From an uncultured Variovorax sp. (lineage in GTDB: Bacteria > Pseudomonadota > Gammaproteobacteria > Burkholderiales > Burkholderiaceae_C): DNA of 36,061 nucleotides. Shown here piece after piece: positions 1 to 36,061 of this stretch. Each line of letters opens with the position of its first letter. Within the stretch, counting starts at the first letter, position 1. The DNA is taken from contig CAJYQC010000055.1 of NCBI GenBank assembly GCA_913776885.1, positions 1-36,061 on the forward strand, written 5' to 3'. The notes below the pieces were generated by a model. The model was given only the letters and a program-made list of their open reading frames with translations. It was not told the origin of the DNA and did not search any database. A program made the translations under genes and the position numbers.

Positions 1-1
1 T

Positions 2-259
2 GGAGGAATGCGTGCCGGCTTCGAGTACTTCAAGGCCTTCGAGCAGGACGCCGCCGACTTCGCGGAACTGGGCAAGACGCCGCTGCCGATGCCCATGCTG
101 GTGCTGTCGGGCGAGAAGGCCGGCGGCAGCTTCCTGATCGAGCAGGGCCGCATGGTTGCGACCAGCGTCGAGGGCGTGATCGTCAAGGGCTCAGGCCACT
201 GGCTGATGGAAGAGGCGCCGCAGCAGGTCATCCCGGCGTTGATCGGATTCCTGCAATAG
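2..259 (+). CDS. Alpha/beta hydrolase, C-terminal part (cut by left edge)
   Basis: The reading frame is open from the left edge and ends at 259, so only the last ~86 residues are present and the start lies outside the window. The visible part has the C-terminal pattern of epoxide-hydrolase or dehalogenase-like alpha/beta hydrolases: a core strand PMLVLSGEKAGG, then a loop with the probable catalytic histidine in GSGHWLMEE, then a final helix. The nucleophile and acid residues are not visible, so the substrate cannot be predicted. An SDR oxidoreductase follows 112 bp downstream on the same strand, with its own ribosome-binding site. Confidence 0.8.
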   Translation, partial: GGMRAGFEYFKAFEQDAADFAELGKTPLPMPMLVLSGEKAGGSFLIEQGRMVATSVEGVIVKGSGHWLMEEAPQQVIPALIGFLQ

Positions 260-371
260 CGCAGCATTGAAGCTGACGCCAGAAGACGCGCCTCCCCGCC
301 TGCTGCCATCCGCACCGCACGAGCGGCAGGCTCGGAGTGCACCGGCAGCCAACCCACCAAGGAGAATCGAC

Positions 372-1163
372 ATGGACCTTCAACTCGACGGCAAGCTCGC
401 ACTGGTCAGCGGGAGCACCGCAGGAATCGGCTATGCGATCGCGCACACGCTGGCGCAGGAGGGCGCCGACGTCATCGTCAACGGCCGGTCGCAGGCCGCG
501 GTCGACGAGGCCGTGGACCGCATCCGTTCGCAGGCGCACGGCAGGGTCGTCGGCCATGCCGCAGACCTCAGCCGGGCCGAGGCGGCCGAAGAGGCCGTGC
601 GTCGCCACCCGGGCATCGCCATCCTGGTCAACAACCTGGGCATCTTCGAGGCGAAGCCGTTCGAAGACATTCCCGATGACGACTGGCTGCGCTTCTTCGA
701 CGTGAACGTGCTGAGCGGCGTGCGCCTTGCACGCCTGGTGCTGCCCGGGATGCGGCGAGCGAACTGGGGCAGGATCGTGTTCATCTCCAGCGAGAGCGCG
801 GTGCAGATCCCGACGGAGATGATCCACTACGGAGTGACCAAGACAGCGCAGCTCGCAGTCTCGCGCGGACTCGCGGAGTCGGTCGCCGGCACGAACATCA
901 CGGTCAACAGCGTGCTCCCGGGCCCGACCAAGTCGCGCGGCGTCGGCGACTTCGTGGAGGGCCTGGCGCGATCGAACGCCAAGACATTCGAGCAGGTCGA
1001 GGCGGAATTCTTCGACCATGTTCGCCCGACCTCGCTGATCAAGCGTTTCGCCTCGCCGCAGGAAGTGGCATCGCTCGTGGCCTACGTGGCGAGTCCGCTC
1101 GCGTCGGCGACCACCGGTGCTGCGCTTCGCGTCGATGGCGGCGTCGTCAAGAGCGCGTTCTGA
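372..1163 (+). CDS. SDR family NAD(P)-dependent oxidoreductase
   Basis: Classical short-chain dehydrogenase of 263 residues, the usual family length. The cofactor loop reads SGSTAGIG (residues 13-20), the NNLG motif is near 87-90, and the catalytic Ser-Tyr-Lys set fits S140, Y153 and K157. A C-terminal VDGG segment completes the fold. ATG 372 is chosen because AAGGAG lies just upstream (about 359-364) and the fold begins immediately; the open frame extends to 267 but that extension is not SDR-like. The enzyme should be cytosolic and oxidise or reduce a hydroxyl/carbonyl substrate that the sequence does not identify. Together with the upstream alpha/beta hydrolase it could form a small catabolic unit (inference). 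Confidence 0.92.
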   Translation: MDLQLDGKLALVSGSTAGIGYAIAHTLAQEGADVIVNGRSQAAVDEAVDRIRSQAHGRVVGHAADLSRAEAAEEAVRRHPGIAILVNNLGIFEAKPFEDIPDDDWLRFFDVNVLSGVRLARLVLPGMRRANWGRIVFISSESAVQIPTEMIHYGVTKTAQLAVSRGLAESVAGTNITVNSVLPGPTKSRGVGDFVEGLARSNAKTFEQVEAEFFDHVRPTSLIKRFASPQEVASLVAYVASPLASATTGAALRVDGGVVKSAF

Positions 1164-1238
1164 CGCCGGCGCGATGCAGCGTCATCGAATCTCCCGCTCG
1201 GCCGGAGCATCGGCAGCCAGGGGCACAATTCGGCCACG

Positions 1239-1904
1239 ATGAAGGCAGTCACCGAGTACCTTCGATCCCGCTTCCCGGCGGTTGTTCGCACTCCCAGTGG
1301 GCTGCGCCGCATGCAGGCTGTTGCGCAGCGGCCCTTCGCCAACTGGCTTGTGCCCTTCGCGCTGGGCTGCCTCGTCCTGTCGCTTCAGGCAGGCGGCGAG
1401 CCGGTTTACGAAGCGCTGCGCTATGACCGCGCGGCCGTGCTCGGCGCTCAGCCCTGGCGCCTGCTTTCTGCGCATGTGGTGCATCTGGGCTGGGCGCATT
1501 GCCTGATGAACGTGGGCGGGCTGGCGCTGTGTGCCGCGTTCGCGGCGGGCACCCTCGGCTGGCGGGCCTGGCTCGCAGCGGTCGTTGGGCTCGCCCTCGG
1601 CGTGGGGCTCCTGCTGTTGGCCGCATCGCCGCAGGCCTCGGACTACGCTGGCCTCTCTGGCGTGCTCTACGGGCTTTTCGTCTGGGTGCTGGCACCGCGC
1701 GCCTGGCGTGGCGATCGCGTGGCCTGGATCGTCCTCGCCGCTGTGCTCACGCGCGTCGGCTGGCAGATGTTCAATCCGCCTTCGCAAGCGCAGCGTGCGC
1801 TGATCGGCGGCGAGGTGCTGGTCGAAGCGCACCTGTACGGCGTGCTGTGCGCAGTCGCGCTTTGCCTCGTGCATGGTGCGTGGTCGCACTCCAGGCGGGA
1901 CTGA
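1239..1904 (+). CDS. rrtA: Rhombosortase (rhomboid-family GlyGly-CTERM protease)
   Basis: Predicted polytopic inner-membrane serine protease of 221 residues, the short size typical of rhombosortases. The rhomboid nucleophile loop is GLSGVLYG with S140, and the partner histidine is H198 in EAHLYG. A conserved His/Asn face, HLGWAHCLMN, is at about 82-91. Hydrophobic segments lie around 35-50, 70-105, 110-130, 135-150, 160-172 and 190-212. Rhombosortases cleave proteins that carry a C-terminal GlyGly-CTERM tail (Haft and co-workers), and the convergent neighbour ends in exactly such a tail, so the two are probably enzyme and dedicated substrate. The Shine-Dalgarno before 1239 is weak; ATG 1311 is an alternative start. 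Confidence 0.85.
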   Translation: MKAVTEYLRSRFPAVVRTPSGLRRMQAVAQRPFANWLVPFALGCLVLSLQAGGEPVYEALRYDRAAVLGAQPWRLLSAHVVHLGWAHCLMNVGGLALCAAFAAGTLGWRAWLAAVVGLALGVGLLLLAASPQASDYAGLSGVLYGLFVWVLAPRAWRGDRVAWIVLAAVLTRVGWQMFNPPSQAQRALIGGEVLVEAHLYGVLCAVALCLVHGAWSHSRRD

Positions 1905-1950
1905 GCGGCCCCCATCGGCCATGGCCATAAGGGCGCGCTTGCGATGCAGA

Positions 1951-1969
1951 GCCGGCTCTCGAGGCCGGC
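1951..1969. terminator. Possible hairpin between convergent rrtA and xylanase genes
   Basis: GCCGGC (1951-1956) and GCCGGC (1964-1969) can pair around a 7-nt loop in the 74-bp gap between two converging genes. There is no T-run, so intrinsic termination is uncertain. Confidence 0.3.
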
Positions 1970-1978
1970 ATCACTGGA

Positions 1979-4744
1979 TCACTGCCTGCGGCGGCGGGCG
2001 AACGCGAGCGCCGCGAGGCCTGCCAGCGCCAGGGCGAGGTCGCCCACATCCAGCGATCCGCCGCTCCTGCGGAAGGGGAGGGCGATCGGCATTGCCGGCG
2101 GCGGCGAGGTGGGAGGCTGCGTCGTCGGCGGGTTGGTCGTCGGCGGTTCATCGTCCGGCGAGTAGGACTCGACGTCGTAGGCGTAGAGCCTGACGCTCGT
2201 GCCCTCCTTGGGGCTGTCCGCCTGCATGGCGACGAACCCGCCGACGGAACCCTGCCGCTGGCTGATGGCGTTCCCGGTGTCCCTGTTCGGCGTTTCGCCG
2301 TCGCTCACTTCCTTCAGCACGTAATGCTGTTTGGCACCGTCCTTGTCGGTGTACAGGAACATCTTCATCTCGCCTGTCGCCGGATCGATGGGCGTGTTGA
2401 ACCACACCGCCTGGTCCAGCGCCCTGTCGGCGATCTGCGAACCCTCCTGGCCGTTCGTCTGCCGCGTGATCAGTGAGTTCTGGCCCGCCACGACGGTGCC
2501 GGTCGCCCCGTTGCCCCTGAACACGATGTGCGGGTAGGCGTTGGTGCCATGGATGAAGCTCTGCATCGTGTGCCCTTCCTGCGCCGCGTACGGTCCCGCG
2601 GCAGGGCTCTTCGCCTCTTCGAAGACGAACTTGAGGTTGTCCTGGGCCAGTGCGGGCTCGCTCTGCGGTGCATTCGGATTGCGCAATGGCACGAGGACGT
2701 CGCCACGCAGGATGACGGGCGTGCGCGACAGCGATTCGGGCGATGCCGAGGTCGCGGGCTTGCTTCTGTTGGTCAAGGCAGCCGCCTGCGTCTGCCCATT
2801 GGAAGCCGACTCGCCGGACACGACCATGTAGGTCCTGCCGGGTTCGAATCGCGTGACGAGTCGCCAGGCTTTCTCCGTCGATGCGTCCTTGCGCATCCTC
2901 AGCCCGAACGGCCCGGCGATCGGGTCCTGCGGCAGCAGCACGAGCGTGGTGCGCCCATGCTTGGGCACGGCCTTCATCTCCACGACGCCGGAAGCTCTCG
3001 CCATGCCGTCGCTTCCATACGAGGTCCTGTACTGCTTGAATGCGGTCGTGCCATCGCTGAAGCGAACGTCCGCATAGGAGAAGGGCGCTTCCAGCGCATT
3101 GGCGGCATCCATCCACCCGACGGTCATCTTGCCGAAGGAAAGCACGAACGTCGCGGTGTTCTCCGCCGAAGCGGTTGCCGGTGCGGGCCCGCGCGCGGTC
3201 ACCGTCACATGGCACGGCTTTCCGGGAACCACGGCGCAGTCGGGCGGGTTGAACTTCATGCTCTCGACGGCGAACCCCGAAGGCAGCGAGACGTTGGCAG
3301 CCGTGAACACGACGTTCTTCGTGCCGACCGGCACGTTGATGTCGAGCATCGCCTGTGCGTTCCTGCCCCCCCAGGTCCTGGCCGTGAAGCTTTCTCCGCC
3401 ATAGCTGAAGGTTGCGGTGACGCCGTTCGGCGGCAGGCCCGCATCGATGAGGTACTGCTCGGGGTTCGTCGCGGCCCAGTACGCCTCCTTCGGCTGGCCC
3501 ACGGCGGACCACGGATATCCGTTGGTGTGATAACCCGGGTCGGTCATCCCCCACCAGGTCACGCGGTGCACGCCGCCCTTGTATTCGGGATGGCGGCCTC
3601 CAGGGCCGGCTGCGTATTCCTTGAGCAGGCTGAAGAGCTTCGCGTACTGGATGCCCTGCTCCTTGAAGAGCGCATCCATCTCGGGGCCGTTCTGGATCCG
3701 CTGGCCCTTGTCCAGCCCGAGGAGCGGCGCAAGGTCCAGTTCGGTCAGGTCGACGTTCACCCCGGTTTCGAGATAGGTCTTGATGGTCCGCTCGAAGGCG
3801 TCGAGGTTGAGCCTCATGTCCCAGTGCCCCTGCGTGCCGATGACGTCGACCAGCGGCCGCGGATTTCCCTTGGCGTCCAGAAGGATCCGTCCCTTGCCCG
3901 CGGCCGATTCGGCCGCATACCGTTCATTGAACTCCCTGACCATCGAAGCGATCGCGGTGGCCTTCGAGGCCCGCTCGTTGTCGTTGAAGTCGTTGTAGTT
4001 CAGGATCGCGGTCGTGTTCTGGCGTGCCGCATAGAACGCGTCGTACATGTAGTCCCAGCTCTTCCCGCCCTTGGCGTAGGCCTGTGCCCATCGGGCAGGG
4101 CGCTCCTCGGGGCTGTAGCCGGTACGCAGGGCGTTCCTCCAGTCGGCGGGATTGTCGGGGTTGTCCTTGAACGCCTCGTTGACCACGTCCCACGCATAGG
4201 TCTTGAACGGTTCCTTGTCGAAATGGCCGGCCACGGTCCGGATGTAGTACTCCAGGTTCGTCTTCGCGGTGGCGTAGTCCCACGGGGTCTCCCATCCACC
4301 ATTCGCGGTCAGCACATTGGGTGCGGGCCACTGGGCAGACTGGTTGTGCCAGACGAGCACGTGCCCCGTGACCTTCACACCTCGCGCGTTGGCCGCGGCG
4401 ATGTCCGCGTTGATGCCCGAGCTGAGATTGGCGAGGAAGTTGGGGGTCGGATTGCCGATTCCCCCATTCCAGAACTCCGGCTTCATCGCGTTGCCCGGCG
4501 TCACCACGTTGAAGTGCTTCACCGTCATGGCGGCGACCGAGTTCTCGCCGGGCACCACGTCGGAACCGAAGTAGCGCGCGTCGAGATTGGTGCTGCCGAT
4601 GAGGAAGTGGTTCTTGTACACGTCCTTCAGCGCCGGCCAGTCGGCGGGATTCGTCGGCCGATCGGCCGCCAGGGCGGCGTTCGCGATCACGAGTGCGCTT
4701 GGCAGCGCGATCAGAAGACTCCTGATGCCAGGTCTGGTGAGCAT
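1979..4744 (-). CDS. Secreted GH10 endo-1,4-beta-xylanase with GlyGly-CTERM tail
   Basis: The 921-residue product starts with a Sec signal peptide (cleavage near ALA-AD, residue ~26) followed by a GH10 catalytic domain at about 40-435. Visible marks are HFNVVTPGNAMKPE near 77-90, GHVLVWHNQ near 127-135, the acid/base Glu in WDVVNEAF (E190) and the nucleophile in TELD (E335). About 430 residues of beta-rich, carbohydrate-binding-like sequence follow, then a Pro/Thr linker (about 865-887) and a C-terminal GG (895-896), hydrophobic helix and RRRR. This end is a GlyGly-CTERM sorting signal. The start at 4744 is fixed by the signal peptide and by AGGAGG at 4754-4759. It should hydrolyse xylan outside the cell after rhombosortase processing. 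Translation is probably controlled by the upstream leader ORF and hairpin. Confidence 0.93.
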   Translation of the reverse strand: MLTRPGIRSLLIALPSALVIANAALAADRPTNPADWPALKDVYKNHFLIGSTNLDARYFGSDVVPGENSVAAMTVKHFNVVTPGNAMKPEFWNGGIGNPTPNFLANLSSGINADIAAANARGVKVTGHVLVWHNQSAQWPAPNVLTANGGWETPWDYATAKTNLEYYIRTVAGHFDKEPFKTYAWDVVNEAFKDNPDNPADWRNALRTGYSPEERPARWAQAYAKGGKSWDYMYDAFYAARQNTTAILNYNDFNDNERASKATAIASMVREFNERYAAESAAGKGRILLDAKGNPRPLVDVIGTQGHWDMRLNLDAFERTIKTYLETGVNVDLTELDLAPLLGLDKGQRIQNGPEMDALFKEQGIQYAKLFSLLKEYAAGPGGRHPEYKGGVHRVTWWGMTDPGYHTNGYPWSAVGQPKEAYWAATNPEQYLIDAGLPPNGVTATFSYGGESFTARTWGGRNAQAMLDINVPVGTKNVVFTAANVSLPSGFAVESMKFNPPDCAVVPGKPCHVTVTARGPAPATASAENTATFVLSFGKMTVGWMDAANALEAPFSYADVRFSDGTTAFKQYRTSYGSDGMARASGVVEMKAVPKHGRTTLVLLPQDPIAGPFGLRMRKDASTEKAWRLVTRFEPGRTYMVVSGESASNGQTQAAALTNRSKPATSASPESLSRTPVILRGDVLVPLRNPNAPQSEPALAQDNLKFVFEEAKSPAAGPYAAQEGHTMQSFIHGTNAYPHIVFRGNGATGTVVAGQNSLITRQTNGQEGSQIADRALDQAVWFNTPIDPATGEMKMFLYTDKDGAKQHYVLKEVSDGETPNRDTGNAISQRQGSVGGFVAMQADSPKEGTSVRLYAYDVESYSPDDEPPTTNPPTTQPPTSPPPAMPIALPFRRSGGSLDVGDLALALAGLAALAFARRRRQ

Positions 4745-4748
4745 GATG

Positions 4749-4777
4749 CCGATCCTCCTAGTGGTTCCGAGGATCGG
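4749..4777 (-). promoter_or_regulatory. Hairpin covering the xylanase Shine-Dalgarno
   Basis: On the transcribed strand, CCGATCCTC (4777-4769) is perfectly complementary to GAGGATCGG (4757-4749), giving a 9-bp stem with an 11-nt loop. GAGG of the AGGAGG ribosome-binding site is inside the 3' arm, 9 nt before the xylanase ATG. The 5' arm is translated as part of a leader ORF whose TAG lies in the loop, so a ribosome finishing the leader would open the stem. The pairing is seen; its regulatory role is inferred. Confidence 0.6.
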
Positions 4778-4874
4778 AGAGTCGTCGTTGTGCGTGGTCC
4801 TCGATCTGCGCCAAGGCAAGCCCGGCCGATGCGGGCGGCAGCGAGGCCGCCAGACCCGATGATCTGAATTTCAT
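4758..4874 (-). CDS. 38-aa leader ORF upstream of the xylanase
   Basis: A 38-codon frame starts at ATG 4874 with a good ribosome-binding site (GGAGAC, 3 nt upstream) and stops with TAG at 4758-4760. It begins MKFRSSGLAASL, has an Ala/Leu/Pro-rich middle like a weak signal peptide, and ends in a charged tail (QRRLSDPRNH). The stop codon shares two bases with the AGGAGG of the xylanase, 13 nt before its ATG. That layout is typical of translational coupling. It may be a true regulatory leader peptide or the decayed front of an older longer gene. No homologue is recognised. Confidence 0.5.
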   Translation of the reverse strand: MKFRSSGLAASLPPASAGLALAQIEDHAQRRLSDPRNH

Positions 4875-5016
4875 GATGTCTCCGGAATGGAATATGCGGG
4901 GTGCGGCGAAATTGCCGCGACTCGCCGGCTCTCTTCGGAGCCCTGGTTGACCGCTGCGAAGGCTAGGTGACGGCCCTCTGCCGGTCCACTGACTTTTTCG
5001 CTAGCATCCATTCCAA
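4875..5016. promoter_or_regulatory. Divergent promoter region, xylanase / LysR
   Basis: This gap separates the minus-strand leader/xylanase unit from the plus-strand LysR gene. It contains two inverted copies of an 8-mer, GGAATGGA at 4884-4891 and TCCATTCC at 5007-5014, about 115 bp apart, one next to each start. They could be operator half-sites for the LysR protein, but the T-N11-A LysR pattern was not demonstrated. No clear -35/-10 pair was found. Confidence 0.35.
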
Positions 5017-6018
5017 ATGCTGATGAGTTCGGGCAAGACCTCTGGTAAACCCCTGATGCTGGCGCAGGTCTCGCGTCTGCGTTTCCGGCACCTGCAGTTC
5101 CTCGACATCCTCGGAAAGACACGCAACCTGCGCCTGACCGCCGAGCAGATGTACATCACGCAGCCCGCGGCCACCAAGGTGCTGATGGACATCGAGGAGA
5201 TGCTCGAAGCACGCCTGTTCGACCGCCTGCCGCGCGACATGCAACCGAACGAACTGGGGCTCTTCACCTTGCGCTACGCGCACTCCGCGCTGGACGGCTA
5301 TCGCAAGTTCGTGGACGAGTTCAGCACGCTGAAGCAGGGCGGTCACGGCCATCTGTCGATCGGCGCTGTCTCGGGCGCGGCGCATCTGCTGACCTCAGCG
5401 GTGGCCGAGCTGCAGCGCATGCGGCCGCTGCTGGTGGTGAAGGTGCTCGAGCAGAGCAGCGACCAGCTCATCGTGTGGCTGGCCGAGCGCAAGATCGATG
5501 TGATGATCGGCCGCTTCACCGAAGAATCCCAGCGCGACCAGTTCCACTACGAGAACCTCACCGGCGAAGGCCTGCAGATCGCCGCGGGCGTGCACCATCC
5601 GCTGCGCGGGCCAAACGCCCCGGGGCTGAGGGAGCTGTCGAACTGGCCGTGGATCCTGTATCCGGCATCCACGGCGCTGCGCAAGGTATCGGACGACATC
5701 TTTCGCACTACAGGCCTGTCGCTCACCTCGGGCATCGTCGAGACGCCATCGTTCCTGTTCGCGCTGGAGCTGCTGCAGAGCACGGCCATGCTGTCGCTGC
5801 AGCCCGCCGCGCTGGTGGACAAGTATGTGAGGCGCGGGCTGCTGACGCGCATCGCGACCGAGCTCCCCACCCGCATGCCCGACTTCGGTCTCATCACGCT
5901 GCAGGGCGAGACGCCGAGCACCGCCGCGCTCGCGTTCATGGACGTGATCCGCAACATGGCAGGCCACAAGCGCGAAGCGGCGTCAGTGGAAAGAGCGAAG
6001 CGCGGCCCGCTGGCCTAG
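5017..6018 (+). CDS. LysR-family transcriptional regulator
   Basis: 333-residue LysR regulator. The N-terminal winged helix-turn-helix covers about residues 23-80 (RFRHLQFLDILGKTRNL, then ITQPAATKVLMDIEEML), and the periplasmic-binding-like effector domain follows from about 105 to 320. The recognition pattern and overall look resemble the GbpR/sugar-responsive branch, but the ligand cannot be read from sequence. It is transcribed away from the xylanase gene, the usual position of a LysR regulator relative to its target, so xylan-derived sugars are a reasonable guess at the inducer. ATG 5017 has no strong Shine-Dalgarno; ATG 5023 or 5056 are alternatives that leave the DNA-binding domain intact. 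Confidence 0.9.
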   Translation: MLMSSGKTSGKPLMLAQVSRLRFRHLQFLDILGKTRNLRLTAEQMYITQPAATKVLMDIEEMLEARLFDRLPRDMQPNELGLFTLRYAHSALDGYRKFVDEFSTLKQGGHGHLSIGAVSGAAHLLTSAVAELQRMRPLLVVKVLEQSSDQLIVWLAERKIDVMIGRFTEESQRDQFHYENLTGEGLQIAAGVHHPLRGPNAPGLRELSNWPWILYPASTALRKVSDDIFRTTGLSLTSGIVETPSFLFALELLQSTAMLSLQPAALVDKYVRRGLLTRIATELPTRMPDFGLITLQGETPSTAALAFMDVIRNMAGHKREAASVERAKRGPLA

Positions 6019-6196
6019 GGAGCGGGACGCAGGGTCACTCGGCGCGGCCCGATGCGAGGCTGGTTGATCCGCAATGCGACATCGGTTGAGCGCAGGGGCA
6101 CGCTGTTGATCGAAACCGCCCTCACTCTGCATCAGCCTGCCGACCCAGTCGTCCTCCCTCGCATGCGCCATGCCTTGCCGAGTCTTGCACAGTCAC

Positions 6197-6904
6197 TCAT
6201 GCAGACGCGCCGAAAAGAAGCCCCGCGCCCGCGGTGACGCCCATCGCCAGCGTCCCCCAGAACACGATCCGCCAGACGCTCTTGCCCACGGAGGTACCGC
6301 CGATCTTTGCGGCCGCTGCACCCAGCAGGGCGAGGAAGCCGATGGCAGTCGAGACGGTCCATGGCAGCAGCGATGCCTGTGGAGCCAGTGCCACCACCGC
6401 CAGCGGCATCGCCGCACCCGTGGCGAAGCTCGCGGCCGATGCCATTGCGGCCTGCAGCGGGCGGGCGCTGGACGCGTCGGAGATGCCGAGCTCGTCACGC
6501 GCGTGGGCGCCGAGCGCGTCGTGCGCCATGAGCGCGGCGGCGACCTCGCTCGCGAGGTCATGCTCCAGGCCGCGTCGCATGTAGATCGCGGTCAGCTCCC
6601 GGTGTTCGGCCTCGGGCTGCTTGTCCAGTTCGGCGCGCTCGCGTTCCAGGTCGGCCTGTTCGGTGTCTGCCTGCGAGTACACCGACACGAACTCGCCCGC
6701 GGCCATCGACATCGCGCCGGCCACGAGGCCGGCTGCCGCCGTGGTGAGGATGCTCGCGTGGCTGGCATTGGCCGCCGCGACGCCCGCCACGAGGCTGGCC
6801 GTCGAGATGATGCCGTCGTTGGCACCGAGCACGGCGGCGCGCAGCCATCCGATGTGCTCGGTGCGGTGGCGTTCGGGGTGGGCGCGGTAGTGGAATGTCT
6901 TCAT
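6197..6904 (-). CDS. VIT family (VIT1/CCC1) membrane transporter-like protein
   Basis: 235 residues with the VIT1/CCC1 layout: a conserved first helix region with AAVLGANDGIIS (about 23-34), a second helix with AGAMSMAAGEFVSVYSQ, a charged cytoplasmic Glu-rich stretch (about 80-135) that in the family binds metal, and three C-terminal helices. Eukaryotic members move Fe2+ or Mn2+ into vacuoles. Bacterial members are presumed divalent-metal transporters at the inner membrane, so the substrate here is inferred. It is the last gene of a minus-strand run that includes a b561-type cytochrome 32 bp upstream. The LysR gene converges from the other side. Confidence 0.9.
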   Translation of the reverse strand: MKTFHYRAHPERHRTEHIGWLRAAVLGANDGIISTASLVAGVAAANASHASILTTAAAGLVAGAMSMAAGEFVSVYSQADTEQADLERERAELDKQPEAEHRELTAIYMRRGLEHDLASEVAAALMAHDALGAHARDELGISDASSARPLQAAMASAASFATGAAMPLAVVALAPQASLLPWTVSTAIGFLALLGAAAAKIGGTSVGKSVWRIVFWGTLAMGVTAGAGLLFGASA

Positions 6905-6936
6905 GGTTCTTCGTTGTGTGTCGACTGGTCCCGCTC

Positions 6937-7494
6937 TCAGCGGGAGGTGCGTCCCGGCAGCATTCGCAGGAGCGTGTTGTCGCGGGTGATGTAGTGATGG
7001 GCGAGCGCGGCCGCGGCATGCAGGCCGATCAGGAAGTAGCCGGCCGTGGCCAGTGCCTCGTGCACGTCCTTGAGCTGCCTAGAAAGCGCCTTGTCCGGGC
7101 CGACGAGCGCAGGCAGGTGCAGACCGAACAGCGTGATCGGTGAGCCTTGCGCGCTCAGCGTCAGCCAGCCCAGAACGGGTGTGGCGATCATGAAGGCGTA
7201 GAGGGCAAGGTGCGTGAGATGCGCGGTCCTGTCCTGCCACGCCGGCACCGGCGGCCAAATCGCAGGCGCCGCTCCCGCGCTCCATCGCACGATGAGGCGA
7301 AGCACCACGAGCGCGAGCACGCTCAGCCCCAGCAGGAAGTGCAGCGGCTTGAGACTGGCGCGCAGGTCGCTTCCCCGCGGTGCGAGTCCGCGCAGCTCCA
7401 TGCAGGCGTACACGGCCACGAGCAGCAGCAGCATCAGCCAGTGCAGGCCGATCACCCAGGCGCCGTAGCGGCTCCCGGAATTCTTGAATGCCAT
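6937..7494 (-). CDS. Cytochrome b561 family protein
   Basis: 185-residue inner-membrane diheme cytochrome b of the prokaryotic b561 type. Four hydrophobic helices are visible with the expected heme-ligand histidines: H18 in IGLHWLML, H52 in LKPLHFLLG, H145 in LKDVHEA and H159 in IGLHAAA. Start 7494 is chosen because AGGAGG lies at the proper distance upstream and the first helix begins at once; a longer frame to 7566 adds only basic non-membrane residues. It probably passes electrons between the quinone pool and a periplasmic partner. The VIT-family gene follows after 32 bp, so the two are likely cotranscribed. Confidence 0.92.
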   Translation of the reverse strand: MAFKNSGSRYGAWVIGLHWLMLLLLVAVYACMELRGLAPRGSDLRASLKPLHFLLGLSVLALVVLRLIVRWSAGAAPAIWPPVPAWQDRTAHLTHLALYAFMIATPVLGWLTLSAQGSPITLFGLHLPALVGPDKALSRQLKDVHEALATAGYFLIGLHAAAALAHHYITRDNTLLRMLPGRTSR

Positions 7495-7713
7495 GGCGTT
7501 CCTCCTCAGGAACGCCCGCGGGCGAATGGTGGCTGCGCTGCGCGCCGAGTGCGCTGTGCCGTGCACATGCCGCGGTACTGCGTGGCAGGGAAGGTGCGCG
7601 AGCGCGAGCGCTCCCGTGCGGGTTGCGGTGTGGCCGCGCCCTGGAGACGGGCGTGTACCTGCGTCGAGTCAAGCATGTGTGACCTCCGTATCCAAAAAAA
7701 CGACTTGGGGCTT

Positions 7714-7753
7714 CCGCCCGCGCACTGGGCGGGCGGCAGACGGCCGCCGTCTG
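7714..7753 (-). terminator. Two adjacent hairpins, possible terminator
   Basis: CCGCCCG (7714-7720) pairs with CGGGCGG (7730-7736), and CAGACGGC-C-GCCGTCTG (7737-7753) is a perfect palindrome. On the minus strand they lie after the hypothetical gene ending at 7776 and before seven T (7700-7694). The 13-nt gap to the T-run makes them an imperfect intrinsic terminator. The rest of the gap between 7495 and 7775 shows no gene. Confidence 0.35.
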
Positions 7754-7775
7754 CGCTGAGCGAAGACGGCGCTTC

Positions 7776-8237
7776 TCAGGACGCCGGAGGAGGTGCGGTC
7801 CGCGGCGGCGAGCACCGCCAGGGTGAGGTCGGGGGAGGCGCGCGGATCACGGCGCGGGTCCGGCCGCGAGGTGCACAAGGGGCGCGCACGGGAGAGCCGT
7901 GCAGTGCCACCACCAGCGGCAGCATCGCAAGCACGATCGCCATCAATCTTTCCAACCCGTGGCGAAGGCTGTCGGGCAGATCGGTGCCCGCGCTGGAGGG
8001 GACGAACAAGGTCGTCTCGCGGCTGCTGGCGTGGTCCGGCCGCTCGTCGGGTTCGAACTGCACGGTCGCGCTCGCTGCGCGGATGCGAAAGCCCGGCTCG
8101 TCCTCCCAGCCGTCCTCGCGGAAGTGCACAGCAATGAACGGCTGCAAGGCCGCGAGCAACACGAAAGCGATGCAACACCACGCAACCTGAAGGTCGGCAA
8201 GATGCCGGACCAGGTGGCGAAGGCGGCGGATCAGCAT
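7776..8237 (-). CDS. Hypothetical protein, possible membrane/secreted
   Basis: 153-residue frame that I do not recognise. It has a basic N-terminus followed by a hydrophobic stretch at about 18-38 (WCCIAFVLLAALQPFIAV), an acidic soluble middle (FREDGWEDEPGF) and a second hydrophobic stretch at about 97-112 (MAIVLAMLPLVVAL), then an Arg/Pro-rich tail that may be low-quality or non-coding in character. The frame fits a signal-anchored small protein. A 40-codon membrane peptide gene lies 36 bp upstream on the same strand and the cytochrome gene is downstream. Coding status is moderately uncertain. Confidence 0.5.
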   Translation of the reverse strand: MLIRRLRHLVRHLADLQVAWCCIAFVLLAALQPFIAVHFREDGWEDEPGFRIRAASATVQFEPDERPDHASSRETTLFVPSSAGTDLPDSLRHGLERLMAIVLAMLPLVVALHGSPVRAPCAPRGRTRAVIRAPPPTSPWRCSPPRTAPPPAS

Positions 8238-8273
8238 TGCAGGATCAAGGAAGACGATGGGGCTGCCGCAGCC

Positions 8274-8396
8274 TCATGTCATGTCGAACCAGAAGGCGAG
8301 CCAGGCGCCCAGGGCCAGCAGGACTGCCGCGAGCGCGAGGTATTCGCGGCGATGTCGGGAGATCCAGTGTCGTTCTTGGTCGATGCTTCTTGACAT
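8274..8396 (-). CDS. 40-aa single-helix membrane peptide
   Basis: A 40-codon frame begins MSRSIDQERHWISRHRREYL, continues with a clean hydrophobic helix (about residues 20-37, LALAAVLLALGAWLAFWF) and ends DMT. A charged, Arg/His-rich N-terminus before one transmembrane helix is the layout of real small inner-membrane proteins, and the codons keep G/C at most third positions. The Shine-Dalgarno is weak. It lies 36 bp before the 153-aa hypothetical gene on the same strand. Function is unknown. Confidence 0.5.
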   Translation of the reverse strand: MSRSIDQERHWISRHRREYLALAAVLLALGAWLAFWFDMT

Positions 8397-8627
8397 GGAA
8401 AGCTTCGGTCGAAACAGATGGCATCGGGCGTGTCGGTGGCCATACCTGCCTGGGGCAGGCTGCTGTGGCGTCGGGCGAGCTTAGGCACGCCGGAGCTTCA
8501 ACGCAACTTCGCGAGCGATTTGAACCCGGCCTGAAAAAGAGAATTGTTGTCGTTCGCCATTCAGGGAGGCGACGACGCGAATCGCGGTCTCTGGGCCGGG
8601 CCGCAGCGCCAGCCATCGCCCCGAAGC

Positions 8628-10772
8628 TCAGCGCAACTCGATGCGCTGGCTCAGCAGCCCCGATGCTTCCGCGCTCGGTCCCACGAAAAGCTCGACATCG
8701 CCTTCGTCGAACAAAGGCTGCAGGTCGGGGCCAAGATAGCGCAGCTCGGACGCGGGCAGCGCAAGCTCGACGCGGCCTCCTTCCCCAGGCTTCAGCCGCA
8801 GCTTCGCGTAGCCCTTGAGTTCCAGCAGCGGCCGTGTGACGCGGCTCACCTTGCGGCGGGCGAACAGGAAGACCGTTTCCTCGGCCTCGCGCGCGCCGGT
8901 GTTGCGCAGCGCGACGCTGATCTTCAGCGTGTCTTGCGCGTGCACACGGCGCGGCTCGACCTGGAGGTCCTCGTAGCTGAAACGGCCGTAGCCCAGGCCG
9001 TGGCCGAAGGCATACAGCGGCGAGTTGTCGACGTCCTGGTACCTGCTCGTGAAGTAGTCCCCGGGATTCATCGGCCGGCCGGAGGGGCGCTGGCCGAAGT
9101 AGATCGGCACCTGCCCGACGGCGCGCGGCCAGCTCATCGGCGTGCGGCCGCTGGGGCTCTCGCGGCCCGTGAGCACGTCGGCGATCGCATGGCCGGCCTC
9201 GACGCCGATGAACCATGCAGCAAGCAACGCGTCGGTGTTTTCGGCCAGCCACGGGACGACGAGCGGGCGGCCCGAGAACAAGACCGCGATGACGGGGATG
9301 CCCAGCGTCTTCGCCCGCGCGATCACGGCTTCAGCCAGTGCCTGCTGCCGGCCGGGCAGCGCGGGCGTCGCGCGGCTGGCGGCCTCGCCGCTCATCGTGG
9401 CGCGCTCGCCCAGGCACAGCACGACCGCCTCGGCGCCGTCGCACAGCGCCGCCGCCGCTTCGATGCCGCTGTCGTCGTCGCTCTCGATGGCGACGCCTGG
9501 CGCGTGGCGCACGTCGGCCTGCGGCAGCGCGGCGCGCAGGCCAGCGAGCACGGTGACGGCCGGCTCGTGTTCGCCCGCGCCCCACCACGGACCCTTCATC
9601 TCGGTGTTCGCGTCGGCCAGCGGGCCGATGACGCTGAGCGTCTTCACGGTTGCGGACAAGGGCAGGGCGTCGCGCTCGTTCCTGAGCAAGACGATGGACT
9701 TGCGCGCCGCCTCGCGCGCCACCGCGCGCCGCTCGGCGACGGCTTCAGCGGGCTCTTGTGTCGCGCCGCGGCGGTAGGGGTCGTCGAACAGGCCGAGCTG
9801 CTCCTTCAACTTCAACACGCGGCGCACGCTCGCGTCGATCTCCTCGATCGTCACGCGGCCCTGCTCGAGCGCCACGGGCAGCCCCTTGCGGTAGGCATCG
9901 GCCATCATGTCGATGTCGACGCCGGCCTTGAGCGCCAGCACCGCGGCATCGACGAGGTCGGCGGCCACGCCGTGCTTGATCAGTTCCGCGATCGCGTTGT
10001 AGTCGCTGACGATCACGCCCTCGAAGCGCATCTCGCCGCGCAGCCAGTCGCGCAGCAGCGGGATGTGCGCCGTCATCGGCACGCCGTTGAGATCGGTGAA
10101 GGCGGGCATCAGCGTCGCGACGCCGGCGTGCACGGCGGCCGCGAACCCCGGCAGGTGCACCTCGTGCAGGGTGCGCTCGGAGATGTCGACGGCGGCGTAC
10201 TCGCGCCCCGCGTTCACGCCGCCGTATGCGACGAAATGCTTCGCGCAGGCCGCCAGCGTGTCGGCCGAGGAGAGGTCGGCGCCCTGGAAGCCGCGCACCT
10301 TGGCCTGCGCGATGCGCGCGTTCAGCCAGGGGTCTTCGCCTGGGCCTTCGGCGGTGCGGCCCCAGCGGGGATCGCGCGACACGTCGAGCATCGGCGCGAA
10401 GGTCATCGCGAGGCCGTCGGCCGCGCCTTCGCGCGCCGCCTCGCGTGCGGTGCGCTCCCACAGCGCGTCGTCGAAGGCGCCGGCCTCCGCAAGCGGGATC
10501 GGGAAGAGCGTGCGGTGGCCGTGGATGATGTCCAGGCCGATCAGCAGCGGGATGCCCAGCCTGGATTTCTCGACCGCCAGCCGCTGCATCTCGTGCGTCG
10601 GCCCGGGGCCGACCATGTTCAGCAGGTTGCCGACGGTGCCGTCGATGATCGACTGCGTGGAGTCTCCAGCGAGCACCGGTCCGGTGACCGTGTAGCTGGA
10701 GGCAGTCATGGTGAGCTGGCCCAGTTTCTCGGGCAGCGTCATGCGGGCCAGGAGGGTGTCGATGCGGCTCAT
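8628..10772 (-). CDS. bglX: GH3 beta-glucosidase (BglX-like), apparently cytoplasmic
   Basis: 714-residue family 3 glycoside hydrolase. Domains in order are a TIM barrel with the KHFVAYGG motif (about 178-185) and nucleophile Asp in VIVSDYNA (D257), an alpha/beta sandwich (about 370-580, RKSIVLLRNE and VIGPLAD), and a C-terminal fibronectin III-like domain (about 625-714). It removes terminal beta-linked glucose from short glucans. Unlike E. coli BglX there is no signal peptide: the protein starts MSRIDTLLARM directly in the family helix, so it probably works on imported oligosaccharides. It is divergent from the GH144-GH15 operon across 132 bp. The Shine-Dalgarno before 10772 is weak. Confidence 0.93.
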   Translation of the reverse strand: MSRIDTLLARMTLPEKLGQLTMTASSYTVTGPVLAGDSTQSIIDGTVGNLLNMVGPGPTHEMQRLAVEKSRLGIPLLIGLDIIHGHRTLFPIPLAEAGAFDDALWERTAREAAREGAADGLAMTFAPMLDVSRDPRWGRTAEGPGEDPWLNARIAQAKVRGFQGADLSSADTLAACAKHFVAYGGVNAGREYAAVDISERTLHEVHLPGFAAAVHAGVATLMPAFTDLNGVPMTAHIPLLRDWLRGEMRFEGVIVSDYNAIAELIKHGVAADLVDAAVLALKAGVDIDMMADAYRKGLPVALEQGRVTIEEIDASVRRVLKLKEQLGLFDDPYRRGATQEPAEAVAERRAVAREAARKSIVLLRNERDALPLSATVKTLSVIGPLADANTEMKGPWWGAGEHEPAVTVLAGLRAALPQADVRHAPGVAIESDDDSGIEAAAALCDGAEAVVLCLGERATMSGEAASRATPALPGRQQALAEAVIARAKTLGIPVIAVLFSGRPLVVPWLAENTDALLAAWFIGVEAGHAIADVLTGRESPSGRTPMSWPRAVGQVPIYFGQRPSGRPMNPGDYFTSRYQDVDNSPLYAFGHGLGYGRFSYEDLQVEPRRVHAQDTLKISVALRNTGAREAEETVFLFARRKVSRVTRPLLELKGYAKLRLKPGEGGRVELALPASELRYLGPDLQPLFDEGDVELFVGPSAEASGLLSQRIELR

Positions 10773-10904
10773 CAGGGAATTCGAATAGAACCCGGGGCCC
10801 CAATGATGGCATGCTGCGGGGCAGGGCCGCCGATACTTGTCGTGCGGCCGACGATCCGGTGAAACCAAACGTGACACCCTGGGCCACAACGAAAGGAGCC
10901 GTTC
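10773..10904. promoter_or_regulatory. Divergent promoter region, bglX / GH144 operon
   Basis: This 132-bp gap must hold both promoters. On the plus strand TTGTCG (10837-10842) is followed after 17 bp by TGAAAC (10860-10865), a weak sigma-70-like pair. AAAGGAG (10892-10898) is the ribosome-binding site of the downstream gene and fixes its GTG start at 10905. Confidence 0.35.
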
Positions 10905-12197
10905 GTGTTGAAGGATGAGAGGAACCCGAAGGAACTGGCAGCGCTGCCCGACGAAGCCTTGATCGAGGCGGTGCAGCGGCAGACCTTCCGCTATTTCTGG
11001 GACGGCGCCGATGCCGCCAGCGGCCTGGCGCTCGACCGCCGCACGCTGGTCGCCGCCACGGGCGAGGACCTGGCCGACGAGAGGGTCGCGATCGGCGGCA
11101 CCGGCTTCGGCATCATGGCCCTCATCGTCGCGGTGGAGCGGGGTTGGGTCTCGCGCGATGCGGCGCTGGAGCGCCTGGGGCGCATGCGCGACGCGCTGCT
11201 TCGCGCCAGGCGCTATCACGGCGCCTTCCCGCACTTCATGGATGGCGCGAGCGGCGAGACGATTCCGATGAGCCCCAAGGACGACGCGGGCGATCTGGTC
11301 GAGACCTCGTTCCTGTGCATGGCCCTGCTCTGCGCGCGCCAGTATTTCGACGACGACACCGCCATGGCGCGCCGGCTGCGCGCCGACTTCGACAGGCTCT
11401 GGCACGAGGTCGAGTGGGACTGGTTCACCCAGGGCGGCCGCGACGTCCTCTACTGGCACTGGAGCCCGAACCACGGCTGGGCGATGAACCACGAGGTGCA
11501 CGGCTGGAACGAGTGCCTCATCACCTACTTCATGGCCGCGGCTTCGCCCACCCACCCGATCGATCCGCGGGTCTACCACCGCGGCTATGCCTCGGGGCCC
11601 GACTTCCTCAACGGCCGCTCCTACCACGGCATCGAACTGCCGCTGGGCCCGCCCAACGGCGGCCCGCTGTTCTTCGCGCACTACTCGTTCTGCGGACTCG
11701 ATCCGCACGGCCTGAAGGACCGCTACGCCGACTACTGGGACCTCAACACGCGCCACGTACAGGTCAACCGCGCGCACTGCATCGCCAACCCCCGCGGCTT
11801 TGCGGGCTATGGCGAGTCGTGCTGGGGCCTCACGGCCAGCGACGACCCCGACGGCTACCTCGCGCACGACCCGAACAACGACAACGGCACCATCTCGCCG
11901 ACGGCGGCACTGGCCAGCCTGCCGTATGCGCCCGCGGAGGTGCTGAAGGTGCTGCGGCATTTCCTCAACGCGCATGGCACGCGTGTGTGGCGCGACTACG
12001 GCTTCGTCGACGCGTTCTGCGAGACGCGCGGCTGGTTCGCGGACACCTTCCTGGCCATCGACCAGGGCCCCATCGTCGTGATGATGGAGAACCACCGCAC
12101 CGGCCTGCTGTGGAATCTGTTCATGAGCGCGCCCGAGGTGCAGGCCGGACTGCGCCGGCTCGACTTCAGCAGCCCTTGCCTCGGATCGCCCGCGTGA
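10905..12197 (+). CDS. GH144-like glycoamylase-family protein
   Basis: 430 residues of the glycoamylase-like (PF10091) family. Characteristic stretches are RQTFRYFWDGAD at 26-37, HWSPNHGWAMNHEVHGWNE near 186-204 followed by SPTHPI, and YGESCWGLTASDDPDGY with NDNGTISPTAA near 304-330. CAZy GH144 enzymes in this family are endo-beta-1,2-glucanases, so a beta-1,2-glucan or sophoro-oligosaccharide is the favoured substrate, but the family assignment is from pattern memory. The start is GTG 10905, with AAAGGAG 6 nt upstream. No signal peptide is seen, unlike many relatives. It overlaps the GH15 gene by 4 bp (GTGA), implying translational coupling, and faces bglX, which could finish the oligosaccharides to glucose. 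Confidence 0.85.
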   Translation: MLKDERNPKELAALPDEALIEAVQRQTFRYFWDGADAASGLALDRRTLVAATGEDLADERVAIGGTGFGIMALIVAVERGWVSRDAALERLGRMRDALLRARRYHGAFPHFMDGASGETIPMSPKDDAGDLVETSFLCMALLCARQYFDDDTAMARRLRADFDRLWHEVEWDWFTQGGRDVLYWHWSPNHGWAMNHEVHGWNECLITYFMAAASPTHPIDPRVYHRGYASGPDFLNGRSYHGIELPLGPPNGGPLFFAHYSFCGLDPHGLKDRYADYWDLNTRHVQVNRAHCIANPRGFAGYGESCWGLTASDDPDGYLAHDPNNDNGTISPTAALASLPYAPAEVLKVLRHFLNAHGTRVWRDYGFVDAFCETRGWFADTFLAIDQGPIVVMMENHRTGLLWNLFMSAPEVQAGLRRLDFSSPCLGSPA

Positions 12198-13600
12198 GTT
12201 CCGGCGGCGCGGCGAACGCCACGGACAAGGCCTTCGAGTCCTGGCTCGACGTGCAGCTTGCCCACTCGGCAAGAGGCATGCTGGCCAGCGTTTCGCCGAC
12301 CTCGATCGTCAAGAAGCGAACGGGCTTCGGACAGACCGTGCGCCCGGTGGCCGGCGCCATCGTCGCCTCGCCCGTGCTCGGCGACTACAACCCCGATCCG
12401 GACTACTTCTTCCACTGGTTCCGCGATTCGGCCGTCGTCATCGACGCGCTGCGCCTGCTCCACCTCGACGGCCGCATCGGCGCGCCAGCGCTGCAGCATC
12501 TGCGCGACTTCATCCGCTTCAGCCTCGCACTGAACGGGCTGGACGGCCGCGCGGTGGTTGCGGTGCAGGGCCGCAAGGACAAGGTTGTGCCCGAACTGCT
12601 GCAATACCTGCGCGAAGACGATGACCTCTCGCGCGTTCAAGGCGATGCGGTCGCCGCCGAGACGCGGGTGAACCCCGACGGCACCCTCGACATCCTGCGC
12701 TGGGCGCGTCCGCAGCACGACGGGCCGCCGCTGCGCGCACTCGCGCTGCTGCGCTGGGTGGCCAGCGGGCGTCTCGACGTGCAACTGCTGGCCGAGGTCG
12801 CGCCGTTGATCCGCTTCGACATCGACTTCACGCTGCACCACTGGCGCGACCCGTCGTTCGACATCTGGGAAGAGGAGAGCGGCCACCACTACTACACGCT
12901 GCGCGTGTCGGCGGCCGCGCTGTCCGAAGGCGCGGCATGGCTGGAAGGATGGGGCGAGACGGCGCAGGCTGCCCGTTGCAGGGACGAGTCGCAGGCCGTG
13001 CTGCGGTTGCTCGACGGATACTGGGTGGACGAAGGAGACGAGCACGAAGCGATGCGCGGCTACTACCGTTCACGCGTGCTGGCCGATGGCGCCGATGGCG
13101 CCGATAGCGCCAAGGCGCTGGACATCGCTGTGATCCTGTCGGCGATCCACTGCGCCGGCACCGGTGTCGCACATGCGCCGGCCGACGCCCGCATGCAGGC
13201 CACGCTCGCCCGGCTCGATGCCCTCTTCGAGGCAGCCTACCCGATCAACCACGGCCGCGCGGCGAACCGGGGCGCGGCGATGGGGCGTTACGACGGCGAC
13301 GTGTATTGCTCGGGCGGTGCTTACTACTTCTCGACGCTCGGCGCCGCGGAGTTCTGCTTCCGCGCCGCGGAGCGTGGCGACCTGCGCGATCGCGATGGAT
13401 GGATCGCGCGCGGCGATGCCTACCTCGCCACCGTGCGCGCCTACACGCCCGCCAGCGGAGACCTGTCGGAGCAGTTCGACCAGCGCAGCGGCGTGCAGAC
13501 CTCCGCGAAGCAGTTGGCCTGGAGCCATGCGGCGTTCATTTCCTGCGTGTTTGCGCGCCGCGCCGCGCTCGCCGGCCGCGAGGAGCTGCGCGCACGATGA
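12194..13600 (+). CDS. GH15 glucoamylase
   Basis: 468-residue family 15 glucan 1,4-alpha-glucosidase, close to fungal glucoamylase in its motifs rather than to the longer bacterial type. It shows VASPVLGDYNPDPDYFFHWFRD (58-78), the ARPQHDGPPLRA segment near 171, the general acid in FDIWEEESG (E226) and the general base in SGDLSEQFD (E426). Both catalytic residues are intact. It releases glucose from the non-reducing ends of alpha-glucans. The start is taken as GTG 12194, whose GTGA overlaps the upstream stop; the frame is open further upstream but that part lies inside the previous gene. No signal peptide is evident. It overlaps the next gene by ATGA. Confidence 0.9.
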   Translation: MSSGGAANATDKAFESWLDVQLAHSARGMLASVSPTSIVKKRTGFGQTVRPVAGAIVASPVLGDYNPDPDYFFHWFRDSAVVIDALRLLHLDGRIGAPALQHLRDFIRFSLALNGLDGRAVVAVQGRKDKVVPELLQYLREDDDLSRVQGDAVAAETRVNPDGTLDILRWARPQHDGPPLRALALLRWVASGRLDVQLLAEVAPLIRFDIDFTLHHWRDPSFDIWEEESGHHYYTLRVSAAALSEGAAWLEGWGETAQAARCRDESQAVLRLLDGYWVDEGDEHEAMRGYYRSRVLADGADGADSAKALDIAVILSAIHCAGTGVAHAPADARMQATLARLDALFEAAYPINHGRAANRGAAMGRYDGDVYCSGGAYYFSTLGAAEFCFRAAERGDLRDRDGWIARGDAYLATVRAYTPASGDLSEQFDQRSGVQTSAKQLAWSHAAFISCVFARRAALAGREELRAR

Positions 13601-15357
13601 GCACGAGCGCCGAGATCCGCGACGAGCCGGTGCCGAGGGTCGGCGTCTTTCGCCAGGTCGGCGAGCTGGTGGGCGCGCTACGGGTGTCGCCGGTCGCGAA
13701 GAAGCTTGCCGCGCTCCTCGCTGCCATCTTCGTGGTCGTGGCGCTCACCGCCTACGGACAGATCGAACTCAACAGCTGGAACAAGCCCTTCTACGACGCG
13801 ATCTCGCGCCGCGATCTCAACGAATTCATGGTGCAGGTTGGCGTCTTCGCGATGATCGCGGGCGCGCTGCTGGTGTTGAACGTCGCGCAACGGTGGCTCA
13901 GCGAAACCCTGCAGATGCGCCTGCGAGAGGCCGTGGTCGACGACCTCGTGGGCCTGTGGCTGCAGCCGCGCCGCGCGTTCTGGCTCCAGGCCAGCGGCCC
14001 GATGGGCGCCCATCCGGACCAGCGAATGCACGAGGACACGCTCAAGCTGTGCGACCTGTCGGTCAATCTCGGCGTGGGCCTGCTGCAGGCCACGATGCTG
14101 TTCGGCAGCTTCGCGAGCGTGCTGTGGGTGCTCTCCAAGGACTTCACCATCTTCTTCAACGGCGAGGACCACGTGCTGCCCGGCTTCATGCTGTGGGCGG
14201 CAATCGCCTACGCGGTGGCCGGCTCGCTGGTGGCCTACTGGGTCGGCAACGGCCTGATCTCGCGCAACGCCGAGCGCTACGCGCGCGAGGGCGAGCTGCG
14301 CTTCTCGCTCACGCGCATCAACGAGCATCTCGACGGCATCTCGCTGGCCGGCGGCGAGGCCGACGAAAAGCGTCGAGTCGCGCAGCATTTCGCCGACGTG
14401 CTGCAGGCCACGTCGCGCGTGGTGCTCGGGCTGACCAACCTGACCTGGGCCACGGCGGGCTTCGGCTGGATCACCGTCATCGCCCCGACACTGGTGGCAG
14501 CGCCGCTGTATTTCTCGGGCAAGGTGTCGTTCGGCGGCCTGATGATGGCCGCGGCGGCCTTCACACAGGCACAGTCCTCGCTTCGCTGGTTCGTGGACAA
14601 CTTCAGCATCATTGCCGACTGGCGCGCCACCCTGCTGCGGGTGACCGACCTGCGCCGGATGCTGGCGTCCGACCTGGAGCCGCAGGCTAGCGGCAGCCGC
14701 ATCGCCTACGAGCAGAGCAGGGACGACACCCTCGCGCTCGAAGCGATCGAGGTCCGCTCCTGGAGCGGCCACGACCGGCTCGACGTGCCTGAACTCGTCG
14801 TTCGACCTGGCCAGTGCGTGCTGATCCTGGGCACGCCGGGCACCGAGAAGACGCTGCTGTTCCGGGCGCTTGCGGGCCTTTGGCCCTGGGGCTCGGGCAC
14901 ATTGCGCCGGCCCGCGGGCGAGGCGGTCCATTTCATGCCGCGCGGCACGCCCTACATTCCGCGCGGCACGCTCGCCGAGGTGCTGTCGTATGCGATGGAG
15001 CCCGCCACCTACCCGAGGGAAGCGATGGTGACCGCGCTGGAGAGCGTCGGCCTGCAGCGCCTGGCGACGCTGCTCGACCGGACTGCGCGCTGGGAGAGCG
15101 AACTGAGCATGGACGAGCAGCTGCGGCTGGGTTTCGCCCGGGTGGTGCTGCAGTCACCGCCGTGGCTGGTGATGGACGAGGCCTTCGGCGCGTTCGACGA
15201 CGACACGCTCGAACTCATCATCGGCGCGCTGGGCAAGCTGGCGCACACGGGCATCATCCACATCGGCTCGGCCGGCGGGGCGCACGACCGGCTGTTCACG
15301 CAGGTGGTGCACCTGGTCAAGGCGCCGCACGACCTGCCCGGGGAGCCGCGGCCATGA
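13597..15357 (+). CDS. SbmA/YddA-type ABC transporter with degenerate ATPase domain
   Basis: 586 residues: about six membrane helices (about 35-335; QIELNSWNKPFYDAI at 55-69 is typical of the ABC_membrane_2/SbmA-BacA group) fused to a nucleotide-binding domain (about 380-575). The ATPase motifs are broken. Walker A is GTPGTEKT (412-419, Gly to Glu before Lys), the Q-loop position is Arg (R449), the signature is LSMDEQ (503-508, Gly to Asp), the D-loop is GAFD (531-534), and the switch histidine is Ser (S558). Walker B keeps LVMDE (524-528). SbmA itself has no ATPase domain and runs on proton motive force, so this may be a proton-driven transporter with a vestigial domain (inference). The start ATGA overlaps the GH15 stop, and the end overlaps the next gene the same way. 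Confidence 0.88.
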   Translation: MSTSAEIRDEPVPRVGVFRQVGELVGALRVSPVAKKLAALLAAIFVVVALTAYGQIELNSWNKPFYDAISRRDLNEFMVQVGVFAMIAGALLVLNVAQRWLSETLQMRLREAVVDDLVGLWLQPRRAFWLQASGPMGAHPDQRMHEDTLKLCDLSVNLGVGLLQATMLFGSFASVLWVLSKDFTIFFNGEDHVLPGFMLWAAIAYAVAGSLVAYWVGNGLISRNAERYAREGELRFSLTRINEHLDGISLAGGEADEKRRVAQHFADVLQATSRVVLGLTNLTWATAGFGWITVIAPTLVAAPLYFSGKVSFGGLMMAAAAFTQAQSSLRWFVDNFSIIADWRATLLRVTDLRRMLASDLEPQASGSRIAYEQSRDDTLALEAIEVRSWSGHDRLDVPELVVRPGQCVLILGTPGTEKTLLFRALAGLWPWGSGTLRRPAGEAVHFMPRGTPYIPRGTLAEVLSYAMEPATYPREAMVTALESVGLQRLATLLDRTARWESELSMDEQLRLGFARVVLQSPPWLVMDEAFGAFDDDTLELIIGALGKLAHTGIIHIGSAGGAHDRLFTQVVHLVKAPHDLPGEPRP

Positions 15358-17638
15358 GACGCAACATTTCGACCGTCAGCAGGGCGCGCCGCGCGTTGAT
15401 GCGGGTGGTGTTGTCGCTGCCCGTCTGGCCGACCTGGTCGCGGGCGGCGGATTTCGGCTTCCGGCCGCCACGCGATCCGGACGACCCTGCCGCGGCGGAA
15501 CTCATGCGCGACCTGTCCGAGCGCATCCTGCCGGTGTACCAGGACGCGGACAAGGACGCCTTCCTGGCCAACGTGGCGGCGCTGCAGATCGTCAGCGGCG
15601 CGTATCGCGCGGCCCAGGACAGCAGCCGCCTGCTGCGCGAGCGCCGCCAGGGCAAGCCCTTCGATGCGCTGGTCGAGCGTGCGACGCTCGACGGCATCTA
15701 CGCGCGTGCGCGGCTGCTCGAGGCCGAGGAGCGCATCGGCTTCGCACCGGCCTATGCGCGCGCCTTCCAGGAACTGGTCTCGCCGCTCGACAACATGCAG
15801 GCGCAGGCCGTCATGGCACGGCTGGAGATTCCGCCGGACGTGTTCGCGCAGCAGCTGCGCCAGGCCTTCGACCTCTGGCGCGACAAGGGCAGCCTGCCGG
15901 AGGCCGATGCGCTCGCGCTCGTGCGGGCCTGGCTGTCCTACCAGTCGCGCCGCAGCTTCAGTGCCTTGCTGCCCGAGCTCTTCGCCGCGGAGAACCGCAT
16001 CCGCTACGTGGCGGAGGCGGGCATCCGGATCCCGGTGCGCGGCGGTGTCATCCACGCCACCATGGTGCGGCCCGGCCGCGCCACCGGGGCGCTGCCGGCG
16101 CTGCTGCGCTTCACGCTCGACCCGGGCGAGGACGATGCCCGGCGCAGCGCGGCCAGGGGCTATGTCGGCATCACCGCGTACGTGCGCGGACGCACGGCCG
16201 ACGGCAAGGGGGCCGTGTGGCCCTTCATGCACGACGGCGAGGACGCGGTGGCTGTCATCGAGTGGATCACCCGCCAGCCATGGAGCGACGGCAGCATCGT
16301 CATGCTCGGCGAAGGCTATTCCGGCTACACGGCCTGGGCGGCCGCGCGCAGGCGGCCACCGGCGCTCAAGGCCATCGCCACGATCGCGCCGATGGCGCCG
16401 GGCATCGACTTCCCCATGGCAGGGCAGATCTTCCGCAACGAGATGGTCCGGTGGGCGTACAGGCATGCGCTGGCCGAACCCCTGCCCGGGCATCTGTCCT
16501 CCGGCAGCTCCGCAGGGGCCGACACCGATGAGGACTGGCAGGCGCTCGACGCGCGCTGGTATCGCGGCAATCGCCCCTACTGGGACATCGACCGCGTCCT
16601 GCTGGGCAAGCGCAGCAGGCTCATCCGCACCTGGCTGACGCACCCGAGCCACGACCGCTACTGGCAGAAGTTCCTGCCGTCGGCGGAGCAGTTCGCGCGC
16701 ATCGACATTCCGGTGCTCGGTTTCGCCGGCTACTTCGGCGGCGATGCCGGCGCGCTCTACTTCCACCAGGAGCACCTGCGCAACCGGCCACAGGCCGACA
16801 CCACGCTGCTGCTGGGCCCCTACGACGCGACGACGATCCGGCGCGGCACGGCAGCCGCGGTGCGCGGCTACGCGCCGGACCCCGTCGCCCGCATCGACCT
16901 GCCCGAGCTGCGCTACCGCTGGATCGACCACGTCCTCAAGGGCGCGAACAAGCCGGCTTTGCTGCAGGAGCGCGTCAACTACCAGGTGATGGGTGCGGAC
17001 CGGTGGCGACATGCGCCGGCGCTGGAGTCATCGCAGCGCACGCAACTGCGCCTCTACCTCGACACGAGCGGGCGCGACGAACCGCGTCGGCTGCTGCCCT
17101 CGCCGACAGAGGGCAGCGGCAGCGCACGGCTGTCGGTGGACCTGGCCGACCGGCGCGACGTGCGAATGCCGTGGACGGACGCGCTGCGAGTGGACCAGGT
17201 GCCGACGCGCAACGGCATCAGCTTCATCGGTGAGCCGCTGCCCGATGGCACCGAGATCGCCGGCAGCCTGCGCGGCGTGTTCGACATCACGCCTTCGCGG
17301 CAGGACGTGGACTTCAGCATCTCGCTTTACGCGCAGACCGAAACCGGCGAATGCCAGCTCCTGTTCGAGCCTTACGACTTTCGTGCGAGCTATGCAGGCC
17401 ACCGCGTGCGGCGCCGGCTTCTGCGGGCCGGCGAACGCCAGCTGCTGGCCTTTACCGTCGAGCGCTTCACCGCCTGCAAGCTCGCGGCGGGCAGCCGCCT
17501 CGTGCTGGTGGTGGGCATCAACAAGCGGCCCGACCGGCAGATCGACTACGGCAGCGGCAAGGACGTGAACTCGGAAACCATCGCCGATGCGAAATGGCCG
17601 CTGCGCGTGCGCTGGCACGCGCGCAGCTACATCGAGAT

Positions 17639-17657
<19 letters not shown>
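15354..17657 (+). CDS. CocE/NonD (peptidase S15) family protein, catalytic residues missing
   Basis: 767 residues. There is a helical N-terminal region (about 40-210), an S15-type alpha/beta hydrolase core (about 225-530) and a C-terminal X-Pro dipeptidyl-peptidase beta domain (about 555-767, with ISFIGEPLPDGTEIAG). The family nucleophile elbow GxSYxG is here GEGYSG (319-324), so Gly stands at the nucleophile and a Ser two residues later. The usual GPWxHG histidine segment reads GPYDATTIRRG (488-498) with no His. The N-terminus has a possible weak Sec signal (LSLPVWPTWSRA). It may be inactive, or use a shifted Ser323, and could act as a binding protein. ATG 15354 overlaps the ABC gene stop (ATGA). 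Its 3' end overlaps the convergent GH13 gene by 19 bp. Confidence 0.85.
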
Positions 17658-19282
<1,625 letters not shown>

Positions 19283-19590
19283 CGTGATCCCTTCATGGTC
19301 GGCTTGGAGCGGATCATTGTCGCCAGAAAGCGGGAGGGCGGTGACGCCCTCCGTGGTGCTGGCGCAGGAATGGGCCTCACGGTTCGCTTGGCGCAGCGAG
19401 GCGTTGCGCGTGGCGGCTGCCGCGCCGGTGGCCCGCTCCTCTGCATCCACGCGGTGCTCTGAAGACCGCGCGCAGAGGATTGCTGAGAAGCGTTCTCGGG
19501 TGGAAGATGAAGCGAAAGCCGAGCCAGATACAAACCACCTTTGCACACCCTGCACGCAGCAGCCGTCGTGCCGGCACCTAGACTGGCCCG
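19283..19590. other. Intergenic region, GH13 / acyl-CoA dehydrogenase (308 bp)
   Basis: No gene is evident. The gap should carry the two divergent promoters. The only structure noted is a short palindrome, GAGAA-GCG-TTCTC at 19485-19497, which could be a LacI/TetR-type operator but is short enough to be chance. Confidence 0.4.
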
Positions 19591-20757
19591 ATGATCCGAG
19601 ACCCTTCCTCCTTCCAGCAGACCCTCTCCGAACTGCGGCACTACGTGCGCGAGCGCCTGATCCCGAGAGAGGCCGAGGTCGAGCGCGACGATGAGGTCCC
19701 CGCCGACCTGGTCGAAGAGATGGCGCGCCGCGGCTTCTTCGGCTGGTCCATTCCGCAAGCATGGGGCGGTGGGGGCATGAACACCGAGGAGCTCGTGCTC
19801 GCGGCCATGGAGCTGTCGCAGGCCTCGGTGGCGTTCCGCGCGCGCGTGGGCACCAACACCGGCATCGGCTCCGAAGCCCTGGTGGCCGACGGCACGCCGC
19901 AGCAGAAGGCACGCTTCCTGCCGCGCCTGGCGAGCGGCGAGCTGACGGGCGCCTTCGCGCTGACCGAGCCGCTGGCCGGCTCCGACGCCACGGCGCTGCA
20001 GACCCGGGCCGTGAAGGACGGCGACCACTACGTGCTCGACGGCACCAAGTGCTTCATCACCAACGCGCCGATCGCGGGCCTGTTCACGGTGCTTGCGCGG
20101 ACCGACCCCGGCGACCCCACGGCGCGCGGCATCAGCGCGTTCCTGGTCGAGCGGGGTACCCCGGGGCTTTCCACCGGCGAGCCTTATCGCAAGATGGGGC
20201 AGGCAGGCTCGCCCGTTTCCGAGGTGCATTTCGAGAATTGCCGGGTGCCGGCGGAGAACCTCATCGGCGGGCGCGAGGGCATGGGCTTCAAGACCGCGAT
20301 GAAGGTGCTGAACAAGCAGCGCATCCACCTCGCGGCGCTGTGCACCGGGCCGGCCATCCGCATGCTGGACGAGGCCGTCGCGTGGACCTGCCAGCGGCGG
20401 CAGTTCGGCCAGCCGGTGGCGGGCTTCCAGCTGGTGCAGGCGCTGATCGCCGATTGCCAGACCGAGATCCAGGCGGCCCGCGCGCTGATCCTGCAGACCG
20501 CGCGGCAGCGCGACGACGGCGAGGACGTGACGATGCAGGCGTCGATCTGCAAGTACTTCGCCTCCGAGATGTGCGGGCGGGTGGCCGACCGCTGCGTGCA
20601 GATGCTGGGCGGCACCGGCTTCATCCAGGGCCACCCGATCGAGCGCTTCTACCGCGACGTGCGGCTGTTCCGCCTCTACGAGGGCACCAGCCAGATCCAT
20701 CAGCTCAACATCGCCCGGCGCACGATCGCCGCGGCGGGCTTCAGTCTGGACGACTGA
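19591..20757 (+). CDS. Acyl-CoA dehydrogenase
   Basis: 388 residues, the usual length for this flavoenzyme family. It has the FAD-binding segment FALTEPLAGSDA (about 127-138), the DGTKCFITNAP strand, the RRQFGQPV helix start and the C-terminal LYEGTSQIHQLNIAR in which E364 is the probable catalytic base. It should oxidise an acyl-CoA to the enoyl-CoA and pass electrons to ETF. The exact chain is not predictable; the catalytic Glu position is that of short-chain enzymes. It converges with a family III CoA-transferase, so the two may serve the same acid, activated as a CoA ester and then dehydrogenated (inference). No strong Shine-Dalgarno precedes ATG 19591. Confidence 0.95.
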   Translation: MIRDPSSFQQTLSELRHYVRERLIPREAEVERDDEVPADLVEEMARRGFFGWSIPQAWGGGGMNTEELVLAAMELSQASVAFRARVGTNTGIGSEALVADGTPQQKARFLPRLASGELTGAFALTEPLAGSDATALQTRAVKDGDHYVLDGTKCFITNAPIAGLFTVLARTDPGDPTARGISAFLVERGTPGLSTGEPYRKMGQAGSPVSEVHFENCRVPAENLIGGREGMGFKTAMKVLNKQRIHLAALCTGPAIRMLDEAVAWTCQRRQFGQPVAGFQLVQALIADCQTEIQAARALILQTARQRDDGEDVTMQASICKYFASEMCGRVADRCVQMLGGTGFIQGHPIERFYRDVRLFRLYEGTSQIHQLNIARRTIAAAGFSLDD

Positions 20758-20765
20758 GCGGCACG

Positions 20766-20787
20766 CCGCACCGGCATTGCGGTGCGG
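20766..20787. terminator. Hairpin between convergent genes
   Basis: CCGCACCG (20766-20773) and CGGTGCGG (20780-20787) form a perfect 8-bp stem with a 6-nt loop in the 42-bp gap between two converging genes. It probably acts as a bidirectional terminator, though there is no long T-run on either side. Confidence 0.55.
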
Positions 20788-20799
20788 TGCGCTGTGTTG

Positions 20800-22008
20800 C
20801 TAGCGCACGACCCTCTTCTCGCCGAGCGCCTGCAGCCGCTCGCACGTCATGCCCAGCAGCTCGCCGAGCACCTCGGCCGTGTGTTCGCCCAGGTGCGGCG
20901 GCGGATGGCGAACGCCGGCGCGCGTGCCGTCGATGACGTAGGGCGGGGCGTGCACGGCCTGCGGGCCCGCCTCGGCGTCGTCGAACTGGTGCCACACCTG
21001 CGCCTGCTGCGTGCGTTGCGACTGCAGGGCCTCGTAGAGCCCCAGCACCTCGCCGCAGGGAATGCCCGCGCGCTCCATGCGCTCGATGAGGTCGGCCCTC
21101 GCGTGCTGCCGGATCTGCGCGAGCAGTATCGGCAGCAGCTCGCCGCGGTTCTTCGCGCGCTCGGTGTTCTTCTCGAAGCGCGGGTCGCGCGGGAGCTCGG
21201 GGCAGAAGATCACTTCCTCGCAGAATTTGCGGAACTGGCTGTTGTTGCCCACGGCGATCACCACCGGCCCGTCTGCGGCGTCGAACACGCCATAGGGGAC
21301 GATCGAGGGATGCGAGTTGCCGAACTTGGCCGGATCGCGCTTGTTCAGCCAGGCGGTCAGGCCGTAGTAGGACGTGATCATCATGCCGCTGTCGTACAGC
21401 GACATCTGGATGTGGCGCCCCTCGCCGGTGCGCGTGCGTGCGTACAGCACCGCCAGGATCGCCTGCGCCGCGTACATGCCGGTGAACATGTCGACCGCGG
21501 CGACGCCGAACTTCAGCGGCCCCTGGCCTTCCTCGCCGTTCATCGCCATCAGCCCGGTCTCGCCCTGGATCACGAGGTCGTAGCCGGGGCGGGCCTTCTC
21601 GGGCCCGAGCACGGGGTAGCCCGAGATCGAGCAGTAGACGATCGCGGGGTTGACCTTCTTCAGGTCGTCGTAGCCCAGGCCCATCTTCTGGGCGCCGCCG
21701 TACTTGAAGTTCTGGATCACCACGTCGCACTTCGCGGCCAGCTCGCGCACGAGGTCGCGGCCTTCCTCGGCCTGCAGGTCGACGCAGATCGAGCGCTTGT
21801 TGCGGTTGCAGCTGTTGAAGTAGGAGGTGTTGTGGCTGCCGATGCGCACGCCCCAATCGCGCGTGTCGTCGCCGCGCTCGGGATGCTCCACCTTGATGAC
21901 CTCGGCGCCGAGGTCCGCCAGCGCCATCGCGCACAGCGGCCCGGCCATCACGCGGGAGAGATCCAGGACGCGGACACCGGTCAGCGGCAGCGGGGAAGGG
22001 TGGTTCAT
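20800..22008 (-). CDS. CaiB/BaiF family (class III) CoA-transferase
   Basis: 402 residues. Family marks are GVRVLDLSRVMAGPLCAM (11-28), ADLGAEVIKVEHPERGDDTR (31-50), GYDLVIQGETGLM and the catalytic Asp in AAVDMFTGMYAA (D173, corresponding to Asp169 of formyl-CoA transferase). The enzyme moves CoA between carboxylic acids; the specific pair is not predictable, although succinyl-CoA or a dicarboxylate is common for relatives next to Bug receptors. It lies 73 bp after the Bug receptor gene on the same strand, but a strong intrinsic terminator separates them, so it probably has its own promoter or depends on readthrough. Confidence 0.95.
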   Translation of the reverse strand: MNHPSPLPLTGVRVLDLSRVMAGPLCAMALADLGAEVIKVEHPERGDDTRDWGVRIGSHNTSYFNSCNRNKRSICVDLQAEEGRDLVRELAAKCDVVIQNFKYGGAQKMGLGYDDLKKVNPAIVYCSISGYPVLGPEKARPGYDLVIQGETGLMAMNGEEGQGPLKFGVAAVDMFTGMYAAQAILAVLYARTRTGEGRHIQMSLYDSGMMITSYYGLTAWLNKRDPAKFGNSHPSIVPYGVFDAADGPVVIAVGNNSQFRKFCEEVIFCPELPRDPRFEKNTERAKNRGELLPILLAQIRQHARADLIERMERAGIPCGEVLGLYEALQSQRTQQAQVWHQFDDAEAGPQAVHAPPYVIDGTRAGVRHPPPHLGEHTAEVLGELLGMTCERLQALGEKRVVR

Positions 22009-22029
22009 GCGAAGGCGGGAGATGCGGGG

Positions 22030-22067
22030 AAAAAAAGTGAAGGGCGCGGCAATGCACCGCGCCCTTC
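22030..22067 (-). terminator. Intrinsic terminator after the Bug receptor gene
   Basis: On the minus strand GAAGGGCGCGG (22067-22057) pairs perfectly with CCGCGCCCTTC (22049-22039), an 11-bp stem with a 7-nt loop, followed after two bases by seven T (22036-22030). This is a textbook Rho-independent terminator, placed 15 nt after the receptor gene's stop. Confidence 0.92.
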
Positions 22068-22081
22068 CTGGAGAGCGTCGT

Positions 22082-23038
22082 TCAGTTCGACTGCTTGGGC
22101 AGGTTCAGGCTCTGCAGCACCGGCAGCCAGCGGTCGGACTCGGCCTTGATGAACCTGTCGAGGTCCTCGGGGCTGCCGCCGCGTGGCTCCATGCCGATGG
22201 CGCGCGCGCGGGTGACGAAGTCGGGATCCGCGATCACCTGGTTGACGGCCTTGTTGAGCCGCTCGATCGCCGCCTTGGGGGTGCCCGCCGGCACCGACAG
22301 CGAATACCACAGCGTGGCCTCCATGTCGTAGCCCTGCTCCTTGAAGGTGGGTGCATCGGGCACCTGGGGCAGGCGCTTGCCGTCCATCACGCCGAGCACG
22401 CGCAGCTTGCCGGCCTTCACGTAGGGCAGCGCGCCGGTGATCGAGGTGCCGTGGATGTCGATCTGGTTGCCCAGCAGCGCCTGCAGAGCGGGTGCGTCGC
22501 CGTTGAACGGGATGTGGGTGGTGCTGAAGCCCTGGGCCTTCTCGAAGGCGATCGGCGCCAGGTTGGTGAGGATGGCCGCACCGGGTGACGCGCGGTTGAT
22601 CTTGCCGGGATTCTGCTTGGCGTAGGCGACCATCTCCTTGATGTTCTTGTAGGGCAGGTCGGTGCGCCCAACCACGATGGCGGGCTGGTAGGCGATCTGC
22701 GTGACCGCCGCGAAGTCCTTCGCCGGGTCGTAGGGCAGCTTGTCGTAGAGCACGCTGTTGTTCGCGAGCGTACCCAGCGAAGAGACGAGCACGGTGTGGC
22801 CGTCGGGCTTGGCGCGCGCGACGTAGTCGGCCGCGAGAATGCCGCTGGCGCCGGGCTTGTTCTCGATGATGACGTTCAGGCCCTGCTTGTTGAGTTCCTG
22901 CGCGAGGATGCGGCAGTACTGGTCGGTGCCGCCGCCGGCGGCGAAGGGCACGACGATGCGCGTGACTTGCTGCGCGAAAGCACTGCCGAGCGTGGTCGCG
23001 CCGATGGCCAGCCCCACGATGATGTTGCGGAAGCTCAC
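22082..23038 (-). CDS. Bug/TctC-family tripartite tricarboxylate transporter receptor
   Basis: 318-residue periplasmic solute-binding protein. The signal peptide is SFRNIIVGLAIGATTLGSA-FA|QQ, followed by VTRIVVPFAAGGGTDQYCR (residues about 25-43), IIENKPGASGILAADYVARA (about 58-77) and HTVLVSS, all standard Bug marks. The start is GTG 23038, with AGGAGAC 3-9 nt upstream; the frame runs further to 23134 but without a signal peptide. Bug proteins bind carboxylates or amides for TctAB transporters or act as sensors, and many are orphans. No TctA/TctB genes are in the window, so this one is an orphan here. The LysR gene immediately upstream is the likely regulator. Confidence 0.95.
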   Translation of the reverse strand: MSFRNIIVGLAIGATTLGSAFAQQVTRIVVPFAAGGGTDQYCRILAQELNKQGLNVIIENKPGASGILAADYVARAKPDGHTVLVSSLGTLANNSVLYDKLPYDPAKDFAAVTQIAYQPAIVVGRTDLPYKNIKEMVAYAKQNPGKINRASPGAAILTNLAPIAFEKAQGFSTTHIPFNGDAPALQALLGNQIDIHGTSITGALPYVKAGKLRVLGVMDGKRLPQVPDAPTFKEQGYDMEATLWYSLSVPAGTPKAAIERLNKAVNQVIADPDFVTRARAIGMEPRGGSPEDLDRFIKAESDRWLPVLQSLNLPKQSN

Positions 23039-23170
23039 TTTGTCTCCTGGTTCTGGTCCCCAACGGGACTCGTGGACCAGTCTAGATGGCGGGCGGGCAG
23101 GCGGCGCTGCAGAGTGTGAAAAGCTGCTTTGCACGCGGTGTCGCGGCCCCCGCTGGCGCGTCGGCAGCCG

Positions 23171-24082
23171 CTAGCGCTGGTCTTCGTCCTTCAGCGCCTC
23201 GGCCACGAAGTCGACGAAGGCGCGCACCTTCAGGGGCAGGGTGCGGTTCTGTCGGAAGACCGCGAAGATGCCGTTGGAGTACGCCCGCACCGCGAATCGG
23301 TAGTCCGGCAGCAGCCGCACCAGCGCGCCCGAGCGCAGGTCGCTGCGCACCGTGGCCTCCGACAGCAGCGCGATGCCCATGCCGCCGATCGCGGCCAGCC
23401 GCAGCAGTTCGCCGTTGTTGGCGCTGAGCACACCCTGGATCGGTATCTCCTGCTGCTCGCCGGCTTCGTCGAGGTATTTCCAGATGGTGGCCTCGCGTTC
23501 GCGCTTGTAGGTCAGGCAGCGGACTTCGGGCAGGTCGGTGGGGTGCCTGATGCGCGAATACGTCTTCACGAAGGCCGGGCTGGCCACCAGCACCTCGTCG
23601 CTGGACAGCAGCCGCTTGATCACGAAGCCGGAGTCGTTCGATTCGCCAGTGCGGATGTCGACGTCGAAGTCGTGCTCCACCAGGTTGACGGGGTGTTCCG
23701 AAAGCTCGATCTCCACCTGGATGTCCGGGTAGAGCTGCGCGAAGCGCGGCAGCAGCGGCGCCACCACCCGCAGCCCGATGTGGGTGCGCGAGTGCACGCG
23801 CAGCCGGCCTTCGGGACGCTGGCGGGCGTCGCGGGCGGCCTGCTCGGCCTCGGCCATCGATTCGAGCACGACCTCGGCGCGTTCCAGGAAGGCCTGGCCT
23901 GCCTCGGTCATGCGCAGGTTGCGGCTGGTGCGGTCCACCAGCTGCACGCCCAGCTCTTCCTCGAGCGCGCTGATGCGCCGCGAGATGGTGGCCGGCGAGA
24001 GGCTGAGGCTGCGCGCCGCCGCCGAGAGGCTGCCCTTCCTCTGGGTGGTGACGAAGATGCGCAGCGAGTCGAGGGCCTTCAT
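23171..24082 (-). CDS. LysR-family transcriptional regulator
   Basis: 303 residues, the standard LysR length. The helix-turn-helix spans about residues 3-63 (LRIFVTTQRKGSLSAAARS, LSPATISRRISALEEELGV, LFDRT-like VDRTSRNL), and the effector-binding domain is about 88-295. ATG 24082 begins exactly at the DNA-binding domain; the longer open frame to 24358 is rejected because its extra residues are Arg/Ala/Pro-rich and unlike the family. It lies upstream of the Bug receptor and CoA-transferase on the same strand and probably controls them. Its arrangement and branch are those of the LysR regulators often found with acyl-CoA catabolic gene sets in Comamonadaceae (inference). Confidence 0.93.
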   Translation of the reverse strand: MKALDSLRIFVTTQRKGSLSAAARSLSLSPATISRRISALEEELGVQLVDRTSRNLRMTEAGQAFLERAEVVLESMAEAEQAARDARQRPEGRLRVHSRTHIGLRVVAPLLPRFAQLYPDIQVEIELSEHPVNLVEHDFDVDIRTGESNDSGFVIKRLLSSDEVLVASPAFVKTYSRIRHPTDLPEVRCLTYKREREATIWKYLDEAGEQQEIPIQGVLSANNGELLRLAAIGGMGIALLSEATVRSDLRSGALVRLLPDYRFAVRAYSNGIFAVFRQNRTLPLKVRAFVDFVAEALKDEDQR

Positions 24083-24395
24083 TTCAAGAGATGCAAACAG
24101 GCTGTGCGCAGTTTGGAGACTCGCATCTGGCCGCGGCTTCCACGACGCGTGTCCGCGATGAGCCTCGGAGTCTTCATTCTGATGCAGCAGCAAAACAAGC
24201 ACAAAGCCCCCGGCAGCGATCCTGCGCGGCGTTGCGGGCCGCATGCAGGGTCGGGTGGGGGATGGCATTGTCGCCGCAGCGCAGCGCAGCGCAGCGCAGC
24301 GCGGCGTGCATGCCGCGCCCGGGGCTCGCGCAGGACGGCCGCGCCGGCGACTCCGCAAGGAGCCCGGCGCGGCGTCTCGCGATGGCCGGTTCAGC
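24083..24395. other. Intergenic region, LysR / LamG remnant (313 bp)
   Basis: No gene is recognised. Apart from the presumed LysR promoter it contains an A-rich patch around 24188-24210 and a (GCAGC)5 tandem repeat listed separately. Open frames across it are G/C-rich low-complexity translations. Confidence 0.4.
24276..24300. repeat. (GCAGC)5 pentanucleotide tandem repeat
   Basis: Five perfect head-to-tail copies of GCAGC, followed by an imperfect GCGGC copy. It is not inside a recognised gene. Such a tract can change length by slipped-strand pairing. Confidence 0.9.
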
Positions 24396-25007
24396 TCAAG
24401 CGATGCGCGCCGTCAGCCACTTGTCGGAGGTCAGGGGCGCGCCGACGATCCGGATCTCGCCGATGCTGCCGAGGAAGCCGGTGGACATGTTGCCGGCCCA
24501 CTGCGCACAGCCGATCGCGACCTGCTGCGTCGCCGCCACGAACTGGATGCCCTTCATGTTCGTGTTGTTGCGCAGCTCGGGCGCGCCCTCGACGTACATC
24601 GTGGTCGAGTACGACTTGGACGGCTCGTTGACGATGGCGACGTGCAGCCACTGTCCGGCGGATACGCCGCCCGACCAGCAGGGCAGGCTGGTCGCCTGTC
24701 CCACCGGAACGATCTCCCACTGGAACTCAATCAGGTTGGAGAAGGCGAACATCAGGGCGCAGTCGCCGTCGCCCGAACCGAAGCCCGGCAGGTTCGACTG
24801 CGCACCCAGGCGGTACATGATGCCCATCCAGCCGATTCGGGTGGCGTCGAATCCCGGGTCGATGTAGACGAATGCCTCGAGGCCGTTGCCGCCCACGTAG
24901 GCCATCTGGTAGTCCATGTTGCCGTCTTTGTCGGCTCCCACGTCATGGTTGCCTGCGCAGATCGAATAGGGGCACTTGATATGTGCATTCCCTTTCGGGA
25001 AATGAAT
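24396..25007 (-). pseudogene. LamG-domain protein remnant, N-terminus missing
   Basis: The open frame encodes a concanavalin A-like (LamG) domain: LEAFVYIDPGF, a GWMGIMYRLG strand, QWLHVAIVNE, TTMYVEGAPELRNN and GSIGEIRIVGAPL are the expected strands in order. Relatives I recall have such a domain at the C-terminus of secreted metallophosphoesterases, and the upstream part does read CAGNHDVG, but the rest of a phosphoesterase is absent. The frame is stopped by TAA at 25008-25010 with no ATG; GTG 24941 is the only usable start and lacks a ribosome-binding site. There is no signal peptide. It is probably the surviving 3' end of a larger gene, abutting an AT-rich stretch. A functional 181-aa protein from 24941 remains possible. 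Confidence 0.55.
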
Positions 25008-25367
25008 TTATTGACATGGTAATTGAATTCGGAATGGATCAAAATTTTTTCCGAAATTTGCAGATGCCGCATGGCGCAGACTTTGGGCGGCGAATATGAT
25101 GATTCCGTGGATTAATTACCGCGTAAATTTTGATATTCCAAATCAATTGAATCAATATTCCATGTAGTCGAAAAAATGAAATTGACCGCCAATTAGGGTG
25201 TCAATCTGACCTGCGCCTGACCGAGGAAAAGTCCCGTCAATTCGGCTGCGCAATGCAGCGGAATTTGCAGCAATTCACAAGGATGACTTCTTGCATCCGT
25301 AGATTCCAGGAGCCGCGGCGGCTGTTTGTGCAGCGCCGCGTCTTCTTTTTCCTCCTTTCTTTTCTTC
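25008..25367. other. AT-rich intergenic island
   Basis: About 240 bp (roughly 24980-25220) are strikingly AT-rich against the high-GC surroundings, with runs such as AAAATTTTTT and no convincing gene in either direction. A stem-loop can form between TTCGGAA (25028-25034) and TTCCGAA (25049-25055). TTGACA occurs at 25011 and TTGACC at 25182 without a good -10 at the right spacing. It probably contains the promoter of the PAP2 gene and may be the scar of a past rearrangement that beheaded the LamG gene. Confidence 0.5.
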
Positions 25368-27368
25368 ATGCCCCATCTGCTTTCCCCCGTCCGTCCCTTC
25401 GCCATCACGCTCGTCGCAGCCCTGTGCCTCTCGGCCTGCGGCGGTGGTGGCAGCGGGGGCGGCTTCTCGTTGCCGATCGCCGCCACGCCGCCCGCCACGG
25501 CCAACCCGCCCGCCGTGGCCGTCGCCGGCCCGCCGAAGGACCTGGGCTTCACCGACTCCGCGCCCGCGCCCGATGCGGTCGCGGTCCCGCCCTTCGTCGA
25601 CAACGTGGCGACCAACCAGCGCGGCGATGCGCGCTTCGCGACCAAGGAGACCAATGCGGGCGTGCGCGTGGTGGCGGGCTTCCTCGACTTCTGGCAGCCA
25701 AGCACGCTGCTGGTGGACGCGGGCGTCTCGGCGGCCGCGCAGGGCAGCTTTCCGGCCGTGACCGCATCCACCTGGAGCGGCATCCCCGGTGACGCCACCG
25801 ACGGCAAGATGCTCAACACCGACGTGCTGAACCGCAACATCCAGTACGTCGTCGACGCCACCAACGCGCGCACCCCCGCGCAGGAGCTGGCCGCCTACCT
25901 CGACGACCGCCGCGGCAAGGGCTACAGCATCAGCGACGGCATGGGCCCGCTCACCACCGCCTGGCGTGCGGCCACGCAGCAGTTCACCACCATCACCGGC
26001 ATCGCCCCCGACGCCACCACGGTGCTCTACAACGACGGCGGCAACGACGTCGGCGTGGGCGGCTCCGCCAACCCGGGCTTCGGCACGGTGGTCGACCTGC
26101 TCAAGAACATCGGCGAGAACGGCTCCACCGAGCCCGCCAAGCGCTTCTACAAATACGCGCGGCCCTGGCGCTGGAGCAGCAGCGTGAAGGTGGTGCCCGC
26201 GCTGGTGCCCGCCAAGAGCCCGACGCCCGCGACCGACGGCGGCTTCATCAGCGGCCATACGGCAGAGGCGGTGCGCGACTCCATCGCCTCCGCCTACGTC
26301 GTGCCGCAGCGCTTCCAGGAGATGGTGGCGCGCGGCCTCGAGCTCGGCGAGAACCGCATCCTCGCGGGCATGCATTCGCCGCTGGATGTGGTCGGCGGGC
26401 GCGTGCACGGACAGGCCGTTGCCGCCGCGAGCCTGGCCACCGGCGGCAACGCCGCGCGCAAGGCCGCAGCCTTCGCCCAGGCGCAGAGCGTGCTGATGGC
26501 CGCCGTGGGCGCGAGCGATGCTGTTGCCCTCAACGACTTCGCCCATTCGCAGGGCACCGCTGCCGACCGCTTCGCGGACCATGCCGCGACCAAGGCCGAC
26601 TACCTGCGCCGCCTGACCTTCGGCTTCAAGCCGGTGGGCGACACCACGAAGCCCGCCGTCGTGCCCAAGGGTGCCGAGGTGCTGCTCGAAACCCGCCTGC
26701 CCTACCTCGACGCGACGCAGCGCCGCGTGGTGCTCAAGACCACGGCCGTGCAATCGGGCTATCCGGTGATGGACGACCCCGAGGGCTGGGGCCGGCTGAA
26801 CCTGTTCGACGCGGCCGACGGCTACGGCGCCTTCAACGGCGACGTGGTCGTGACCATGGATGCCAGCCGTGGCGGCTTCAACGCGCTCGACAGCTGGCGC
26901 AACAACATCGCGGGCGCCGGCAAGCTGACCAAGAAGGGCAGCGGCACGCTGGCGCTCGGCGGCAGCAACAGCTACGCGGGCGGCACCCAGCTCTCCGAAG
27001 GCACGCTGCGGGCCGACTCCGCAGCCGCCTTCGGCACGGGCAACGTCTACGTGGGCGGCGGCACGCTGGTGTGCAACGCGTCCTCGATGGTCACCATGGC
27101 TGGTGCCTACACGCAGGTGGCCGGCACCACGCTGCAGCTGAACCTGGGCGCCAATGGCGCGGGCCGGCTGAACGTGGCCGGTGTCGCCGCGGTGGACGGC
27201 ACGCTGAACCTGAGCTTCAAGCCGGGCTTCGCACCCAGCGCCGGCGACACGCTCACGCTCATCAGCAGCGGCACGCTGACGGGCCGGTTCTCGGCGATCA
27301 ACGCGCCGGGCTTCAAGGTCACGCCGACCTACACCGGCACCCAGCTCATCGTGCGCTTCGACGCGTGA
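25368..27368 (+). CDS. PAP2/vanadium haloperoxidase-like lipoprotein with autotransporter-type repeat
   Basis: 666 residues. It starts with a lipoprotein signal peptide (lipobox LSAC, C24) and a Gly-rich then Pro-rich linker (25-75). The acid phosphatase/haloperoxidase signature is complete: K258-x6-R265-P, GGFISGHT (291-298, H297) and R330-x5-H336-x3-D340. The C-terminal ~140 residues carry an autotransporter-associated beta-strand repeat (GKLTKKGSGTLALGG, SYAGGTQLSEGTL) but no beta-barrel. Expected activity is periplasmic or surface phosphate-ester hydrolysis, or vanadate-dependent halide oxidation. No Shine-Dalgarno precedes ATG 25368 (the leader is pyrimidine-rich), and the start is set by the signal peptide. 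Its stop is one base from the stop of the convergent MocR gene. Confidence 0.9.
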   Translation: MPHLLSPVRPFAITLVAALCLSACGGGGSGGGFSLPIAATPPATANPPAVAVAGPPKDLGFTDSAPAPDAVAVPPFVDNVATNQRGDARFATKETNAGVRVVAGFLDFWQPSTLLVDAGVSAAAQGSFPAVTASTWSGIPGDATDGKMLNTDVLNRNIQYVVDATNARTPAQELAAYLDDRRGKGYSISDGMGPLTTAWRAATQQFTTITGIAPDATTVLYNDGGNDVGVGGSANPGFGTVVDLLKNIGENGSTEPAKRFYKYARPWRWSSSVKVVPALVPAKSPTPATDGGFISGHTAEAVRDSIASAYVVPQRFQEMVARGLELGENRILAGMHSPLDVVGGRVHGQAVAAASLATGGNAARKAAAFAQAQSVLMAAVGASDAVALNDFAHSQGTAADRFADHAATKADYLRRLTFGFKPVGDTTKPAVVPKGAEVLLETRLPYLDATQRRVVLKTTAVQSGYPVMDDPEGWGRLNLFDAADGYGAFNGDVVVTMDASRGGFNALDSWRNNIAGAGKLTKKGSGTLALGGSNSYAGGTQLSEGTLRADSAAAFGTGNVYVGGGTLVCNASSMVTMAGAYTQVAGTTLQLNLGANGAGRLNVAGVAAVDGTLNLSFKPGFAPSAGDTLTLISSGTLTGRFSAINAPGFKVTPTYTGTQLIVRFDA

Positions 27369-27369
27369 G

Positions 27370-28779
27370 TCACCGCCCGCCGCCACGATCCCCCAGGGTC
27401 GCGTGCGGATGCAGCGGATGCGCCAGCGTGTCCGCGATCAGCCGCAGCGCCTGGTCGCACTGCTCGCGCGTCATCGGGCCGCCCAGGCAGATGCGCACTG
27501 CGTCTGGCGGATCGCCGTCGGTGGAGAAGGCGGCGCTCGCGACCACGCCGACGTTCTGCGTGCGCAGGTAGGAGGCGAACTCCACCGGGCTCCAGCCGGG
27601 CGTGAGCGGCAGCCACGCATGAAAGCCTTCGGGGTGCGCCTGCAGGCCGCTGTCGCCCAGATGGCGCGAGGCCAGCGCCTGCCGCGCCATCGACTCGGCG
27701 CGCACAGCCTGCAGCATCTCCTCGGCCGTGCCGTCTTCGACCCACAGCGTCGTCAGCGCGTTGGTGATGGGCGAGGCCATCACGGTGGTCGCGCGCATCG
27801 CACCGGCCAGGCGCTGCGACTGCACCACCGTCGGCGAGCACACGTAGGCGCTGCGCAGCCCCGCGCCGAAGCACTTGGAGAAGCCGCTCACGTAGTAGGT
27901 GAGCCCCGGCGCGAGCGTGGTCAGCGACGCGGGCGTCTGCCGCGGCAGCATGCCGTAGGCGTCGTCCTCGATGATCGGCACCGCGTAGCGCAGCGCCACA
28001 TCGGCCAGCGCTTCGCGCCGCGCGCGCGACACGGTCGCGGACGTCGGGTTGAGCAGCGTGGGGTTGCAGTACAGCGCCTTGGGCTTGAGCGTCTTGCAGG
28101 CGTGCTCGAAGGCGTCGGCGATGGGGCCGTCGTCGTCCATCTGCAGCGCATGCAGCTGCACGCCGAGCTGCGCCGCGATGGCCTTCACGCCGGGGTAGGT
28201 GAGCGACTCCACGCAGACCAGCTCGCCGGGCCGTGCGAGCTGCGAGAACAGCGCGGTCAGCACGCCGTGGATGCCGGGGCACACCAGGATGCGATCGACG
28301 CTGGCGTCGGGCACGAAGGGCCGCAGCCAGTGCATCGCGGCAGCGCGGTCGTGCGCGGTGCCGCCGAAGTCCTGGTAGCGCAGCAGGTCGTGGAAATCGA
28401 CCTGCGCGAAGGCGCGGCTGGCGCTGTCGTGCAGGCGTGCCATCAGGTGCTCGTCGTCGGGCTCGGGCGGCATGTTCATCGTCATCTCGGCGCCGCTTCC
28501 ACCGCGCAGCCGCAGGCTAGGGCTGCCCGAGCGGATGAAGGTGCCGGTGCCCGCGCGCGAATCGATCAGCCCGCGCTTGCGCGCCTCGGCATAGCCGCGC
28601 GCGACAGTCGTGTAGTTGAGGTCGAGCTCCGCCGCCAGCTCGCGCAGCGTGGGCAGGCGGTCTCGCACGCCCAGGCGGCCGGTCTTGATGTCGTCGGCGA
28701 TCAGGTCGGCCAGCAGCAGGTAGGCCGGCCGGGCGGTGTTGCGCAGCTGCTTGCGCCAGTGGGCGGTGATGGTGGTCAT
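27370..28779 (-). CDS. MocR-type regulator (GntR HTH + aminotransferase domain)
   Basis: 469 residues joining an N-terminal GntR winged helix (about 18-82: LPTLRELAAELDLNYTTVAR, GLIDSRAGTGTFI) to a class I aminotransferase-like domain (about 115-460). The PLP residues are present: IIEDDAYG near 269-276 and the Schiff-base lysine in SGFSK (K302). MocR proteins (GabR, PdxR, TauR) sense amines or PLP adducts and bind direct repeats. This gene is divergent from the Nit1C operon, and the gap between them holds three pairs of direct repeats, so it is the likely regulator of that operon and of itself. Start 28779 precedes the GntR domain; a longer frame to 28830 is possible. No strong Shine-Dalgarno is seen. 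Confidence 0.93.
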   Translation of the reverse strand: MTTITAHWRKQLRNTARPAYLLLADLIADDIKTGRLGVRDRLPTLRELAAELDLNYTTVARGYAEARKRGLIDSRAGTGTFIRSGSPSLRLRGGSGAEMTMNMPPEPDDEHLMARLHDSASRAFAQVDFHDLLRYQDFGGTAHDRAAAMHWLRPFVPDASVDRILVCPGIHGVLTALFSQLARPGELVCVESLTYPGVKAIAAQLGVQLHALQMDDDGPIADAFEHACKTLKPKALYCNPTLLNPTSATVSRARREALADVALRYAVPIIEDDAYGMLPRQTPASLTTLAPGLTYYVSGFSKCFGAGLRSAYVCSPTVVQSQRLAGAMRATTVMASPITNALTTLWVEDGTAEEMLQAVRAESMARQALASRHLGDSGLQAHPEGFHAWLPLTPGWSPVEFASYLRTQNVGVVASAAFSTDGDPPDAVRICLGGPMTREQCDQALRLIADTLAHPLHPHATLGDRGGGR

Positions 28780-28799
28780 CGGTCGTGGTCCCGGCGGAG

Positions 28800-28823
28800 T
28801 TGATTGCATCCATTGATTGCATC
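28800..28823 (+). repeat. Direct repeat pair A, probable MocR operator
   Basis: Two perfect copies of TTGATTGCATC (28800-28810 and 28813-28823) with a 13-bp period, located 21 bp from the MocR start and thus suited to autoregulation. Confidence 0.6.
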
Positions 28824-28877
28824 TGGCCACCGATCAACATGCAGGAACCGCGCCCGCGCCAGAGGGGAAGGATGCTT

Positions 28878-28923
28878 CGATCAGGTGCGATCAACCCCAT
28901 TGATCGGGTGCATTGATCGCATG
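28878..28923. repeat. Repeat cluster B, probable MocR operator
   Basis: CGATCA occurs at 28878-28883 and 28888-28893, and is followed by two direct copies of CATTGATCG (28898-28906 and 28911-28919) with a 13-bp period. The first pair is the reverse complement of the core in the second. Confidence 0.6.
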
Positions 28924-29027
28924 GGGCGTGCTTCGTCGCGGTGCGGAAATGGCCGCCCGGGCCTGCTTCGCCGGAGCCTTTGCAGGCCCCGAAAGAATTT
29001 TTGCTGGCGCGCGGACCCCGCCGCTTC

Positions 29028-29049
29028 GCATTGATCGCGCATTGATCGC
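29028..29049 (+). repeat. Direct repeat pair C, probable MocR operator
   Basis: GCATTGATCGC is repeated perfectly head to tail (29028-29038 and 29039-29049). It ends 18 bp before the sigma-54-like promoter, a position from which a bound protein could act on it. Confidence 0.65.
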
Positions 29050-29067
29050 ACGGGCTGCGCCGGCCGC

Positions 29068-29082
29068 TGGCACAACGCCTGC
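29068..29082 (+). promoter_or_regulatory. Sigma-54 (RpoN) promoter of the Nit1C operon
   Basis: TGGCAC-AACGCC-TGC matches the -24/-12 consensus TGGCACG-N4-TTGC except for two bases. GG (29069-29070) and GC (29081-29082) are separated by exactly 10 bp, as RpoN requires. Transcription would begin near 29094, leaving a ~42-nt leader before nitB. RpoN control fits a nitrogen-scavenging operon. Confidence 0.65.
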
Positions 29083-29135
29083 GAAGAAGAAGGCACGCAA
29101 CACCTGCGTACCCCTTCACCCAACCGGAGTACCCC

Positions 29136-29618
29136 ATGCCCAAAGTCACCCGCCCCCGCAACGAAAAAGGCGAGTTCCTCGTCGACTACGAAGAGAAGGT
29201 GTTCGAAGACGTCAAGGCCGAGCCCGGAGAGAAAGCGCTCGTCACCTTCCACACGGTGGCCTTCGAGGGCTCCATCGGCTTTGTGAACCTTCTGCAGGCC
29301 ACGCGGCTCAAGCGCAAGGGCTACGACACGTCGGTGCTGCTCTACGGTCCCGGCGTGACGCTGGGCGTACAGCGTGGCTTTCCGACGCTGGGCGACGAGG
29401 CCTTCCCGGGCCACCAGAACTTCAACAAGCAGATCGCCAAGTTCATGGAGGAAGGCGGCAAGGTCTATGCGTGCCGCTTCGCGCTGCAGGCGCTCTACGG
29501 CCACGGCGAAGGCGCGCTGATCGAGGGCATCAAGCCGATCAACCCGCTGGACGTGCTCGACCTCGTGCTGCTGCACAAGAAGGCCGGCGCGGTCATTCTC
29601 GACACCTGGACGCTGTGA
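29136..29618 (+). CDS. nitB: Nit1C protein NitB (MSMEG_0572/Sll0783 family)
   Basis: 160 residues of the MSMEG_0572 nitrogen-starvation response family, the conserved first gene of Nit1C clusters. Recognisable stretches are [40 protein letters not shown] and [21 protein letters not shown]. It is soluble, with an alpha/beta pattern like DsrE-type folds (inference). Its biochemical role is unknown, though the cluster as a whole is needed for growth on cyanide in studied pseudomonads. The start has CGGAG 6 nt upstream. An extragenic repeat separates it from nitC, whereas the rest of the operon is tightly packed. Confidence 0.92.
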
Positions 29619-29622
29619 ACAT

Positions 29623-29756
29623 GTCCTCCCCCAGTCTTCGCGCACTTCGTGTCGCTTCGCCAACCCCCTCGCCGGGGGCAACACCTGCAGCCCGGCAAAG
29701 CCGGTTCTGCGGTGTTCCCCGAATTGGCTTCGCTGCGCTTGCCGTCGTGGACAGGG
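29623..29756. repeat. Extragenic hairpin repeat between nitB and nitC
   Basis: Nearly the whole nitB-nitC gap is a palindromic element. GGGG-C-AACACC-T-GCAG (from 29675) pairs with CTGC-GGTGTT-CCCC (29707-29720), with an inner CCGGC-AAA-GCCGG stem (29692-29704); a CCCCC/GGGGG pair precedes it. The wording resembles a dispersed intergenic element I recall from Variovorax and Acidovorax genomes, but copy number cannot be checked in one window. It could attenuate or process the nit transcript. Confidence 0.6.
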
Positions 29757-29763
29757 GATGACC

Positions 29764-30807
29764 ATGACCTCTTCTTCCCCCATCGTGCGGGCCGCGGCCA
29801 TCCAGATCGCGCCCGACTTCGAACGGCCGGACGGCACGCTGGAGCGCGTGTGCAGCGCCATCGACGCGGCCGCCGCGAAGGGCGCGCAGATCGCGGTCTT
29901 TCCCGAGACCTTCGTGCCGTACTACCCCTACTTCAGCTTCGTGCTGCCGCCGGTGCAGCAGGGTGCGCCGCACCTGCAGCTGGCCGAGCGCGCGGTGGTG
30001 GTGCCCGGCCCCGTCACGCAGGCGGTGGCCGAGCGGGCAAGGGCGCGAGGCATGGTGGTGGTGCTCGGCGTGAACGAGCGCGACCACGGCAGCCTCTACA
30101 ACACGCAGCTGGTGTTCGACGCCGATGGCACGCTGGTGCTCAAGCGCCGCAAGATCACGCCCACGTACCACGAGCGCATGGTCTGGGGCATGGGTGACGG
30201 CGCCGGCCTCAAGGTGGTCGACACCGCGGTCGGCCGCGTGGGCGCGCTGGCCTGCTGGGAGCACTACAACCCGCTCGCGCGCTACAGCCTGATGGCGCAG
30301 CACGAGCAGATCCACTGCGCGCAGTTCCCCGGCTCACTGGTCGGCCCGATCTTCGCGGAGCAGATGGAAGTGACCATCCGCCACCACGCGCTGGAGTCAG
30401 GCTGCTTCGTGGTCAACGCCACGGGCTGGCTCACCGACGAGCAGATCCGCTCGATCACGCCCGACACCAACCTGCAGAAGGCACTGCGCGGCGGCTGCCA
30501 TACCGCCATCGTCTCGCCCGAGGGCAAGCACCTCGCGTCGCCGCTCACCGAGGGCGAAGGCATGGTGGTGGCCGACCTCGACATGGCGCTCATCGCCAAG
30601 CGCAAGCGAATGATGGATTCGGTCGGCCACTACGCCCGGCCGGAACTGCTCTCGCTGGCCATCAACGACCGCCCGGCGCAGACCACCGTGCCGATGGATC
30701 GCACGCAACCCCACGTTCAACGGAGCCCAAAAAATGACCACGACGACACACCAAGACAGCCGGCAGCTGATGACCGAGCTCCAGTCCTTCGGGTTGCGGC
30801 TGGCTGA
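29764..30807 (+). CDS. nitC: Nit1C nitrilase NitC (Nit6803-type)
   Basis: 347-residue branch-1 nitrilase. The Glu-Lys-Cys triad is visible: E48 in [11 protein letters not shown]130 in [13 protein letters not shown] and C164 in [11 protein letters not shown]. It hydrolyses nitriles to the acid and ammonia; in Nit1C clusters this gene is essential for cyanide assimilation in the pseudomonads studied. ATG 29764 is preferred because AGGGG lies 6 nt upstream; ATG 29758 gives two more residues and is also possible. The core ends around the segment [15 protein letters not shown], but the frame runs on for ~34 Pro/Asp/Arg-rich residues that overlap nitD by 74 bp, an extension not expected in the family. 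Confidence 0.95.
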
Positions 30808-31852
30808 CCCTTCGGCCGGCGTATCGAGCCGCCGCGGCGGCGCGGGCCCTTCGGACCACAAGGCTGTGACGGTCGACGGCCACACGATCATGGTGCCGGT
30901 CCACACCTCCACCGCCTGGCACTCGCCCTTCACCGCGGAGGCGCCCGACGCCGCCGGCGTGAGCCGCGTGATGCGCGGCAGCATCCCGATCGCGAGCATC
31001 AGCTTTCCGAAGCAGCCGCGCTTCTACGCGATGCAGACCTTCGACGGCGTGCCGTATTCCCACATCGCCACGCTGCACGGCAGCGACGTGCTGGCCACCA
31101 CCGTGCTGCAGACCTGCATCCGCTACGAGAGCCGCAGCAAGAGCTGCAAGTTTTGCGCGATCGGCCAGTCGCTCGCGGCCGGGCGCACCGTCGCGCGAAA
31201 GACGCCCGAGCAGCTCGCCGAGGTGGCGCGCGCGGCCGTGCTGCTCGACGGCGTCAAGCACATGGTGATGACCACCGGAACTCCCAACGCCACCGACCGC
31301 GGCGCGGCCGTGCTGTGCGAGAGCGCCTTCGCGATCAAGGCCGCGGTGGACATCCCGATCCAGGGCCAGTGCGAGCCGCCCGACGACGACCAGTGGTTCC
31401 ACCGCATGAAGGCCGCGGGCATCGACACGCTGGGCATGCACCTGGAGGTGGTCACGCCCGAGGTGCGCGAGCGCATCATGCCGGGCAAGGCGAGCGTGCC
31501 CCTCTCGCGCTACATGAGCGCCTTCGAGGCGGCGGTGGGCGTGTTCGGGCGCGGGCAGGTCAGCACCTACATCCTGGCCGGGCTGGGCGACACGCGCGAG
31601 GCCATCCTCGAGACCTGCGACCAGCTGCTGGCGCGCGGCGTTTATCCCTTCGTCGTGCCCTTCGTGCCGATCAGCGGCACGCCGCTGGAAGATCACCCCG
31701 CACCCACGCCCGAGTTCATTAAGTCGCTGCTCGCGCCGCTGGGCGAGCGCGTGGTGGCGGCCGGCCTGCGCTCGGCCGACATAAAGGCCGGCTGCGGCAA
31801 ATGCGGCGCATGTTCGTCGCTTTCCATCTACGAAAAAGAAGGCGGGAGCTGA
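30734..31852 (+). CDS. nitD: Nit1C radical SAM protein NitD (MSMEG_0568 family)
   Basis: 372 residues. The cluster-binding cysteines are C128, C138 and C141, spaced C-x9-C-x2-C instead of the classical C-x3-C-x2-C, in the stretch [19 protein letters not shown] second group, C354-x2-C357-x2-C360 near the C-terminus (CGKCGAC), may bind an auxiliary cluster. TIM-barrel elements such as [30 protein letters not shown] and [13 protein letters not shown] follow. The chemistry is unknown. GGAG 8 nt upstream supports ATG 30734 even though it lies inside nitC. The next gene starts 2 nt after its stop, so nitD to nitG are tightly coupled. Confidence 0.94.
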
Positions 31853-31854
31853 CC

Positions 31855-32439
31855 ATGCTGTGCCTCGACGATCTCTGCGAGATGCGCGACCGGATGGGCG
31901 ACCACTATGCGCCCGTCGAGTACCTGGTGCGCGAGGCCGCGCAGCAGTGGGAGCGCGACGAGGCGATGGCGCTGCGCCGCGCGGTGTTCTGCATCGAGCA
32001 GGGCATCTTCGCGCGCGACGACCGCGATGCTATCGACGGCCATGCGCAGCTGCTGGTGGCCATGTCCTGCAACGGCGGCATGCCCGAGCAGGTGGTGGGC
32101 ACGGTGCGCATCCATCGCGGCGAGGGCAAGGCCGAAGGCGAGGGCGAATGGTGGGGTTCGCGGCTGGCCGTTCATCCCGCGTTCCGCAGCCAGGGGCATC
32201 TTGGCGCGACGCTGATCCGGCTCGCGGTCTCGCGTGCCAATGCGTTGGGCTGCAAGACCTTCCTGGCCCAGGTTCAGATGCAGAACGTGCCGCTGTTCCG
32301 CAAGCTCGGCTGGCAGGTGCTCGAGGAGACCAGCGTGCATGGCCGCCCGCATGCGCGCATGCAGGCCGATCTCGGCTGGTATCCGCCCTGCCACGATCCC
32401 GTGAGTGGCATCGTCACGCGCGCGAGGGTGGCGCCATGA
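31855..32439 (+). CDS. nitE: Nit1C GNAT acetyltransferase NitE (MSMEG_0567/Sll0786 family)
   Basis: 194-residue GNAT-fold protein. Acetyl-CoA is expected to bind at RLAVHPAFRSQGHLG, whose RSQGHLG matches the R/Q-x-x-G-x-G/A loop, and the following strand-helix reads CKTFLAQVQMQNVPLFRKLGW. An N-terminal segment (MLCLDDLCEMRDRMG) is peculiar to this Nit1C family. Substrate is unknown. Start ATG 31855 has GGGAG upstream and lies 2 nt after nitD; the frame is open to 31801 but that part is inside nitD. Its stop overlaps the nitF start (ATGA). Confidence 0.94.
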   Translation: MLCLDDLCEMRDRMGDHYAPVEYLVREAAQQWERDEAMALRRAVFCIEQGIFARDDRDAIDGHAQLLVAMSCNGGMPEQVVGTVRIHRGEGKAEGEGEWWGSRLAVHPAFRSQGHLGATLIRLAVSRANALGCKTFLAQVQMQNVPLFRKLGWQVLEETSVHGRPHARMQADLGWYPPCHDPVSGIVTRARVAP

Positions 32440-33443
32440 CGAGCGGAGTCCACGACATCGCCGAGGCGCTGCGCGCCACACGCGGCTTCGCGCACAAGCG
32501 CGACATCAGCGACGTGGTGTCGGCACTGGGCCGCTCGCTGCCCGGCGGACACGATGCGCTCGCGCAGGCCGTTCCGGTCGGCGACGACTGCGCAGCCATT
32601 TCCGACGGCCGCGGCGGCTACCTGCTGTTCGCCATCGAGGGGCTGGTGGAAGACTTCATCGTGCGCATGCCCTGGTTCGCGGGCTACTGCGGCGTGATGG
32701 TCAACGTGAGCGACGTCTACGCCATGGGCGGACGCCCGACGGCCGTGGTCGACGCGCTGTGGAGCACGGGCATGAACCCGGCCCACGACATGCTGCGTGG
32801 CATGGCCGAGGCCTCCGCGCGCTACGGCGTGCCCATCGTCGGCGGGCACAGCAACAACCGCAGCGACCGGCCGCAGCTCGCCGTGGCCATCCTCGGCCAC
32901 GCGCGCAGGCTGCTCACCAGCTTCGATGCGAAGCCGGGTGACCTTCTCTTGATGGCCGCCGACCTGCGCGGCGCCTACGAAGAACCTTTCCCGTACTGGA
33001 ACGCGTCGACCCGCGCGCCTGCCGCACGGCTGCGCGCCGACCTCGAACTGCTGCCCTCCATCGCAGAGAGCGGCCTGTGCCGAGCCGCCAAGGACATCAG
33101 CATGGCCGGCGCCGTGGGCACGGCCATGATGCTGCTCGAATGCTCGGGCGTCGGTGCGCGCATCGACCTCGACGCGATCCCGCGGCCCGAGGGCGTGCCG
33201 CTGCTGCGCTGGCTGTCGTCCTTTCCGAGCTACGGGTTCGTGCTGAGCGTGTCGCCCGCGCAGGCGGCGGCAGTGGCTGTCCGGTTCGCCGCGCGCGACA
33301 TCGCGTGCTCGGTGATCGGCCAGGTCGATGCCACACGCCAGGTTCGGCTGAGCGCGGGGCACGAAGAGGCGCTGTTGTGGGACTTCGCCAGCGACGCCTT
33401 CATCCAGCCGGCGGCCGACACGCGGGAGGCGACGTATGTCTGA
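32436..33443 (+). CDS. nitF: Nit1C AIR synthase-like protein NitF (Sll0787 family)
   Basis: 335 residues of the PurM/SelD/ThiL-like superfamily. The ATP-binding N-terminal domain shows VGDDCAAISD (about 48-57), VMVNVSDVYAMGGRPTAVVD (about 88-107) and VGGHSNNRSDRPQLAV, followed by the C-terminal AIRS domain with AAKDISMAGAVGTAMML. It is expected to phosphorylate or ATP-activate a small substrate; in the pathway this is unknown. ATG 32436 overlaps the nitE stop by 4 bp; the longer frame back to 31860 lies within nitE and is not family-like. A 42-codon frame begins 8 bp before its stop. Confidence 0.94.
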   Translation: MTSGVHDIAEALRATRGFAHKRDISDVVSALGRSLPGGHDALAQAVPVGDDCAAISDGRGGYLLFAIEGLVEDFIVRMPWFAGYCGVMVNVSDVYAMGGRPTAVVDALWSTGMNPAHDMLRGMAEASARYGVPIVGGHSNNRSDRPQLAVAILGHARRLLTSFDAKPGDLLLMAADLRGAYEEPFPYWNASTRAPAARLRADLELLPSIAESGLCRAAKDISMAGAVGTAMMLLECSGVGARIDLDAIPRPEGVPLLRWLSSFPSYGFVLSVSPAQAAAVAVRFAARDIACSVIGQVDATRQVRLSAGHEEALLWDFASDAFIQPAADTREATYV

Positions 33444-33564
33444 TCGCACCTTGCGCATCGCTGCAGCCTCGCGGCTGTCGGGGCGCGTCGGCTGGCATGC
33501 CAGCACCGGACGCCTCGCGGCGCTGTACCGCGCCGGGCTGCAGGAGACCGAAGCATGCCCGTGA
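33436..33564 (+). CDS. Small ORF between nitF and nitG (42 aa)
   Basis: A 42-codon frame starts at ATG 33436, inside the last codons of nitF, and stops at 33564, 10 bp inside nitG. It reads MSDRTLRIAAASRLSGRVG then WHASTGRLAALYRAGLQETE and ends ACP, so it is basic, helical-looking and free of membrane segments. It exactly bridges a gap in an otherwise overlapping operon, so it could be translated by coupling or be a remnant of a larger gene. No family is recognised. Confidence 0.35.
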   Translation: MSDRTLRIAAASRLSGRVGWHASTGRLAALYRAGLQETEACP

Positions 33565-33839
33565 TGCATTTCCACGTGCGCTGGCCCGACGCCAGCGAAA
33601 CCCGCTGCTATTCGCCTTCGCAGGTGGTGCGCGACTTCCTCGTGCCCGGCGAGCGTTACGACCTCGACGACTTCCTCATGCGCACACGTGAAGCGCTGGG
33701 CATCGCCTCGGAGCGGGTGCGCGCGAAGTACGGCTTCGCCTGCTCGCAGGCGATGGACCAGCTCGCAGAAATCGAAGGCATCGCCGCGCGCTTTGGCGCC
33801 ACCCCCGGTGCGAAGGTCACCGTCATCGCCTTCGACTGA
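33555..33839 (+). CDS. nitG: Nit1C protein NitG (MSMEG_0570 family)
   Basis: 94 residues of the MSMEG_0570 nitrogen-starvation response family, with the signature MPVMHFHVRWPDASETRCYS, SQVVRDFLVPGERYDLDDF and GFACSQAMDQLAEIE. It is small, soluble and acidic, with one Cys in GFACSQ. Its role is unknown; co-conservation with nitC to nitF suggests a helper in the same pathway. The start has GGAG 9 nt upstream. nitH follows after 39 bp. Confidence 0.94.
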   Translation: MPVMHFHVRWPDASETRCYSPSQVVRDFLVPGERYDLDDFLMRTREALGIASERVRAKYGFACSQAMDQLAEIEGIAARFGATPGAKVTVIAFD

Positions 33840-33878
33840 CCTGACCCGCTACATCCAGAGAGAGAAAGAGAGACCCTC

Positions 33879-35183
33879 ATGTCACACCCCTACGGCGGAC
33901 GCAGCCACTACAGCGTCGTCATCGTCGGCGGCGGCCAGGCCGGCCTGTCGCTGAGCTACTGCCTGCAGCTGCGCGGCATCGACCACCTCGTGATCGAGAA
34001 GCGAAGCCTCGTGCACACCTGGCGCACGCAGCGCTGGGACTCGTTCTGCCTCGTCACGCCCAACTGGCAGTGCCAGCTGCCGGGCTGGGGCTACAAGGGC
34101 AGCGATCCGCACGGCTTCATGGTCAAGGACCAGATCAACGAGTGGCTCGCCGGTTTCGTCGAGCATGTGAAAGCGCCGGCCATCGAGGGCGTGACGGTGG
34201 AGCGGGTGGCGCGCGACGGCGAACGCGAGCGCTTCAACGTGCAGACCGACGCCGGCCTCTACACCGCCGACCAGGTGGTGGTGGCCTCGGGCGGCTACCA
34301 CCGTCCCATCGTGCCGCGCCTGGCCGAGAAGCTGCCGGCGGGCGTCGCGCAGTTCCATTCGGCGCAGTACCGCAACCCGGCGCAGCTGCCCGAGGGCGCG
34401 GTGCTGGTGGTGGGCTGCGGGCAGTCGGGCGCGCAGATCGCCGAAGACCTGCACCTGGCCGGCCGCAAGGTGCACCTGGCCACCGGCAATGCGCCGCGTT
34501 GCGCGCGCTTCTATCGCGGCCGCGAGGTGGTCGACTGGCTCGCCGACATGAAGTACTACGACATGCCCGTCACCGAGCACCCGCTGCGCGAAGGCGTGCG
34601 CGACAACACCAACCACTACGTGACGGGCCGCGACGGCGGCCGCGACATCGACCTGCGGCGCTTCGCCCTCGAAGGCATGGAACTCTACGGTCTGCTCGGC
34701 GGCTTCGATGGTGGCGCCTTCGAGTTCCAGCCGAACCTGCGCGACAACCTCGACCAGGCCGATGGCACCTACAACCGCATCAACGCATCGATCGACAAGT
34801 ACATCACCGCGCAGGGCATCGAGGCGCCGCCGCCTTCGGTCTACACGCCCGTGTGGGAGCCGTCGCAGGAACGCACGCGGCTCGACCTTGCAGCGGCCGG
34901 CATCACCAGCGTGGTCTGGTGCATCGGCTTCTCGCCCGATTTCGCGTGGGTCGACGCGCCCGTGTTCAACGGCCGCGGCGCGCCCGTGCACCTGCGCGGC
35001 GTGACGCGCGAGCCGGGGCTCTATTTCCTTGGCCTGCCATGGCTGCATACCTGGGGCTCGGGGCGCTTCTCGGGCGTGGCGCGCGACGCGGAGTTTCTCG
35101 CGGAGGCCATCGAGGGATATCGAGTTCAGCTGCGTGGCACGCGGGCCGATACCGGCGCGCCGATGAGCCTGCAGGCGGCATAG
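33879..35183 (+). CDS. nitH: Nit1C FAD-dependent oxidoreductase NitH (MSMEG_0569 family)
   Basis: 434-residue flavoprotein of the FMO-like branch. The N-terminal FAD-binding GxGxxG is [12 protein letters not shown] (13-24), and a second Rossmann loop for NAD(P)H is [17 protein letters not shown] (174-190). FHSAQYRNP (158-166) resembles the FMO linker motif. It probably oxygenates or oxidises a nitrogen compound in the cyanide-assimilation pathway, but the reaction is unproven. A GAGAG-rich leader 8-20 nt upstream supports ATG 33879. It is the last gene of the operon, followed 14 bp later by a hairpin. Confidence 0.95.
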
Positions 35184-35197
35184 CAAGCGTCGTTCAA

Positions 35198-35221
35198 TCG
35201 AGCGCGGACTGACGCGCTCGA
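35198..35221 (+). terminator. Hairpin after nitH, candidate operon terminator
   Basis: TCGAGCGCG (35198-35206) pairs perfectly with CGCGCTCGA (35213-35221) around a 6-nt loop, 14 bp after the nitH stop. No T-run follows, so it may mark a Rho-dependent or processing site rather than a classical terminator. Confidence 0.45.
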
Positions 35222-35347
35222 GCGTGATGACGCGTCCGCGCGCGGGTGCGTCTGCGGCGATGTCCTTGAGCGGGCCGCGTGCCTCGTTCGTTCTGCAGCG
35301 CGAACGGGTCAATCTCTTGCTTGCGCAGTTGCAGCACCCGTTGCAAC

Positions 35348-35379
35348 GAAGCGCTGGCGCGTCTGCGCGCCAGCGCTTC
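35348..35379. repeat. Perfect 14-bp inverted repeat
   Basis: GAAGCGCTGGCGCG (35348-35361) and its exact complement CGCGCCAGCGCTTC (35366-35379) are separated by TCTG. The stem is very stable and could be a terminator or an extragenic palindrome. Confidence 0.85.
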
Positions 35380-35386
35380 CAGTCAT

Positions 35387-35419
35387 TCTGAAAATGAAAT
35401 TCAGCCGCTCATTTTCAGA
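35387..35419. repeat. 11-bp inverted repeat resembling Tn402/Tn5053 ends
   Basis: TCTGAAAATGA (35387-35397) is the exact reverse complement of TCATTTTCAGA (35409-35419), with an 11-bp spacer. The 11-mer matches the tip of Tn402/Tn5053-family terminal repeats (TGTCATTTTCAGA...). The left copy, read on the minus strand, continues ATGACTG, close to the next bases of that consensus; the right copy diverges. Confidence 0.5.
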
Positions 35420-35720
35420 GGCAATCCGACGCGCGATTTCTTCATCTTGTGGGCCACACCAGGCGCCCGATGGAGGTTCCCTCCAGCCACTCCGGTTCGA
35501 CTTCAGGATCGGGTCTTTCCTCAGACAAGCAGGTGCCGACGCAAGTCGAGCCTTGCCCGAACGTGGGAGTGAACTCCGCAACCTGATCGGGCTGCGAGCT
35601 GGCGATGCGACTCGAGGTATGCAGTGCGGCAGCCACGCGCTGCCGTGCATGTTCGCGTCTGCGTGCTGCATGGCGAGGTGCTGCTCGCCGGTCGAACATG
35701 CATGGACAAGGCAGCGAGCG

Positions 35721-35769
35721 GTGACATTCAGTGGCGTTGCCGCGCATCGCATGTGACAACGAATGTCAC
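35721..35769. repeat. Nested inverted repeats of GTGACA
   Basis: GTGACATTC (35721-35729) is the exact reverse complement of GAATGTCAC (35761-35769), and the latter also pairs with GTGACA (35753-35758) as GTGACA-N5-TGTCAC. This could be an operator or a mobile-element end. Confidence 0.5.
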
Positions 35770-35854
35770 TTCCTGTCGTTACAAGTCGCTCGTGTTGCGC
35801 GCAATGTATCCATCAGTTTTACCGATTTGATCGCGCAGAGCGATCGAGCGATGT

Positions 35855-36061
35855 GGCACGCAGTTTGCGGAGCGCTATGCGAAGAAGGCGGTGGAATTCC
35901 TCAACGCATGGTCGTCGACCTTGACCGAGCTGGGCGGCAACTCCAACGTCTTCCTCGCCTCGGGCCTCTACGGCAACCAGTGGGCCAACGCTGCGGAATT
36001 GATGCGCAGCTACCCCGGCTGGGCGAAGGAAGACGTCGCGCGCTTCCAGACCATGCTGCTG
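35855..36061 (+). pseudogene. Alginate lyase family fragment, 5' end missing
   Basis: From about 35858 to the right edge the frame reads TQFAERYAKKAVEFLNAW, STLTELGGNSNVFLASGLYG, NQWANAAELMRSYPGW, which is the helical-toroid pattern of the alginate lyase (PF05426) family. In that family these residues normally come well after a signal peptide and ~100 or more residues. Here the frame is stopped by TGA at 35828-35830, no ATG or other usable start lies between, and the text before TQFAERY is unrelated. The gene appears to be beheaded; the window ends before its 3' part, so the remainder is not visible. Confidence 0.6.

What the first reader, a model, noticed from the sequence alone, without database searches (positions are those of the whole stretch)
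28800..29082. MocR direct repeats stacked upstream of a sigma-54 promoter for Nit1C
Seen: paired direct repeats TTGATTGCATC x2 (13-bp period), CATTGATCG x2 (13-bp period) and GCATTGATCGC x2 (11-bp period), and TGGCAC-N6-TGC with exactly 10 bp between GG and GC. Known: MocR regulators bind direct repeats; the Pseudomonas Nit1C cluster is controlled by an RpoN-dependent activator (NitA). Here no NitA gene is adjacent and a MocR protein sits in its place. Inference: a PLP-dependent sensor may gate an RpoN promoter, an uncommon pairing.
Basis: partly seen in the sequence, partly recalled or inferred. Interest (0 to 1): 0.75.

Follow-up and report, generated by a model that had tools for sequence, protein, structure and literature searches.

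The report
PLP sensor phased with NtrC/sigma-54 promoter
A soil bacterium's nitrile/cyanide-nitrogen gene cluster appears to be switched by two inputs at one promoter, general nitrogen starvation and a vitamin-B6-type sensor protein, laid out on one face of the DNA; the layout is conserved in related bacteria, but no experiment has tested it yet.

Summary
In detail: all repeats and the GG-N10-GC element are where stated. Footprinting shows they are under selection: in 110 distinct nitB upstream regions a sigma-54 site occurs in 104 (shuffles: mean 9.9, max 16) and TTGATYG pairs in 100 (shuffles: 0). A divergent MocR gene sits beside nitB in 30 of 30 and 102 of 110 fetched loci, two overlapping sets of near relatives, so the pairing is common. 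The genome encodes NtrC and RpoN; no full-length NitA was found. Best reading: NtrC drives divergent sigma-54 promoters; MocR is the substrate-specific gate and autorepressor. The sign of MocR's action on nitB is unresolved. There are no binding or expression data.

The parts
27370..28779 (-). mocR-type regulator gene (GntR wHTH + class I aminotransferase domain, candidate PLP lysine K302)
   Evidence: Pfam GntR 41.6 bits (cut-off 27) and Aminotran_1_2 85.8 (cut-off 19.7); best NCBIfam model EhuR 387.7 bits, below its cut-off 480; SKCFG motif starting at residue 301
28800..28823 (+). box I: TTGATTGCATC x2, 13-bp period, in the predicted mocR leader (about +8 to +31 if mocR starts near 28830)
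28841..28854 (-). reverse sigma-54 -24/-12 site (GGCGCGGTTCCTGC) towards mocR; predicted start near 28830
   Evidence: a site of this type near mocR in 79 of 110 spacers, shuffle mean 6.5, max 10; none of L009-L038 is in the list of spacers lacking it (alignment)
28873..28889 (+). NtrC-like site 1 TGCTTC-GATCA-GGTGCG (10 of 12 consensus positions)
28900..28921 (+). box II: TTGATCGGGTGCATTGATCGCA, 13-bp period
28929..28945 (+). NtrC-like site 2 TGCTTC-GTCGC-GGTGCG (10 of 12), 16 bp after the start of box II's second half, 56 bp after site 1
28993..29003 (+). short A/T tract upstream of box III (candidate bend)
   Evidence: A/T run of 8 or more in the 62 bp upstream of box III in 46 of 103 spacers vs 3% after shuffling; the window's own run is 7
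29031..29050 (+). box III: TTGATCGCGCATTGATCGCA, 11-bp period; second half starts 26 bp before TGG
   Evidence: pair-anchored distance 25-26 in 92 and 35-37 in 10 of the 102 spacers with a pair scoring 15 or more of 18
29068..29083 (+). sigma-54 -24/-12 element TGGCACAACGCCTGCG for nitB; predicted start near 29094
29136..29618 (+). nitB (TIGR04044)
   Evidence: 282.8 bits, cut-off 109.85
29758..30807 (+). nitC, Nit6803-family nitrilase (TIGR04048)
   Evidence: 581.2 bits, cut-off 502.6
30734..31852 (+). nitD, radical SAM (TIGR04043)
   Evidence: 606.9 bits, cut-off 303.7
31801..32439 (+). nitE, N-acetyltransferase (TIGR04045)
   Evidence: 227.2 bits, cut-off 68.45
32502..33443 (+). nitF, AIR synthase-like (TIGR04049)
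   Evidence: 459.6 bits, cut-off 321.3
33879..35183 (+). nitH, flavin-dependent oxidoreductase (TIGR04046)
   Evidence: 675.2 bits, cut-off 498.35

Best explanation
The mocR-nitB spacer is a two-input sigma-54 switch. Under nitrogen limitation phosphorylated NtrC binds the two central 17-bp sites and, by looping, activates two divergent sigma-54 promoters, one for the nit operon and one for mocR. MocR, a PLP-bearing sensor, binds three pairs of TTGATYGCA repeats: box I in its own predicted leader (autorepression), box II between the NtrC sites, and box III just upstream of the nitB -24 element. Box II, box III, the NtrC site and the -24 element tend to keep one helical phase, so MocR most likely acts in the same looped complex and licenses nit transcription only when a cognate amine-bearing ligand (for example an aminonitrile) forms an external aldimine with its PLP. 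Shown: sites, conservation, phasing, gene linkage, presence of NtrC and RpoN genes. Inferred: binding, direction of effect, ligand. I lean slightly to induced co-activation of nitB (about 55:45 over pure repression).
For: Sigma-54 site 104/110, TTGATYG pairs 100/110, reverse site 79/110, each far above 20 sets of dinucleotide shuffles. NtrC motif at 10 or more of 12 in 88/110 with boxes masked; none of 80 permuted palindromes reaches this (mean 4.6, max 48). Phasing at 10.5 bp, related values collapsed at 86% nitB DNA identity: box III R=0.94 (0 of 20000 random sets as high), NtrC R=0.67 (p below 0.001), NtrC sites anchored to box II R=0.79 (p=0.008, 7 values), box II R=0.60 (p=0.02); controls nitB ATG R=0.09 and mocR ATG R=0.07. 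On a 96-protein MocR tree box III spacing changes class at least 3 times and box II turn class at least 10 times. MocR linkage 30/30 and 102/110. In six loci without upstream MocR a 70-74% identical MocR lies elsewhere, by eye at the end of the nit operon; box I and the reverse promoter are gone while nitB-side elements stay. NtrC above its cut-off, two RpoN-type genes, no full-length NitA. The pair pattern occurs only here in the assembly.
Against: No binding, start-site or expression data. The NtrC motif is degenerate: at 9 of 12 it hardly discriminates (109/110 against up to 92 for permuted motifs); a looser anchored form is missing in 25 of 110 spacers; the window's two sites have two mismatches each and are not among the 30 genome sites with at most one mismatch. 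The distance between boxes II and III alone is not significantly phased under the strict collapse (R=0.52, p=0.09). Six spacers lack the canonical -24, 10 lack perfect pairs, 31 lack the reverse site. Two alphaproteobacterial loci with weak MocR relatives (L218 35%, L220 39%) show neither a canonical sigma-54 site nor pairs. Relatedness among spacers was only partly removed, and the box II turn classes were set after seeing the distances.
Confidence: 0.68

Rival explanations
1. MocR is a plain repressor: NtrC and sigma-54 do all activation, and MocR bound at boxes I-III blocks or loops out the promoter until an inducer removes it.
For: EnuR (the EhuR type, nearest NCBIfam model) is described as a repressor (PMC5924519 passages), and for the P. 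pseudoalcaligenes cio-cluster MocR a negative role is suggested (PMC8567248 passages). Box I position suits autorepression; looping repression also needs phasing.
Against: No box overlaps the nitB -24/-12 element or predicted start; phased upstream sites are also typical of activators (general knowledge).
Confidence: 0.38
2. The sigma-54 promoter is driven by another enhancer-binding protein, not NtrC.
For: The assembly holds 9 strong Sigma54_activat proteins; the NtrC-like sites are imperfect.
Against: The NtrC palindrome beats all 80 permuted versions; of seven of the nine activators scanned, only one passes an equivalog cut-off and it is NtrC; no activator gene was seen beside nit in the MocR-type plasmid regions annotated.
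Confidence: 0.2
3. The TTGATYG boxes belong to a different DNA-binding protein and MocR is merely a neighbour.
For: Box-to-protein assignment rests on co-occurrence only.
Against: Pairs absent in the NitA-type loci L219 and L223; present where MocR is linked, including where mocR has moved; direct repeats one or several turns apart are one documented MocR operator form (27% of regulons had two or three direct repeats; PMC5320631 section 9); box I goes with the divergent mocR gene.
Confidence: 0.08
4. Chance or compositional artefact.
For: Single sigma-54 consensus matches are not rare in the window (7).
Against: Shuffle controls, conservation across genera and phasing.
Confidence: 0.01

Closest known systems
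Pseudomonas nit1C with NitA (Fis-family sigma-54 activator)
   Same: Same nit cluster; regulator divergent upstream (PMC11049912 passages). The Acinetobacter regions L219 and L223 look like it, with a GG-N10-GC site before nitB.
   Different: Here no NitA but MocR, NtrC-like sites and TTGATYG pairs, which the two NitA-type spacers lack.
EnuR/EhuR (ectoine) MocR regulators
   Same: Best-scoring NCBIfam model; PLP lysine; ligands carry a primary amine (PMC5924519 passages).
   Different: 387.7 bits, below cut-off 480; the related EutR motif is called palindromic in a cut-off passage (PMC5320631); the passages seen do not mention sigma-54.
GabR of Bacillus subtilis
   Same: Activator of the neighbouring operon and repressor of its own gene (PMC5924519 passage); direct-repeat operator (PMC5320631 passage): the layout suggested here.
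   Different: Not an NtrC/sigma-54 promoter (recalled).
NtrC plus pathway-specific regulator: E. coli rut/RutR and AtzR of Pseudomonas sp. ADP (both recalled)
   Same: An NtrC/sigma-54 promoter combined with a specific regulator, in the AtzR case with autorepression. One search shows only that rutA-rutR is listed among NtrC/RpoN targets; no AtzR paper was in the 12 listed.
   Different: TetR- or LysR-type regulators, not a PLP-dependent MocR.

Membership tests
MocR subfamily of GntR | GntR wHTH plus fold-type I aminotransferase domain | tested here: met
   PF00392 and PF00155 above cut-offs
MocR subfamily of GntR | PLP-binding lysine | tested here: met
   K302 and its equivalent in 24 of 24 loci rows displayed, the window's included; PLP binding itself not testable
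MocR subfamily of GntR | binds repeated boxes one or several helical turns apart | tested here: inconclusive
   direct repeats present and conserved; binding not tested
EhuR/EnuR | score above the curated cut-off | tested here: not met
   387.7 against 480 bits
sigma-54 promoter | GG-N10-GC within a TGGCAC-N5-TTGC-like consensus | tested here: met
   TGGCACAACGCCTGC, with CTGC in place of TTGC; site in 104 of 110 spacers
sigma-54 promoter | start about 12 bp after -12 and RpoN dependence | not testable with these tools
   needs 5'-RACE and an rpoN mutant
NtrC-activated promoter | 17-bp TGCACC-N5-GGTGCA-type enhancer upstream | tested here: met
   two sites, 10 of 12 each; motif enrichment against permuted motifs; consensus form in PMC8743547 passage. 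Degenerate; see evidence against
NtrC-activated promoter | NtrC and RpoN encoded | tested here: met
   TIGR01818 670.2 bits, cut-off 558.6; two PF04552 hits over cut-off
NtrC-activated promoter | NtrC binds and activates | not testable with these tools
   needs footprinting and an ntrC mutant
NitA-controlled nit1C | NitA-type activator present | tested here: not met
   nine strong matches of an Acinetobacter NitA-type protein lie within its residues 299-639 only; the tenth, weak one covers 170-303; assembly 89% complete
Nit1C cluster | nitB, C, D, E, F, H families in order | tested here: met
   six NCBIfam models above cut-off
Nit1C cluster | nitG | not tested
   the 33444-33878 stretch was not scanned

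The most novel reading that the evidence does not exclude
A PLP-dependent MocR sensor is an architectural co-activator built into an NtrC/sigma-54 enhancer loop: MocR at boxes II and III, NtrC and the -24 element on one DNA face, so that the ligand's chemistry on PLP decides whether NtrC reaches the polymerase. The PLP chemistry would mean that the natural nit signal is an amine, pointing to an aminonitrile-type substrate for the Nit1C family.
Probability: 0.27. Interest if true: 0.8.

Novelty: new variant of a known kind. Interest (0 to 1): 0.62.

Why it matters
A conserved NtrC + MocR + sigma-54 module would explain nitrogen control of nit outside the NitA-type bacteria, give a testable case of a PLP sensor gating an enhancer-dependent promoter, and make MocR a ready-made assay for the natural ligand of a cluster whose physiological substrate is unclear (recalled). 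Searches of the held open-access library for MocR with sigma-54 (8 papers hold both, 7 listed), for at least three of MocR, NtrC, RpoN, PLP (13 papers) and for nitrilase, MocR and cluster (5 papers) showed no paper on such a module, judged by titles and abstract starts and, for PMC8567248, PMC11049912, PMC9249168, PMC5924519 and PMC8743547, by passages. Subscription papers are not covered.

Tried and rejected
Rejected: chance (shuffles). Rejected: MocR as sole activator, because it lacks the AAA+ domain. A sigma-70 alternative: best hexamer pairs in the spacer score 7 of 12, not convincing but not excluded. The first NtrC scan used a wrong spacing and was replaced; the next was confounded by box I (TGCATCCATTGATTGCA) and was redone with boxes masked. 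The glnK-operon upstream region of the genome and relatives gave a clear sigma-54 site and an NtrC-like right half (AAGATGGTGCG) but a less canonical left half, so no matrix was built from it. A class-wide sample gave 4 genomes over the cut-off of 369, the own one included. The B. cenocepacia NtrC paper (PMC5491218, passages) has no mention of nitrilase.

Corrected on re-check: the box III distance took the last perfect half-site, so in seven spacers with a degenerate second half (L070, L099, L112, L128, L137, L182, L185) it measured the first half and put them in the far class. The pair-anchored measure gives 92 spacers at 25-26 bp and 10 at 35-37; the tree then shows at least 3 near/far changes, not the 7, and the II-III distance is no longer significant under the strict collapse. 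I lowered the best explanation from 0.70 to 0.68 and the novel case from 0.30 to 0.27 for this.

Rows dropped before counts: the 110 spacers are the 97 distinct ones among 132 loci with both genes (of the 140 loci L009-L148) plus 13 added (L066, L070, L072, L082, L086, L087 as 330 bp upstream of nitB; L182-L186; L149; L151). Not in that set and described apart: L101 and L109 (contig ends), L150 (no MocR upstream), L217-L220, L223. One search used the 104 spacers with a canonical sigma-54 site (103 with a full nitB for clustering) and, for the tree, 96 MocR rows over 330 residues. Loci sets are capped samples: one search kept the best 80 of 494 confirmed matches, fetched 30 of 34 genomes over the cut-off, and 10 of 515 plasmid records were opened.

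Full report
What was checked. The genes are a MocR-type regulator (27370-28779, minus strand; Pfam domains) and nitB, C, D, E, F and H of the Nit1C cluster, all over NCBIfam cut-offs. Three TTGATYG pairs exist in the window and all lie in this 356-bp spacer; the 13-bp pair pattern, two mismatches allowed, hits only this spacer in the 5.48-Mb assembly.

Conservation within the genus. nitB was found in 36 of 101 genomes searched, the own one included. Thirty loci were fetched and all 30 carry MocR divergent to nitB, 71.7-100% identical over the stretch held, the 100% row being the window itself. In the aligned spacers TGGCACANNGCNTGC is invariant in 30 of 30; the three repeat-pair regions and a reverse GGC..G.TTC.TGC-like site near mocR are conserved, with variants in some half-sites.

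Conservation beyond the genus. A scan of a collection of 84,980 species genomes confirmed 494 relatives, of which the best 80 were returned; a family search matched 43 of 299 genomes, 34 over the cut-off, and 30 loci were fetched. These sets overlap the first one and lean to near relatives. Of the 110 loci, 102 have MocR next to nitB; two begin at a contig edge; six (five Methyloversatilis records and L072) have none upstream. In those six genomes a 70-74% identical MocR lies elsewhere; translated neighbours show nitH-like sequence ahead of it, i.e. the end of the nit operon (read by eye). There box I and the reverse promoter are gone, but box II/III-type repeats, a sigma-54 site and an NtrC-like site remain in front of nitB. 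A class-wide sample added three loci over the cut-off, two with MocR (L149, L151) and one without (L150). Ten of 515 plasmid records were opened: Burkholderia anthina, Paraburkholderia, Aquabacterium, Klebsiella, Rhizobium sp. (gene in pieces) and R. daejeonense pair MocR with nit; Sagittula has a 39% relative and Acetobacter a 35% relative in the same direction as nitB. The two Acinetobacter records carry a sigma-54-interacting, NitA-type regulator instead; their spacers have a GG-N10-GC site but no TTGATYG pairs.

Statistics. Over 110 distinct spacers: sigma-54 site in 104 (shuffle mean 9.9, max 16), repeat pairs in 100 (0), reverse sigma-54 in 79 (6.5, max 10). The reverse site is present in 71 of 75 spacers with MocR at least 60% identical, 7 of 22 below that, and 1 of the 13 added ones. 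The six spacers without the canonical forward site (four Pseudacidovorax records, L120, L126) keep GG-N10-GC at the same distance from box III.

The missing activator. A sigma-54 promoter needs an enhancer-binding protein. Two 17-bp sites, TGCTTC-N5-GGTGCG, flank box II (28873-28889, 28929-28945). With boxes masked, the NtrC palindrome reaches at least 10 of 12 in 88 of 110 spacers; 80 permuted palindromes average 4.6 and never exceed 48; at 11 of 12 it is 19 against a mean of 0.5 and a maximum of 9. At 9 of 12 the test does not discriminate well (109 against up to 92). The E. coli consensus is given as TGCACCAnnnTGGTGCA (PMC8743547, passage). With at most one mismatch to TGCACY-N5-RGTGCA the assembly has 30 sites against 10 for the reversed control, and the nit sites, with two mismatches and a final G, are not among them. 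The assembly encodes an NtrC over its equivalog cut-off and two RpoN-type proteins; a NitA-type protein from Acinetobacter indicus finds no full-length match, its nine strong hits lying within residues 299-639.

Phasing. Measured from the second half of the best 11-bp pair, box III lies 25-26 bp before the -24 TGG in 92 and 35-37 bp in 10 of 102 spacers. Box II and the NtrC site lie at distances that also step by about 10-11 bp. After collapsing related values (86% nitB DNA identity, distinct distances only) the circular concentration at 10.5 bp is 0.94 for box III (0 of 20000 random sets as high), 0.67 for the last NtrC-like site (p below 0.001), 0.79 for NtrC-like sites anchored to box II (p=0.008, 7 values) and 0.60 for box II (p=0.02); for the II-III distance it is 0.52 (p=0.09, not significant). 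Distances to the nitB and mocR start codons give 0.09 and 0.07. With a finer collapse (92%) all the site distances are significant and both start-codon controls are not. On a 96-protein MocR tree the box III spacing changes class at least 3 times and the box II turn class, defined after the fact, at least 10 times. Spacings thus change by about whole turns, which suggests one looped protein-DNA complex. An earlier measure overstated the far class; see Tried and rejected.

Mechanism. In the window the predicted mocR start (about 28830) puts box I in the leader, a place suited to autorepression. Box II sits between the NtrC sites, and box III at about -63 to -44 of the predicted nitB start, overlapping neither the -24 nor the -12. 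The layout resembles GabR (activator of its neighbour operon, repressor of itself; PMC5924519 passages), whereas EnuR is described as a repressor (same passages) and a negative role is suggested for a P. pseudoalcaligenes MocR at the cio/nit4 cluster (PMC8567248 passages). I therefore leave the sign at nitB at about 55:45 in favour of induced co-activation. Because the PLP chemistry of these regulators needs a primary amine, the ligand should be an amine, perhaps an aminonitrile; that is inference.

Verdict. Observation confirmed; interpretation extended: not an odd replacement of NitA but a conserved, largely helically phased NtrC + MocR + sigma-54 module found in several proteobacterial groups. 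It is a new variant of known kinds of control. What is missing is any wet evidence.

Noticed in passing
window 35827-35869: A single TTGATCG half-site 27 bp before another sigma-54-like site (TGGCACGCAGTTTGCG), about 640 bp after nitH; conserved in one relative (L228), where it precedes a gene with alginate-lyase and laminin-G-like domains, but not found in six other relatives' regions.
   Followed up: partly
window about 35870: Compared with that relative, about 540 bp are missing between this site and the gene interior near the contig end; deletion or assembly fault.
   Followed up: partly
plasmid collection; L186: Of 515 plasmid records with a nitB relative, 374 are Klebsiella and 30 Escherichia; the one Klebsiella region read (L186) carries the MocR-nit layout.
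   Followed up: partly
G268:C40:42961-47590: One relative carries two nitB copies about 4 kb apart with equal scores.
   Followed up: no
own genome C213 and C343: Two genes with a sigma-54 (RpoN) DNA-binding domain.
   Followed up: no
window 28831 and 28888: Inverted TTGATYG half-sites beside the direct pairs, so MocR might bind mixed direct and inverted repeats.
   Followed up: no
L218, L220: Alphaproteobacterial nit clusters with 35-39% MocR relatives lack canonical sigma-54 sites and TTGATYG pairs, so the promoter type seems to change with distance.
   Followed up: partly
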